From Bacteroidales bacterium Bact_09 (GTDB lineage Bacteria > Bacteroidota > Bacteroidia > Bacteroidales > UBA932): DNA of 64,000 nucleotides. The stretch is taken from NCBI GenBank assembly GCA_001603455.1, contig LUZA01000029.1:16179-80178 (forward strand), in the 5' to 3' direction. Both the position numbers and the translations under genes were made by a program. The notes below the pieces were generated by a model that made no database searches, was not told where the DNA came from, and was given only the letters and a program-made list of their open reading frames with translations. Numbering within the stretch: position 1 is the stretch's first letter; each line of letters opens with the position of its first letter. This document shows, one piece after another, positions 1 through 64,000 of this stretch.

Positions 1-548
1 TCAATTATTTTCATCATATCATCAGCGACCGGTTCTCCTTGTGACGAAAATACAATGTTAAGATTGTTTGCAGAAAATACTGAAACCCAATAGACCTGCA
101 AGCCGACCCTTCTGTATTGCTGCACTTCAATATCAATTCCTTTATCATGATATGTCCATAATGAAGGTTCTTTAGGCGCCATGGTTCCGGAAAGCTGATC
201 TTCCGGAAAGTTGCGTACGGAAGGAATAAGAAACGTTACCGCCAGCGCACCCAGAATAAATACCAGTACCAGGGAAGCGGCAAAGGCATAAATCTTCACA
301 CTTCCGGAGAACATCCTGTGAAAAAAGGATTTATCAGCTATACGCTTCATCACCTCCTGTGTTATATCAACTTCAGGTATTAGGTCCGCTCTTTCATTCA
401 TTTCACGGTGCAGTGCCAGCAGTTTAGCATACAGGTCATTGGCCTGTGAAGAAGATTCCACCAATGACGCGAACAGTTCTTCCTGGTGGCGGGACAGTGT
501 TCCATCCACTTTATTCTGTATAAGCAAGATGTCTTTTTCAGTCAACAT
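1..548 (-). CDS. Membrane anti-sigma-factor-like protein, partial (runs off the window start)
   Basis: Manual reverse translation from ATG at 548: MLTEKDILLIQNKVDGTLSRHQEELFASLVESSSQANDLYAKLLALHREMNERADLIPEVDITQEVMKRIADKSFFHRMFSGSVKIYAFAASLVLVFILGALA... It has one central TM helix and overlaps the upstream ECF sigma gene. No stop before the window edge, so it is absent from the ORF track. Confidence 0.7.
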   Translation of the reverse strand, partial: MLTEKDILLIQNKVDGTLSRHQEELFASLVESSSQANDLYAKLLALHREMNERADLIPEVDITQEVMKRIADKSFFHRMFSGSVKIYAFAASLVLVFILGALAVTFLIPSVRNFPEDQLSGTMAPKEPSLWTYHDKGIDIEVQQYRRVGLQVYWVSVFSANNLNIVFSSQGEPVADDMMKII

Positions 549-982
549 GTTTCAGGTTTTTTCCCAATTTTTCCTTTAACATCATCCTGGCATCGAACAA
601 TCGTGACTTTATCGTTTTTTCCGGAATTCCCAGTGTTTCGGAGATTTCGGAGTATGAAAGGCCGGTCTTCTTGCGCCATTTTCTCACGCAGGGTGATCTG
701 ACCGGGTTCCACACAGGACTTTCTGTTCCTTACGCTTAGCAATGCCCTGTTGATGGCCATGCGGTAGATCCAGCTGAAGAACCTGTATTGCGGATCATAT
801 TGGTTCAGCGATTCATACGTCTTTACAAATACGTCCTGTGTCAACTCCCTGGCTTCTTCGTGATTATTCACTATTTTATAAATCACACGGAAGACCGGGT
901 TCTGGTATCGTTCTACCAGTATCCTGTATTGCGCAGTATGGCCGTCAATGATCGCCCGGATTATTTGTCTTTCATCTGTCAT
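538..982 (-). pseudogene. ECF RNA polymerase sigma factor with C-terminal frameshift
   Basis: Region 2 is intact (MTDERQIIRAIIDGHTAQYRILVERYQNPVFRVIYKIVNNHEEARELTQDVFVKTYESLNQYDPQYRFFSWIYRMAINRALL). Region 4 (KKTGLSYSEISETLGIPEKTIKSRLFDARMMLKEKLGKNLKHVD) reads in another frame and ends at 538. Confidence 0.75.
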
Positions 983-1051
983 AAATCCTCAGGCTTTCAT
1001 TGCTGTAATAAATAGTATCCAACTTGTGAAAAGTTGGGTTTTTCTGAACTG

Positions 1052-2041
1052 TCATTGCAACAGATTGAGTTTCCATATATCCCGGTAGTTCATCCTGATC
1101 AGGGGGGAAAGCGCGATATCTCCTACCGGGCCTATCCTCTTTTGCAGAACCTTCAACTCGGCAAGCTTGGTATTAATTCCCTCTTCCCGGATCAAAGGGA
1201 AACCGTTTTCGCGGAGCATGATGTTACGCTTGGCCTTAAGCGACATTTCCAGGTAAAGCTGCAGATAACAGTACATATCCAGGATCACTTCCCCGGAAAA
1301 GCGGTCTTTAAGTGACATCAGATATTCCCCTGCCCTGGAAGCGGAAAACCTGCCCTGGCGGATCATTTTCAACAACTCCACCTCACTGCTCAACTCCAAA
1401 TCCATCCAGTCACGGAGTAGGTTTTCATTATATCTGAATACCAACACGAACAAAACGGGCAGGCAGATCATGATCGCCAGTGTCTGTATGAGGGGATGAA
1501 TGTAAAAGTGATTGAACAGGGAATGCACCACGTAAGTCAGGCCCAAACCTGCAAACACCATGGGAGCCACCATCCGGTCCCTGGATTTAGCCCCAATATA
1601 TAAAATGGCGAACAATGCCGTACAGCCGCCATGCATAACGGCCGTGCCAAAACCCCGTATGATCCAGGTAAATATGGATGTGTCTGGAAGGGAATAAACA
1701 TAAAACAAATTCTCACACAAGGCAAAACCTGTTCCGACCGCAAAACCATATATAGCGGCGTCTACCATGAAACCAATTCTTTTTTTACGGACCAGGTAGA
1801 AAATAAATAGTGATTTCAGCCCTTCTTCCACGGCGGGCGCCAGGTAACGGGACAGGGTATCAAAGGCACTTGAAGTGGATTCCTGTAAAAACGAATTGAC
1901 CAGGTAACTGATAAAAGCACACGCGCCTCCCCATACGCTGGCATAGAAAATTTGTTTTTTGATCACCAGCTTGAAACTGTCCATCAAAAACAGGAAAAGC
2001 AGGAAAAGTATTACAGGAAAGACGCTGAATACTATTTTCAT
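1052..2041 (-). CDS. PrsW-family glutamic-type intramembrane protease
   Basis: 329 aa polytopic protein with PrsW-like motifs VEEGLKSL, GFALCENLFY and MHGGCTALFA. Confidence 0.8.
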   Translation of the reverse strand: MKIVFSVFPVILFLLFLFLMDSFKLVIKKQIFYASVWGGACAFISYLVNSFLQESTSSAFDTLSRYLAPAVEEGLKSLFIFYLVRKKRIGFMVDAAIYGFAVGTGFALCENLFYVYSLPDTSIFTWIIRGFGTAVMHGGCTALFAILYIGAKSRDRMVAPMVFAGLGLTYVVHSLFNHFYIHPLIQTLAIMICLPVLFVLVFRYNENLLRDWMDLELSSEVELLKMIRQGRFSASRAGEYLMSLKDRFSGEVILDMYCYLQLYLEMSLKAKRNIMLRENGFPLIREEGINTKLAELKVLQKRIGPVGDIALSPLIRMNYRDIWKLNLLQ

Positions 2042-2045
2042 TGTG

Positions 2046-2053
2046 TAAATATA
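2046..2053 (-). promoter_or_regulatory. Putative Bacteroidetes -7 element (TATATTTA) for the PrsW gene
   Basis: Near match to TAnnTTTG, 4 nt from ATG at 2041. Confidence 0.4.
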
Positions 2054-2086
2054 GATTTCATTTTTTTAAAGAGCAATAAAATTCTA

Positions 2087-2094
2087 TATCTTCG
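2087..2094 (+). promoter_or_regulatory. Putative -7 element (TATCTTCG) for rocD
   Basis: Near match to TAnnTTTG, 5 nt from ATG at 2100. Confidence 0.45.
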
Positions 2095-2099
2095 CAACT

Positions 2100-3320
2100 A
2101 TGAAATCTCAAGATTATATTACGCTCGAAGAAACATACGGAGCGCATAACTATCATCCACTCCCTGTCGTCCTGAGCCGGGGAAAAGGTCCCTATGTATG
2201 GGACGTTGAAGGAAAAAAATATTTTGATTTTCTCTCTGCGTATTCTGCTGTAAACCAGGGACACTGCCATCCAAAGATTGTAAAGGCCCTTACCGATCAG
2301 GTCAAACAACTGTGCCTGACATCCCGTGCGTTTTACAATAATTGCCTGGGTCCTTACGAAGAGTATGTTACCCGCTTTTTTGGTTACGACAAAGTTTTGC
2401 CCATGAACTCCGGAGCCGAAGCCGTAGAAACAGCTCTCAAGCTAGCCCGTCGCTGGGGATATGAAAAAAAGAACATCCCTGAGAATGAAGCGTTGATTGT
2501 GTGCTGTGAAGGGAACTTTCACGGCCGTACCATTACGGTGATCTCACTTTCCACAGATCCCGACGCCTGCGGAGGATTTGGCCCTTATACACCTGGATTT
2601 ATCAAGATCCCTTACAACGATGTCCCTGCTTTGGAAAAGGTCCTGGCAGAAAACGGTCCGCGCGTTGCAGGTTTCCTGGTAGAACCCATTCAGGGAGAGG
2701 CCGGCGTCCTGGTTCCCGACGATGGTTATATTAAAAAATGCTTTGACCTGTGCCGGGAACACAATGTGCTGTTTCTGGCCGATGAAGTGCAGACGGGTAT
2801 CGCCCGTACCGGAAAGCGCATCTGTTGTGATCATGAAGGCGTGCATCCCGATATTCTGATACTGGGGAAGGCCATTTCGGGGGGTGTACTGCCCGTATCG
2901 GCCGTTCTGGCATGCGATGAAATCATGCTTACGATCAGGCCCGGGGAACATGGATCGACCTTTGGTGGATTTCCGTTAGCCTGTAAAGTGGCCCACGCTG
3001 CTCTGAAAGTGGTGGAAGAAGAAAAACTGGCTGAAAAAGCCGCTTATTTGGGCGAGATCGTACGTAATTTCCTGCGGGAAATTCCTTCTGACAGGATACT
3101 AACAGTCCGCGGCAAAGGGCTTTTAAATGCCATAGTCATAGCACCAAAGGACGGAAAAGAAGCCTGGGATATATGTATGGCTATGGCCAAAAACGGGGTG
3201 CTTGCCAAACCCACACACCGGCACATCATACGCCTTGCTCCGCCTCTGGTGATCAAGGAATCACAACTAATGAATGCTTTGGAAATCATACGAAAAAGCA
3301 TCCTGAGCTTTGATGAGTAA
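2100..3320 (+). CDS. rocD: Ornithine--oxo-acid transaminase
   Basis: 406 aa class-III aminotransferase with ornithine aminotransferase signatures ([61 protein letters not shown]). Confidence 0.92.
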
Positions 3321-4206
3321 ATTGCTAATGGTTCGCCCGTGCTGTTTTGGATTCAATCCGCAAACAGCTGTTAACAATGCCTTCCAGGTTTCTACGGAGG
3401 AAGAGCCTGTTTTTGTGCAGAAAAAAGCCCTTGCAGAATTTGACGGTTATGTGGCACTCCTGCGCAAGCATAACATAGAGGTGATCGTGGTTCAGGATAC
3501 CCCTGAACCACATACTCCCGATTCCATTTTTCCCAACAACTGGATATCCTTCCACCCGGAACAGGTGGCTATTCTATATCCCATGTTTGCCCCTAACAGA
3601 AGGCTGGAACGAAAAAAGACCGTATTCCAGGCTATACAGGAACACGCACCGCGCATCCGGTGGATTGATATCAGCCCGAGGGAACGGGAGAACCGGTTCC
3701 TGGAAGGCACGGGCAGCATGGTATTTGACAGGGGAAACAAACGAGCCTATGCCTGCCGTTCTCCAAGAACCGATGAGGAACTGCTGCGCCAGGTCTGCGA
3801 CACCCTGAACTACGATCCGGTGTGTTTCGACGCCCTGGACAAAGGTGCCCCCATATACCACACCAATGTCATGATGTGCATGGCCCAGCATTACGTGGTG
3901 ATCTGCATGGAATCCGTCCCTTCGGCCACAGACAGGCAAAAATTGCTGAAAACTTTTGAAAAAGACAAAAAAAAGGTAGTAGAAATAACGGCTGCGCAAA
4001 TGAACGAGTTTGCCGGCAACATGTTCCAGGTATTTTCCCGCGATAATGAACCGTTCCTGGTTATGTCGCACCGTGCCTGCAAGGCCCTCTCCAAATCGCA
4101 ACTGAAGGTCCTCGGATCCTTCAACAAAATAATCACTCCGGTACTCGATACCATAGAAACACATGGTGGCGGATCGGCCCGTTGTATGCTTGCCGAGGTT
4201 GTCTAA
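3313..4206 (+). CDS. ctlX: Amidinotransferase-superfamily protein, CtlX-type citrulline hydrolase-like
   Basis: About 298 aa; [50 protein letters not shown] and [14 protein letters not shown] guanidine-modifying enzyme motifs; overlaps the rocD 3' end. Confidence 0.75.
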
Positions 4207-5453
4207 AAAGCCTCCCCGACGCGGTAAATCTTATCGGAACGCCGTAGTTTTTCCTTTACCGGGATAGAACATAATGACCCCTGCGGTGCCGTTTGCACTG
4301 ATGTGTCTTCCAGTCTGATCTCACTTACGGTTTCTTCCATTACGCCCGTAGTAGGTCCAATGATCAGGATCTTGTCTCCCACATGAAGCGGAACGGCCTC
4401 AACTTTCAGTTCAGCAACACCTGCCTTTGAAAAATAGTTGGTGACACGCGCCACATACGTTTTTTTTTGCGTTGCCTGATTTCCATAGGCATTGCTCCAT
4501 TGGCCCAGTTTCTCTCCCAGATAGTAACCCCCCCAGAACCCCCTGTTGAAAACAGTTTTCAGGCGTTCTTCCAGTTCTGCCGCTAATACGGGTGAATAAG
4601 TCCCTTCCATCACGGCATCGACTGCCCGGGAATAGACCTGAACAGTGGTTTTGACATATTCGGCAGACCGTGCCCTTCCTTCGATCTTCAGAACCTCTAT
4701 TCCCGCATCCATGATCCTGTCCAGGAAAGTAACCGTACAGAGATCTTTGGGAGACATGATGTATTTATTGTCCACCTTAAGTTCGGCTTCTGTTTCACTG
4801 TCACGTACTGTATAAGCACGGCGGCAGATCTGATAACAGGAACCACGGTTGGCCGATTTGTTATACTCATGCAGACTTAAGTAACATTTACCCGAAACGG
4901 CCATACACAGTGCTCCATGACAGAAAAGCTCCAGTCTGACCAGGTTTCCCGAAGGGCCCTTGATACAGCGTTCTTTAACCCCTCGGGCGATGGTCCGTAT
5001 TTGATCCAGAGTCAGTTCCCGGGCAAGTACCACTACATCGGCATACCGAGCATAAAAGGCCAGTGCTTCTATATTGGAGACATTCAGCTGTGTGGAGATA
5101 TGCACCTCAAGATCCTGTGCGCGCGCCTCGATGATAGCAGCCATATCGGATGCGATCACCGCAGAGATGCCGGCCTGGCGGGCCGCTTTAAGCAAGGTTT
5201 TCAAGACTTCCAGATCCTGATCGTAAAAAATTGTATTGACTGTCAAATAGGAACGCATATGGTGCTTTTGGCAAAAAGAAGCAACGCCCTGCAGGTCATT
5301 CTGCATAAAATTATGAGCTGCATGTGCCCGCATATTCAATTTTCCGACACCAAAATAGACCGATCCGGCACCGGCTTGTGCAGCCGCTGTTAACGCAGCC
5401 CAATTTCCTGCGGGTGCCATGATTTCCGGCCTTATTTTACAAGGATCTGACAT
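4203..5453 (-). CDS. Peptidase U32 family protein (TrhP/YegQ-like, tRNA hydroxylation)
   Basis: MAPAGNWAALTAAAQAGAGSVYFGV, CHGALCMAVSGKCYLS and RGSCYQICRRAY signatures; the ORF extends to 5471 if an upstream start is used. Confidence 0.85.
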   Translation of the reverse strand: MSDPCKIRPEIMAPAGNWAALTAAAQAGAGSVYFGVGKLNMRAHAAHNFMQNDLQGVASFCQKHHMRSYLTVNTIFYDQDLEVLKTLLKAARQAGISAVIASDMAAIIEARAQDLEVHISTQLNVSNIEALAFYARYADVVVLARELTLDQIRTIARGVKERCIKGPSGNLVRLELFCHGALCMAVSGKCYLSLHEYNKSANRGSCYQICRRAYTVRDSETEAELKVDNKYIMSPKDLCTVTFLDRIMDAGIEVLKIEGRARSAEYVKTTVQVYSRAVDAVMEGTYSPVLAAELEERLKTVFNRGFWGGYYLGEKLGQWSNAYGNQATQKKTYVARVTNYFSKAGVAELKVEAVPLHVGDKILIIGPTTGVMEETVSEIRLEDTSVQTAPQGSLCSIPVKEKLRRSDKIYRVGEAF

Positions 5454-6420
5454 AAGACAGAAATTGTTCAACCGTTAGATTTTCCATACATTCATATGTT
5501 TCTTTTCGGCACGGTTTAGATCCGAATACCGAGCAGGGACGGCAATCTAGCGGCAATTGTACAGCCCAGCGCGGATCTTGCCTCCAACCGTAAAATCCAG
5601 CCTTGGGATGCGTAGCACCCCAGATGGATATAACCGGAATGCCCAATGTCGAAGCAAAATGCATATTGGCCGAATCCATGCTGATCATCACATCCAGGCT
5701 TTTGATCACCGACAATTCCGTATCAAAACCCTTTCCGCTCTCCGTTGCCAGACGGATATGGCTGTTATCCCTTGTCCATTCGGTCATCTGCCGGATTTCT
5801 TCTTCTCCTCCTCCAAATAGAAAAACCAACGTTCCCTCCTGGGCAAGCAGGTTGGCAACTTGACGCATTCTGCTGGTTGACCATTGTTTTCCCCTATGGC
5901 GGGCAAACGGGGCTATCCCTACTTTCTTCCAGGGTCCTCTTTCCAGAGATATGGTATTGCCTGGAACAAGCGAAGGAGCTGTAAATCCAAGTTTTCCCAG
6001 CGTTCGGGCATAACGTTCGTATATAGGCATTAAGGCCGGTGATCCGGCAGGATTTCTGAGTAACCTGCGCCTTGAACGGCGTCCCTTGTGCAGGTACACT
6101 ACCGGCAAACCGCACAAGAACAGGGCAGAACGCAACAGAAAGGTCCTGATCACACTATGCAGATCGGCAACGTGGGTGGGACGGACCTGCCACAGATTCC
6201 GGAGGATCTTGCCCAATGGTTGCTTTCGGTCAACCGGCAGGAGAGATAAGTTGGGAATTCCTTCAAACAAAGGGGCAAGCAACCCGGGACCCGCCAGGGT
6301 GAAATGTATCTCCGGATTGTCCCTTGCGTACGCCTTCAGTACTACAGAAGCTATGGCCACATCGCCCAGAGCCGAAAAACGCAGGCAAAGAACGTGCGTT
6401 TTTTTATGTACCTTTTGCAT
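5437..6420 (-). CDS. Glycosyltransferase family 9 (heptosyltransferase-like)
   Basis: 327 aa; LCLRFSALGDVAIASVVLKA start and MISMDSANMHFASTLGIPVISIWGATHP. Confidence 0.85.
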   Translation of the reverse strand: MQKVHKKTHVLCLRFSALGDVAIASVVLKAYARDNPEIHFTLAGPGLLAPLFEGIPNLSLLPVDRKQPLGKILRNLWQVRPTHVADLHSVIRTFLLRSALFLCGLPVVYLHKGRRSRRRLLRNPAGSPALMPIYERYARTLGKLGFTAPSLVPGNTISLERGPWKKVGIAPFARHRGKQWSTSRMRQVANLLAQEGTLVFLFGGGEEEIRQMTEWTRDNSHIRLATESGKGFDTELSVIKSLDVMISMDSANMHFASTLGIPVISIWGATHPKAGFYGWRQDPRWAVQLPLDCRPCSVFGSKPCRKETYECMENLTVEQFLSYVRSL

Positions 6421-7015
6421 ACAGGACGGGGTTGAGGAGCGGATCGTTGTACATCTTCATCTGTTTGTACAATTTCATATATTTCCTTCCCAACCTCAGA
6501 TCGGCCAGCAGTTGGTCAATAGCTGAAGATAAGTCTTTGCGCTGTTCTATCAAGACTTCCCATTTTTCCCTGCACAAAGATGCTTTGGGGGAATCCTTTC
6601 TGTCCGCCTCTATCTGCATATGATAGATTTTAAGGGCAAGGATAGATAAACGGTCAACAGCCCAGGCAGGTGTTTCTGTATTGAGACCGGCTCCGGGCAA
6701 ACGGGGAACCCCTGAAAATTCACGGTAAAACAGGATATCTATCTGCTCCACCAGATCTGTGCGCTCTTGGTTAGAGGCATCTATCCTGCGTTTAATGCGC
6801 AAAGCATCTGCCGGATCTATGGCGGGATCACGAATGATGTCTTCCAGATGCCATTGCACTGTGTCAATCCAGTTTTTCCTGTACAACAAATTGTCCAGAG
6901 AATGTTCCGGATATGGATTTGTGCAGACAGCTTCTACCGAATCCTGCTTGTGGTAATCCCTGATGGTTTTGTCAAAAATACTATTACAATGCGTACTAAA
7001 AGATGAAATGTCCAT
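6404..7015 (-). CDS. DUF4254 domain-containing protein
   Basis: 203 aa; NPYPEHSLDNLLYRKNWIDTVQWHLEDIIRDP... next to a GT9 gene, as often seen in Bacteroidetes. Confidence 0.7.
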   Translation of the reverse strand: MDISSFSTHCNSIFDKTIRDYHKQDSVEAVCTNPYPEHSLDNLLYRKNWIDTVQWHLEDIIRDPAIDPADALRIKRRIDASNQERTDLVEQIDILFYREFSGVPRLPGAGLNTETPAWAVDRLSILALKIYHMQIEADRKDSPKASLCREKWEVLIEQRKDLSSAIDQLLADLRLGRKYMKLYKQMKMYNDPLLNPVLYAKGT

Positions 7016-7016
7016 A

Positions 7017-7988
7017 TTACCTTTTTCTGTTTAAAAGTCCTTGAATGAATTCCAGCAATATTCCGGTCCTTCCGGCACGGGTATCCAAATTTTCCAAAGC
7101 AGCCAGGGTTTGGTCCATATATTTTGCCACGCACTCCTGGGCTGCCTGTTTCACTCCCAGGTTATCATATATCGAAATCACCTTCTCTACCCTGTTGGCC
7201 GTTTCTTTGTTAGCAAGCAGCCTGTTGAGTTGCGTCAGATCCTCCCCGCTTGCATGACGCAGGGCATAAGTAAGCAGCCATGTTTTTTTATTGTTGGCGA
7301 TGTCTGTCCCGGTCGCTTTCCCAAACACGCTGGGATCTCCATAAACATCCAGGTAATCGTCCTGGATCTGGAAAGCTGTACCCAGTGCCATACCTGCTTT
7401 GTACAGACTGTTGACAGTCTGGGAGGAAGCTTCGGCACACCATCCGCCTATCTCGAGGGAACAGGCTATCAGTGCTCCGGTTTTTCTGGATATCATATCA
7501 ATGTAATCATCCTCTGTAATAAATAATTGTTTTTCATAATCTATGTCCAGTTGCTGTCCTTCACACACCTGTCCAGCCGCTTTGTGGAATGATTCCAGTA
7601 CAAGGGGCAATACACGGGGATCACATTTGCTGATGTATTTATAGGCCAGCATGCACATGGCATCCCCGGACAAGATGGCCGTATTTATATCCCATTTTTT
7701 GTGGATGGTCTGACGGCTCCGGCGCATCTCTGCATTATCCATCACATCATCATGCACCAATGTGAAATTATGATACACCTCCAGCCCCAGAGCTGGATAC
7801 AACACTGTAGGAGGCAAGTTGTCGGAAAAAATATTGTACGTTAAAAGGCAGAGTACGGGACGCAGTCTTTTTCCCCCGGCAGACAGGGCATATTCTACCG
7901 GCAAATGCAACTGGCTTCCGTTGTATGATTCAATGAGACTTTGAATCCCTTGGTTTACAAAGCCTTGTATTTCGTTTAATGTAAACAT
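7017..7988 (-). CDS. Polyprenyl synthetase (isoprenyl diphosphate synthase)
   Basis: ALSAGGKRLRPVL, LVHDDVMDNAEMRR and QIQDDYLDVYGDP motifs; start placed at MFTLNEIQGF. Confidence 0.9.
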   Translation of the reverse strand: MFTLNEIQGFVNQGIQSLIESYNGSQLHLPVEYALSAGGKRLRPVLCLLTYNIFSDNLPPTVLYPALGLEVYHNFTLVHDDVMDNAEMRRSRQTIHKKWDINTAILSGDAMCMLAYKYISKCDPRVLPLVLESFHKAAGQVCEGQQLDIDYEKQLFITEDDYIDMISRKTGALIACSLEIGGWCAEASSQTVNSLYKAGMALGTAFQIQDDYLDVYGDPSVFGKATGTDIANNKKTWLLTYALRHASGEDLTQLNRLLANKETANRVEKVISIYDNLGVKQAAQECVAKYMDQTLAALENLDTRAGRTGILLEFIQGLLNRKR

Positions 7989-7992
7989 ATTA

Positions 7993-8000
7993 CAAAGGTA
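7993..8000 (-). promoter_or_regulatory. Putative -7 element (TACCTTTG) for polyprenyl synthetase
   Basis: Exact TAnnTTTG match, 4 nt upstream of ATG at 7988. Confidence 0.55.
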
Positions 8001-8020
8001 GTCTTTTTTAAACATTTTCG

Positions 8021-8028
8021 TACCTTTG
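8021..8028 (+). promoter_or_regulatory. Putative -7 element (TACCTTTG) for rsgA
   Basis: Exact TAnnTTTG match, 20 nt upstream of ATG at 8049; divergent to the element at 7993-8000. Confidence 0.55.
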
Positions 8029-8048
8029 TTCCCCCTCAACCCCGGTTT

Positions 8049-9017
8049 ATGGAACAGCAAGTCTTTCAGAATGCAACCGTTGTTAAACAAACAGGCGCTC
8101 TCTGCCGGCTTACTTTATTACCCCGGTGGGAACCCTTCACGGCCATACTGAGCGGTAAGCTAAGACTCCGGGGAGACAAACTGACTAATCCCGTTGCAGT
8201 CGGGGACCGTGTGCACGGATATCGGCAACCGGCAGGGAAATATCCAGGGGAACATGCAGTCATTACTGAAATTCTTCCCAGAAAAAATTACCTGATCCGT
8301 AAATCAGCAAACTTGTCCCGTCAGGCACATATTATAGCCGCCAATATCGATTGGGCATATGTGATTCTAAGTGCAACCGAACCGCAAACCCCCTATCAGT
8401 TTATTGACCGTTTTCTTGTAACATGCCAGGCATATCGTGTGCCTGTTTCGCTTATCCTCAACAAAACGGATGAGCTGGAATGGGCAGAAGGATATAGAAG
8501 CCAGGCAGCACATTGCAGGGATATTTACCTGAGGGCTGGGTATGAGGTGCTGGAAGTGTCGGCCAGGACCGGAATGGGTTTAGATTCGCTTTCACAAAGC
8601 CTAAAAGGAAGAATCTCGCTTTTCTCGGGTATTTCGGGCGTGGGAAAATCTACGCTGGCCAACCGACTGGACCCCTTGCTCCAATTAAAGACAGCTCCTA
8701 TCTCCAGAGCTCACCTGACGGGAAAGCATACCACCACTTTTTACGAAATGCACTCCCTCCTTTCTGGGGGATACATCATAGACAGTCCAGGTATCAAAGG
8801 TTTTGGATTGTTGGAAATGACAAAAGAAGAATTGTGTCATTATTTTCCGGAAATATTCGCTGTTTCATCATCATGTCGTTTTAACGGGTGTCTGCATGCA
8901 GAAGAGCCAGATTGCGCTGTAAGGGAGGCGGTGGAGAAAGGTCTGATCCCGGCTGAACGTTACGAAAATTACCTCAGGCTGCTAGAAGATCCTGAAGGAG
9001 GAAAATACCGCACCTGA
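8049..9017 (+). CDS. rsgA: Ribosome small subunit-dependent GTPase A
   Basis: 322 aa circularly permuted GTPase: LNKTDE, GISGVGKSTLAN, DSPGIKGFG; C-terminal zinc motif CRFNGCLHAEEPDC. Confidence 0.95.
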   Translation: MEQQVFQNATVVKQTGALCRLTLLPRWEPFTAILSGKLRLRGDKLTNPVAVGDRVHGYRQPAGKYPGEHAVITEILPRKNYLIRKSANLSRQAHIIAANIDWAYVILSATEPQTPYQFIDRFLVTCQAYRVPVSLILNKTDELEWAEGYRSQAAHCRDIYLRAGYEVLEVSARTGMGLDSLSQSLKGRISLFSGISGVGKSTLANRLDPLLQLKTAPISRAHLTGKHTTTFYEMHSLLSGGYIIDSPGIKGFGLLEMTKEELCHYFPEIFAVSSSCRFNGCLHAEEPDCAVREAVEKGLIPAERYENYLRLLEDPEGGKYRT

Positions 9018-9025
9018 GAGACATT

Positions 9026-10336
9026 ATGAGTATCAAAAGCCTGAACAGACAGATCCTTGACCTTGCCATTCCCAGTATGCTGGCCGGGATCACAATCCCT
9101 TTGGTGGGAATGGCCGATACAGCCATTGCAGGCCGTTTAGGTTCTGCTACGGCTATCGGCGGAATTGCCATCGGTTCCACACTTTTTGACCTGTTATACT
9201 GGAATTTCGGGTTCCTGAGGATAGGTACTGCCGGAATCACGGCACAAGCTTTCGGAAGGGGAGATAAGCAGGATATCGTAAGAACAGGAATGCAAGGTCT
9301 TGCCGTAGCCCTGGGCTTTTCCCTGTTACTGCTGTTGATCCAGTGGCCCTTTGCCCAACTGGTCCTTCTGCTTTCCCCTTCCTCCCCGGAAGTGGAATTC
9401 CTGGCCAGGGAATATTTTTTCATCAGGATCTGGGCCGCTCCCGCTGTACTGGCTTTATTTGTTTTCCGGGGTTGGTTTATAGGGGTACAGAATACCTTTG
9501 CATCCATGATCATGGATATAGTGATCAACCTCACCAATATCGGATTAAGTGTGTTTTTTGCCTTGAACCTGGGGATGGGTATAAAAGGGATCGCACTGGG
9601 AACAGTTGCCGCTCAATATACCGGAATCCTGTGCGGAATCATTCTGCTATATGTCTATTACAGAAAAATGGCCCGATATGTCTCCCTGGCATCTGTTTTC
9701 AAAAAAGACGGCTGGAAGAAATATTTCGGCCTGAGCGGCAACCTTTTCATAAGGTCTGTCTGCATGTTGTTGATCTATACTGGCTTTACATTTCTGGCTG
9801 CCCGGTATGGAGATACTTTGCTTGCTGTCGCGACCATTATGATGAAATTACTGCTTTTATACGCTTATTTCGTGGACGGATTTGCCTATGCCGGAGAAGC
9901 GCTCACAGGAAAGTTCATCGGAGCCGGAAACAAACCCGCCCTCATGCGATCCATCAAGCTTCTCTTCATATGGAGTGCAGGGGTGGGGATTGTATCGACT
10001 GTTCTCTATATTGCCGGAGACCAGTGGTTTCTACGTCTGATGACCTCAACTCCGGAAGTTATCCAGGCCGCACAGCCCTTCCTCCCCTGGTTGTACAGCA
10101 TGCCTCTGATATCTTGCCTTACGTTCATGTGGGACGGGATTTTTACAGGCGCTACAGCAGGAAAGGCGTTGCGCAATATCATGATCATATCGGTGATAGC
10201 ATTCTACGCCTTTTATCTGACACTGGAGGGATCTCTGGGAATTCAGTCCCTGTGGATAGGATATGCGGCACACCTGGTGACCCGTTCAGTTGCCCAAACG
10301 CTGATGGCACGGAAATACGTATTCAACGCGATCTGA
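9026..10336 (+). CDS. MATE family efflux transporter (DinF-like)
   Basis: 436 aa polytopic; LAIPSMLAGITIPLVGMADTAIAGRLG. Confidence 0.92.
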   Translation: MSIKSLNRQILDLAIPSMLAGITIPLVGMADTAIAGRLGSATAIGGIAIGSTLFDLLYWNFGFLRIGTAGITAQAFGRGDKQDIVRTGMQGLAVALGFSLLLLLIQWPFAQLVLLLSPSSPEVEFLAREYFFIRIWAAPAVLALFVFRGWFIGVQNTFASMIMDIVINLTNIGLSVFFALNLGMGIKGIALGTVAAQYTGILCGIILLYVYYRKMARYVSLASVFKKDGWKKYFGLSGNLFIRSVCMLLIYTGFTFLAARYGDTLLAVATIMMKLLLLYAYFVDGFAYAGEALTGKFIGAGNKPALMRSIKLLFIWSAGVGIVSTVLYIAGDQWFLRLMTSTPEVIQAAQPFLPWLYSMPLISCLTFMWDGIFTGATAGKALRNIMIISVIAFYAFYLTLEGSLGIQSLWIGYAAHLVTRSVAQTLMARKYVFNAI

Positions 10337-10343
10337 GACCCGG

Positions 10344-10814
10344 TTACTTTTTTTCGGGCGCCCTAACCACGGGAATTTCCTGCGGAACAGGAGAAGGCGA
10401 CTGGCTTACTTTTTTGTCAACGTTTTTGGACAATTCAGGAGAAACAAGCTGTCCGCTGATACGCACCGATGGTTCTATGGAAAGCTGATCTGAATGCAAT
10501 TCCCCGGTAAAAATGCATTTATTACGCAGGGAAGCAAGTTCCGAGACTTTTAAGACGCCATCAAAGCCGCCACTGATGTCAACGCATTTGCATTCTGCTT
10601 CGCCAACACATTTGCCGGTCTCTCCAATAACGAGTTTCCCCTCTGTTTTGATTTTTCCTTCCAAGTATCCGTCTATGCGGATGTCGTGTTGCGTGATAAT
10701 ATTGCCTATGATCTTTGTATTACCACATATCCTGGTTACATTGTTCATCAATTGTGAACCATTCTCTTTTTCTGCTGCCATGGGTTGTTTTTTATTTGAA
10801 AATAAATGTAACAT
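10344..10814 (-). CDS. Bactofilin family polymer-forming protein
   Basis: TKIIGNIITQHDIRIDGYLEGKIKTEGKLVIGETGKCVGEAECKCVDISG; start placed at MLHLFSNKKQ. Confidence 0.9.
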   Translation of the reverse strand: MLHLFSNKKQPMAAEKENGSQLMNNVTRICGNTKIIGNIITQHDIRIDGYLEGKIKTEGKLVIGETGKCVGEAECKCVDISGGFDGVLKVSELASLRNKCIFTGELHSDQLSIEPSVRISGQLVSPELSKNVDKKVSQSPSPVPQEIPVVRAPEKK

Positions 10815-10816
10815 GA

Positions 10817-12376
10817 TTATCTTTTCTTTGTCAATACTGACAAAGCTTTTTCCAATTGAAGATCGTCGCGTATCATACTTCTTAGGCGGCCTTCCTGCAG
10901 GTAATAACGGCAGCATATCTCTTCTTCCAGCAGCGGTTGAATTTCCTTACGGTAATGCATCAAATCTTTGGCTTTATCGGTAAGCAAACGCTCCCGCAAT
11001 GCAGTTATCTCTTTTTTAAGCAATCCTTCATACCCTTCGGCCTCAGCCGTACGGCTGAATGTCTCGAGTAATATCTCGGTAGCACTGCGGTCATCGAACT
11101 CTTTGGCGGCCGTTAATTGTACAAAATCGTTGTAATCCTCATCGGTCATATAAAATGCTTCGGCTGGCAGAATGGTCTTATGCCGGGTAAAATAACGGAT
11201 AGAATACTCATGCAGGTAATCGCGGGTTACCAGCTCCATAGCTATACGGCTGTACATAGGCAGAGTCACAACCGAATCCGGAACAATTCCTCCGTTTTCA
11301 TTTCTTTCCGGCGTTCCGTCCCCGTTCCGCTTTCCGTAATCGAGCGCCTGCACACATCTTCCGCTGGGAATATAGTACTTGGCGGTGGTAATCTTCAGGT
11401 TGGCATTATAGCTAAGGGGACGTATAGTCTGGACTAATCCTTTTCCAAATGTCTTTTCCCCGACTATCACACCTCTTTTCAGATCTTGTATGGCACCGGC
11501 CACGATCTCGGAAGACGATGCCGATCCTTTGTTGACCAGGACTACCAGAGGGGTCCGGGTATCCAGGGGTTCTTCTTTTGTGTAATGTTCCACATCAAAA
11601 CGCGCCAAACGCCCCCTGGCCGAAACCACCATGGTGTTCTTTGGCAGGAAGATGGAAAGAAGTTTTACGGCTTCGTCCATTAAACCGCCTCCGTTACCCC
11701 TCAGGTCCAGCACTATCCCCTTTACAGGATAGTCCTTTTTCATTTTTTTCAGGACTTTCCGGGCATCTGCGGCTCCACCCTGTGTAAATCCGGTCATACG
11801 TATGTATGCTATGCTATCCCTAAGCATACAGGCCAGACCCACATCGGAAATATGTACCTTTTCACGAACCACTTTGATTGAGACCGTATCTCTCTGCATA
11901 AGCCGCCGGACCAGAAGTTCAACTTCTGTTCCCGGTGTGCCTTTCATCCGTGAGCTGCACTCGTCAGCACTCAGGTCCCGAACAAACTCCCCGTCAATGG
12001 CAAGGATCATGTCGCCGGCTATCAGACCGGCCCTGACCGCCGGAGAACCGGTATAGGGTTCCGATATCAGGACCCCTTCACCAGGACTTTTTTTGATCAG
12101 GGCGCCTATTCCGCCATAACTCCCGGTGGTCATTATCTCGATGGATTCATTGTTTTCCTCGGGGATAAATTCTGTATAAGGATCCATGGTGGAGAGCATG
12201 GCTTCTATCCCGGTATACACCAATTGGTCAAGGGCCACTGAATCTACATAATAGAGCGATATTTCACGCAGCAGGGAATGAAAAATATCCAAACTTTTGG
12301 AAGTGTTGAATTCCGCACTCTGGGCAGTAAGCAGCAGGGGCAGGAACAGGGCAAGAAGTATCGCTTTGATTTTCAT
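10817..12376 (-). CDS. S41 family C-terminal processing peptidase with PDZ domain
   Basis: 519 aa; signal peptide; GGIGALIKKSPGEGVLISEP PDZ; VLVNKGSASSSEIVAGAIQDLKRGVIVGEKTFGKGLVQ catalytic region. Confidence 0.93.
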   Translation of the reverse strand: MKIKAILLALFLPLLLTAQSAEFNTSKSLDIFHSLLREISLYYVDSVALDQLVYTGIEAMLSTMDPYTEFIPEENNESIEIMTTGSYGGIGALIKKSPGEGVLISEPYTGSPAVRAGLIAGDMILAIDGEFVRDLSADECSSRMKGTPGTEVELLVRRLMQRDTVSIKVVREKVHISDVGLACMLRDSIAYIRMTGFTQGGAADARKVLKKMKKDYPVKGIVLDLRGNGGGLMDEAVKLLSIFLPKNTMVVSARGRLARFDVEHYTKEEPLDTRTPLVVLVNKGSASSSEIVAGAIQDLKRGVIVGEKTFGKGLVQTIRPLSYNANLKITTAKYYIPSGRCVQALDYGKRNGDGTPERNENGGIVPDSVVTLPMYSRIAMELVTRDYLHEYSIRYFTRHKTILPAEAFYMTDEDYNDFVQLTAAKEFDDRSATEILLETFSRTAEAEGYEGLLKKEITALRERLLTDKAKDLMHYRKEIQPLLEEEICCRYYLQEGRLRSMIRDDLQLEKALSVLTKKR

Positions 12377-12418
12377 TTCAATAGGTTCTTAAAACAACAA
12401 ATTTACTATAATTCTTCA

Positions 12419-12426
12419 TATCTTTG
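12419..12426 (+). promoter_or_regulatory. Putative -7 element (TATCTTTG) for the RdgB/HAM1 gene
   Basis: Exact TAnnTTTG match, 3 nt upstream of ATG at 12430. Confidence 0.55.
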
Positions 12427-12429
12427 TAT

Positions 12430-12999
12430 ATGGAATTGATGTTTGCTACCGCTAATATTCACAAGTGTTACGAAGCTCGTGCCATACTTGGACCTTCAGT
12501 CTCAATAATTATGCCGTCATCCCTGGGTCTTTCGGGAAATATACCGGAAACAGGATTTACCCTTGAAGAAAATGCTTTGCAAAAATCCCTGTTCTTATGG
12601 GACAAGTTTCATATTCCCTGTTTTGCGGACGACACGGGACTGGAAGTTGACGGACTGGGCGGAGCGCCCGGAGTGTACTCTGCCCGTTATGCAGGTCCCG
12701 CCTGTTTACCGGCCGACAATGTTAAAAAACTGTTGGAAGAAATGCAATACATGACCAATAGGGCTGCCCGTTTCCGTTGTGTTATAGCATTGATCCTCAA
12801 TGGAACGCCCCAATTTTTTGAGGGGATTGTTGAAGGCTCCATCATCCGTATACCCAAAGGGGCCGGCGGTTTTGGATATGACCCTGTATTTGTGCCACTT
12901 GGTTGGGACAAAACTTTTGCAGAAATGTCAGAAAAAGAGAAAAATGAAATATCGCACAGAAAAAGAGCCCTTGAAAAAATGGCCAGGTTATTCGTATGA
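12430..12999 (+). CDS. rdgB: Non-canonical purine NTP pyrophosphatase (RdgB/HAM1)
   Basis: MELMFATANIHKCYEA, FADDTGLEVDGLGGAPGVYSARYAG and GGFGYDPVFVP. Confidence 0.93.
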   Translation: MELMFATANIHKCYEARAILGPSVSIIMPSSLGLSGNIPETGFTLEENALQKSLFLWDKFHIPCFADDTGLEVDGLGGAPGVYSARYAGPACLPADNVKKLLEEMQYMTNRAARFRCVIALILNGTPQFFEGIVEGSIIRIPKGAGGFGYDPVFVPLGWDKTFAEMSEKEKNEISHRKRALEKMARLFV

Positions 13000-13724
13000 T
13001 CACACCACTGACACTGATTGTTCTCAACACAAGACCTTATAGGGAGACCGGCCTGTTGGTCAATGCATATACCGATATTCTGGGCCGGGCTTCTTTTGTG
13101 TTAAAAGGCATCCGCACAGCCCGTAACAGGGCGGCGGCATCTGTGTTCCATCCCCTTAGCATACTTGACACCCGGACTTACCTGCAAACCAAAAGAGACT
13201 TGTACCAGCTGAAGGAATACCACAAGGTCCATCTGCTGGAGAACATCTGTACTAATGTGCTCAAAAGCAGCGTAGGTTTGTTTATGAGCGAATTGTTATA
13301 TAAAACAGTGCGGGAAGAGGAAGAAAATCCGGCTCTGTTCCGCTATATCACCCGGGCCATACTCCAACTGGACAGTGCCGGCGATGAACTGCCCGATTTG
13401 CATCTGTATTTTGCAGTTCATCTCTGCCGCTATCTGGGATATGCGCCCAATCTGGAGAGTTACTCCCAAAACAGAACATATTTTGACATCGGAGGGGCAT
13501 TTTTTCGCGAATTTCCAGACCCATCAGGCGGAACATTTAACAAGGAAGATTCCCTGTTGCTTTACCGGATCCTGACATGTCCACCCTCAGAAGCCAGGCC
13601 GTTGTCCTGTTGCGGATCCAGGCGCCATCATTTTCTCAACAGCATGCTCCTGTATTATGGCTATCACATGGGAAAAATCCCTGAGATCCGTTCCCTGGAT
13701 GTGTTGCATCAGGTTTTTCTTTAG
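12996..13724 (+). CDS. recO: DNA repair protein RecO
   Basis: 242 aa; LIVLNTRPYRETGLLVNAYTDILGRASFVLKGIR; position and length fit RecO. Confidence 0.85.
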   Translation: MITPLTLIVLNTRPYRETGLLVNAYTDILGRASFVLKGIRTARNRAAASVFHPLSILDTRTYLQTKRDLYQLKEYHKVHLLENICTNVLKSSVGLFMSELLYKTVREEEENPALFRYITRAILQLDSAGDELPDLHLYFAVHLCRYLGYAPNLESYSQNRTYFDIGGAFFREFPDPSGGTFNKEDSLLLYRILTCPPSEARPLSCCGSRRHHFLNSMLLYYGYHMGKIPEIRSLDVLHQVFL

Positions 13725-13738
13725 TAACTTTGCCGCTC

Positions 13739-15271
13739 ATGTCACTCATTAACACCGCCTACAGGCTTTATAACAGAAAACTTCTTACAGAACTGGACTT
13801 TTCTTCCAGGGATCCTTTTCCGTTCCAGGAAGCAACTTTCCGTTACCTTACCCAACGGGGGACAGACACCATGTTCGGAAAAGAGTATAAAATGGCAGAA
13901 ATTAATGATATTGACACTTTTCAGCGAAGGATCCCCCTGCATGACTATAACTCCCTGGAACCCTATATACAGCAAAGTCTCCGGGGACAGGAAAACGTTC
14001 TCTGGAACAGCCCCATTTACTGGTACGCCCTTTCCAGCGGAACATCCTCGTCAAAATCCAAGTTTATCCCTATGAACAGGGAAAATCTGCAGTTGTGTCA
14101 TTACAAGGGAATGTTAACTATTCTCTCCTGTTACGTGAGAACATTCCCCAAGTCGCGTTTGTTCACAGGTAAAACGTTAACCCTGGGGGGAAACCGTCAC
14201 ATCGATAAAAATGTGGAAACCAACTGCTGTTACGGAGATCTGTCGGCTTTTCTGCTTATCAATACGCCTCTTTTGGCCAGGCTGTTCACTACCCCGTCCC
14301 GGAAGATTGGGCTTATTCCCGATTTTGAGTACAAAATAGAACAGGTAAGCAAGCTGATCACAAAACAAAACTTAGTCGCATTCTCGGGGGTCCCGTCCTG
14401 GAACCTTCTTCTGATGCGCAAAGTACTGGAACAGACAGGAAAAGGGAATCTGTCGGAACTGTGGCCACATATGGAGTTATTCATGCACGGAGGCGTCAGC
14501 TTTGAACCTTACCGTGTCCATTATCAGGCATTGTTCCCGTCCGAAAAAATGCATTATCTCGAAACGTACAACGCATCAGAAGGGTTCTTTGCTTTCCAAA
14601 CAGACCTGAATGATCCGGGACTGCAATTGTTGCCCAACGTAAGCGTTTTCTATGAATTTATCCCCCTGGAAAAACTGCAGGCAGCTGAAAACGGTTCTTA
14701 TATGCACTTCCTGACCATGGCAGAGGTCGAGGTAGACAAACCATATGCCCTGGTGATCTCGACCAATTCCGGACTTTGGAGATACCTGATAGGCGACACC
14801 GTACGATTCACGCAACTTTACCCGCACAAGATTCGAATCACAGGTCGTACAAAATTATTCATCAATACATTCGGGGAAGAGTTGATGATCGAGAACGCAG
14901 AGAGGGCCCTGGCACGTGCCTGCAACCTTACCGGGGCTAGTGTATATGAATATACCGTTGCTCCCGTGTTCATGGACCACCTGCACAAAGGAGCGCATCA
15001 GTGGCTCATAGAATTTGAAGAAATGCCTCCTGATCCGGAGATTTTTACCCGGATCCTGGACCGGTCTTTGATGGATTTGAATTCAGATTATGAAGCCAAA
15101 CGTCGCGATACCGGAACTATGGATCCGCCTGTAATAACAGCCGTCAGGAAAGGTTGTTTTTACCGCTGGCTGGCCGTCAACGATAAATTGGGCGGACAGA
15201 ACAAGGTACCTCGTCTGTGGAGTACACGGGAATATGCAGAAGCATTGCTAAGAATCAATGAAAAATTGTGA
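13739..15271 (+). CDS. GH3 family (auxin-responsive-promoter-like) acyl-adenylating/amido synthetase-like protein
   Basis: About 510 aa; WYALSSGTSSSKSKFIPM, LETYNASEGFFAFQ and LWRYLIGDTVRFT are GH3 signatures. Confidence 0.88.
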   Translation: MSLINTAYRLYNRKLLTELDFSSRDPFPFQEATFRYLTQRGTDTMFGKEYKMAEINDIDTFQRRIPLHDYNSLEPYIQQSLRGQENVLWNSPIYWYALSSGTSSSKSKFIPMNRENLQLCHYKGMLTILSCYVRTFPKSRLFTGKTLTLGGNRHIDKNVETNCCYGDLSAFLLINTPLLARLFTTPSRKIGLIPDFEYKIEQVSKLITKQNLVAFSGVPSWNLLLMRKVLEQTGKGNLSELWPHMELFMHGGVSFEPYRVHYQALFPSEKMHYLETYNASEGFFAFQTDLNDPGLQLLPNVSVFYEFIPLEKLQAAENGSYMHFLTMAEVEVDKPYALVISTNSGLWRYLIGDTVRFTQLYPHKIRITGRTKLFINTFGEELMIENAERALARACNLTGASVYEYTVAPVFMDHLHKGAHQWLIEFEEMPPDPEIFTRILDRSLMDLNSDYEAKRRDTGTMDPPVITAVRKGCFYRWLAVNDKLGGQNKVPRLWSTREYAEALLRINEKL

Positions 15272-16205
15272 TATAATTAAAATATTCCGTCACCAGGCAA
15301 AGCATACGGCTGCTTATACCAGATACCTGGAATTGCTGGAAGTTGATCCCGCAAAGGTGAGAGTTCCGGAAGAGATCCCGTTCCTGCCCATAAGGTTTTT
15401 CAAATCGCATACTGTTTACAACCGCAAGGAACCACCCGTTCACGTTTTTACAAGTTCTGCCACTATGGGGATGACCCCCTCCCGCCATCCGGTTGACAGC
15501 CTGGAGCGCTATGGAAAAAACGTTCTTGAAATATTCCGTTTCTTTTATGGAGATCCCTCACGGTACACCATTCTGGCATTATTGCCTTCCTACCTGGAAA
15601 GGACAGGATCCTCCCTGGTATATATGATGAAAGTGCTCATGGAAAATAGCGGAGGCCGGGTAGACGGTTTTTATCTACACAACCAGGAACCGCTTTATAA
15701 CAGGCTTATGGCACTGTCCAAAGGCATAAAGCCTGTTTGGCTCATAGGTGTGAGCTTTGCCCTGCTTGACTTTGCGTCAAAATATACTGTAAACCATCCC
15801 GGCCTGACAGTGGTCGAAACAGGGGGGATGAAAGGCAGGGGAGCTGAGCTGACCAGAGAAATGTTGCATGAACGTTTGAAGCAGGGATTTCCGGCAAGCC
15901 CAGTACATAGTGAATACGGAATGGCCGAGATGTTCTCGCAGGCTTATGCCTGCGGGGAAGATCTCCTTTTTAGTTGTCCTTCCTCTATGCGTGTGATGAT
16001 CCGGAACCTGCAGGATCCTTTCCGCCTGGAACCCGACGGGTCGCGCGGCGGCATTAATATCATTGATCTGGCCAACAGCCATTCCTGCTCTTTTATAGAA
16101 ACCCAGGACCTGGGCTACCGTTTGCCTGACGGTCGATTCCAGGTCCTGGGCAGGATCCCCGAAGCGGAACGCCGGGGATGCAATATGCTTATTGATGTTT
16201 CCTGA
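15258..16205 (+). CDS. LuxE-like acyl-protein synthetase / acyltransferase
   Basis: 315 aa; VPEEIPFLPIRFFKSHTVY, TSSATMGMTPSRHPVDSL and SEYGMAEMFSQAYA; overlaps the GH3 gene by 14 nt. Confidence 0.75.
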   Translation: MKNCDIIKIFRHQAKHTAAYTRYLELLEVDPAKVRVPEEIPFLPIRFFKSHTVYNRKEPPVHVFTSSATMGMTPSRHPVDSLERYGKNVLEIFRFFYGDPSRYTILALLPSYLERTGSSLVYMMKVLMENSGGRVDGFYLHNQEPLYNRLMALSKGIKPVWLIGVSFALLDFASKYTVNHPGLTVVETGGMKGRGAELTREMLHERLKQGFPASPVHSEYGMAEMFSQAYACGEDLLFSCPSSMRVMIRNLQDPFRLEPDGSRGGINIIDLANSHSCSFIETQDLGYRLPDGRFQVLGRIPEAERRGCNMLIDVS

Positions 16206-19200
16206 AAAGCTCCTCGATCTGTGTGTTGTACTTTTCTGCAAGATCCTTATCATCGTTAACCTTAAGGATATCGTTCACATGCACATAAGTACTGATGGCC
16301 GACTCGGCATCTGATGAAGACAGAAACCCGCCTTTGAAGGGGCTCAGGAAGTATTCAATAGCCTTGTACGTTTCGTCCAGGAACGGAATGGCCAGGGCAC
16401 GGGCTTTTTCGGGTTTTTTCAAAAAATAATACAGTTCGATGGTTTCCATGACGCCCACTTCGTTGAGCGAAGGTTGTACCACATAATTGAGAGGATACCG
16501 CTTCATGATCTCAATTCCCCTGTCCAGCAATGCTTCTGCCTTATTTGTCTTCCCTTCCAGTATCAGTGCCTTGGCGACCTGGGAATACATCTGCCTGACA
16601 GCCTGCTGCACAAGGTAAAGGTACGTAACGTGATAATCCAGCAATACGCCCGGCTCATCCATGCTGCCCCAACGGTAAACATCCATCAGTAGGTGATACA
16701 GTTTGTCGGTGTCCATATAAGGCACATTCCTTTGGATCGAATCCACCTTAAATGGCATAAGTTTATAGGCCATACCGTCAAAACGCAGGTACTCCCGGAT
16801 CCCGATGTTCAGATCGCCTCCTCTTGAGACAATATATATGGGCCTGTCCCACTCATAATTGGCCAGTAAGTCCAGGAACATCATCTCTACTTTCAGCAAC
16901 ATGTGCTTGTCAGAAGGAATATCCAAGTCCATGTACTCGGGAATCAGATGTGCGTCTTTTTCTGGAACGATACCGCAGGCCAGGACGTTTTTTTTGTTCA
17001 CGGGAATGCGCAATTTACGAGCCGGCAGATAATTGTACATGGTACCGTCTGTCAGCTGTAGTTTTGCCTTGAGATTTCCCATGACGCTCACCGCCTGTAT
17101 GGCAGAAACCCTGTCCGTTACGCGTTCATATACCGGAATGAATTCATTCGTGCCGTAAAGGTAAGACTCCCTGGTGATGGAGAATTTCACCGGAGCTGAT
17201 TCATAGGTGCGCCATTGCATTTGATCAATATACCAGTCCGTACCCAGCAGCGAGGTGTTCATAACCCTTACGTCAGTCCTGATACCTTCCACTTCCTGAG
17301 CATACCACAGCGGGAATGTATCATTGTCTCCGTGGGTAACGATGATGGCATTGCAATCCTCCCGGCATGTGTTCAGAAAATTATAGGCAAAATCGCGAGC
17401 CGTATAACGGCCGCTCCGGTCATGATCGTCCCAGTTTTGTGCCATCATCTGGAAAGGCACGAACAGACATAGTGCGGCTGCTAGCGATCCAGCTATTGTC
17501 TGGGGTAATTTCTTCTGCAGGAAATGGTACAGGGCCAATACTCCCAGTCCAACCCATATGGAAAATGCGTAGAAAGAACCTGCGTAGGCATAATCCCGCT
17601 CCCGTGGCTGGTACGGCGGCTGGTTCAGGTAAACCACAATGGCCAGTCCCGTCAGGAAGAACAGCAGGAAAGTAATCCAGGCATTGCGCCGGTCTTTGGC
17701 CGTCTGGTACAGCAGACCTGCCAATCCCAGTAACAGGGGTAACATATAGTAGTGGTTCTTGGCAGGGTTGTGCTTTAGCATATCAGGGGCTCCTGACTGG
17801 TCTCCCAGTCGTGCCCTGTCAAGGAATCCGATCCCACTTTCCCAGTTACCCCGTACGGGGTCTCCGGGGATGGTTCCCTGAATGTCGTTCTGGCGTCCTG
17901 CAAAGTTCCACATGAAATACCGCCAGTACATGTAATTAACCTGGTAGTCAAAGAAGAACAGCATATTGTCCCCGAAAGTTGGCATGCGTTTGCTTGCCGA
18001 ATTCAATTTCCCTTTCCCGGAATTGTAGGAGTCATAAAAGGAGGCATGTCCTTCGCGCTTGCTCCACATACGGGGAAAGAACATTTTGTCCGAATCATTG
18101 TAAACAGGCATTTCCGGTCCCTTCACACGAGCGTATCTGCCATTTTTTTTCACAGTTTGCCTGGTATCTTTAAAGGATTCGTAATTGGAATTGTAAATTC
18201 CGTCATACAACAGGGGGGGGGATCCATACTGTTCCCGTGCCAGATATTTTCCCAGTGCAAAAGGATTGTCCGGCTGGTTTTCATTTGTGGGTGTCTTGGC
18301 GCTGGATCGGATCACCACCATGGCAAATGAAGAATATCCTATGACTATGACAGTCAAGCACAGAAATATCGTGTTCCACAGTATTTTTCCTTTCCGGTGG
18401 GTGGCAAGGATACCCCAGAAAAGTAGTGCCGTAAGGGCCGCTACAAAAAATAACATTCCGGTATTATAGGGTAATCCGAAAATGTTTACGAACAAAAGGT
18501 CAAACCAACCTGATATTTTGGGTAACCAGGGAATGATCCCATACAGGATGAACGCAATGATTACCACCGATAACAACAGAGTAACGACAGCACCTTTCCA
18601 GGAAAAGGGATATTTCTTGTAAAAATAAATAAAAACAAGTGCCGGTATGGTCAGCAAGTTAAGCAGATGCACCCCTATGGAAAGCCCCATCAGGTATGCT
18701 ATCAGGACGATCCAACGGTTTGCATGGGGTTTGTCTGCGTTTTCTTCCCATTTGAGCATGGCCCAGAAAACAGCGGCAGTAAACATCGAAGACATACCGT
18801 AAACTTCTGCCTCAACCGCTGAAAACCAAGCCGTATCTGAAAATGAATAGACCAGGGATCCTGCAGCTGCAGCTCCCCAGATGGCTATGGCACTACCCCA
18901 TTTCAGGGGCATATTCTGTGTTTCCATCAGCCTTCTGCCCAAATGGGATATCGTCCAGAACAAGAAAAGAACGCAAAAGGCCGAAGCAAGTGCACTCATG
19001 GCATTGATCAGCATGGCGGCCTGCAGATCGCTTCCGAACATGGAAAACAACCTGCCTAACAACTGGTAAGTGGGATTCCCCGGAGGGTGTCCTACTTCCA
19101 GTTTGTAGGAAGATGCTATGAATTCGCCGCAATCCCAGAAACTGGCCGTTGGTTCTATGGTCGCTAGGTAAACAGCAGCGGAAATGGCAAATACCACCCA

Positions 19201-19242
19201 TCCTATCAGGAGATCTGCCTTTTTAAATGTCCTTGTTTCCAT
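16189..19242 (-). CDS. DUF2723 domain-containing polytopic membrane protein (glycosyltransferase-like)
   Basis: 1017 aa; AAVYLATIEPTASFWDCGEFIASSYKLEVGHPPGNPTYQLLGRLFS is the DUF2723 signature. Confidence 0.88.
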   Translation of the reverse strand: METRTFKKADLLIGWVVFAISAAVYLATIEPTASFWDCGEFIASSYKLEVGHPPGNPTYQLLGRLFSMFGSDLQAAMLINAMSALASAFCVLFLFWTISHLGRRLMETQNMPLKWGSAIAIWGAAAAGSLVYSFSDTAWFSAVEAEVYGMSSMFTAAVFWAMLKWEENADKPHANRWIVLIAYLMGLSIGVHLLNLLTIPALVFIYFYKKYPFSWKGAVVTLLLSVVIIAFILYGIIPWLPKISGWFDLLFVNIFGLPYNTGMLFFVAALTALLFWGILATHRKGKILWNTIFLCLTVIVIGYSSFAMVVIRSSAKTPTNENQPDNPFALGKYLAREQYGSPPLLYDGIYNSNYESFKDTRQTVKKNGRYARVKGPEMPVYNDSDKMFFPRMWSKREGHASFYDSYNSGKGKLNSASKRMPTFGDNMLFFFDYQVNYMYWRYFMWNFAGRQNDIQGTIPGDPVRGNWESGIGFLDRARLGDQSGAPDMLKHNPAKNHYYMLPLLLGLAGLLYQTAKDRRNAWITFLLFFLTGLAIVVYLNQPPYQPRERDYAYAGSFYAFSIWVGLGVLALYHFLQKKLPQTIAGSLAAALCLFVPFQMMAQNWDDHDRSGRYTARDFAYNFLNTCREDCNAIIVTHGDNDTFPLWYAQEVEGIRTDVRVMNTSLLGTDWYIDQMQWRTYESAPVKFSITRESYLYGTNEFIPVYERVTDRVSAIQAVSVMGNLKAKLQLTDGTMYNYLPARKLRIPVNKKNVLACGIVPEKDAHLIPEYMDLDIPSDKHMLLKVEMMFLDLLANYEWDRPIYIVSRGGDLNIGIREYLRFDGMAYKLMPFKVDSIQRNVPYMDTDKLYHLLMDVYRWGSMDEPGVLLDYHVTYLYLVQQAVRQMYSQVAKALILEGKTNKAEALLDRGIEIMKRYPLNYVVQPSLNEVGVMETIELYYFLKKPEKARALAIPFLDETYKAIEYFLSPFKGGFLSSSDAESAISTYVHVNDILKVNDDKDLAEKYNTQIEELFRKHQ

Positions 19243-19246
19243 TCCA

Positions 19247-19254
19247 CAAATGTA
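19247..19254 (-). promoter_or_regulatory. Putative -7 element (TACATTTG) for the DUF2723 gene
   Basis: Exact TAnnTTTG match, 4 nt upstream of ATG at 19242. Confidence 0.55.
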
Positions 19255-19295
19255 GACTATTTTTTTTACCTTTACCGTCGGTTTTGCTTTAAATT

Positions 19296-19925
19296 ATGGA
19301 TTATATAGTCCTTGGGCTCATTGTATCTTTCTGTTTTATTCTTATCTTCACCCGTGCTCCTCTGACCAGGCTGCTAACGGGTTGTTTCCGTTATAACATT
19401 TCCATCGAAAACGAAGATCAGGGAAATATAAGGTTTTCACGCTTTTTTCTGTGTTTTTTCATCTTGGCGGTGATTTCATTTTTTATTGCTTCGCATGATC
19501 GGTTGCTTTCTCCCCGGCCTTTTGCACTGACAGGAATGTCAAAACCCTTTGTTTTTATGGCAGTCCTGGGAACATTCTGCATATGGGTCCTGTTCAAGAT
19601 GATCCTGCTGAGAATTATCGGATGGACGATCGATTCATCTGCATTCATGAATTTTCTGGGCCGCACCGGACAGGATTACTGCATTCTGACCGGTCTCGCA
19701 TTTATTCCCTTTCTGGTTCTTTTCCATATCCTGGGAAAACCTTCCGGGAATACCATACTTTTGGCTGCAGCAGTCCTGTCTGCAGCCGGTTATCTGATCT
19801 ATGCCCTACGTTGTATAAGGATTTTTCTTTCCGCCGGGTATTCTCTATTTTTCTGGATTTTGTATCTTTGTACGTTTGAACTAGTACCTTTTGGGGTGTT
19901 AATTCATTATCTTGCTGGGATATGA
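19296..19925 (+). CDS. DUF4271 domain-containing membrane protein
   Basis: 209 aa, multiple TM helices, directly upstream of a hemD-like gene. Confidence 0.65.
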   Translation: MDYIVLGLIVSFCFILIFTRAPLTRLLTGCFRYNISIENEDQGNIRFSRFFLCFFILAVISFFIASHDRLLSPRPFALTGMSKPFVFMAVLGTFCIWVLFKMILLRIIGWTIDSSAFMNFLGRTGQDYCILTGLAFIPFLVLFHILGKPSGNTILLAAAVLSAAGYLIYALRCIRIFLSAGYSLFFWILYLCTFELVPFGVLIHYLAGI

Positions 19926-20668
19926 CAATGAAAATCAGAAACATACTTATTTCACAACCCACTCCCAACGGATGTTCCCCCTATGTAGAAATCAAAGAGA
20001 AATTTGGTCTGAACATTGACTTCATTCCGTTTATTCGTGTCGCGGGGCTGTCGGCCAAAGATTTCAGAATACAACGGATCAACATACTGGATCATACAGC
20101 GGTTGTTTTCACTTCCCGTTCTGCCATCGATTCGTTTTTTCATCTTAGCGAAGAAATGCGTATCACCATACCGGAAACCATGAAGTATTTCTGCATGACG
20201 GAAGCCGTTGCCTTCTACCTGCAAAAATATATCGTTTACAGAAAAAGAAAAATCTTCTCTGGTAAAGGGAATATTCCGTCTCTGGTAGAAACCATAAACC
20301 CTAAGCACAAGAACGAAGTGTTCCTCCTTACCCTTGCAGACTGCTATAATCCGGAATTGCCTCTTGCTTTTGAAAAGGCAGGGCTTAAATTCACCAAGGC
20401 CATCCTTACGCGTACCATCATGGAAGATTTGTCGGGAGTTGATCTGAAAAAATACCAGATGCTGGTGTTTTATTCTCCGGCAGACGTACGCTCCTTGCTG
20501 GAGAATTTTCCGGACTTCAAACAAAATAGCGTCTTGTTTGGGACCTTTGGTAATGCTACTGCCACGGCCTTGAAAGAAGCCAGTCTTCAAGCTTGTTTTG
20601 AAGCTCCCACACCGGAAGCCCCATCTATTGCACGGGCCCTGATGCTTTACCTGGAAAAGAATAAGTGA
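19922..20668 (+). CDS. hemD: Uroporphyrinogen-III synthase
   Basis: 248 aa; ILISQPTPNGCSPYVEIKEKFGLNIDFIPFIRV, AVVFTSRSAIDSFFHL, LVFYSPADVRSLLENFP and APTPEAPSIARAL. Confidence 0.85.
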   Translation: MTMKIRNILISQPTPNGCSPYVEIKEKFGLNIDFIPFIRVAGLSAKDFRIQRINILDHTAVVFTSRSAIDSFFHLSEEMRITIPETMKYFCMTEAVAFYLQKYIVYRKRKIFSGKGNIPSLVETINPKHKNEVFLLTLADCYNPELPLAFEKAGLKFTKAILTRTIMEDLSGVDLKKYQMLVFYSPADVRSLLENFPDFKQNSVLFGTFGNATATALKEASLQACFEAPTPEAPSIARALMLYLEKNK

Positions 20669-20670
20669 TT

Positions 20671-21063
20671 ATGAAACGGACAATACGTCTGTACTTAATC
20701 TTTCTTTTGGCCATAATGACCGTTTCCTGCCAGAAGAATTTCAATCATTACAGGGAACTGGCCTATGGCAAGTGGGAACTCGTCTCTGTTGACGGGAAAG
20801 CTCCTCTGGTCCCCGAACAGCTTTATTTCAAAACAAGTTCTTCTGTAACCCTGATCCGGGAAGGGGCTTCTTACGACGGGCAGTATGAATTTTATTGCGA
20901 TGTACTGAGCACTTATTTCGAGACGTACCAGAACCTGTTCCAGGAATGGCGCGTAGACACCATGAAAGATTCCCTGATGCGTGCTATCGTGGAGTTTGGA
21001 CTGATGAACGGTGATTCCCTGGATACGGGTGCTGTACTGGAATACAGAAAACTTCCGTTATGA
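20671..21063 (+). CDS. Small putative lipoprotein
   Basis: MKRTIRLYLIFLLAIMTVSCQKNF: lipobox-type signal peptide. Confidence 0.6.
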   Translation: MKRTIRLYLIFLLAIMTVSCQKNFNHYRELAYGKWELVSVDGKAPLVPEQLYFKTSSSVTLIREGASYDGQYEFYCDVLSTYFETYQNLFQEWRVDTMKDSLMRAIVEFGLMNGDSLDTGAVLEYRKLPL

Positions 21064-21494
21064 AAACGGATACTGACTGCACATTTCCCAAAAAAATGCG
21101 GCTTTCTTCCAGAAAAGAGATCGAATCCCTATTCTCCGGAGCGGGGTCTTTTATAGTAGGTCCTTTCCGTGTTTTTTACCGCGCTTTCAGGATGAAGGAG
21201 AACTATCCCGCCCCTTGTAGCATGACCATTGCCGTACCCAAAAAACATATCAGATCCGCTGTGAAGAGAAATCTGATCAAGCGACGCACCCGGGAATCTT
21301 TCCGGCTGCATTATGCCCGATTACTGAAACCTGCCCTTACAGGCAGTGGAACAAGGCTTATTTTTTTATGCATATATTTGCCTCATGAAGTCAAACCCTT
21401 CGACCTTCTGGAAACTAAAATGCAGGTATTGCTGGAGCATTTTTCTAAAATGCTTGAAAAAGGGTTTGACCTTTCCCCTGATCCTGCTGGTTAA
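21060..21494 (+). CDS. rnpA: Ribonuclease P protein component
   Basis: 144 aa; [45 protein letters not shown]. Confidence 0.92.
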
Positions 21495-21675
21495 ATGCTA
21501 TCAACTCTGCATATCTCCTTTTACACCTCCTTCCTGCCGCTTCACACCAACCTGTTCCCGGTATGCCATCGAGGCTCTGCGCAGGTATGGACCGTTCAAA
21601 GGCCTGTACCTGGCCATATGGCGATTTCTCCGTTGTAATCCCTGGGGAAGCAGCGGTTATGATCCGGTACCCTGA
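21385..21675 (+). CDS. yidD: Membrane protein insertion efficiency factor YidD
   Basis: [63 protein letters not shown]; start uncertain (ATG near 21385, or a TTG near 21450). Confidence 0.9.
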
Positions 21676-23471
21676 TTTACTGTAAATTCTTTGATCTTCA
21701 CAGCAAGTTTTGCCGGAACGATCCGGGCAAGCTCTTCTTCCGTCGCCAGGGCTATCTGTTTGAGGCTTCCAAAATGACCAAGCAGTTTTTCCATTGTCCG
21801 GGGACCGATACCCGGTATATCCAGTAAAGCAGACCGGGTAAAACCGGCACTGCGTTTTTTTCTGTGAAAAGTGATTCCAAAACGGTGTGCCTCGTTGCGT
21901 AACTGCATCAGCAACCTTAACGAAGAGGAATTCTTATCCAGGAACAAAGGGGTTCTGTCAGTTGCAAGATAGATCTCCTCCAGCCTTTTGGCCAGACCGA
22001 CCACAGTAATTCTTTCCGCAAGTCCCAGTCCGTCCAGTACATTGAAAGCGGCTGACAGCTGGCCTTTTCCCCCGTCTATAACAACCAGCTGGGGCAGCGG
22101 GCTGCCTTCGCTCTGAAGACGGCTGTAACGGCGTGTAACGACTTCTGTCATAGATGCAAAATCATCGGGTCCTTCAACACTTTTTATGGCAAAATGACGG
22201 TAATCCTTTTTGCTCGGAATCCCGTTCCTGAATACGACACAAGCCGCTACCGGATGGCTCCCCTGCAGGTTAGAATTGTCAAAACATTCAATGTGTAAGG
22301 GCAATACATTCATGCGTAGGTCCTCTTTCAGCCGGGTAAGCATTTTCTGTGTCTTTTGCTCCCGTACGGTTCTCTTGTCCCGGGATTCCATCAGATGTAA
22401 TTGTTCCGTCCTGTAATTGCCTGCATTGCGCATACTTAGCGATACAAGTGTTTGTTTATCTCCTTTTTTGGGAACATGTACCTTGTTGTTCCCCGGAATA
22501 GCTTCGGGGAGGAACGGGACAATAATCTCCCTGGACAACCCCCCCTGTTGTTCTTTCATTCCGGCCATAAACAGGCTCAGTACCGCAGCGGGATCTTCCT
22601 CTATCTGTAATTTGTATTTCACATTCAGGGACTGTATGACGGCACCGCCGGAAACACGCAGAAAATTTCCAAAAGCCATGGATGAAGGGGTGTCAACTAC
22701 CAGGCTGAATACATCCACATCGGATATGCGGGGACTTACGATCACCGACCTGGCCTGATACCGTGTCAATGCTTCCCACTGTTCCTTGAATTTTTGAGCC
22801 TGTTCAAAATTGAGCGTCCGGACAGCCGTTTGCATCTGTTCTTCCAATATTTTACGCACCGAGGCCACGTCTCCCTTGAGGATACTGACTACTGACCGTA
22901 TATAGCCATCATAATCCTGGGCCGATTCTTCCCCTGTACAGGGTGCCTTACAACGGCCGATATGTGCCTGCAGGCATTTTTTGTATTTACCCGCAGCTAT
23001 CGCCTGTGGCACCAAGTGTAGTGAACAGGTACGCAGCGGGTACAGGGTATGCAGCAGTTGCAGCAGCTGTTTGCAATAATAAACGCTTGTATAGGGTCCG
23101 AAATACAGAGAACCGTCCCTGATCATCCTTCTTGTCTGCATAACGCGGGGAAAGGACTCGTCTTTTACGCATATCCAGGGAAATGTTTTGTCATCCTTGA
23201 GCAAAATATTATACCTGGGCTGTATGGTCTTGATCAGGTTGTTCTCCAGCAGCAGGGCATCGCTTTCAGTTTCCACCACTGTGTATTCGAGCGATTGGAC
23301 CTGGCTGACCATTCGCCGTGTTTTTACCGATAAGTTCCTGCCTGCCGTAAAATACTGTAATACGCGCTTTTTCAGGTCTTTTGCCTTTCCCACATAGATC
23401 ACATTACCGTCCTTGTTCAAGAACCTGTACACTCCGCACTGATGGGGTAAAAGAGCTAATTGGTCAGCCAT
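21657..23471 (-). CDS. uvrC: Excinuclease ABC subunit UvrC
   Basis: GIY-YIG start [31 protein letters not shown] and Hh[20 protein letters not shown]. Confidence 0.96.
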
Positions 23472-23516
23472 GTTAATCATTACGTTGTAAAATTACATAT
23501 ATTTGCCAAACCATTT

Positions 23517-25301
23517 ATGAAAAAACTGATAGAAACAAAAGATCTGCGACAGGTCTTCGGAGAAAAATCGGTTGTGGGTTTTTTTCTGGCACCGGCCCTG
23601 ATGAAACTGATGAAGCTTGACAAGATCAACAAGCTTTATAACAAGGTAGCAGACTTTCAGGGCCGTGATTGTCTCGAGGCTTTTCTGGCCGAGATGCGCA
23701 TTACTTACGAAATACCTTCCACAGATCTGGCCAACCTTCCCAAGGAGGGGCCTTTCATAACCGTATCGAATCACGCTTACGGCGGCCTGGACGGAATCAT
23801 CCTGATGCATCTTGTATCAGAGGAAAGGCCTGATTTAAAGGTTATCGTTAATTTTTTGTTGTCGCGTATTAAACCGTTGCAGAATTTCTTCTTACCTGTC
23901 AATGCTTTTGATAAAAACGTATCTTCCCGTTCCAGCATCAAAGGGATCCGCCTTGCCAAAGAATGCCTGCAAAAAGGCAAACCCTTGGGTCTTTTCCCTG
24001 CCGGAGAAGTATCTCACATAGGACCTTCAGGACAGGTGGAAGACCTTCCCTGGCATACCCCGATAGTCAAATTTATTCTGAATGCCAGTGTTCCTGTGGT
24101 CCCTATTTATTTTGAAGGACATAATTCGGCCCGTTTCATGCGCAGGGCAAAGATCCATCCCCTGTTGCAGACAGCCAGTCTTCCGGCGGAAGTCTTGAAC
24201 AAAAAAGGACAGCGGATTTCTATCCGGATCGGGGCGCCCGTGAGCGTAGCAGAACAACAACGCTATACAGACTATAAAGAGCTGGGGAATTACCTACGTG
24301 CACGGACCTATGCGCTGGCTGCCAATATAGAAAAGGATGACAAATACAAAGGTCTGGAAAATGCTTCGCCCATAGCACCGGCCAAGCAACACGAACTTGC
24401 TGCCAGAGAGATAGAACAATTGCCTTCCCGAAGCTGTCTTTTCAGAATCAATAATTTTGCCGCTTATTTTGCTCCTTATTCCTTTATCCCCAATATCATG
24501 TACGAGATCGGACGCAAAAGGGAGGAGGCTTTCCGTACCGTGGGAGAAGGGACTTACCAGCCACTGGACCTGGATACCTTCGACAGGAATTACCACCACC
24601 TGATCCTGTGGGATACAGACAAAAAAGCCATCGTGGGGGCATACCGCATAGGCATGGGCGCCAACTTGATGAAACGTTTTGGGGTAATGGGATTCTACAA
24701 TAGCACGCTTTTTAAGTTTGATCAAAAATTTGAACCGGTTCTGAATCAAAGCATGGAACTGGGAAGGGCTTTCATCAGCCACGAATACCGTTACGAGGCC
24801 ATACCCATGATGCTTCTTTTCAAGGGTTTGTTCCACATCATGCTCCGCAACGAAGAGTACCGCTATTTCATAGGACCGGTAAGCATTTCGTCCTGGTATC
24901 CCAAATTGTATCAATCCCTGATACATAAATACATCATGGAACACCATAGCATCATGGATTATCACGATTGTGTCCATCCCAGAATACCATTCAACCCTGA
25001 TTTTGGACTGGTAGATCCCAGCGTGTTGTTGCGCGATGTTCAGACACCCGAACAGCTTGACCGGCTGCTGATGCGCATGAGCAACAGGCAATACCGTCTT
25101 CCTTCACTGGTCAAGCGGTATCTGAAACTGAACGCAAAAGTGGTTGTGTTCAATATAGACAGGGAATTTAACGATTCCCTTGACGGATTCATCGTATGTG
25201 ACGTTTTCGATGTCTCTAAAGAAGAGCTAATTATGGTAACCAAGGATATTTCCGATCCTTCCATAATCGAAAAGCGATTTGGAAAACACCTCACAAGATA
25301 A
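23517..25301 (+). CDS. Lysophospholipid acyltransferase plus GNAT/hemolysin-like acyltransferase fusion
   Basis: PlsC-like ITVSNHAYGGLDGIIL and GLFPAGEVSH; C-terminal acyl-homoserine-lactone-synthase/GNAT-like domain (GAYRIGMG, ELGRAFISHEYR). Confidence 0.85.
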   Translation: MKKLIETKDLRQVFGEKSVVGFFLAPALMKLMKLDKINKLYNKVADFQGRDCLEAFLAEMRITYEIPSTDLANLPKEGPFITVSNHAYGGLDGIILMHLVSEERPDLKVIVNFLLSRIKPLQNFFLPVNAFDKNVSSRSSIKGIRLAKECLQKGKPLGLFPAGEVSHIGPSGQVEDLPWHTPIVKFILNASVPVVPIYFEGHNSARFMRRAKIHPLLQTASLPAEVLNKKGQRISIRIGAPVSVAEQQRYTDYKELGNYLRARTYALAANIEKDDKYKGLENASPIAPAKQHELAAREIEQLPSRSCLFRINNFAAYFAPYSFIPNIMYEIGRKREEAFRTVGEGTYQPLDLDTFDRNYHHLILWDTDKKAIVGAYRIGMGANLMKRFGVMGFYNSTLFKFDQKFEPVLNQSMELGRAFISHEYRYEAIPMMLLFKGLFHIMLRNEEYRYFIGPVSISSWYPKLYQSLIHKYIMEHHSIMDYHDCVHPRIPFNPDFGLVDPSVLLRDVQTPEQLDRLLMRMSNRQYRLPSLVKRYLKLNAKVVVFNIDREFNDSLDGFIVCDVFDVSKEELIMVTKDISDPSIIEKRFGKHLTR

Positions 25302-25722
25302 GTATTATATGCAAAAAGCCCTGGAAGAGGCGTATGCAGCCCGCGGAAAAGACGAGATTCCCGTGGGAGCGGTTATCGTGTGCCGTGGAAAGATCATCGC
25401 CAGGACACACAATCTTACTGAAACCCTGAACGATCCCACTGCCCATGCCGAAATGCAGGCCATTACGGCTGCATGTAATGCACTGGGAGGAAAATGCCTT
25501 GACCAATGCACCATGTACGTAACATTAGAACCCTGTGTGATGTGCGCCGGAGCCAGCTCCTGGGCCCAATTGGGTCGCCTGGTGTATGCAGCATCTGACC
25601 CCAAAAAGGGTTTTTCCCTCTATTCTGACAAGATACTCCACCCAAAAACAGAAGTATCAGCCGGTTTAATGGCTGACCTGGCAAAAAAGTTGTTGAAAGA
25701 TTTTTTTGCTGGGAAACGCTAA
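25279..25722 (+). CDS. tadA: Nucleoside (tRNA adenosine) deaminase
   Basis: HAEMQAITAA and TLEPCVMCAGA deaminase motifs. Confidence 0.88.
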   Translation: MENTSQDKYYMQKALEEAYAARGKDEIPVGAVIVCRGKIIARTHNLTETLNDPTAHAEMQAITAACNALGGKCLDQCTMYVTLEPCVMCAGASSWAQLGRLVYAASDPKKGFSLYSDKILHPKTEVSAGLMADLAKKLLKDFFAGKR

Positions 25723-25727
25723 TGTTA

Positions 25728-25735
25728 TATCTTTG
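25728..25735 (+). promoter_or_regulatory. Putative -7 element (TATCTTTG) for the tRNA-Gln pair
   Basis: Exact TAnnTTTG match, 11 nt upstream of the first tRNA, with a T-rich tract about 20 nt further upstream. Confidence 0.5.
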
Positions 25736-25746
25736 CACCCTCCGAT

Positions 25747-25817
25747 TGAGCTATGGTGTAATGGTAGCACTACAGATTTTGGTTCTGTCTGTCTAGGTTC
25801 GAATCCTGGTAGCTCAA
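25747..25817 (+). tRNA. tRNA-Gln (anticodon UUG)
   Basis: TGAGCTA...TAGCTCA acceptor; anticodon stem-loop ACAGA-TTTTGGT-TCTGT; T arm CTAGG-TTCGAAT-CCTGG. Confidence 0.93.
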
Positions 25818-25824
25818 CAAACAC

Positions 25825-25895
25825 TGAGCTATGGTGTAATGGTAGCACTACAGATTCTGGCTCTGTCGGTCCGGGTTCGAGTCCTGGTAGCTCAA
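25825..25895 (+). tRNA. tRNA-Gln (anticodon CUG)
   Basis: TGAGCTA...TAGCTCA acceptor; anticodon stem-loop ACAGA-TTCTGGC-TCTGT; T arm CCGGG-TTCGAGT-CCTGG. Confidence 0.93.
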
Positions 25896-25922
25896 CTCCA
25901 GACAATCAGTTAACTTTACAAA

Positions 25923-28832
25923 ATGAACAGACTGGTTGTATTTTTTTCCCTTACCTGTTGCCTGGCTGGGTCGTCCATAACGGCAAGCGGCCAGTATTAC
26001 AGAACGGGTGAGGATCCTGCCCGCCTGAAATGGAACAGCATACAGACAGCCCGTTTTCAGATCATTTATCCCCGGGGCATCGATTCACTGGCATTCCGTT
26101 ATGCCTGGTTGCTGGAACAGACAGTACAGCCAGTCATGTCTTCGCTCCGTGCAAAAAGTCCCTCCATCCCTGTTCTGATAAAGCCTTACGACATTAATAG
26201 CAATGGAATGGTGGTCTGGGCACCCAAAAGAATAGAGCTGAAAACAACACCTCCCCCGGAAGGCACACTTCACAATTGGGAAAAGCAGCTTGTGCTCCAC
26301 GAAACAAGACATGTGGCACAAATGCAACGCGCCGGGGAGCGATTTTTCCGGATTTTGGGATGGTTTCTGGGACAACAGTCAGAAGGGATAGCGGTGGGAC
26401 TTTATTTCCCAAGATGGCTACTGGAGGGAGATGCTGTCATTACAGAAACACTATTATCAAGAGCGGGAAGGGGCCGGGAGGCTTCTTTTCTGATGCCTTA
26501 CAAAGCCTATTTCGCGCAAGATAAATCTTTTTCATACGATAAATGGCGTTACGGTTCATTCCGGCATTATGTACCGAATCACTATGCGCTGGGTTACATG
26601 AAACTCTCCGTTGCACAATACTATTCAGGAGAAGAAGCACTGGACCGCATATTCACCGATATCACCAAATATTCTTTCTGGCCTTTTGTTTATAGTAATA
26701 CCTTCCGGAGAAATTATGGACATTATGCAGTAAAACTGTGGGAACCGGCCATTGAATTCTACAAAGGTGTCTGGAAAGAACAAGATGCCCGGAAGGCCCC
26801 TTTTTATGAAGGCCTTCAGATAAACAGGCCTGTTAAAGATTTTGTACACTACAGTTCTCCTACCCTTGCACTGCACAAAGACGGCAGCCATGTTCTGTAT
26901 GCCGTGAAATCTTCCCTTTCACAAACAAAAAGGCTGGTTCGTTTCCCGCAGGAAGCCGGAACCAAGGAACAACCAGTCTGCCTGCTGGGACAGATCAATT
27001 CGGCCTTGAGAACGGCCGGCCCTTATCTCTACTGGAGCGAGACGGTAAGCGGGCACCGCTGGGCTCATGAGAACTTTTCTGTGATCATGAGCTATAACAC
27101 CGTAACGGGAAAAAAGAACATGCTTCTGCCCCGAACCCGTTATTTTAATCCCACACCATGTCACGACGGTCTTTTTCTTGCTGTTGTGCATTACCCGCCG
27201 CAGGGAGGGTCGGAGCTTCACCTGCTGGATCCCCAGACAGGCCAAATCCTGGAAAAACACATCGCCCCCGGGGGAGAACAAATGGCCGATATCGCCTGGA
27301 CTGACAACAACACCTTGTTCCTGCTGATGATCGGTGAAAAAGGCACCGGGATCTACCGCCTGGACAGAAGATCCGGGAGCTGGAAAACCGTTCTTCCCCC
27401 GACTTTCCATTCTCTTACAGGACTACAGGAAGCCGATGGTCTACTGTATTTTAAAAGTGACAGGCTCCGGAATACGGACAATATCTACAGCCTGGATCCG
27501 GAAAACGGGCAGGTCCTGCAACTGACAAACGTTCGTTTCGGGGCTTTTGACCCATTTCCCTCAGGCAGGGATTGTGGCCGTTTCTTGTATTATGTCAATT
27601 ATACAGCACAGGGTTACCAGCTTACCCGGTTGCATCCGGACAGTCTGCTGAACAGGCCTGCAGACTTGCCGGCACATCAGCAAGATCCTTTTATCCTGGC
27701 TTCCCGGTCGGATTTCAACATCGACACCCTGTGCGTACCGGAGGAATTGTCCTATCCGGTAACAAAATATAGTAAATTCCTCAACATGTTCCGGATCCAT
27801 TCCTGGATGCCGTTCTACTTTAATTACAACGACATCGCAAATTTCACCTTTCAACATTATTATCAGACCATAGCCCCCGGAGTAACGATCATGTCCCAAA
27901 ATACACTGGGGACATTGACTTCGACCCTGGGGTATTCCTACCACAAGGGATTCCACGCCGGCCATCTGAAGATGAACTTTTCCGGATGGCTGCCAGTTTT
28001 TTCCCTGCGACTGGATGTGAATGACAGATTCAAAACAAACACCTTTATAAGTCCGGACAACGACAATGGAGGATACAAATGGGTTTCCGACACCCTGGCT
28101 TTACCACACCTGGAGGCATCCCTGCAGGCATACATCCCCTTTACATTTCATCGCCACGGATGGCAGCGCGGGTTTGTGCCTTCTGTCAGATACTGGTTTT
28201 CGAACGACACTTACCGGCTTCCCTGCGGGAAGGGGGATATCCCAAATCAGATATTCCAGGCTGGCATCCAGTATTATCAAATGGTAAACCGTTCTGTACG
28301 GGATATATTTCCCCGCCTGGGTTTCGGGCTGAATGTCCAAACTTCTTTTTCTCCCGGGTCCGTAACATTTTTCACGAATATTCTGTATTTACAAGCTTAC
28401 GGATACCTGCCCGGAGTCCTCTGCAACCAAGCCTTTAAATGGAATGTGGGGTGGCAAAGACAGGAAATGAAAGACCGTTATTTTTACCTGGGGACGTTTA
28501 TCCGGCCTCCGCGCGGCATGGCAGATAAGGTCCTTGCCCCGGAAACTTTTACGGCTTCTTTAGATTATGCCATTCCGGTCTGGGTCGGTGATCCGTCAAT
28601 CCCGGACATTATATATATCAAACGCCTACAACTGATTCCGTTTGCCGACTACTTGCAGACCCTGCAGCAGGATGGAACAAAAAACAGGTACTGGTCTGCC
28701 GGGACAGACTTGCTAATGGATTTCCATCTTTTCCGGATCGGTGTCATGCTCACAGCCGGCGTACGTTACGCATATACCTGTGATAAGAAGCACCATTTTG
28801 AATTTTTATTTTCATTTCCAGCTTTTAATTGA
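25923..28832 (+). CDS. Secreted protein with HExxH domain, TolB/WD40-like propeller and probable C-terminal outer-membrane barrel
   Basis: 969 aa; signal peptide; LVLHETRHVAQM (HExxH) with downstream WLLEGDAVITET; central propeller-like repeats; C-terminal half rich in alternating aromatic beta-strand sequence. Confidence 0.7.
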   Translation: MNRLVVFFSLTCCLAGSSITASGQYYRTGEDPARLKWNSIQTARFQIIYPRGIDSLAFRYAWLLEQTVQPVMSSLRAKSPSIPVLIKPYDINSNGMVVWAPKRIELKTTPPPEGTLHNWEKQLVLHETRHVAQMQRAGERFFRILGWFLGQQSEGIAVGLYFPRWLLEGDAVITETLLSRAGRGREASFLMPYKAYFAQDKSFSYDKWRYGSFRHYVPNHYALGYMKLSVAQYYSGEEALDRIFTDITKYSFWPFVYSNTFRRNYGHYAVKLWEPAIEFYKGVWKEQDARKAPFYEGLQINRPVKDFVHYSSPTLALHKDGSHVLYAVKSSLSQTKRLVRFPQEAGTKEQPVCLLGQINSALRTAGPYLYWSETVSGHRWAHENFSVIMSYNTVTGKKNMLLPRTRYFNPTPCHDGLFLAVVHYPPQGGSELHLLDPQTGQILEKHIAPGGEQMADIAWTDNNTLFLLMIGEKGTGIYRLDRRSGSWKTVLPPTFHSLTGLQEADGLLYFKSDRLRNTDNIYSLDPENGQVLQLTNVRFGAFDPFPSGRDCGRFLYYVNYTAQGYQLTRLHPDSLLNRPADLPAHQQDPFILASRSDFNIDTLCVPEELSYPVTKYSKFLNMFRIHSWMPFYFNYNDIANFTFQHYYQTIAPGVTIMSQNTLGTLTSTLGYSYHKGFHAGHLKMNFSGWLPVFSLRLDVNDRFKTNTFISPDNDNGGYKWVSDTLALPHLEASLQAYIPFTFHRHGWQRGFVPSVRYWFSNDTYRLPCGKGDIPNQIFQAGIQYYQMVNRSVRDIFPRLGFGLNVQTSFSPGSVTFFTNILYLQAYGYLPGVLCNQAFKWNVGWQRQEMKDRYFYLGTFIRPPRGMADKVLAPETFTASLDYAIPVWVGDPSIPDIIYIKRLQLIPFADYLQTLQQDGTKNRYWSAGTDLLMDFHLFRIGVMLTAGVRYAYTCDKKHHFEFLFSFPAFN

Positions 28833-28838
28833 TCTTTC

Positions 28839-29531
28839 ATGAAATTTCTCCGTTTTTTCTCCCCTTACGAATGGTTCCTGCTAATAGCCATCGTTACCCT
28901 GAATTTTGTCGTGTTTTTTATTACGGGAGAATGGGACATGTTATCGACTGTTGCTACTGTTTCGGGTGTTCTGTGTGTAGTATTGGTTGCAAAGGGACAT
29001 ATATCTAATTACCTCTTCGGACTGATTCAGGTTAGCCTTTATACCTACCTTTCTTGGGGCGTGGGCTATTGGGGGGAAGTGGTACTTAACGGACTGTATT
29101 ATGTTCCCATGCAGTTCATCGGTTTTTTCATGTGGCGAAAACGAACCCGAGAAGGAAGCCGGACGTGCGTCAGGGCAAAAAACCTGACAGAAAGGCAAAG
29201 GCTTGTATTGTTTATCGTATGTGCGGCATTGATAGCCTTAGGCGGATTTGTTCTTAAGTATTACGGAGATCCCGCCCCTTTCCTTGATTCCACCACAACT
29301 TTCCTTTCCATTGTCGCCATGTTCCTCATGGTTAAAACATATTCCGAACAATGGTATTTGTGGATCACCGTCAATGTGGCGACCATCATTATGTGGGGCA
29401 TGGCCTATTTCCGGGAGGGACAGGCCAGTCATCTGATCATTGCTTCTATGTGGTGTGTTTACCTGCTCAATTCCGTTCACGGTCTGTTCGTGTGGAAAAA
29501 GGCTGCCAAAACGACTTCGCTGACAAATTGA
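28839..29531 (+). CDS. pnuC: PnuC-family nicotinamide riboside/mononucleotide transporter
   Basis: 230 aa; GHISNYLFGLIQVSLYTYLSWGVGYWGEVVLNGLYYVPMQFIGFFMWRK. Confidence 0.85.
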   Translation: MKFLRFFSPYEWFLLIAIVTLNFVVFFITGEWDMLSTVATVSGVLCVVLVAKGHISNYLFGLIQVSLYTYLSWGVGYWGEVVLNGLYYVPMQFIGFFMWRKRTREGSRTCVRAKNLTERQRLVLFIVCAALIALGGFVLKYYGDPAPFLDSTTTFLSIVAMFLMVKTYSEQWYLWITVNVATIIMWGMAYFREGQASHLIIASMWCVYLLNSVHGLFVWKKAAKTTSLTN

Positions 29532-29628
29532 CAGATTTCCTGCCGTGGCATTGATTTTGCGTTAACACGATTCGTTAACAGCAAACGCTTTAATTAAACA
29601 ACAATAAACATTTTAAACTTTATCAGAG

Positions 29629-29898
29629 ATGAAAATCAAACCTTTAGCAGATCGAGTAGTCGTTCAGCCGCAGGAAGCAGAGACCAAGACAGCTTCGGGT
29701 CTTTACATTCCCGACACCGCAAAAGAAAAACCCCAGCGCGGAAAAATCGTGGCAGTAGGAAGTGGAAAAAAAGATGAGCCTATGGAATTGAAAGAAGGTG
29801 ACATGGTTCTGTACGGTAAGTACGCTGGAACTGAGATCAACTTTGACGGAGAAGAGTATCTTATTATGCGTCAATCTGATGTGTTAGCCATTATCTGA
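29629..29898 (+). CDS. groES: Co-chaperonin GroES
   Basis: 89 aa; [43 protein letters not shown]. Confidence 0.97.
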
Positions 29899-29912
29899 AA
29901 TTAACCAAATAA

Positions 29913-31556
<1,644 letters not shown>

Positions 31557-31580
31557 TAATCAGCTTTTTGCTAAACAAAA

Positions 31581-31618
31581 GAACACGGGAAGGATACACT
31601 TCCTGTGTTCTTTTTTTT
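31581..31618 (+). terminator. Rho-independent terminator downstream of groEL
   Basis: GAACACGGGAAG-GATACA-CTTCCTGTGTTC 12-bp stem (one G-T pair) followed by TTTTTTTT. Confidence 0.9.
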
Positions 31619-31621
31619 GTG

Positions 31622-31629
31622 TATCTTCG
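31622..31629 (+). promoter_or_regulatory. Putative -7 element (TATCTTCG) for the GH95 gene
   Basis: Near match to TAnnTTTG, 4 nt upstream of ATG at 31634. Confidence 0.45.
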
Positions 31630-31633
31630 TTCT

Positions 31634-34045
31634 ATGAAATACAAGCGCCTGCTGCCCTGGTTTTTTCTTTTGCTGGCAGGTTGTCGGGCAGATCTTCCAT
31701 CCGGCACACAGGGTCTGGCTTTGGTTTCGGGCCGGCCGGCAAACATCTGGGAAGAAAGATTCCCGCTCGGTAACGGGAGGATAGGCGCTATGCCTGACGG
31801 AGGCATCTGTACGGAACATATCCTGCTCAACGAGATCTCGCTGTGGTCCGGATCGCCTGCAGATGATCTGTATCCCGGGATACACCGCTATCTGTCGCTT
31901 ATCCGGGAACTGCTTTATAAAGAACGTGTTCCGGAGGCCCAGGAGTTTATGTACCGTCATTTCACGGCAGCTACAACTGGTTCTGACGGAAGCAGCGGAG
32001 CAGACAATACATTTGGCAGTTTTCAGGTCCTGGGATCTGTGCTACTGCATTTTTCATACGATGCTCCCGCAACTAAAGCAACATTGTACAGCAGGATGCT
32101 GGATGTTTCCACTGCCACTCAGTTTACTTCTTTTAACATAGGGGGAATAAACTATACAAGGGAATGTTTTACCTCTATGGACAATGATGTAATGATCCTG
32201 CACCTTACTGCTTCACAACCACATGCGCTTAAATTCACTGCAACCCTTTCTCGTCCGGAAAGGGCACGCGTTTTTGCGGCAGACAGTTCCCTGGTCATGG
32301 AAGGAATGCTGAATTCGGGACAGAACGGTGTACCCGGCATGCGTTTTTATACCCGCATGATGGTCATTCCTGGTGAAGACGGGACCGTTGCTTTTTCAGC
32401 TGATACCATAAACCTTACAGGCGCAACCGAGGCATGCGTGATCGTTTCCGCTGCCACGGATTATGATGTGAAAACAATGTCCCTGCAACAAGATTCCACT
32501 TTTATACTCCGGGCCGATTCCCTCGTCCTGCATGCTTCCCGGGTACCTTTCCCCGAGCTTAAGAAAAACCATGTTGACAAATACCAGTCACTATTTCACC
32601 GGGTAAGTCTGCAGCTTCCCGATTCCTCAGGATTCTATTTCCAGTACGGCAGATACCTGCTCATCTCTTCCACCCGTCCCGGTTCACTTCCACCTAATTT
32701 GCAGGGTTTGTGGACTCCTTCGGTACAAACACCCTGGAATGGGGCTTACGATTTGAATATGCACCTGCAGATGAATTTTTGGCCGGCCCTGGTTACGAAC
32801 CTTGCCGAATTGCAACTGCCGCTGCTTGACTTTACTACCTGGCTATCGGAACAGGGCATAAAAACGGCCCGGGAATATTACAATGCTCCCGGATGGGTGG
32901 TGCATTCCAGGACAAATCCATGGGGATTTACCGCTCCGGGTCACAATACCGCCTGGAGCGGATACAATGCAGGAGGTGCGTGGTTGTGTGCGCGCCTGTG
33001 GGATCATTATGCATTCACCCTGGATACGGAACGCTTGCGGCAGGCTTATCCGGCTATGCTCGAAGCCGCCCGTTTTTATCTTTCCACGCTCACGGAGGAT
33101 CCGCATTTCGGGTGGCGGGTACCGTCCCCCTCTATGTCTTACGGTAATACTTATTACCTTCTGGATGAAGAAGCGTCCGACAAACTGTCAGTACCATTAT
33201 TCCTTTGTATAGGTTCAACTTCTGATGTCCAGCTTGTAAAGGAATTGTTTTCCAATATGATCTCGGCCAACCGGATATTGCGCAATACAGACGATTTCCC
33301 TTTCATCAACCAACTGGAAGAAGCCATGGACTGTCTCCCTCCATATAAAATAAATGCTACAGGATGCCTGCAGCGATGGCTCTTTGATTATACAGAAGAA
33401 GACCTGCGGATGCGCAATGTTCCTCATCTCTATGCCTTGTATCCCTGGAATGATATAAACTCAGATGACACGGTTCTTGCCCGGGCATGCAGCAATACAT
33501 TGGAAAGAAGGGGATATGGGGGTTCGGGATGGCAGATGGCCTGGAATATGAACCTCAGGGCAAGACTCGGGGATGGTGCAGGAGCATATAAGGTGCTGTG
33601 CAATATGATGTCCCCTGCACTGGAAGAAAGTATATCGCCTTACCTTAGCCGTGACATCGCATCCATAACCCTGCTCGGCTCGGGGATGTATCCCAATGGT
33701 TTTTCTTCCAACCCGCCTTTCCAGATAGACGGGAATCTGGGAGGGTGTGCAGGTATCGCAGAGATGCTGCTTCAAAGCCACCAGGGATTCATACACGTAT
33801 TGCCGGCCATCCCGCCTGAATGGGAACAGGGCGGTTCGTTTTCGGGTCTATGTGCCCGCGGGGGAGCCCAGGTGTCCTGCTCGTGGAAAGACGGGCATGT
33901 CATCGAGGTCATAATCAGAGCTACAGCAGACAATACGTTCCTGCTGAAAGTCCCCGGGAATTTCCGCCGCATAAAGGAAAACTACATAAGGGTTTCCCTG
34001 AAAAAGGGGGAACAAGTCAGATACCATCCAAGAAGCACCCTGTAA
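31634..34045 (+). CDS. Glycoside hydrolase family 95 (alpha-L-fucosidase-like) lipoprotein
   Basis: MKYKRLLPWFFLLLAGCRA lipobox; WEERFPLGNGRIGAMPDGGICTEHILLNEISLWSG; NLQGLWTPSVQTPWNGAYDLNMHLQMNFWPA; FQIDGNLGGCAGIAEMLLQS. Confidence 0.92.
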   Translation: MKYKRLLPWFFLLLAGCRADLPSGTQGLALVSGRPANIWEERFPLGNGRIGAMPDGGICTEHILLNEISLWSGSPADDLYPGIHRYLSLIRELLYKERVPEAQEFMYRHFTAATTGSDGSSGADNTFGSFQVLGSVLLHFSYDAPATKATLYSRMLDVSTATQFTSFNIGGINYTRECFTSMDNDVMILHLTASQPHALKFTATLSRPERARVFAADSSLVMEGMLNSGQNGVPGMRFYTRMMVIPGEDGTVAFSADTINLTGATEACVIVSAATDYDVKTMSLQQDSTFILRADSLVLHASRVPFPELKKNHVDKYQSLFHRVSLQLPDSSGFYFQYGRYLLISSTRPGSLPPNLQGLWTPSVQTPWNGAYDLNMHLQMNFWPALVTNLAELQLPLLDFTTWLSEQGIKTAREYYNAPGWVVHSRTNPWGFTAPGHNTAWSGYNAGGAWLCARLWDHYAFTLDTERLRQAYPAMLEAARFYLSTLTEDPHFGWRVPSPSMSYGNTYYLLDEEASDKLSVPLFLCIGSTSDVQLVKELFSNMISANRILRNTDDFPFINQLEEAMDCLPPYKINATGCLQRWLFDYTEEDLRMRNVPHLYALYPWNDINSDDTVLARACSNTLERRGYGGSGWQMAWNMNLRARLGDGAGAYKVLCNMMSPALEESISPYLSRDIASITLLGSGMYPNGFSSNPPFQIDGNLGGCAGIAEMLLQSHQGFIHVLPAIPPEWEQGGSFSGLCARGGAQVSCSWKDGHVIEVIIRATADNTFLLKVPGNFRRIKENYIRVSLKKGEQVRYHPRSTL

Positions 34046-34048
34046 ACT

Positions 34049-34927
34049 ATGAACAAACAGACTACTATGAACACAGACAAAAGATTCTCCTCCTTCCGCA
34101 TAGGTTGTCATCTCTCTTCTTCCGACGGATATTTTGCCATGGCAAAAACAGCCGTCGGGATAGGAGCCAACACGTTTCAGTTTTTTACCCGTAATCCGCG
34201 CGGTGGAGCGGCAAAACCCATAGATCCGGACGATATTGCCGCGTTTCTTGCTTTTTCAAAAGAGAATGGTATTGGCCCCATACTGGCACACGCTTCCTAT
34301 ACCATGAACCTTTGTGCAGCAGAAGCCCGTATCCGGGATTTTGCCCTCAACACCATGATGGATGATCTCTGCCGTATGGAATATACCCCGGGAAACCTAT
34401 ATAATTTACATCCGGGAAGTCATGTACAGCAAGGGGTGGAAAAGGGTATTGAATTGATCGCAGGTGCGCTGAATACTGCCATAACAAAAGACCAGACTAC
34501 CTGGGTCCTGCTGGAAACCATGGCAGGAAAAGGCTCCGAAATAGGAAGAACCTTTGAAGAATTACAGGAGATTATGGACCGGATAGAAATCCGGGACCGT
34601 CTGGGTGTCTGCCTGGATACCTGCCATATTTTCGATGCCGGCTATGATATTATAAACGACCTGGACGGGGTGCTGGAACATTTTGACAAAGTTATAGGAT
34701 TGGAAAGACTTAAGGCCATACACCTCAACGACACCAAAAATCCGTTTAAAAGCCATAAAGACAGGCACGAGACCATAGGGGACGGATATCTGGGGATTGA
34801 GACTTTTCGCAAAGTGATCAACCATCCGGCGCTGCAGCATCTACCCTTCTACCTGGAAACGCCCAATGAACTCCCGGGATACGCCAGGGAGATCGCTTTG
34901 CTGAAAACTGAACGCACCGGAGCATAG
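34049..34927 (+). CDS. nfo: Deoxyribonuclease IV (endonuclease IV)
   Basis: 292 aa; [71 protein letters not shown]. Confidence 0.95.
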
Positions 34928-36093
34928 GCGGCCAGGAATCCGATACCCAGCACAGTAAGAGATACCAGCATCATATCGACCCATTGTACATCCACAGGAT
35001 AATCGGTCACCACAAAACTGCCGGGAAGGGATATCAGCCCAAACCGGGACTGTATCCAGCAGATCAACAGTCCCAGAATCATTCCCGTGGCCCAACCCAG
35101 GATAGATATAAGCCAACCCTCCATGACGAAGATCTTCCGGATAAGTTCCGGACGTGCCCCCATGCCGGCAAGTACGGCAATATCCTCCTTTTTTTCCAGG
35201 ATGAGCATGCTGAGTGAACTCAGTACATTGCTTGAAATGATCACCAGTATAAAACCCAGAAGGACAAAAATTATAATTTTTTCGGTCGTCATCATCCTGT
35301 AAAGAGTTTCATTCTGCTGATAACGTGTCAGCACTTTGTAAGAAGGTCCCAGTTTGTTTTCCAGGTCCTTTTTGAGCGATTTGAGCGCATTTTTACCGTT
35401 GACCCTTATCTCTACATGGGAAACCTGGTCTTTATAATCCAGGAGCCTGCGGGCTGTTTGCAGAGGGATCAGCAGATGACTGGCATCGTAACGTTGTTCA
35501 ACGGTAAATATACCTCCGGGAAAAAGCTTTTCCCGCTTAAGGGATGCCATAGGGTTCAGAGGAAAGAATACAGCGTCCTTTCTGGGATAATAGATCCACA
35601 AAGGGTCAACAAAAGCCACGTTCATACCCAGATCATTGGCCAGGCTTCTGCCCACAACGGCTTCTTCTACCTGCCCAAAATACACATTGAACGAACCGCT
35701 TGTGATATGATTCTTCAGAGGGGAAGTCGCTATAAAAATACTATCCACTCCTTTCATGGTAGCGACCGATTGCTGGTTCCTGTACTGCAGAAAAACCGTT
35801 TCTTCTATCACCGGACAAAAAGCTGCCATACGGGGATCCTCCTTCATCTGTCCAAATACTTGCAGATTGGGGATGGTCTTACCTTCTACACTTTTCACAA
35901 TCAAGTCCGGATCGAATGTGTTGTACATCCCCTTTACCAGGTTGTCAAATCCGTTGTAAACAGACATGACCACAACCAAGGCCATAGTTCCCAGGGCGAT
36001 TCCGATGGCGCTGATGGCCGAGATCACATTGATGATCTGTCTGGATTTTTTTGCCAGCAGATACCTCCACGCTATGAAAAAAGCAACTTTCAA
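34849..36093 (-). CDS. FtsX/LolC-type ABC transporter permease
   Basis: 414 aa; [45 protein letters not shown]; MacB-like periplasmic core plus C-terminal FtsX domain. Confidence 0.9.
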
Positions 36094-36105
36094 TATTGAG
36101 GCAGA

Positions 36106-36468
36106 TTATTGTTTCAGTAACTCATCAATATGCTGGGCGTAATCCAGGGAATCGTCAAGAAAGAAGACAAGTTCCGGGACAATACGCAACTGCCTGGCCA
36201 CACGACGTCCCAGTTCCCCCCTTATAGACCTTGATTGTTCCTGTACCCGGTTCAAAACTTCCTGTGCCTTTTGAGAAGGAAAAACACTGATCCAGGCATG
36301 TGCAATGGACAGATCCGGACTAATGCGCACGTGTACAACAGAGATCATCGCTCCGCCAAAAACGCTCAAGCCTTTTGACCGGAAAATTTCTGACAGATCT
36401 TTCTGGATCTGCCGGGCAACTTTTAATTGTCTTGTTGTCGTATCCGCTCCGGGTGTTTTCATGATCAA
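36106..36468 (-). CDS. rbfA: 30S ribosome-binding factor RbfA
   Basis: 120 aa; [18 protein letters not shown] and [32 protein letters not shown]. Confidence 0.93.
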
Positions 36469-37757
36469 CAGGTTTTAACAATAAAATAACTCTTCTTTCC
36501 TTTCTGTACCAGCAGGTATTTGTTACGGATCAAAAAACTGTGGTCTATGTTCATATCGACGGCCGCTACCTTTTCCTTGTTCACACTTAATCCGCCTCCC
36601 TGTACCAGTTTGCGGCATTCGCCCTTGGAGGGCATAACTGATGTATGAACAGCCAGCAGATCTATCAGGGGCGTCGGGAGCAGGTTACGGCTTATATCAA
36701 ACTGTGGAACACCTTCAAAAACCGACAGAAAAGTTTGCTCGTCCATATCCATTAACTGTTCTTTGGTGCCATTACCAAACAAAATTTTCGAGGCCACAAC
36801 AGCTTTGTTATATTCATCTTCTCCGTGTACCATCTTTGTTACACACTCTGCTAAAACACCCTGTAACAATCTTTTGTGCGGTTCTCTCCTGTGTTTTTCA
36901 ATGTAGTTGTGTATGTTTTCTTTTGATAATAAGGTAAATATCCTGATATATTTTTCAGCATCCTGATCGCTCACATTCAGCCAGAACTGATAAAAGACAT
37001 AAGGTGTAGTCCGTTTTGGATCAAGCCAGACGTTACCCGATTCGGTTTTTCCAAACTTCCCCCCGTCAGACTTGGTGATAAGCGGACACGTAAGCGCATA
37101 GCTTTCCCCTCCTTCTTTCCTGCGAATCAATTCAGAGCCTGTAGTAATATTGCCCCACTGGTCCGATCCTCCCATCTGCAGTTTACAGCCATAATTTTTG
37201 AATAAATATAAATAATCATAACCCTGAAGCAACTGGTAGGTAAACTCGGTAAAGGACATTCCTTCCGATTCTTCGCCGGAAAGTCTTTTGCGGACTGAAT
37301 CCTTGCTCATCATGTAATTGACCGTGATGTGTTTCCCGATATCTCTTGCAAAATGCAGGAACGTATAATCTTTTGTCCAGTCGTAATTATTCAGCAGCAG
37401 GGCTCCATTTTGCTTTGTCTGGTCAAAATCAAGAAATCGCATCAGTTGTTTTTTAATGCATTCCTGATTATGACGCAGGGTTTCTTCATCCAACAGATTG
37501 CGTTCGGTCGACTTCATGGACGGATCGCCTATCATACCTGTAGCTCCCCCGATCAGGGCTATGGGCCTGTGACCGGACTGCTGGAAATGTTTCAGCATCA
37601 TTATACCCACCAGGTGTCCAATATGCAGGGAATCCGCCGTGGGATCGATCCCTACGTAGGCGGTGGTCATTTCCTTGTTCAACATTTCTTCTGTTCCAGG
37701 CATGATGTCGTGGATCATTCCCCTCCACCTGAGTTCTTCTACAAAATTATTCTTCAT
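36465..37757 (-). CDS. tyrS: Tyrosyl-tRNA synthetase
   Basis: 430 aa; [67 protein letters not shown]. Confidence 0.97.
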
Positions 37758-37825
37758 CGTCCTCTGTCTTGGTATGTTTTATGCAAAGGTAAAGAATAAA
37801 ATTTTGTACTTTAGCTGTATAATTC

Positions 37826-39208
37826 ATGTTTATGGTCAAGAGATTTTTTTTGCCGGTAACGCTTTTGCTTCTATTTTCTTCCTGTGAACGGGGCGGAGTG
37901 CCCGGCAAGGAAGAGGCCCCGTTGATTACCCAGAAAGTCAATAATTATATGCTTGACATTATGGAGGAAGTATACCTATGGGAAAAACATATCCCCGATA
38001 CATTCGACATAAGGTACGAATTTGATGAATTTGAATTTTTTGAAAAATTATGCTACCGGCAGGAAGACCGGTGGTCATTCATTACCGACGATGTGCAAAC
38101 CCTTGTGGAAGGAGGTAAGGGTGTGGAAACCACTTTTGGATATTCCCTGGCTTTTGGCACTTTTTCCAATACGGGTAATTATTTTGCCATCGTCCAGTAC
38201 GTATATCCACATACCCCGGCATCGGAAGCCGGCCTGGAAAGGGGGAGCATTCTGACCGAGATCAACGGAAATCCCATCACCAAAGACAACTATACAGACC
38301 TGTACTATGCAGCCTCGCTCAATATAACCCTCGGCATTCTCCAGGACGGATCTGTACATAGAGCGGGGTCCGTTTCGCTTACAGCGCGCAAACAAAATCT
38401 GAATCCCGTTATCGCCTTTAACATCATCGAGGGTGGTGGTAAAAAGGCCGGATACATTTGTTATTCAGATTTTTTCGGTGATTCACAGGATCTGTTCTTT
38501 CCCGTATTCCAGGGATTCAAGTCTCAGGGAGTAACCGATGTGGTATTGGACCTGCGGTATAACCTGGGCGGATATCTTTCGGTCGCGCGTGCCCTGGTAG
38601 GCGTATTGTGCCCCGCAAAATACCTTAACGGCAATACCGTGCTGATTTCCAAATACTGGAACGATCTGTACCAGAAATACTGGACAGACAATAACCGCAA
38701 CGATATGCTTTATGAGTATTTTCCGAAACTTTCCGATACGCCTGTCAATCTGGATCTGCCGCGACTTTTTGTCCTTACGGGTAAAAATACAGCCAGTGCC
38801 TCGGAACTCACCATTTGTGGACTGGATCCCTATATGGAAGTGATCAGGATCGGAGATGTTACCAGGGGTAAATATACAGCCGCCATGATATTCTATCCGG
38901 AAAAGGATCCTCAAATTAAAAACTGGGGGGCGCAGGTCATCGTTTATAAATACGCAAATGCGCTGGGTTTGACCGATTTCAAAGAGGGATTCACGCCAGA
39001 TTACCCGGCAGAAGATATCCTGCTGGGAGAAGTGTATCCGTTGGGAGATCCTCGTGAAAAGCTCCTGTCCCGTGCCCTCTCTCTGATAGGCGTACAAACC
39101 GTTGCCCCCTTGGATGCTTCTGTAAGATCCCAGTTTCCTGCTTTTATCTTTGATCATTCATTGATAATAAAACCCGCCGGACTGAACAACCATTTGATTG
39201 ACAAATAA
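37826..39208 (+). CDS. S41 family peptidase, lipoprotein
   Basis: 460 aa; signal with lipobox FSSC; PDZ (YPHTPASEAGLERGSILTEING); VLDLRYNLGGYLSVARAL; TGKNTASASELTICGL. Confidence 0.88.
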   Translation: MFMVKRFFLPVTLLLLFSSCERGGVPGKEEAPLITQKVNNYMLDIMEEVYLWEKHIPDTFDIRYEFDEFEFFEKLCYRQEDRWSFITDDVQTLVEGGKGVETTFGYSLAFGTFSNTGNYFAIVQYVYPHTPASEAGLERGSILTEINGNPITKDNYTDLYYAASLNITLGILQDGSVHRAGSVSLTARKQNLNPVIAFNIIEGGGKKAGYICYSDFFGDSQDLFFPVFQGFKSQGVTDVVLDLRYNLGGYLSVARALVGVLCPAKYLNGNTVLISKYWNDLYQKYWTDNNRNDMLYEYFPKLSDTPVNLDLPRLFVLTGKNTASASELTICGLDPYMEVIRIGDVTRGKYTAAMIFYPEKDPQIKNWGAQVIVYKYANALGLTDFKEGFTPDYPAEDILLGEVYPLGDPREKLLSRALSLIGVQTVAPLDASVRSQFPAFIFDHSLIIKPAGLNNHLIDK

Positions 39209-39219
39209 TCTTCCTATTG

Positions 39220-40650
39220 ATGAAACTATCTAAATCCTTAATTACCCTAGCCATCCTGGCATTTCTTGCCAATCCGGTACCCTCTGTTTCCCAAATTTTG
39301 CCGACTTCCCGTACACAATTGGAAACGCAGCTCTCATCTCTTCCTGAAGTAACAGAGGTTTTCAGGCTGGAAAGCACAGAATTTGAAGAAAAATTCAGAA
39401 TACGTGTGCGCCAGTTGGTAAATCACGATGATATTGTTTACGGTTTTTTTGAACAACGTGTGTTCCTAATGCATGTTGGATTTGATCGTCCTACTGTAAT
39501 GGTTACAGAAGGTTATGCGACAGCCTATGCAGCCAATCCACGCTACCGGGAAGAACTGTCCAGAATGTTCAATGCTAATATCGTAGTAGTAGAACACCGT
39601 TATTTTGGAGAATCTGTTCCCTCTCCGCGCAGGTGGGAATTCCTCAATACAAAGGAGGCTATGACCGACCTGCACAAGATTAGGGAAATGCTTGCTCCTT
39701 TATACCCGGGAAAATGGATCGCAACGGGAATCAGCAAAGGTGGGCAAACTGCCATGGCTTACCGCACGATGTATCCCAATGATGTGGATATTACAGTATG
39801 TTATGTGGCCCCGCTGTGTCATGGAGCAGAAGACGGAAGGCATGAACCCTTTATTGCGGGAACGTCGGGAACACCCGAATCGCGTCAAAAAGTGCTTGAT
39901 TTTCAGAAAGAAGTCCTGATTCGCAGAGATAGTCTTATGCCCCTTTTTGAAAAATACTGCGATTCTACCGCTCTGAGTTTTGCAAGACCTGTTGGAGAAA
40001 TATTTGATTATTGCGTGCTGGAGTATTCTTTTGCTTTCTGGCAATGGGGAACTGATCCCGGTGATATTCCCGATCTGAAGGCCGCTGACAGGATCCTGTT
40101 CGCTCACCTGATGAAAGTTGCTTCTCCGGATTACTTTGTCAGGGATACCCCTACAATGCCCTTTTTCATACAGGCGGCAAAAGAGCTGGGTTATTATGGA
40201 TATGACACAAGTCCGTTCCGTTTTAAGGTTACCCGGACCCGTTTTGTTCCAGAAAAAATAAAGAAAGGTCTTTTCGGCAAAAAGAAAGAAATTAAGGACT
40301 CCCTGGCATCCCCGGCAGGAAAGTGGGTAACTAAAAAATACCCCGCTATGGAATTGAAAAAAGCAAAAGGTTATATGAAAGAATTGTTTCTTCCCGATTT
40401 CTATAAGCCACGTTTCAATCGGTCCCTGTACCGACTGCAAAGGACCTTCATTAAACAGTCCGATGCCCGCCTGGTATTTATATACGGAGAATGGGATCCC
40501 TGGACCGCTACCGCCGTTCCCGACCCCGGCAAGCCAAATGTTCTGTATTACGTGCAACCAGGCGGGAGCCACCGTGCCCGCATAGCCACATTGCCCGAAT
40601 CTATGCGTAACGAACTGCAACAGCAAATCAATTCCTGGTTGAACGAATAA
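39220..40650 (+). CDS. S28/S37-type secreted serine peptidase (PS-10-like tripeptidyl aminopeptidase family)
   Basis: About 476 aa; signal peptide; VVVEHRYFGESVP and GISKGGQTAMAYR (GxSxGG nucleophile); YGEWDPWTATAV and GGSHRARI C-terminal Asp/His region. Confidence 0.8.
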   Translation: MKLSKSLITLAILAFLANPVPSVSQILPTSRTQLETQLSSLPEVTEVFRLESTEFEEKFRIRVRQLVNHDDIVYGFFEQRVFLMHVGFDRPTVMVTEGYATAYAANPRYREELSRMFNANIVVVEHRYFGESVPSPRRWEFLNTKEAMTDLHKIREMLAPLYPGKWIATGISKGGQTAMAYRTMYPNDVDITVCYVAPLCHGAEDGRHEPFIAGTSGTPESRQKVLDFQKEVLIRRDSLMPLFEKYCDSTALSFARPVGEIFDYCVLEYSFAFWQWGTDPGDIPDLKAADRILFAHLMKVASPDYFVRDTPTMPFFIQAAKELGYYGYDTSPFRFKVTRTRFVPEKIKKGLFGKKKEIKDSLASPAGKWVTKKYPAMELKKAKGYMKELFLPDFYKPRFNRSLYRLQRTFIKQSDARLVFIYGEWDPWTATAVPDPGKPNVLYYVQPGGSHRARIATLPESMRNELQQQINSWLNE

Positions 40651-40657
40651 CGTCTTC

Positions 40658-41593
40658 ATGGATCCTTTTTTACCCCTTACCCTGAACGATAAAAACCTGA
40701 TAGAACCGTTCCTGCGATCAACAGGTAAAACAGGTGCCGAATATAGTTTTACCACTCTGTACATGTGGTCCGTAATATATAAAACGGACTACAGGATAAT
40801 TTCTTACCGGGAAAATACCCTGCTTCTGGTCAGAAGCCGCAAAGATCAGGATACCCCGTTTCATTATCTGTATCCGATGGGCCTCAATGACCCCCTTGAG
40901 GCAGAAGCTGCACGGGAGATCCTGATCGAGGCCTCTGAAGGTGAACCGTTCCTGGTTGGCGGACTTTCTTCCGCTGAGGCCCGGCAACTGGCTGCCATCG
41001 ATCCGGTACATATAAAAATTCAACCTGTTAGAGATGCATTCGATTACCTCTACAAGGCAGAGGATCTGGCAGAGCTCAGGGGAAAGAAATATCAGTCAAA
41101 ACGCAATCATCTGAATGCTTTTCTTAAAGAATATCCTGGCTATCAGGTGCAGCCGATATATCCCAAAGATATTCCCGCCTGTATAACCATGAACGACAAG
41201 TGGTGCCGGATCATGGGTTGTAACAAATATCCCGAACTGGGACAGGAAGCTTGTGCCGTACGCCGGGCATTCTGCGGATTCACGGAACTTGGACTGGAAG
41301 GTATGATAATGCTCATAGACAGAGAAATCATAGCCTGTACTGTAGGAGAACTCTTTAACGGGAATACCTGGCTGGTGCATATAGAAAAGGCCTTTCCCAA
41401 ATACAGGGGAGTTTATCAGGCAATCAATCAAATGTTTATTCGTTATGCTATGGAAAAATACCCCCAAATCGAATATGTTAACCGTGAAGATGATTCGGGA
41501 GATAAAGGACTGCGGCAGGCAAAACTAAGCTACCGACCTGTATCACTTGTAGAAAAACATTTGGCTTTATTCAGTCAACCACCCACACCATAA
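40658..41593 (+). CDS. DUF2156 domain-containing protein (phosphatidylglycerol lysyltransferase-like domain)
   Basis: 311 aa; GKKYQSKRNHLNAFLKEYPGYQ and PKYRGVYQAINQMFIRYAMEKYPQIEYVNREDDSGDKGLRQAKLSYRP. Confidence 0.85.
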   Translation: MDPFLPLTLNDKNLIEPFLRSTGKTGAEYSFTTLYMWSVIYKTDYRIISYRENTLLLVRSRKDQDTPFHYLYPMGLNDPLEAEAAREILIEASEGEPFLVGGLSSAEARQLAAIDPVHIKIQPVRDAFDYLYKAEDLAELRGKKYQSKRNHLNAFLKEYPGYQVQPIYPKDIPACITMNDKWCRIMGCNKYPELGQEACAVRRAFCGFTELGLEGMIMLIDREIIACTVGELFNGNTWLVHIEKAFPKYRGVYQAINQMFIRYAMEKYPQIEYVNREDDSGDKGLRQAKLSYRPVSLVEKHLALFSQPPTP

Positions 41594-42212
41594 CGTGATC
41601 GTCAACCAGCCTGTATTCAAGGATAAAGTTTTTTTCCATTCCGTCACGGTGATAAAATACGGCTTCAATCTCGCCTTCTTCCCTGGGTGTGAAGCGACTG
41701 ATCTCTATCTGTTCAATAAAGTCAACTTCTGTTTGTGATATGTATTTAAACAACGCCTCTTTGGCAGACCAGATCAGGGCTAGTTGTAATTGACGCACTT
41801 CTGGTCTGTCCGACAGAAATTCTTTTTCGGATTTACCCAGGGCTTTCTTTTCAACTGGTGTAAAATTGCGTCCCAGCATTTCTATATCTATTCCCACACT
41901 GTTCTCGGGATGGGTGAGTACACAGGCAAAACGACGCGTATGGGCAATGCTTATTTCAACTATGGAATTCTGCAAAAACGGTCTTCCGTTCTCATGGTAT
42001 CCCAAATAGACTTTTTCCTGGAAAATGATATCAAGTATAGCCCTTACTGCCAGCCTTTCCAGCCGTCGTTTGGAATTGGTGATGTAGGAAAGCTCTTCCT
42101 GTTCATCATTGGGAAGAACACATATTTCTTTCAATTGCTCCTCAGACTCGGTGATTTCCCAAACAACGATTTCTGCCCCGTTTTTGAATTGTTCTCTATA
42201 ATACAGTCCCAT
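41571..42212 (-). CDS. 4'-phosphopantetheinyl transferase superfamily protein
   Basis: VGIDIEMLGR and WSAKEALFKY motifs; start placed at MGLYYREQF downstream of the putative promoter. Confidence 0.85.
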   Translation of the reverse strand: MGLYYREQFKNGAEIVVWEITESEEQLKEICVLPNDEQEELSYITNSKRRLERLAVRAILDIIFQEKVYLGYHENGRPFLQNSIVEISIAHTRRFACVLTHPENSVGIDIEMLGRNFTPVEKKALGKSEKEFLSDRPEVRQLQLALIWSAKEALFKYISQTEVDFIEQIEISRFTPREEGEIEAVFYHRDGMEKNFILEYRLVDDHVMVWVVD

Positions 42213-42224
42213 ATATATCTGTGG

Positions 42225-42232
42225 CAAAGATA
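42225..42232 (-). promoter_or_regulatory. Putative -7 element (TATCTTTG) for the 4'-phosphopantetheinyl transferase gene
   Basis: Exact TAnnTTTG match, 12 nt upstream of ATG at 42212. Confidence 0.5.
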
Positions 42233-42242
42233 AGAACAAATC

Positions 42243-43025
42243 CTAAATCCTAAAAAGGCCGAACACGGCAGATCCGCTTCCCGTCATAGATGCATAGACC
42301 GCCCCTTCCCGATACAGAGCCTGTTTGTAATGGCTTATCAGGGGGTATTTCTTAAAAATCGTTTCTTCAAAATCGTTCCTGACAACATATTTCCATGTGT
42401 CAACAGGTTGCAGGAGCAAGTCGCGCAAAGCTACCTTGCGGGGGCGGGGTTCGATGCCTGCATAGGCTTCAGCCGTAGAAACAGAGACAGGTGGAAACCG
42501 CAACTCTATGCGGTATTGGCTCAGGTCAATGGGAAAAGGCTCCAGAACATCTCCTTTTCCCGTCGCCAGACAGGATATGAACGGAGGCTGTTGGATAAAA
42601 AAAGAAACGTCGCTGCCCAGCTGTGCGGCATAGGAAAGCATTTCTTTTTGGGACAAACCCAGGGAAAAGTGCCTGTTAAGCAATTGCAAACAAAAAGCAC
42701 CGTCTGCAGAACCGCCTCCTAATCCCTTCCCGGTTGGTATTTGTTTGTAAAGATGGATTTCCACCGGAGTGAGTCGGAATCGTTCGGCCAGCAAACGGTA
42801 GGCTTTCACACAAAGATTTGATGTTACGGGTCCCGGGACATTTTGTCCATAAAGGAAAAGCTGTACATCTTCCTGACAGCCTGATACATCAGTTATCTCG
42901 AGTATGTCACACAGCGTATGGGGAACAAAAAGTGTTTCGATATTGTGATAACCGTCCGTGCGTTTTTCAAGCACGTGTAACCCCACATTGATCTTGGAAC
43001 AAGGATATACAACTGTAGTGGCCAT
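42243..43025 (-). CDS. ispE: 4-diphosphocytidyl-2-C-methyl-D-erythritol kinase
   Basis: CSKINVGLHVLEKRTDGYHNIETLFVP, IPTGKGLGGGSADGAFCLQLLN, MTGSGSAVFGLF. Confidence 0.95.
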   Translation of the reverse strand: MATTVVYPCSKINVGLHVLEKRTDGYHNIETLFVPHTLCDILEITDVSGCQEDVQLFLYGQNVPGPVTSNLCVKAYRLLAERFRLTPVEIHLYKQIPTGKGLGGGSADGAFCLQLLNRHFSLGLSQKEMLSYAAQLGSDVSFFIQQPPFISCLATGKGDVLEPFPIDLSQYRIELRFPPVSVSTAEAYAGIEPRPRKVALRDLLLQPVDTWKYVVRNDFEETIFKKYPLISHYKQALYREGAVYASMTGSGSAVFGLFRI

Positions 43026-43035
43026 AAACAAAGGA

Positions 43036-45588
43036 TTAGCCGCACTTGGAATTCCCGCAGCTCATGCATAACAAGCAGCCTTCCTGATAAATCAGGTTCT
43101 TAGCACCGCATTTTTCGCACTCTATTCCCGAGGTGTCCTTGGTCCCGTTGGGTATATATCTTTTTAATGCCCTTTCCACTCCTGTGCGCCAGTTGTTTAT
43201 GGTTTGGCTGTCGAGTTCCAGCGACGAAACCAGGTGAACAACTTCTTCTACGGGCAGGCCGTTGCGCAAAACGCCCGAGATCAGTTTGGCATAATTCCAA
43301 TATGCCTGGTTGAACATATGGGATATCCCTCCAACAGTATTGGGGTAACCGTATTTATCTATAAAACGGAAGTCGTAACGGGAGCCTTTCTCTTCCACAA
43401 CCTTGAGGACCTGTCCCATGGTTACGGATTTGGGTATTACCCTGGTGTCCTCGTCCAGTTTCCCGGTGAAAATTTCATAAGGTCTTCCTTCATACAATCC
43501 CACAAAGGCGATCCATTGTTCATTGGCATTTTTAAACCTGATGACCTCCGCATCCAGGGCCTCGGGTCTTTCCTTTGGCATTGATTTCATCATTTTTCCT
43601 CCTTTTTCCGGGGAATCTGCCGGTACAAGTACGCCGGAACGACTCCCTTCGCGGTACACGGTTATACCTTTACAGCCCCACTCCCAGGCTGTCCTGTACA
43701 CCTTGGCTACCATGTCTTCCGTAATATCGGAAGGCAGGTTGACGGTTACACTAATGGAGTGGTCTACCCATTTTTGCATCTGTCCCTGCATCTTAACCTT
43801 GGCAACCCAGTCCACATCGTTGGCAGTGGCTTTGTAATAAGGCGACTCCTGTACCAAAGCCTGCAACTCTTCTTTGTTCATTGCCATGACCTTATTTTTG
43901 TTATGCCCGTTGACTTCGGCCCAATCAAGAAATTTATGGTGGAATACGTTGTATTCCTCAAACGCATCCCCCATTTTATCTGTATAGGAAATATTGGCGT
44001 TTTTATCGTTAGGGTTAACCTTTTTACGACGTTGATATACAGGCAAAAAAACTTGTTCAATTCCACTTGTTGTTTGAGTCATCAGACTGGTAGTGCCCGT
44101 AGGAGCTATGGTCAGCATAGAGATATTGCGGCGTCCCGAGCTGACCATCAATTGGTACAACTCTTCATCTTCTTGTCGAATACGTTCTATCATGGGATTG
44201 CGGAGTTCCCTGTTGGAATCGTATATAGGGAATGGTCCCCTTTCCTGGCCCATGATTACCGATGAACGGTAAGCGGCAAGTGCGAGCGTTTTCTGCACCT
44301 GAACCCCTACCTGAATGGCTTCTTCCGATCCGTAACGCAGGCCCAGTGCTGCGAGCATATCGCCTTCTGCTGTGATACCCAGGCCCGTACGTCTTCCCCC
44401 AAGGGTTTTCTCTTTGATCTTAGTCCACAATTCCCTTTCGGTTCTTTTAATGACTTCGTCTTCAGGGTCACGGTCGATCTTGGATATGATGGCGTCTATC
44501 TTTTCCATTTCCAGATCTACCAGGTCATCATTCAGCCGCATGGCTTTGATCACATGATCCTTGAAAAGGGAAATGTTGAACTTCGCCTGAGAAGTAAAGG
44601 GTTTTTCTACATAGGAATACAGGTTGATGGCTATTAGACGGCAAGAATCATACGGACACAACGGTATTTCCCCGCAGGGGTTGGTGCTGACTGTCCTGTA
44701 TCCCAGGTCCGCGTAACAGTCGGCAACTGATTCGCGAATGATCGTATCCCAAAATAATACCCCGGGTTCTGCCGATTTCCAGGCATTGTGAATAATCTTC
44801 TTCCACAAGGAGGCCGCATCCATTTCCTTTTTATATTTTGGATTTGTTGCGTCCACCGGATATTGCTGCATATAGGGTTTTTCTGCCAATGCGGCTTTCA
44901 TGAACTCATCGTTTATCTTGACCGATACATTGGCGCCCGTCACCTTGTTCTGTTCCAGTTTGGCATCTATGAAGTTTTCTGCATCGGGATGTTTAACGGA
45001 AATTGTCAGCATGAGTGCTCCGCGCCTGCCATCCTGAGCTACTTCGCGGGTCGAATTGGAATACCTTTCCATGAAGGGAACCACACCTGTAGATGTAAGG
45101 GCAGAATTGAGCACAGGAGATCCGCCGGGCCTGATATGGGACAAATCATGACCCACACCTCCACGGCGTTTCATCAGCTGTACCTGTTCTTCATCTATTT
45201 TCAGTATCCCTCCATACGAATCGGCCGGTTTTTCATGGCCTATTACAAAACAATTAGACAAGGATGCAATTTGATGGCCGTTCCCGATTCCGGACATGGG
45301 TCCACCTTGAGGTATAATGTACTTGAAGTGGTCGAGCAACTGAAATATCTCTTCTTCGCTCATCGGATTCGGATACTTTTTTTCTATCCTGGCAAACTCT
45401 TTAGCCAACCTCCGGTGCATGTCTTCAGGGGTACATTCGTAAAGATTCCCAAAAGAATCTTTCATGGCGTATTTATTAATCCAGACTGATGCAGCCAGTT
45501 CGTCGCCATTGAAATATTCCTTTGTTTTGGCCAATGCTTCCTCATAGGGAAAAATTGCCTTTGCATTCTTTTCTACAGAATCCATCAC
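43036..45588 (-). CDS. nrdJ: Adenosylcobalamin-dependent (class II) ribonucleoside-diphosphate reductase
   Basis: 850 aa; GGVGHDLSHIRPGGSPV, STNPCGEIPLCPYDSCRL, APTGTTSLMTQTTSGIEQVF; C-terminal CEKCGAKN...CLLCMSCGNSKCG zinc-ribbon. Confidence 0.92.
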   Translation of the reverse strand: MMDSVEKNAKAIFPYEEALAKTKEYFNGDELAASVWINKYAMKDSFGNLYECTPEDMHRRLAKEFARIEKKYPNPMSEEEIFQLLDHFKYIIPQGGPMSGIGNGHQIASLSNCFVIGHEKPADSYGGILKIDEEQVQLMKRRGGVGHDLSHIRPGGSPVLNSALTSTGVVPFMERYSNSTREVAQDGRRGALMLTISVKHPDAENFIDAKLEQNKVTGANVSVKINDEFMKAALAEKPYMQQYPVDATNPKYKKEMDAASLWKKIIHNAWKSAEPGVLFWDTIIRESVADCYADLGYRTVSTNPCGEIPLCPYDSCRLIAINLYSYVEKPFTSQAKFNISLFKDHVIKAMRLNDDLVDLEMEKIDAIISKIDRDPEDEVIKRTERELWTKIKEKTLGGRRTGLGITAEGDMLAALGLRYGSEEAIQVGVQVQKTLALAAYRSSVIMGQERGPFPIYDSNRELRNPMIERIRQEDEELYQLMVSSGRRNISMLTIAPTGTTSLMTQTTSGIEQVFLPVYQRRKKVNPNDKNANISYTDKMGDAFEEYNVFHHKFLDWAEVNGHNKNKVMAMNKEELQALVQESPYYKATANDVDWVAKVKMQGQMQKWVDHSISVTVNLPSDITEDMVAKVYRTAWEWGCKGITVYREGSRSGVLVPADSPEKGGKMMKSMPKERPEALDAEVIRFKNANEQWIAFVGLYEGRPYEIFTGKLDEDTRVIPKSVTMGQVLKVVEEKGSRYDFRFIDKYGYPNTVGGISHMFNQAYWNYAKLISGVLRNGLPVEEVVHLVSSLELDSQTINNWRTGVERALKRYIPNGTKDTSGIECEKCGAKNLIYQEGCLLCMSCGNSKCG

Positions 45589-45709
45589 ACTGTTAATAAA
45601 AAGGTTACTAAATATTTAGGTTATTTTCCTCACCGGAAAAGGGAATTGCAAGTTAACTCAATCGTCCCGTTATTAACAGAGACAACCTTAAAAGATATGC
45701 ACAAATTTT

Positions 45710-46747
45710 TTAACAACAATGCATGGTGCAATGTGAACATTTTGTGAATTCCCCGCGCAATCTGCTTTCTACCATTCGTTCCAATCTTGACCGTATGGCA
45801 TCAGAGCGGACCCTGTCCAGTACATCCTGCACAAAAGCCATTTGTTGTAGCATTTGAGCTTCTGCCAGGGGGATTCCCCTGGATCGCAGGTAAAAGAGCC
45901 CCAGTTCGTCTAATCGTCCTATAGTAGCTCCGTGGGAACACTTGACATCGTCGGCATATATCTCAAGTTGGGGTTTGGTCGTGATCCTGGCATTACGGGT
46001 AAGCAACAAATTGTGGTTAGCCTGGTATGCTTCTGTTTTCTGAGCCCCGGGCGCCACACGTATAGCCCCGTTAAAAGACGCCCTGGCATGATTATCCAGG
46101 ATCCCTTTGAATAATTGCCGGGAATTGCAGCCGGGACTGTCATGGCGTACTGTGATGTCATACAGGATATCCTGCTCACCGTCGGCTAGGTAAAGACCGT
46201 CCAGATTGCACACTGCGCCGGGTTGCTGCATGCAGACATGCACCTTGTTATGAATGATCCCCCCGTAAAGGCTCAGGATATGACAGTCCAGCTGGGAGGC
46301 CTCCTCTACTTCTGCACTGATATCCAGCCAGTATTTAGAACGGTCGTGTTCATTTTGCATGAAGAGAATATCCAGGCGGGCTTCTTTCCCTACTTTAATC
46401 TGTGAAAAACGGGAAGTCCTGTACAGATATTCATTTAGCGTGTGATCGCACACAATGATTTGTGCTGCAGCTCCCGGCGCCAGTTCCCACTGATTGGAGA
46501 ATTCCAGTGGCTTGTGCAGGTTTTCGCTCCGCACACTGATGATCTGAATAGGTTCTTGTGAGTGATCACCATTGATACGCAACCTCAGGCCCATCTGGTC
46601 CACTCCTCTTTGCAACAAGATCCCTCCAGTCTCATTTTCCTCTTCCTGCAATATCCCGTCAATAAGGAATATTTGCCTGATATTCCCGTTAGGAACGGTG
46701 CAACGGAAAACGCGCCTGACTTCGGGCATATAAGTGTATTCTTTCAT
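45710..46747 (-). CDS. sufD: Fe-S cluster assembly protein SufD
   Basis: 345 aa; KTEAYQANHNLLLTRNARITTKPQLEIYADDVKCSHGATIGRLDELGLFYLRSRGI. Confidence 0.93.
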   Translation of the reverse strand: MKEYTYMPEVRRVFRCTVPNGNIRQIFLIDGILQEEENETGGILLQRGVDQMGLRLRINGDHSQEPIQIISVRSENLHKPLEFSNQWELAPGAAAQIIVCDHTLNEYLYRTSRFSQIKVGKEARLDILFMQNEHDRSKYWLDISAEVEEASQLDCHILSLYGGIIHNKVHVCMQQPGAVCNLDGLYLADGEQDILYDITVRHDSPGCNSRQLFKGILDNHARASFNGAIRVAPGAQKTEAYQANHNLLLTRNARITTKPQLEIYADDVKCSHGATIGRLDELGLFYLRSRGIPLAEAQMLQQMAFVQDVLDRVRSDAIRSRLERMVESRLRGEFTKCSHCTMHCC

Positions 46748-47490
46748 AATTCGTTTATGATGTGATCGTAGCCCTTGGTCTCCACTTCCAATGCCAGGTC
46801 CTTGCCTGCTGTCTTTATAATCTGTCCTTTGTACAGCACATGAACAATGTCGGGTACAATATAATCCAACAACCGCTGGTAATGCGTGATGACAACAAAG
46901 GCATTTTCTTTTGTTTTCAGCTTGTTGACCCCTTGTGCTACGACCCGCAGGGCATCCACGTCCAATCCGCTGTCTGTTTCATCCAAAAAAGCAAGTTTTG
47001 GTTCCAACATGGCCATCTGGAAGATTTCATTGCGTTTTTTCTCCCCTCCTGAAAATCCTACGTTCACACCTCTTCCCACAAAAGAAGAATCCATTTCCAC
47101 CATAGCCATTTTTTCCCGCATTCGTTTCAGGAACTCTCCGGAAGTTAACAGGGGCAGATCATTGTATTTACGCTGTTCATTGACAGCTGCTTTCATGAAA
47201 TTCACGTTTGTAAGACCTGGAATTTCTACCGGATATTGGAATCCGAGGAACAGTCCCATACGGGCCCTTTCCTCGGGAGCAAGTTCAAACAGATTTTTAC
47301 CCATGAACATGGCCGATCCTTGTGTCACCGTAAAAGTATCCCTGCCGGCCAGTACGGCTGCCAACGTTGATTTTCCGGATCCGTTGGGTCCCATTATGGC
47401 ATGGATCTCTCCGGGTTTAATTTCCAGGTTTATTCCCCTAAGGATCTCTTTATCCCCGATCTTTACGTACAAGTCTTTAATGCTTAACAT
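46744..47490 (-). CDS. sufC: Fe-S cluster assembly ATPase SufC
   Basis: [89 protein letters not shown]; start at MLSIKD rather than the longer ORF start. Confidence 0.96.
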   Translation of the reverse strand: MLSIKDLYVKIGDKEILRGINLEIKPGEIHAIMGPNGSGKSTLAAVLAGRDTFTVTQGSAMFMGKNLFELAPEERARMGLFLGFQYPVEIPGLTNVNFMKAAVNEQRKYNDLPLLTSGEFLKRMREKMAMVEMDSSFVGRGVNVGFSGGEKKRNEIFQMAMLEPKLAFLDETDSGLDVDALRVVAQGVNKLKTKENAFVVITHYQRLLDYIVPDIVHVLYKGQIIKTAGKDLALEVETKGYDHIINEL

Positions 47491-48149
47491 AACTGTTTTT
47501 GTTTTTCCCATTCCTTCTTCCAGTGGATTATTCCTATAATATTGAAAGCCAGGAAGAAAACCGCAACTATAGGCATGAATACCAGCCCGGCTGAAATATA
47601 TAATATCACGTTCCCTATATTTAGTGCCACCCAGAATATCCAGCATTCCCATTTTTTCTGTGCGGCCAGGATCTGTGCTGTAAGCATCAGTCCTGCCACG
47701 GTTGCATCCAGGTAAGGTGACCTGGCAGGGGGGAAAAGTTCCGATATCAGGTGCAGTCTGGTCAGGATGAAACCCCATACTATTACAATGCCTGCTAACA
47801 ATAACAAGTACATTATACGTTGCTTGTTGTTCAAAAAAGATATCAGCAATTGGTTCCGGCTGTTTTTCTTTTCCTTGTGGGGTCTTGTCCAGTGGTACAA
47901 GCCGTATATATTAATCCCAAGGGAAATGGGTTGCAGCAACATGTTCGTGTACAGGTTCTTTTGCAGGAACATCATAAAGAGCAGTGCCGTATATATAAAC
48001 CCGATCCAATAATTGATGGCACGGGCCAGACTGGCCATAAAGACAGATGTTAACCCAAAAAGAACAGCCCAGAATTCCAGGTATGATATTCCCTGTCCTC
48101 CTATGACAAAAAAAATGTTGTGCAGGTTAAAAAAATCTTTCATTATCAT
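47484..48149 (-). CDS. PnuC-family vitamin transporter
   Basis: 221 aa; [49 protein letters not shown] PnuC-family signature; 7-8 predicted TM helices. Confidence 0.83.
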
Positions 48150-49594
48150 CCAACAGTCCCTTCCAACGAGAGACTCAGCAACTTTTGCGCCTCAACGGCA
48201 AATTCCATGGGCAGCTTGTTCAATACTTCACGCGCATATCCGTTGACGATCAGACCTACTGCATCTTCAGCACCTATGCCACGCTGCAGGCAATAAAAGA
48301 GTTGGTCCTCTCCTATTTTGGAAGTAGTGGCTTCATGCTCCACAACGGATGTTTCGTTTCCGTTCTCGATCACCGGGAAAGTATGGGCTCCGCATTTGTC
48401 GCCCAGCAGCAGTGAGTCACACTGCGAATGATTTCTTGCATTATCGGCTCCTGGAAGCACTTTAACTAATCCGCGGTATGCATTCTGACTGTGACCGGCC
48501 GATATCCCTTTGCTTACTATACGGCTACGGGTGTTTTTTCCTATGTGTATCATTTTTGTACCCGTGTCCGCTTGCTGGTAATTATTGGTTACGGCCACAG
48601 AATAGAACTCGCTTACCGAATCATCCCCCTGCAGAATAGTGGAAGGATATTTCCAGGTTATAGCCGATCCGGTCTCTACCTGTGTCCAGTACAGTCGCGC
48701 ATTAGCCCCTTTACAAATCCCCCTCTTGGTAACAAAATTATAAATCCCCCCCCTTCCCTTTTCATCTCCCGGATACCAGTTCTGAACAGTAGAGTACTTC
48801 ACTTCTGCATCCTGCATGACAACAATCTCCACAACCGCCGCATGCAACTGGTTTTCATCCCGTTGTGGAGCAGTACATCCTTCCAGATAACTTAAATAAG
48901 ACCCCTCTTCGGCCACTATAAGGGTTCTTTCAAACTGCCCTGTGCCACGGGCATTAATGCGGAAATAGCTGGATAACTCCATGGGACAACGCACCTTTTT
49001 GGGTATATAGCAAAAGGATCCGTCAGAAAATACAGCTGAGTTTAGGGCCGAAAAGAAATTATCTTCCACAGGTACCACTGTTGCCAGATACTTTTTTACA
49101 AGTGACGGATAATCTCTCACTGCCTCGGAAAAGGAGCAAAAAATGATTCCTTTTTCAGCCAACGTTTCTTTAAAAGTAGTTTTTACCGATACTGAATCAA
49201 AGATGGCGTCTACGGCCATCCCGGCCAGTACATTCCTTTCGTGCAACGGAATACCCAGTTTGTCAAAAGTCTCGGCCAGTTTTGGATCCATTTCGCCCGT
49301 CCCTTCGCCAGGTTTTTTTTGCTTTGGGGCGGCATAATAAATAATATCCTGATAATCAATGGGCGGTATGGTCAGATGTGCCCATTGGGGCATTTTCATA
49401 GTCTGCCATCTTCTGAAGGCGTTCAGGCGAAATTCCAGCAACCACTCTGGTTCTTCTTTTTTTGAGGAGATCAGTCGGATTATATCTTCATTCAAGCCTT
49501 TTGGAAAAGTCTCCTGTTCCAGATCAGTCACAAAACCGTGCTCATACTCACTTTCAGCTATCTTTTTAAGAATGGATTCCTGATTTTCTTTCAT
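48146..49594 (-). CDS. sufB: Fe-S cluster assembly protein SufB
   Basis: [35 protein letters not shown] and [20 protein letters not shown]; start at [20 protein letters not shown]. Confidence 0.96.
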
Positions 49595-49600
49595 AGCCCG

Positions 49601-49608
49601 CAAATATA
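49601..49608 (-). promoter_or_regulatory. Putative -7 element (TATATTTG) for sufB
   Basis: Exact TAnnTTTG match, 6 nt upstream of ATG at 49594. Confidence 0.55.
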
Positions 49609-49620
49609 CCATCTTTTCCG

Positions 49621-49628
49621 TATTTTTG
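49621..49628 (+). promoter_or_regulatory. Putative -7 element (TATTTTTG) for thiL
   Basis: Exact TAnnTTTG match, 4 nt upstream of ATG at 49633. Confidence 0.5.
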
Positions 49629-49632
49629 TGAT

Positions 49633-50673
49633 ATGAACAATAAAAAAGAATCTTCAAAGACCCCCATCCGGGAGTTGGGTAAATACCAACTGACAGACAG
49701 GCTTTCAGCACGTTTTATTTCAAGTAACGAAGCAACACTTCAGGGACCCGGAGATGATGCGTCGGTCGCGTGTTTCCGTGAACCACTGACCGTTTCGGGA
49801 CAAAAGCTCTCCCTGGAAGGAGTAGACTTTGACCTGAGCTATTTTCCCCTGAAATTTATAGGTTATAAAACGGTAATTCACGCTATGGGCCAAGTAATGG
49901 CCATGAATGCCGTTCCTTTGCAGCTTCTTGTATGCGCAGGAGTTTCCCAGCGTTTTTTTATAGAGGATCTGGATGAACTTTTCCTGGGAATTGATGCAGC
50001 TGCCAGGATCTACGGAGCCGATGTCACAGCAATAGATATACAATCTTCCTATACCGGTCTTTCACTTGCGGTCACAGCCCTGGGAGAGGGCGATGCTGGA
50101 ATGCTTACACGCAGAAGCGGTGCCCATGATAATGACCTGATCTGCCTTAGCGGGAATGTAGGTGCTGCCTATATGGGGTTAAAACTTCTGGAGAGGGAAA
50201 AACGTGTGTTTACAGGAGATAGCGGACGAGATCAGCTCCCCGACCTTAAGGGATATGAGTACATTCTGGAACGTTACCTGAAACCAGAATTGCCTAAAAA
50301 ATTATTGGAGAACCTGAAAAAAGATGATCTGATACCAACATCCATGTGTTTGCTCACCAATGGATTGGCACATGGTGTTTTAAGTATTGCAAAAGCCTCC
50401 AGAACAGGTGCCAGAATATTTGTTGATAAGATCCCTATAGCCAGGGAATGTTTTGATTTTGCTCAAACGGATAAGGATCTTTCACCCCTGGTGGCTGCTC
50501 TTAACGGAGGCGATGATTATGAAATGCTGTTCACCATCCCCCTTGAATCTTACGAAATCCTTAGCAAAGAATATAGTATAGATATCATAGGACATATCTG
50601 TGATGCGTCCCATGGATGCATGATGATCACGCCCGACGGAAAAGCTCTTAAATTGGAAAGTCCCGGGTTCTGA
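49633..50673 (+). CDS. thiL: Thiamine-monophosphate kinase
   Basis: 346 aa; [53 protein letters not shown]. Confidence 0.92.
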
Positions 50674-50676
50674 TAT

Positions 50677-51264
50677 TTAAAACTCCACGACCGGAGGTGT
50701 TTCAGTCCCTTCTACTGCCTTAAAATAAGCTTTGCTTTCAAAATTTCTGATCCCGGCCACAATGGAATTGGGGAATTTGCGGATCAGGACGTTATATTCC
50801 TGAACAACCTGGTTGAAACTCCTTCTTTCCACAGCTATCCTGTTCTCTGTTCCCTCCAGCTGTGCCTGCAATTCCAGAAAGTTTTGATTCGCCTTCAATT
50901 CGGGATACCTTTCAACAACGACCATCAGACGTCCCAGCGATTGACTGAGGTTGTCCTGGGCACTTTGAAATGCAGCCATACTTTCTTCCGTCAGATTTGT
51001 GGGATCAACCGTTACGGCGGTAGCTTTTGAACGGGCTTCAATAACGTCTTCCAGCGTTCCTCTTTCAAAGTCGGCAGCCCCTTTGACTGTATTGACCAGG
51101 TTGGGGATCAGATCTGCCCGGCGCTGGTATACGTTCTCTACCTGTGCCCAAGCTTGAACAGCTTTTTCTTCTGATTCAACCATCCTGTTGTTGATCCTTA
51201 CAAACCACATGACCACCAAGGCTATGATGGCAATGATAATAATCCAGATAGTGCCTTTTTTCAT
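50677..51264 (-). CDS. LemA family protein
   Basis: 195 aa; AWAQVENVYQRRADLIPNLVNTVKGAADFERGTLEDVIEARSKAT. Confidence 0.96.
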   Translation of the reverse strand: MKKGTIWIIIIAIIALVVMWFVRINNRMVESEEKAVQAWAQVENVYQRRADLIPNLVNTVKGAADFERGTLEDVIEARSKATAVTVDPTNLTEESMAAFQSAQDNLSQSLGRLMVVVERYPELKANQNFLELQAQLEGTENRIAVERRSFNQVVQEYNVLIRKFPNSIVAGIRNFESKAYFKAVEGTETPPVVEF

Positions 51265-51268
51265 TTTT

Positions 51269-53311
51269 TTACTGTATTAATTGAAAATCCAATTGTTTTT
51301 GTTCCATATTCGCCCTGGAAACACGGATGCGGACCTTTCGCCCCAATGTATATTGTTTTCCGTTATGTGTTCCGGTAAGGGTTACGGCATCCTTGTCATA
51401 AACGTAATAATCGTCCTGCATATCCCGTATAGCCACCATCCCTTCCACCTGTGTTTCCTCAAGTTCCACATACATGCCCCATTCCGTCAGACCGGTAATG
51501 ATCCCGTCAAACTCCTGCCCGATCTTATCCTGCATATATTCCACCATTTTGTATTTAATACTGGCCCTTTCTGCTTCGGTGGCCAGCTGTTCCGTTTGGG
51601 AAAGATGTGTGCAGCGGGATTCCATCTCGGCCGCCGATGCACTGTTCCCTCCATTAAGATAATGTGTCAGAAGACGGTGTACCATCAGGTCGGAATACCT
51701 GCGGATAGGTGATGTGAAATGGGTATAATGATCCATGGCGAGACCATAGTGGCCCACGTTGTTGGTCGTATAGTGGGCGCGTGCCATGGATCGCAGCGCC
51801 ATGATTACGATCCCTCCCGCTTCAGGTTTCTCTTTTGCCTTCTCTAGCAATTTGTTCAATTCCCTGGCATAATCCCTCACCGTTTTCGCTTGCTTCATTT
51901 CATACCCAAAGTGATGGACAAAGTTGCGAAAAGCAGTCATCTTGTCCTCGGCAGGCGGTTCATGAACACGGTATATAAACTCAGGGACTTTGCCGGTACC
52001 TTTGTCTTTCTTTTTGTTTATTAATTCGGCCACTTCGCGGTTGGCCAGCAGCATAAACTCCTCTATTAGCCAATGGGAATCCAGTTGTTCCTTCACATGA
52101 ATGCTTACAGGCACTCCTTTCTGGTCTACTTGCACCTTTACTTCTGGTCTTTCAAAAGCTATGGCTCCCCTGTCAAATCGTTCTTTTCTGAGTTTATGGG
52201 CCAGCGCGTGCAGGAAAAACAAACCGTCACGAATAGGAGCCGGAACAGGTCCCGAATCTGTCTGCACTTCAGGAACCTTGTCGAGGACAGCTTGGGCTTC
52301 TTCGTACGACATACGGCACAAGGAGCGTATCACGGTTCGTCCAAACCACCGGGAAACCACTTTATAATTTTCATCAAACCGGAATATAGCTGAAAAACAA
52401 AGTTTGTCTTCGTGGGGACGAAGGGAGCAAAGCCTGTTGGAGAGTTTTTCGGGAAGCATGGGGACGGTTCTGTCTACAAGGTAAACAGAATTCCCCCTTT
52501 CGTAAGCTGCCTGGTCCAGCAAGGACCCGGGCTCTACGTAATAACTGACATCGGCAATGTGAACGCCTACTTCCATAAGTTCATTCCTTTCGCCCGTACG
52601 GCGGAACGACAAGGCGTCGTCGTAGTCCTTGGCATCGGCAGGATCTATAGTAAATGTAGGAACCTCCCTGAAATCGGCCCTTTCCCTGATTTCTTCCAGA
52701 AGTATTTGATCATTAAGCCTTTCCGCTTCATCCTCCACCTGTTTTTCAAACCTGTAGGGTAATCCGTACTCCGCCAGAATGGCGTGCATTTCGGCATTGT
52801 TCTCACCCGGAGTTCCCAAGACATCTGTCACCCGGCCTATGGGCAGGTTGGTTTTTTTATTCCATCCCGAGACCAGGACGGCCACTTTCTGACCGTTCCG
52901 CGCCCCAAGCAATCCGTCTTTGGCCAGCGTGATGTCAAAAGGCATGTTTCTGGAGTCTGTTATCACGTATGCCTGCCTGTCAACGATCTGAACGATTCCG
53001 ATGTAGGGTTTTGTCGATCGCTCCAGAACATGGATTACCTCACCTTCTTTCCTGCGTCCGTTCCTGGATCTTCTGGGGACCGCGGCCACACGTACGATAT
53101 CACCGTGCAACGCGCCGCCCAGCTTTCTGGCCGGGATGAATATATCTTCAACGGGGGCATCCCCTTCTTCTGTCGATACAAGCAGAAACGCAAAACCCTC
53201 TCTGGTCATGCTTAGTTTTCCCTGATATTCGACCGCCCTGGAGGGTTTCCGGTTCGTTTTTTTTCTGCGGTCATTCCCTGACCGGACTTTTCTGTTGTTT
53301 CTTTTACTCAT
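51269..53311 (-). CDS. rnr: Ribonuclease R
   Basis: About 680 aa; DPADAKDYDDALSFRR, VHIADVSYYVEPGSLLDQAAYERGNSVYLVDRTVPMLPEKLSN; S1 domain; start at MSKRNNRKV. Confidence 0.95.
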   Translation of the reverse strand: MSKRNNRKVRSGNDRRKKTNRKPSRAVEYQGKLSMTREGFAFLLVSTEEGDAPVEDIFIPARKLGGALHGDIVRVAAVPRRSRNGRRKEGEVIHVLERSTKPYIGIVQIVDRQAYVITDSRNMPFDITLAKDGLLGARNGQKVAVLVSGWNKKTNLPIGRVTDVLGTPGENNAEMHAILAEYGLPYRFEKQVEDEAERLNDQILLEEIRERADFREVPTFTIDPADAKDYDDALSFRRTGERNELMEVGVHIADVSYYVEPGSLLDQAAYERGNSVYLVDRTVPMLPEKLSNRLCSLRPHEDKLCFSAIFRFDENYKVVSRWFGRTVIRSLCRMSYEEAQAVLDKVPEVQTDSGPVPAPIRDGLFFLHALAHKLRKERFDRGAIAFERPEVKVQVDQKGVPVSIHVKEQLDSHWLIEEFMLLANREVAELINKKKDKGTGKVPEFIYRVHEPPAEDKMTAFRNFVHHFGYEMKQAKTVRDYARELNKLLEKAKEKPEAGGIVIMALRSMARAHYTTNNVGHYGLAMDHYTHFTSPIRRYSDLMVHRLLTHYLNGGNSASAAEMESRCTHLSQTEQLATEAERASIKYKMVEYMQDKIGQEFDGIITGLTEWGMYVELEETQVEGMVAIRDMQDDYYVYDKDAVTLTGTHNGKQYTLGRKVRIRVSRANMEQKQLDFQLIQ

Positions 53312-53320
53312 AATATCCAA

Positions 53321-53328
53321 CAAAGGTA
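53321..53328 (-). promoter_or_regulatory. Putative -7 element (TACCTTTG) for rnr
   Basis: Exact TAnnTTTG match, 9 nt upstream of ATG at 53311. Confidence 0.5.
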
Positions 53329-53343
53329 CACAAAATCTTTTCG

Positions 53344-53351
53344 TACCTTTG
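53344..53351 (+). promoter_or_regulatory. Putative -7 element (TACCTTTG) for gpmI
   Basis: Exact TAnnTTTG match, 19 nt upstream of ATG at 53371. Confidence 0.5.
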
Positions 53352-53370
53352 TAAGATAATTTATGCATCT

Positions 53371-54894
53371 ATGAAAAATGTACTTTTAATGATCCTGGAT
53401 GGCTGGGGAGAGGGAAAACACGATCATACCAATGCCATTTATACTGCCGGTCAGCCACATATAGATAAGCTCCGTACAATATACCCTAACAGCACACTCA
53501 GCGCCTGCGGCGAAGACGTAGGGCTTCCCCAGGGACAAATGGGGAACTCAGAAGTCGGCCACCTGAATATCGGAGCAGGTCGCATTGTTTACCAGGACCT
53601 GGTCAAAATCAACAGGGCCTGCAGGGATGGATCAATCCGGGAGAACAAAGAGGTCATCGCCGTTTATCAATACGTCAAAAATACAGGAAAGGCTCTGCAT
53701 TTGATGGGTCTGGTTTCCGAAGGCGGTGTTCATTCTTCCATGGAACATCTTTTTACCTTTCTCGACATAGCACATGCATTCGGCCTGACAAAGGTTTATG
53801 TTCACTGCCTTACGGACGGACGCGATACGGATCCTTTCAGCGGCAAAGGGTACGTTGAAAAACTGGAAGCCCATCTTGCCCGTACCACTGGCAAGATCGC
53901 CAGCGTCATTGGCAGGTATTATACCATGGACCGAGATAAAAGATGGGACAGGGTAAAGGTTGGTTACGACCTGGCCGTACATGGCATAGGGACACCTTTC
54001 CGGAATGCGGCCGAAGGAATAGCTGAAAGCTACCGCCAGGGAATTACCGATGAATTCATCAAACCTGTTGTCTGTGTGGATGAATCTGGTATTCCCGTGG
54101 GAACCATCGGTAAAGACGATGCTATGATTTTTTTCAATTTCAGGAATGACCGTGCCCGTGAGATCACCCGGGTGTTGACCCAGGAAAATATGCCTGAATA
54201 CGAAATGTATACCATTCCGCTGTATTATTGCTGCCTGACCCCTTATGACGACACGTTTAAAGGACTTCATATCCTTTTTAAAAAAGAAAACGTTAAGGAA
54301 ACCATCGGGGAGGTGATAAGCCGCAACGGCCTCAGGCAGTTACGTATCGCAGAAACTGAAAAGTATGCGCATGTAACATTTTTCTTTTCCGGAGGGCGGG
54401 AAGAAGTGTTCCCGTTGGAAGACAGGACCCTGGTCCCCTCCCCTAAAGTGGCCACCTATGATCTGAAACCGGAAATGAGCGCCCCCGAAGTAGCCGAAAA
54501 GATCATCTGTGCATTGAAGAAAAAAAAATACAACTTCATAGTACTCAATTTTGCCAACGGTGACATGGTCGGTCACACCGGGGTTTACGAAGCCATCTGT
54601 CAGGCGGTGAGGGTTATTGACCGGCTGGCATATCAAATCACTGAAACGGCCCTGGAAAACGGGTATTCGGTGATCGTTACTGCAGACCATGGAAATGCTG
54701 ACAACGCCGTAAATCAAGACGGTTCACCCAATACCGCTCACTCTCTGAATCGCGTGCCTTTCATTGTTGTGGACGATCACGTAACCGCTGTGGATGAAGG
54801 CATTCTGGCCGATATTGCCCCGACCATACTGGATCTGATGGAAATCCCCACTCCTGTGGAAATGACCGGAAAATCCTTGATCCATAAAAAATAA
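53371..54894 (+). CDS. gpmI: 2,3-bisphosphoglycerate-independent phosphoglycerate mutase
   Basis: 507 aa; LLMILDGWGEGKHDHTNAI, QMGNSEVGHLNIGAGRIVYQDLVKI, TADHGNADNAVN. Confidence 0.97.
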   Translation: MKNVLLMILDGWGEGKHDHTNAIYTAGQPHIDKLRTIYPNSTLSACGEDVGLPQGQMGNSEVGHLNIGAGRIVYQDLVKINRACRDGSIRENKEVIAVYQYVKNTGKALHLMGLVSEGGVHSSMEHLFTFLDIAHAFGLTKVYVHCLTDGRDTDPFSGKGYVEKLEAHLARTTGKIASVIGRYYTMDRDKRWDRVKVGYDLAVHGIGTPFRNAAEGIAESYRQGITDEFIKPVVCVDESGIPVGTIGKDDAMIFFNFRNDRAREITRVLTQENMPEYEMYTIPLYYCCLTPYDDTFKGLHILFKKENVKETIGEVISRNGLRQLRIAETEKYAHVTFFFSGGREEVFPLEDRTLVPSPKVATYDLKPEMSAPEVAEKIICALKKKKYNFIVLNFANGDMVGHTGVYEAICQAVRVIDRLAYQITETALENGYSVIVTADHGNADNAVNQDGSPNTAHSLNRVPFIVVDDHVTAVDEGILADIAPTILDLMEIPTPVEMTGKSLIHKK

Positions 54895-54900
54895 TTCCTT

Positions 54901-57900
54901 ATGCCTTCTTTTGTTCACCTGCACGTTCACACACAATATTCCATACTAGACGGAGCCGCTTTCATACCGCAACTTTTTGGTAAGGCAGAGGCCGACCGGC
55001 AACCGGCCCTTGCCATAACAGATCACGGGAACATGTTTGGCGTGAAGGAATTCCTCAATACTGCCAGGAAACACCCTTCTGTCAAACCCATTGTCGGCTG
55101 TGAAGTCTATGTAGCCCCTGAGGGCAGGTTGTTACGCAAGAACAAAGAAGAAGCTACCACATGCCATCTGGTCCTGCTTGCTAAAAACCACACGGGCTAT
55201 CTGAACCTGATCAAGCTGGTTTCCCAGGCCTGGATAGACGGCTTTTACTACAAACCGCGCATCGACCATGAATTGCTCAAACAGCACCATGAGGGCCTTA
55301 TAGCTTTGAGTGCATGTCTGGCAGGGGAACTGCCCCGTTTGGTGCTGGCCGGTAAGATGGATGAAGCATCAAGGCTGGTGGAATGGTACAGAGAGTTGTT
55401 TGGAGATGATTACTATATAGAATTACAACGTCACAAAACGCGACTGGACAACCCCAATGCCAAGAAATGCTACGTTCTGCAAAAACAGATTGAACCCCAT
55501 CTGGTATCCCTGGCACAGGAACACAATGTCAAACTGGTTGCTACCAACGACGTGCATTTTGTGAATTACGAAGATGCCCCTGCCCATGACCGTCTGATTT
55601 GTGTCGCCACAAACGACGATGTAACGGATGAAAACCGGAAGATCAGGTACACAGAGGAAGAATACCTGAAATCGAACCAGGAAATGACCGGGCTGTTCTC
55701 CGACATACCTCAGGCACTTGCCACAACCCTCGAAATTGCCGACAAAGTAGAGCGGTATGATCTGGACAGGAAACCCATCCTGCCTCACTTTCCCATTCCT
55801 GCGGAATTTAACGATGCCAATGCTTACCTGCGCCATATGACTTTCGGGGGAGCGGAGCGTCTGTACGGCCATATTACCCCGGAACTAAAGGAACGGATCG
55901 ATTTCGAGCTGGAAACTATTGCCTCGATGGGCTATCCCGATTACTTCCTGATTGTAAGTGATTTCATTCAGGCAGCCAGGGATATGGACGTTTGGGTGGG
56001 GCCCGGAAGGGGTTCTGCCGCAGGATCTGTGGTCGCCTATTGCCTGGGCATTACACTGGTAGATCCTATACGATATGGATTGTTGTTTGAACGCTTCCTA
56101 AACGCAGAAAGGGTCTCCCTGCCCGACATCGACATTGACTTTGCCGATGACGGACGCGGCAAGGTATTGCAATATGTAGAGGATAAATACGGAAAGGATC
56201 ATGTATCCCACGTGATCACTTTCGGCACCATGGCAGCCCGCAGTGCCATCAAGGACGTGGCACGCGTACAACGACTACCCTTGTCCGAAGCAGAACGGCT
56301 GGCCAAACTCATCCCCGACCGGCTTCCCGAAAAAGATGGCAAACCACAAAAAATCAATATCGAGAATGCGCTAAAATACGTTCCCGAATTACAAGCCGCG
56401 TTCAAATCAGAAGATCCTATTGTCAGCACCACCCTGGAATATGCCCGGAAGCTGGAAGGTTCTGTAAGAAATACAGGTGTTCATGCCTGCGCCATCATCA
56501 TAGGCCCGGAAACCCTGACCAACCATATCCCGTTGTCAACTGCAAAAGACAAAGACACAGGGGAAGATATCCTTGTCTCGCAGTTTGAAGGTTCACTGAT
56601 TGAACAGGTGGGAATGCTTAAAATGGATTTTCTGGGGCTCAAGACACTCAGTATCCTCAAAAGTGCAATTGAAAACATAAAGGCAAACCACAAAATCAAT
56701 ATTGACGTCAATAATATCCCGCTTACCGACGGACCAACATACGAATTGTTCAGCCGTGGCGATACCGTGGGTGTCTTCCAATTTGAAAGTGACGGAATGC
56801 GCAAATGGCTCAGGGAACTCAAACCTACCTGCATAGAAGACCTCATAGCCATGACCGCACTTTACCGACCCGGTCCCATGGAATATATCCCCGATTTCAT
56901 TGACCGCAAGCATGGCCGTAAGACCATTGCCTACGATCTGCCACAGATGGAAAAATACCTGAAGGAGACCTATGGGGTTACTGTTTATCAGGAACAGGTG
57001 ATGTTACTTTCACAGGAGTTAGCCGGTTTTTCAAGGTTCGAGGCAGATACCCTGCGTAAAGCCATGGGAAAGAAGAAGCTGGATGAAATGGAGAAACTCC
57101 GCATCAAGTTCCTGAAAGGTGGAATGGATAGGGGAATCGACGAAACCATACTCAAAAAGATCTGGGTAGACTGGACTGCCTTTGCCCAATATGCTTTCAA
57201 CAAGTCCCACGCTACCAGCTACTCCATGCTGAGTTACCAGACGGGGTACCTTAAGGCCAACTATCCGGCAGAGTTCATGGCGGCAGTCCTTTCAAGGAAC
57301 CGTGATAACATAGAAGAAGTGGCCAAGTTCATGGACGAGTGCAAACGCATGGAACTTAACGTGCTGGGGCCAGATGTCAATGAATCGATGCATGATTTTA
57401 CGGTCAACACCCACGGGGATATCCGTTTTGGTATGGCCGGCATAAAAGGTGTTGGTTACGGAGCTGTAGAAAACATCATCCAAGCCAGGCAAGAAGGAGG
57501 ACCATTTAGGGATGTATATGATTTCATGGAGCGAATCAACCTAAACACCTGTAACAGAAAGGTTCTTGAAAGCCTTGTTTATGCAGGAGCTTTCGATTCC
57601 TTTGCTGATATCAGAAGGCATCAGTACTTTTTACCCTGTAACAAGGAGGGTCTTTTCCTGGACAGTCTTATAAGGTACGGATCTATTCTCCAGGAAGAGA
57701 AAAATAAAGACATCTCAAGCCTTTTTGGAGAAGGTTCAGATTCACTTGTTCCGCCCGAAAGACCCGCACCCCCGCATATGAACCTGGAAGTCCCGGAAGA
57801 TTTTCTGAAAAAGGAGAAGGAAATGGTGGGGATTTATCTTTCATCACATCCGCTGGACAATTTCCGGTTCGAAATGAAACATTTTACAAGCCACAGCCTC

Positions 57901-58491
57901 CAGCAAATACAGCGTATCCTGGACAACGGACAGCATGAAGAGCCTTTTGTAGCAAGGGAAGTACGGATCGGGGGCATTGTCACGAATGTGACTTCCGCCC
58001 TTTCCAGAAATTCGGGAAGGCCCTGGGGCACCTTTACCCTTGAAGATTATACTACGACTAGAAAATTCACTCTTTTTGGAAAAGAATACGAACAATTCCT
58101 GCCCTATATGCGTGAAGGAGAAGCGCTGCTGATCCGGTGTTCTCTTCAAGAACGCATACAATATAAAAGAAAAGGACAGGAACAATACGCTGCCACAGGT
58201 CCTAAAGAAAAGGAAATCAGAATCCTGGCCATATCTCTGCTTGCCAATGCCAGAGAATCGCTGCATGCCCTTACACTTGACCTGGATGTGGAATGTATCT
58301 CGGAAACATTTCGTAGTGAACTGGTCAGGGTCATGTCAGACAATCCCGGGAAAATTACAGTCCATTTTGTCCTTAAGGATAAATCCAATAAAATGGCGGT
58401 CAAGCTCTTTTCCCGCTCACATCGTGTTGACCTGACCCCCGCACTGCTTGAATGGATCCATAAAAAGGGAATTGAATTTTCTGTGGAATAG
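54901..58491 (+). CDS. dnaE: DNA polymerase III subunit alpha
   Basis: 1196 aa; PHP start FVHLHVHTQYSILDGA; VGPGRGSAAGSVVAYCLGIT; LPDIDIDFADDGR. Confidence 0.97.
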   Translation: MPSFVHLHVHTQYSILDGAAFIPQLFGKAEADRQPALAITDHGNMFGVKEFLNTARKHPSVKPIVGCEVYVAPEGRLLRKNKEEATTCHLVLLAKNHTGYLNLIKLVSQAWIDGFYYKPRIDHELLKQHHEGLIALSACLAGELPRLVLAGKMDEASRLVEWYRELFGDDYYIELQRHKTRLDNPNAKKCYVLQKQIEPHLVSLAQEHNVKLVATNDVHFVNYEDAPAHDRLICVATNDDVTDENRKIRYTEEEYLKSNQEMTGLFSDIPQALATTLEIADKVERYDLDRKPILPHFPIPAEFNDANAYLRHMTFGGAERLYGHITPELKERIDFELETIASMGYPDYFLIVSDFIQAARDMDVWVGPGRGSAAGSVVAYCLGITLVDPIRYGLLFERFLNAERVSLPDIDIDFADDGRGKVLQYVEDKYGKDHVSHVITFGTMAARSAIKDVARVQRLPLSEAERLAKLIPDRLPEKDGKPQKINIENALKYVPELQAAFKSEDPIVSTTLEYARKLEGSVRNTGVHACAIIIGPETLTNHIPLSTAKDKDTGEDILVSQFEGSLIEQVGMLKMDFLGLKTLSILKSAIENIKANHKINIDVNNIPLTDGPTYELFSRGDTVGVFQFESDGMRKWLRELKPTCIEDLIAMTALYRPGPMEYIPDFIDRKHGRKTIAYDLPQMEKYLKETYGVTVYQEQVMLLSQELAGFSRFEADTLRKAMGKKKLDEMEKLRIKFLKGGMDRGIDETILKKIWVDWTAFAQYAFNKSHATSYSMLSYQTGYLKANYPAEFMAAVLSRNRDNIEEVAKFMDECKRMELNVLGPDVNESMHDFTVNTHGDIRFGMAGIKGVGYGAVENIIQARQEGGPFRDVYDFMERINLNTCNRKVLESLVYAGAFDSFADIRRHQYFLPCNKEGLFLDSLIRYGSILQEEKNKDISSLFGEGSDSLVPPERPAPPHMNLEVPEDFLKKEKEMVGIYLSSHPLDNFRFEMKHFTSHSLQQIQRILDNGQHEEPFVAREVRIGGIVTNVTSALSRNSGRPWGTFTLEDYTTTRKFTLFGKEYEQFLPYMREGEALLIRCSLQERIQYKRKGQEQYAATGPKEKEIRILAISLLANARESLHALTLDLDVECISETFRSELVRVMSDNPGKITVHFVLKDKSNKMAVKLFSRSHRVDLTPALLEWIHKKGIEFSVE

Positions 58492-58496
58492 TATAA

Positions 58497-59195
58497 TCAG
58501 TCTATCCAGCGTGCCAGTATTTCCAGGTCGCCAGGATAGGTAATTTTCATATTCTGCTCGTCCCCCGGCACCAGGAAGATTTTTTCCTTTGGCAGATATC
58601 TTTTAACGACTCCACAATCGTCCGTTGCCGAAAAACCGGGATCATCCGAGGCATATTTATAGGCCTTGACAAGCAACGGGATCCTGAAACCCTGAGGTGT
58701 TTGAGCTTTTTGAAAAAAATTTCTGTCAGGTACCCTGATAATAAGGTCATTTCCGGGTCCTGTGAAAAACAACGTGTCGGTAAGGGGTACCGCGACGCCC
58801 ACAGCCTTATAATGTTTGAGCGCTTCCAGGACATCATCTATGATCCGCCCGCTGACCAGAGGTCTTGCTGCATCGTGCAATATCATATTATCCTCAGACC
58901 TGTCTGCAAATGCCTTGATAGCTGCCTGCGAAGACTGGAATCGCTGCTTCCCGCCTTCCAGTATGCGGGTCACCTTTTTCCAGGAATTTCCTGCAACGAT
59001 CTCCTTTACCCTGTTCTTTTCTCCTGGATCAACCACAATAGCAACCTGATCGATGCCTGGATGATTGTCAAAGGTCTCCACGGCCCTTTCTAGCACCATC
59101 TTCCCTTTCAGATCCATGTACTGTTTAGGCACAGGTGATCCAGCCCTCAGCCCTTTCCCTGCGGCCATAATAACAGCTATGTTTGCTCGTTTCAT
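58497..59195 (-). CDS. ispD: 2-C-methyl-D-erythritol 4-phosphate cytidylyltransferase
   Basis: 232 aa; AVIMAAGKGLRAGSPVPKQYMDLKGKMVLERAVETF; ILHDAARPLVS. Confidence 0.94.
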   Translation of the reverse strand: MKRANIAVIMAAGKGLRAGSPVPKQYMDLKGKMVLERAVETFDNHPGIDQVAIVVDPGEKNRVKEIVAGNSWKKVTRILEGGKQRFQSSQAAIKAFADRSEDNMILHDAARPLVSGRIIDDVLEALKHYKAVGVAVPLTDTLFFTGPGNDLIIRVPDRNFFQKAQTPQGFRIPLLVKAYKYASDDPGFSATDDCGVVKRYLPKEKIFLVPGDEQNMKITYPGDLEILARWID

Positions 59196-60691
59196 TTAAA
59201 TATCCTTACAAAGGGTCCCAGATCATCCCCAAAATCAATTGTAAACAAGTCCGCCCAGCCCGTCTTGTTGTTTACAACAAAAGTAATATTAAAAGTTTCG
59301 TCACGGGCACTAAAATGAAATGTATTGCCTGAATTGTGCTCTAGTCTTGTGTCTATATCATTGATTTTTAGGTATAATTGATCTTCATTTTCGTATACCC
59401 GAATTTCTCCAAACACATCCTTGAAATAAGTTCCCGTATAAACCTTGTTTTCAAGTGGTTCAATATATTCTTCCTCATCCTTTGATTTACGATCAGCCGC
59501 CGGACGCATGTAATCTTCGTAAATCTTTGATATCCAATCAGATTCAACATCCCTGAATAAGTCTATGATCTGCCGGATCATAGCTGTTTGGGGAGAAGTA
59601 GTACTTCCCTGGTTCATCAAAACGCTTACCCCCAGGTCCAGTTCGGGAACAAGGACCACCCAGGCTGTGTATCCTCCCGCTAAACCCGTATGGTTGATAA
59701 GCTTTCCCTGAATCCCCTGTTCAATACGCCAGCCTTGGGCATAGAGGATTACCCGTTCGTTATCCCATGAACAAATCGTCTGTGGGCTGAACAGGTAATT
59801 GACCGTTTCCGGTAAAAGGATCTGCTTGTCTTTATACTTGCCGCCTGCAAGCCACATTTTCATCCATTGACCCATGTCGTTTGCATTGGACATAACGAAT
59901 GCCGCAGGAGATACCGCCTGAAGCCAGGCATATGCATCATCGCGATCGTCACGGGGAATCAGTCTGAGCCCTTGTCCTGTCTTGCTCAAACGGTATCCAT
60001 ACGCAAAGTTGTCTGCTGTATAATAATGATCTTTCCCTGTTTTTGTATGGTTCATTTCCAATGGTTTGAAAATGTATTCTTCCAGGGCTTGTTCCCAGGT
60101 CAGCCCGGTGTATTTTTCAACGATGCGCGCCGCAATGGTATACAAAGCATTGCAATAAGCATATGTGGTTCTGAAGCTGGAAGCCGGCCTGACCAGCCTG
60201 AACATGTGGTAAAGATCATCCCGTCCGTACCCCAGGGCGGGAATGGCGTCAAGGGCTTGTGGCAGGAAACCTGTCTTGTGGTTCATGATATCTTGTACAA
60301 GATAATTTTGGGTGACCCATGGATCGTACAATTGAAAGTCTGGAAGATGGTCTATTACGCGGTCGGTCCACTTTACATAACCCTGGTCCACTACAATGCC
60401 CAGTAGCGCTGCCGTAAAGGCTTTGCTGGTAGATGCGTTCACAAACAATGTATAGGCATTGGCTTGTGGGGCATTTTCCTCTGCCCTTAATTTTCCCATA
60501 CCCTGCGCAAAAATAGTTTCACCGTCTTTGACCACAGTGACGGCTACTGCCGGAATGTTCCACATTTTTTGTACACGGGTGGCAATATCTCTTATCTCTT
60601 TTACATAAGGAACCGGAGCTTGCTGTGCCCGCAGGAAAATGCTGCTGAGCAAAAGAAAAAGTAAAAATGCTGCAAATCGGGTATGTCTCAT
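59192..60691 (-). CDS. Serine hydrolase (beta-lactamase/PBP superfamily)
   Basis: 499 aa; signal peptide; FVNASTSKAFTAALLG (SxxK-type) and YAYCNALYTIAARIVEKYTGLTWEQ. Confidence 0.88.
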   Translation of the reverse strand: MRHTRFAAFLLFLLLSSIFLRAQQAPVPYVKEIRDIATRVQKMWNIPAVAVTVVKDGETIFAQGMGKLRAEENAPQANAYTLFVNASTSKAFTAALLGIVVDQGYVKWTDRVIDHLPDFQLYDPWVTQNYLVQDIMNHKTGFLPQALDAIPALGYGRDDLYHMFRLVRPASSFRTTYAYCNALYTIAARIVEKYTGLTWEQALEEYIFKPLEMNHTKTGKDHYYTADNFAYGYRLSKTGQGLRLIPRDDRDDAYAWLQAVSPAAFVMSNANDMGQWMKMWLAGGKYKDKQILLPETVNYLFSPQTICSWDNERVILYAQGWRIEQGIQGKLINHTGLAGGYTAWVVLVPELDLGVSVLMNQGSTTSPQTAMIRQIIDLFRDVESDWISKIYEDYMRPAADRKSKDEEEYIEPLENKVYTGTYFKDVFGEIRVYENEDQLYLKINDIDTRLEHNSGNTFHFSARDETFNITFVVNNKTGWADLFTIDFGDDLGPFVRIFK

Positions 60692-60819
60692 ATTTTCTTG
60701 TTTTGATACGAAAATACAAAGAAATAAGCAATTTTACGAAGCAAATGGATCCGTGGCCAGATCGGATATGTCATACACAAGACCACATTATGGATTATGT
60801 GATCCCATGCTGAGCTTTT

Positions 60820-63800
60820 TTACTTTTTCTGTTTGCCTTTCAATTCCTTTTTTTCTCCTTTTTTGCCGGTACGTTTCCACATATCATAAACAATAGGCGT
60901 GGAAATGGTAACCGAAGTGAAAGGACATATGGCCACCCCAATAGCAAGTGCAACGGCAAATCCGCGGATCACCTCTCCCCCGAATATGGCAATGGCCAGC
61001 AAAACAACAAGTGTTGTGGCCGACGTGTTGACCGTACGGGACAAAGTAGAATTAAGCGCCTCGTTTATATTTTCCATGACGTCGCGTTTTGGATAGAGTA
61101 TCCTGTATTCACGGATCCTGTCAAAGATAACCACGGTGTCGTTGAGTGAATATCCTATGACCGTCAGTATGGCCGCAATGAACTGCTGGTCCACGTCCAG
61201 GGTAAAGGGTAATATGCCCGTAAATATCGAGAAAAAGGACAACATAAAAATCGTATTGAAAACCAGTGATGCAAGTCCTCCGGTTCCCCATGTCCAGTTA
61301 CGGAAACGGGCGGCAATATAAAGGAAGATGGCAATACAGGAAAGCAGGATGGCGATGATGGCATCACGTTTTATATCACTGGCCACTGTAGGCCCGACCT
61401 TTTCAGAACTGATAACCCCATTGGGGTTATCCATGGTGGAGAGAAAATCCTGCAATGAAACAGGGGTCAGATAAAAGTCCTTGACGGCATTGTATAACAT
61501 TTCGTCTACCATGGCATCGGCTTCGGCACTTTCATCTTCGATCATATACTTGGTGGTAATGCGCATCTGACTGTTGCCACCAAAATCCTTCATTTCCACC
61601 CCGCCCTGGAAGGCTTCGGTTACTTTTTCGCGTACAGCTTCTACCGAAACTTCCTGATCAAAGCGCAATACATAGGTCCTTCCCCCGGTGAAATCAATCC
61701 CGTAGGTAAAGCCTTTCGTGAACATGAACACAAGTCCTATCACGGTGATAGATAGGGCAATGATGTAGAAAATCCGTCTTTTTTCTATGAATTTGATTTT
61801 AGTATGCTGCAGGAATTCATGGGTAATGCTGTTGTCAAAGGTTATAGATTTGTTCCTAGACAGACGTCCTTCTATCAAAAGCCTTGTAATGAATATGGAG
61901 GTCAACAGCGATGTGATGATACCAATGACCAGTGTCGTGGCAAATCCCTGTACGGGGCCCGAACCGAACAACATCAGGATGATCCCGGTGATAAGGGTGG
62001 TAATATTACCGTCCAAAATAGCCGAATACGCGTTTTTGTACCCGTCAGCCACCGCCAAGCGTAATGCTTTACCAGAACGCAGCTCCTCCTTAATTCGTTC
62101 ATAGATGATCACATTGGCATCCACCGCCATCCCCAGAGTCAACACAATACCCGCAATACCGGGTAAGGTAAGAACAGCCCCAAATGAAACCAGCGCCCCG
62201 AAAAGAAATAACAAGTTAGCCAATAACGCTACCGAAGCAAATATTCCGGCCCTGTTATAAAAGAATATCATATAGGCCAACACCAGAAGGAACGCAATGG
62301 CAAAAGATATCAGACCGGAACTGATGGAACGCGAGCCCAGGGACGGACCCACAACGCTTTCCTGCACAATGCTTGTAGGTGCCGGAAGTTTCCCTGATTT
62401 TAAAACGTTGGCCAGGTCGTCTGCTTCTTCTGATGTAAACTCGCCGGTAATCTGTGAGCGTCCCCCAGTGATCTCGGAATTCACCCTTGGATAGGAATAG
62501 ACCATATCATCCAGAACGACAGCTATGGCTTTGCCAATATTGTCTGCTGTCATCCTGGCCCAGATACGGGCGCCTTCTGCGTTCATTCCCATGTCTACCG
62601 ACGGGAACCCTCCGCCGGTTTGATCAAATTGTTTACGTGCATCGGTTATCACACCTCCGTCCAAGGGGGCACGTCCGTCACGTGTATTGGCTTTTATGGC
62701 GATCAGTTCGTAATATACTTCGTTCACCTTGTCCGGTTTTACGGACCACAAAGTGCGTATGTCGGCCGGAAGTATGGCCTGTACCTGTGGCAGAGCCAGC
62801 CAGGTGTTGATCGTGGCCGTATCGCGGTAATGTGCGCGTCCTATACAGGGTCCGGGTGCCAGCTGTCCGTTGTAAACGCTGGGATTAAGTATGTTGAACA
62901 AGGGATTCTGCCTGGCCCATGCGGTCATGTCTTCCGATAGGGAATCCTCTCTGGCCAGTTGAGCCAGCAGGTCTTCTTCTTCACCGGTTTTTGCCTCGGC
63001 CTGCTCTTCTTCTGCAGAAAGGGTTTCCATGTCATCCAGATAATCACGGATGATCCGGTTGGCTTCCTCCAGGGCAGGATACACTTCGGAATTTTCATAG
63101 GTTTCCCAGAATTCAAGGGATGCGGTTCCCTTCAACAAATTCCGGACACGTTCCGGTTCCTTGATACCAGGCAATTCCACCAGTATGCGGCCTGTTGTCC
63201 CCAAACGCTGGATATTTGGCTGTGTTACCCCAAAACGGTCAATACGGTTACGTAAAACATTGAAGGAGTTTGCCATGGCCGATTCAGCTTCTGTACGGAT
63301 GATCCGGAGGATTTCTTCGTTAGTGGTTTCGGGTTTAATTCTTTCCCGCATATCGTACGTCCCAAATATCCTGGAAAGCTTTTCACCAGGAGCGACCTGG
63401 TCCCATGCCTGCGCAAATAAAGTAATATAGTCGGTGCGCGAGCCGGCCCGTACATTTTCATTTGCCAGGAGGATGGCCTGGTTGAACACGGGATCCTGGC
63501 TATAATCAGCCATCGCACGGATCAGGCTTTCGAGTTTTACCTCCATCATCACGTTCATCCCACCTTTGAGGTCCAATCCCAGGTTGATCTCTCTTTCCTT
63601 GACTTCCTTATAGGTGAACCACAGATATACTTTCTCAGGGGTTATGGAATCAATATAGAAGCTATTTTTGGCGTTCCTGAGCGAATCCAGGAAAAAAGCC
63701 TGGTCGAGTTCGCTTATGTCCTGATATTCAGCCGTTTTCTGAATGTCAAGAACGGCCTTCTCGGCATAATCAGCCGCCTTGCTTTCCTGAATTCTGGTTG

Positions 63801-63879
63801 CCGCAGTGAAAGACAACTGGTAAATACAAGCCACTGCGATGAGCAACCCCACCAGACGGATGGCACCTTTACTTTGCAT
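60820..63879 (-). CDS. secDF: Fused protein translocase subunit SecDF
   Basis: 1019 aa; GLDLKGGMNVMMEV, GIAGIVLTLGMAVDANVIIYERIKEELR (SecD) and FTGGRTYVLRFD, IGYSLNDTVVIFDRIRE (SecF). Confidence 0.97.
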   Translation of the reverse strand: MQSKGAIRLVGLLIAVACIYQLSFTAATRIQESKAADYAEKAVLDIQKTAEYQDISELDQAFFLDSLRNAKNSFYIDSITPEKVYLWFTYKEVKEREINLGLDLKGGMNVMMEVKLESLIRAMADYSQDPVFNQAILLANENVRAGSRTDYITLFAQAWDQVAPGEKLSRIFGTYDMRERIKPETTNEEILRIIRTEAESAMANSFNVLRNRIDRFGVTQPNIQRLGTTGRILVELPGIKEPERVRNLLKGTASLEFWETYENSEVYPALEEANRIIRDYLDDMETLSAEEEQAEAKTGEEEDLLAQLAREDSLSEDMTAWARQNPLFNILNPSVYNGQLAPGPCIGRAHYRDTATINTWLALPQVQAILPADIRTLWSVKPDKVNEVYYELIAIKANTRDGRAPLDGGVITDARKQFDQTGGGFPSVDMGMNAEGARIWARMTADNIGKAIAVVLDDMVYSYPRVNSEITGGRSQITGEFTSEEADDLANVLKSGKLPAPTSIVQESVVGPSLGSRSISSGLISFAIAFLLVLAYMIFFYNRAGIFASVALLANLLFLFGALVSFGAVLTLPGIAGIVLTLGMAVDANVIIYERIKEELRSGKALRLAVADGYKNAYSAILDGNITTLITGIILMLFGSGPVQGFATTLVIGIITSLLTSIFITRLLIEGRLSRNKSITFDNSITHEFLQHTKIKFIEKRRIFYIIALSITVIGLVFMFTKGFTYGIDFTGGRTYVLRFDQEVSVEAVREKVTEAFQGGVEMKDFGGNSQMRITTKYMIEDESAEADAMVDEMLYNAVKDFYLTPVSLQDFLSTMDNPNGVISSEKVGPTVASDIKRDAIIAILLSCIAIFLYIAARFRNWTWGTGGLASLVFNTIFMLSFFSIFTGILPFTLDVDQQFIAAILTVIGYSLNDTVVIFDRIREYRILYPKRDVMENINEALNSTLSRTVNTSATTLVVLLAIAIFGGEVIRGFAVALAIGVAICPFTSVTISTPIVYDMWKRTGKKGEKKELKGKQKK

Positions 63880-64000
63880 AATTTTATTATTAATAATTTG
63901 TATAAGTCAGGTAAAATAGGGTGCAAATGTAATATTTTTTCCCTAATTAATTAACTTTGCAGTTCGCATTTGCCTCAATATGGTTAATAAACTCCTCATA

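Follow-up and report, generated by a model that had tools for sequence, protein, structure and literature searches.

A PrsW-family protease gene clustered with an RsiW-like anti-sigma factor gene and a broken ECF sigma factor gene in a Bacteroidales bacterium

Background

In the PrsW-RsiW-SigW pathway of Bacillus subtilis, the anti-sigma factor RsiW is a known substrate of the protease PrsW (YpdC), and its processing is completed by a site-2 protease and cytoplasmic proteases. The prsW gene of Bacillus is unlinked from the genes of its substrate and sigma factor. In the DegS/RseP-RseA-RpoE system of Escherichia coli, the site-1 protease for RseA is the PDZ serine protease DegS. We know of no defined sequence rule for PrsW substrates, and a literature search (with most subscription papers outside its scope) found none.

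Signal peptidase has been described as the site-1 protease for RsiP (PMC8844934). A Gram-negative PrsW domain with a C-terminal extension is found in the Leptospira PrsW-PilZ fusion LIC_20173, and the motif residues of the family, as in B. subtilis PrsW, are enumerated in the same paper (PMC12943098). In Bacteroides, the Dma proteins are dual membrane-spanning anti-sigma factors, spanning both membranes; PrsW and proteolysis are absent from the text that describes them (PMC13088901).

We analysed a stretch of 64,000 nucleotides from Bacteroidales bacterium Bact_09 (the window). An earlier note on this DNA had read its first genes, which encode a PrsW-like protease, an ECF sigma factor and a membrane-bound anti-sigma-like protein, as a possible self-contained envelope-stress module. 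No description of the operon came up in a literature search that, again, left most subscription papers outside its scope.

Results

The PrsW-family protease gene

The three genes lie on the minus strand in the order claimed for them. The ORF at 1052..2041 (-) encodes a PrsW-family intramembrane protease of 329 aa, which matched PF13367 with an E value of 4e-21 and 75.9 bits (curated cut-off 23.5), and it is the sole match to this family in the assembly. The four motifs of B. subtilis PrsW (EExxK, FxxxE, H and HxxxN/D) are present as E72E73xxK76, F106xxxE110, H137 and H173xxxN177, and an alignment showed these residues to be invariant across ten relatives. On the NCBIfam equivalog NF033739 (PrsW proper) the protein scored 34.5 bits, against a cut-off of 225, and it is best regarded as a member of the family and not as the Bacillus equivalog. 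Unlike B. subtilis PrsW, it carries a conserved C-terminal extension of ~120 aa. This is a likeness to Leptospira LIC_20173, but in a Pfam search the extension had no match. Nothing relevant was matched when the PrsW profile was compared with the PDB.

The short intergenic region between prsW and the aminotransferase gene (2042-2099) is conserved and contains TTG-N20-TATATTTAC, which ends beside the start codon of prsW. This element looks like a housekeeping promoter of Bacteroidota, and the prsW mRNA is possibly leaderless. No ECF-type promoter was assigned in the region upstream of prsW.

The broken ECF sigma factor gene

An ECF sigma factor gene had been placed at 538-982. Its start at 982 and its region 2 (Sigma70_r2, E 2.4e-14) stood, but the interval measures 445 nt, which is not a multiple of 3; start and stop were taken from two frames, and region 4 is out of frame. 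The open frame at 542..982 (-) encodes region 2 only, intact to ~667 and followed by a frameshifted tail. Region 4, LSYSEISETLGIPEKTIKSRLFDARMMLKEKLGKNLKHVD, can be read solely in another frame, as a remnant at 538..666 (-) that covers profile positions 140-181 and ends at the original stop TGA (540-538). Six relatives in the genus have one sigma ORF of 180-182 codons at the same place, and alignment to these showed that 98 nt are missing from the window at ~666/667 (98 mod 3 = 2), with the junction at 666..667 (-). Lost with them are the linker that connects regions 2 and 4 and the beginning of region 4. When a profile built from intact orthologues was run on the window, its match fell into two parts, model positions 1-113 (647-982) and 140-181 (541-666), in different frames; the intact orthologues themselves score 1e-101 or better against this profile. 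The relatives' orthologues contain regions 2 and 4 in a single frame, unlike the window gene; in L004 and L009, Sigma70_r2 and Sigma70_r4_2 were matched in one open frame with E values of about 1e-14 to 1e-16. SigW of B. subtilis was among the best NCBIfam matches of the sigma factors of intact relatives.

As sequenced, the window gene is thus unable to yield a normal sigma factor, and this copy has most likely lost its transcription output. A profile search of the genome for a second intact sigma copy found none, the next-best matches being other ECF factors (~6e-26). Programmed frameshifting was rejected as a rescue, because the start of region 4 and the linker before it are deleted as well, and joining the frames would leave region 4 incomplete. 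The remnant of region 2 shows a dN/dS of ~0.06-0.16 against the relatives, which is purifying selection similar to that on functional genes; the break should therefore be recent or artificial, and an error of assembly could lie behind the missing 98 bp. The other four genes of the set described below are open in this genome.

The sigma factor gene of a second member of the genus (G004, L027:10948-11262) is broken differently: it contains an in-frame TAG and has lost 74 bp between short direct repeats (ACAGGATG). This break is independent of that in the window.

The anti-sigma factor

The gene at 1..548 (-) starts at 548 and has its last 165 nt beyond the window start. Completed from the contig (L002:10014-10727), it encodes 237 aa. 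Its ATG (548-546) overlaps the stop region of the sigma factor gene, as the earlier note had it, and this overlap is conserved in intact relatives. No individual anti-sigma sequence passed the Pfam or NCBIfam cut-offs. A profile of 31 homologues had B. subtilis RsiW (5wuq_C) as its top PDB match (E 4.6e-6), with RseA (1or7) third and weak (E 0.21). The completed protein therefore bears out the reading as a single-TM anti-sigma-like protein, since it matches the family of a known PrsW substrate. In the AlphaFold model, four helices are followed by a TM helix, then a linker of low confidence and a beta-sandwich. For this periplasmic domain, Foldseek returned only generic beta-sandwich domains, weakly (best E 1.3e-3).

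Zinc-free variants of the anti-sigma domain exist. Among the 31 aligned anti-sigmas no conserved His or Cys of the zinc motif HxxxCxxC was found, and the protein is filed as RsiW-like in its domain and not as a zinc anti-sigma factor. From this homology and the overlapping genes, it is predicted to bind and inhibit the adjacent sigma factor. It has one TM helix and a small periplasmic domain, unlike the Bacteroides Dma proteins, which it resembles as a Bacteroidales anti-sigma factor putatively tied to the state of the envelope and outer membrane.

Two further genes, p376 and p982

Just beyond the window start lie two further genes, p376 (G000:C123:14835-15965) and p982 (G000:C123:11874-14822). 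The p376 protein is exported and has a single TM helix, with a helical domain and, as its tail, a series of short repeats. Its AlphaFold model has a mean pLDDT of 66, and no usable match was found with Foldseek (best E 0.36). In the family the tails are degenerate repeats of the D-x-E-x-LG type, and three loci (L038, L044 and L054) have four p376 paralogues in tandem within a single operon. The p982 protein (~980 aa) had no match in the PDB; HExxH is present near the N-terminus in 37 of the 39 long copies, and the C-terminus has an Omp85-like match that is weak and below the cut-off.

Distribution of the locus

We surveyed 64 loci in the GTDB genome set, 53 of which could be scored for the sigma/anti-sigma pair. 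In Bacteroidota the usual order is prsW, sigma, anti-sigma, one to four copies of p376, and p982. Intact prsW, sigma and anti-sigma genes occur together in six relatives of the genus, across Bacteroidota, in Ignavibacteriota and in one Acidobacteriota locus. This clustering of the three genes is far beyond chance, and the conserved unit comprises five genes, not three. Of the module claimed for the window, the grouping of the three genes was thus confirmed, in the genus and across phyla, but its sigma factor is broken in this copy, which as sequenced is therefore no working self-contained module.

The expected linkage held in part. The pair accompanies prsW in 37 of the 53 scored loci (two of these with a broken sigma), the deepest-branching loci included, but at least 16 loci have prsW beside p376, usually with p982, and no pair. 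PrsW must therefore have a role that is independent of the pair. Five of the pair-less genomes were searched for anti-sigma matches elsewhere: four had none and the fifth (G101) only weak ones. On a midpoint-rooted PrsW tree, the presence or absence of the pair takes about four changes, and the deepest-branching scored rows all carry it; we infer that the pair is ancestral and was lost a few times. Within the genus of the window, PrsW, anti-sigma, p376 and p982 are all present or all absent (in G002 the locus runs into a contig end). All of them are missing from four members (G005, G006, G008 and G009), which are also without an orthologous sigma.

The loci of Ignavibacteriota and Acidobacteriota contain the same parts in a different order, with genes nearby that were assigned as RsbW-like and STAS-like by sequence reading. 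Small STAS-like ORFs (about 95-100 aa) lie upstream of sigma or p982 in L067, L071, L072, L078, L082 and L084, and in several of these loci an RsbW-like ORF precedes the STAS-like one. These ORFs may form a partner-switch layer on the same module. L075 has the module twice on one contig, one copy with the anti-sigma gene and the other with prsW, p376 and p982 and without it.

A shared juxtamembrane motif

The anti-sigma factor and p376 are otherwise unrelated, but both have a motif of the form ~LxG[T/S][I/M], 9-15 residues past the TM helix in a segment that is predicted to be disordered. In the window it is LSGTM, at residues 119-123 of the anti-sigma factor (180-194, minus strand); in the p376 of this genome, its G and T are residues 40 and 41. 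All 31 aligned anti-sigmas have the form [LMV]x[GA][TS][MIL] at 9-15 residues past the TM helix if the pattern is applied slightly permissively (L057 has AKGLM). Most p376 proteins have LxGTIGKV at 9-12 residues, and three p376 rows with GTV or GAI are missed by the motif pattern. An automated count found the motif in 30 of 32 anti-sigmas and 46 of 53 p376 ORFs, homologous rows not being independent.

ORFs adjoining other ECF sigma genes had the motif in none of nine cases, most of them being too short past the TM helix for a fair control. The background was instead taken from neighbouring ORFs of the same loci, where 22 of 390 TM segments matched; five of the seven single-TM matches among these were unlisted homologues of p376 or the anti-sigma factor. 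When the two families were compared by hhalign, the aligned stretch was exactly the TM helix and the motif, with P 3.8e-5 at a probability of 71%, TM segments being known to inflate such scores. By information content, the G, T and M columns of the anti-sigmas occupy ranks 3, 14 and 17 among 237, within the low-confidence linker, where conservation is limited to the five motif positions. In p376 it extends further (GTIGKVxNYRNxxxTExDI).

A natural fusion of the two proteins was found in two Ignavibacteriales loci (L071:5665-6774 and L078:5668-6789), where a single ORF encodes an anti-sigma domain (residues 1-89) followed by a p376-type TM helix, a GTIGG motif and a tail of 9-residue repeats. 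The p376-type part starts at residue ~114 and shares 59% identity with the free-standing p376 of L067. The GS and GT variants of the motif tend to agree between the anti-sigma factor and p376 of one locus, with L049 and one p376 of L044 as exceptions; this is weak evidence, mostly from one PrsW clade. In seven genomes searched for further carriers of the TM helix with the motif, significant matches were only p376-type genes, mostly the copies of these loci, and for this reason no additional substrates are claimed. To our knowledge, B. subtilis RsiW lacks the motif, so that it would be a trait of this PrsW clade. Its position and conservation suggest that it could be the recognition or cleavage site of PrsW, with p376 as a second substrate.

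Discussion

The locus is probably one representative of an ancient operon for envelope signalling whose mode of action resembles that of SigW-RsiW-PrsW, and in which PrsW would cut at the shared motif, p376 would be a second substrate or a competitor, and the sigma output would be dead in this genome. The N-terminal four-helix domain of the anti-sigma factor would, by homology with RsiW, hold the sigma factor at the inner membrane. PrsW would recognise the motif just outside the TM helix and cut there, after which a general site-2 protease and cytoplasmic proteases would complete the processing and free the sigma factor; the genome encodes an M50 site-2 protease away from this locus. With the same motif at the same position, p376 may be cut as well or may compete, and through p982 it would report on the condition of the envelope. 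Such a role would account for the retention of PrsW alongside p376 in loci that have lost the sigma pair. The regulatory link between PrsW, anti-sigma and sigma is likewise a putative one.

What sets this operon apart from the B. subtilis system is that the protease gene shares it with the likely substrate and the sigma factor, that p376 and p982 are added and, in the window's genome, that the sigma is broken. The single-TM anti-sigma factor with a presumed N-terminal sigma-binding domain and the M50 site-2 protease are features in common with the E. coli system, where, however, the site-1 protease is DegS and not, as is proposed here, PrsW.

The 16 scored loci that have prsW and p376, usually with p982, but no sigma pair would also fit a system in which p376 (with p982) is the main substrate of PrsW, for envelope upkeep or processing, and the pair is a co-transcribed neighbour released via another site-1 protease. 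The absence of an anti-sigma match elsewhere in four of the five pair-less genomes tested agrees with this, as does the use of signal peptidase or DegS as site-1 protease in other systems. We regard it as quite improbable, since the anti-sigma factor is RsiW-like and bears the same juxtamembrane motif as p376, two loci fuse its domain to the p376-type TM helix and motif, and the pair looks ancestral, not added. The motif could, on the other hand, be a docking or assembly element common to both proteins, for instance for p982 or another periplasmic partner, and no protease site at all. Conservation in p376 continues past the motif, beyond what a minimal cleavage site would require, and the operon almost always includes p982; the anti-sigmas, however, conserve five positions only, in an unstructured membrane-adjacent stretch of the kind where an intramembrane protease works, which makes docking unlikely.

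The state of the sigma factor gene in the window is a separate matter. If its break were an assembly error, the module would be fully working in this genome; the purifying selection still visible on the remnant of region 2, the four remaining open genes and the fragmented assembly (165 contigs) speak for this. We consider this rather unlikely, because the sigma gene of G004 is broken in another way, the whole set is absent from four further members of the genus, and losses of the pair have occurred several times, so that loss is a recurrent path. For annotation, the sequenced form of the sigma factor gene in the window should be treated as non-functional.

Beyond the single locus, our reading of the whole clade is more tentative. 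The PrsW proteins from Bacteroidota to Ignavibacteriota and Acidobacteriota would be dedicated, by operon, to an RsiW-like anti-sigma factor and p376, and would recognise one motif in both; the envelope signal would run through p376 and p982, and the sigma factor would be optional and repeatedly lost. What appears to be new is the combination, in one operon, of the protease, its likely substrate and the sigma factor with two more proteins of the envelope and a candidate motif for recognition common to the putative substrates, in an arrangement that probably works like the known PrsW-RsiW-SigW pathway. Protease, likely substrate and output are thus brought together in a single operon, which occurs in several phyla and has natural versions without sigma for comparison, and a motif common to two unrelated neighbouring membrane proteins, together with their natural fusion, would provide a directly testable substrate rule for PrsW.
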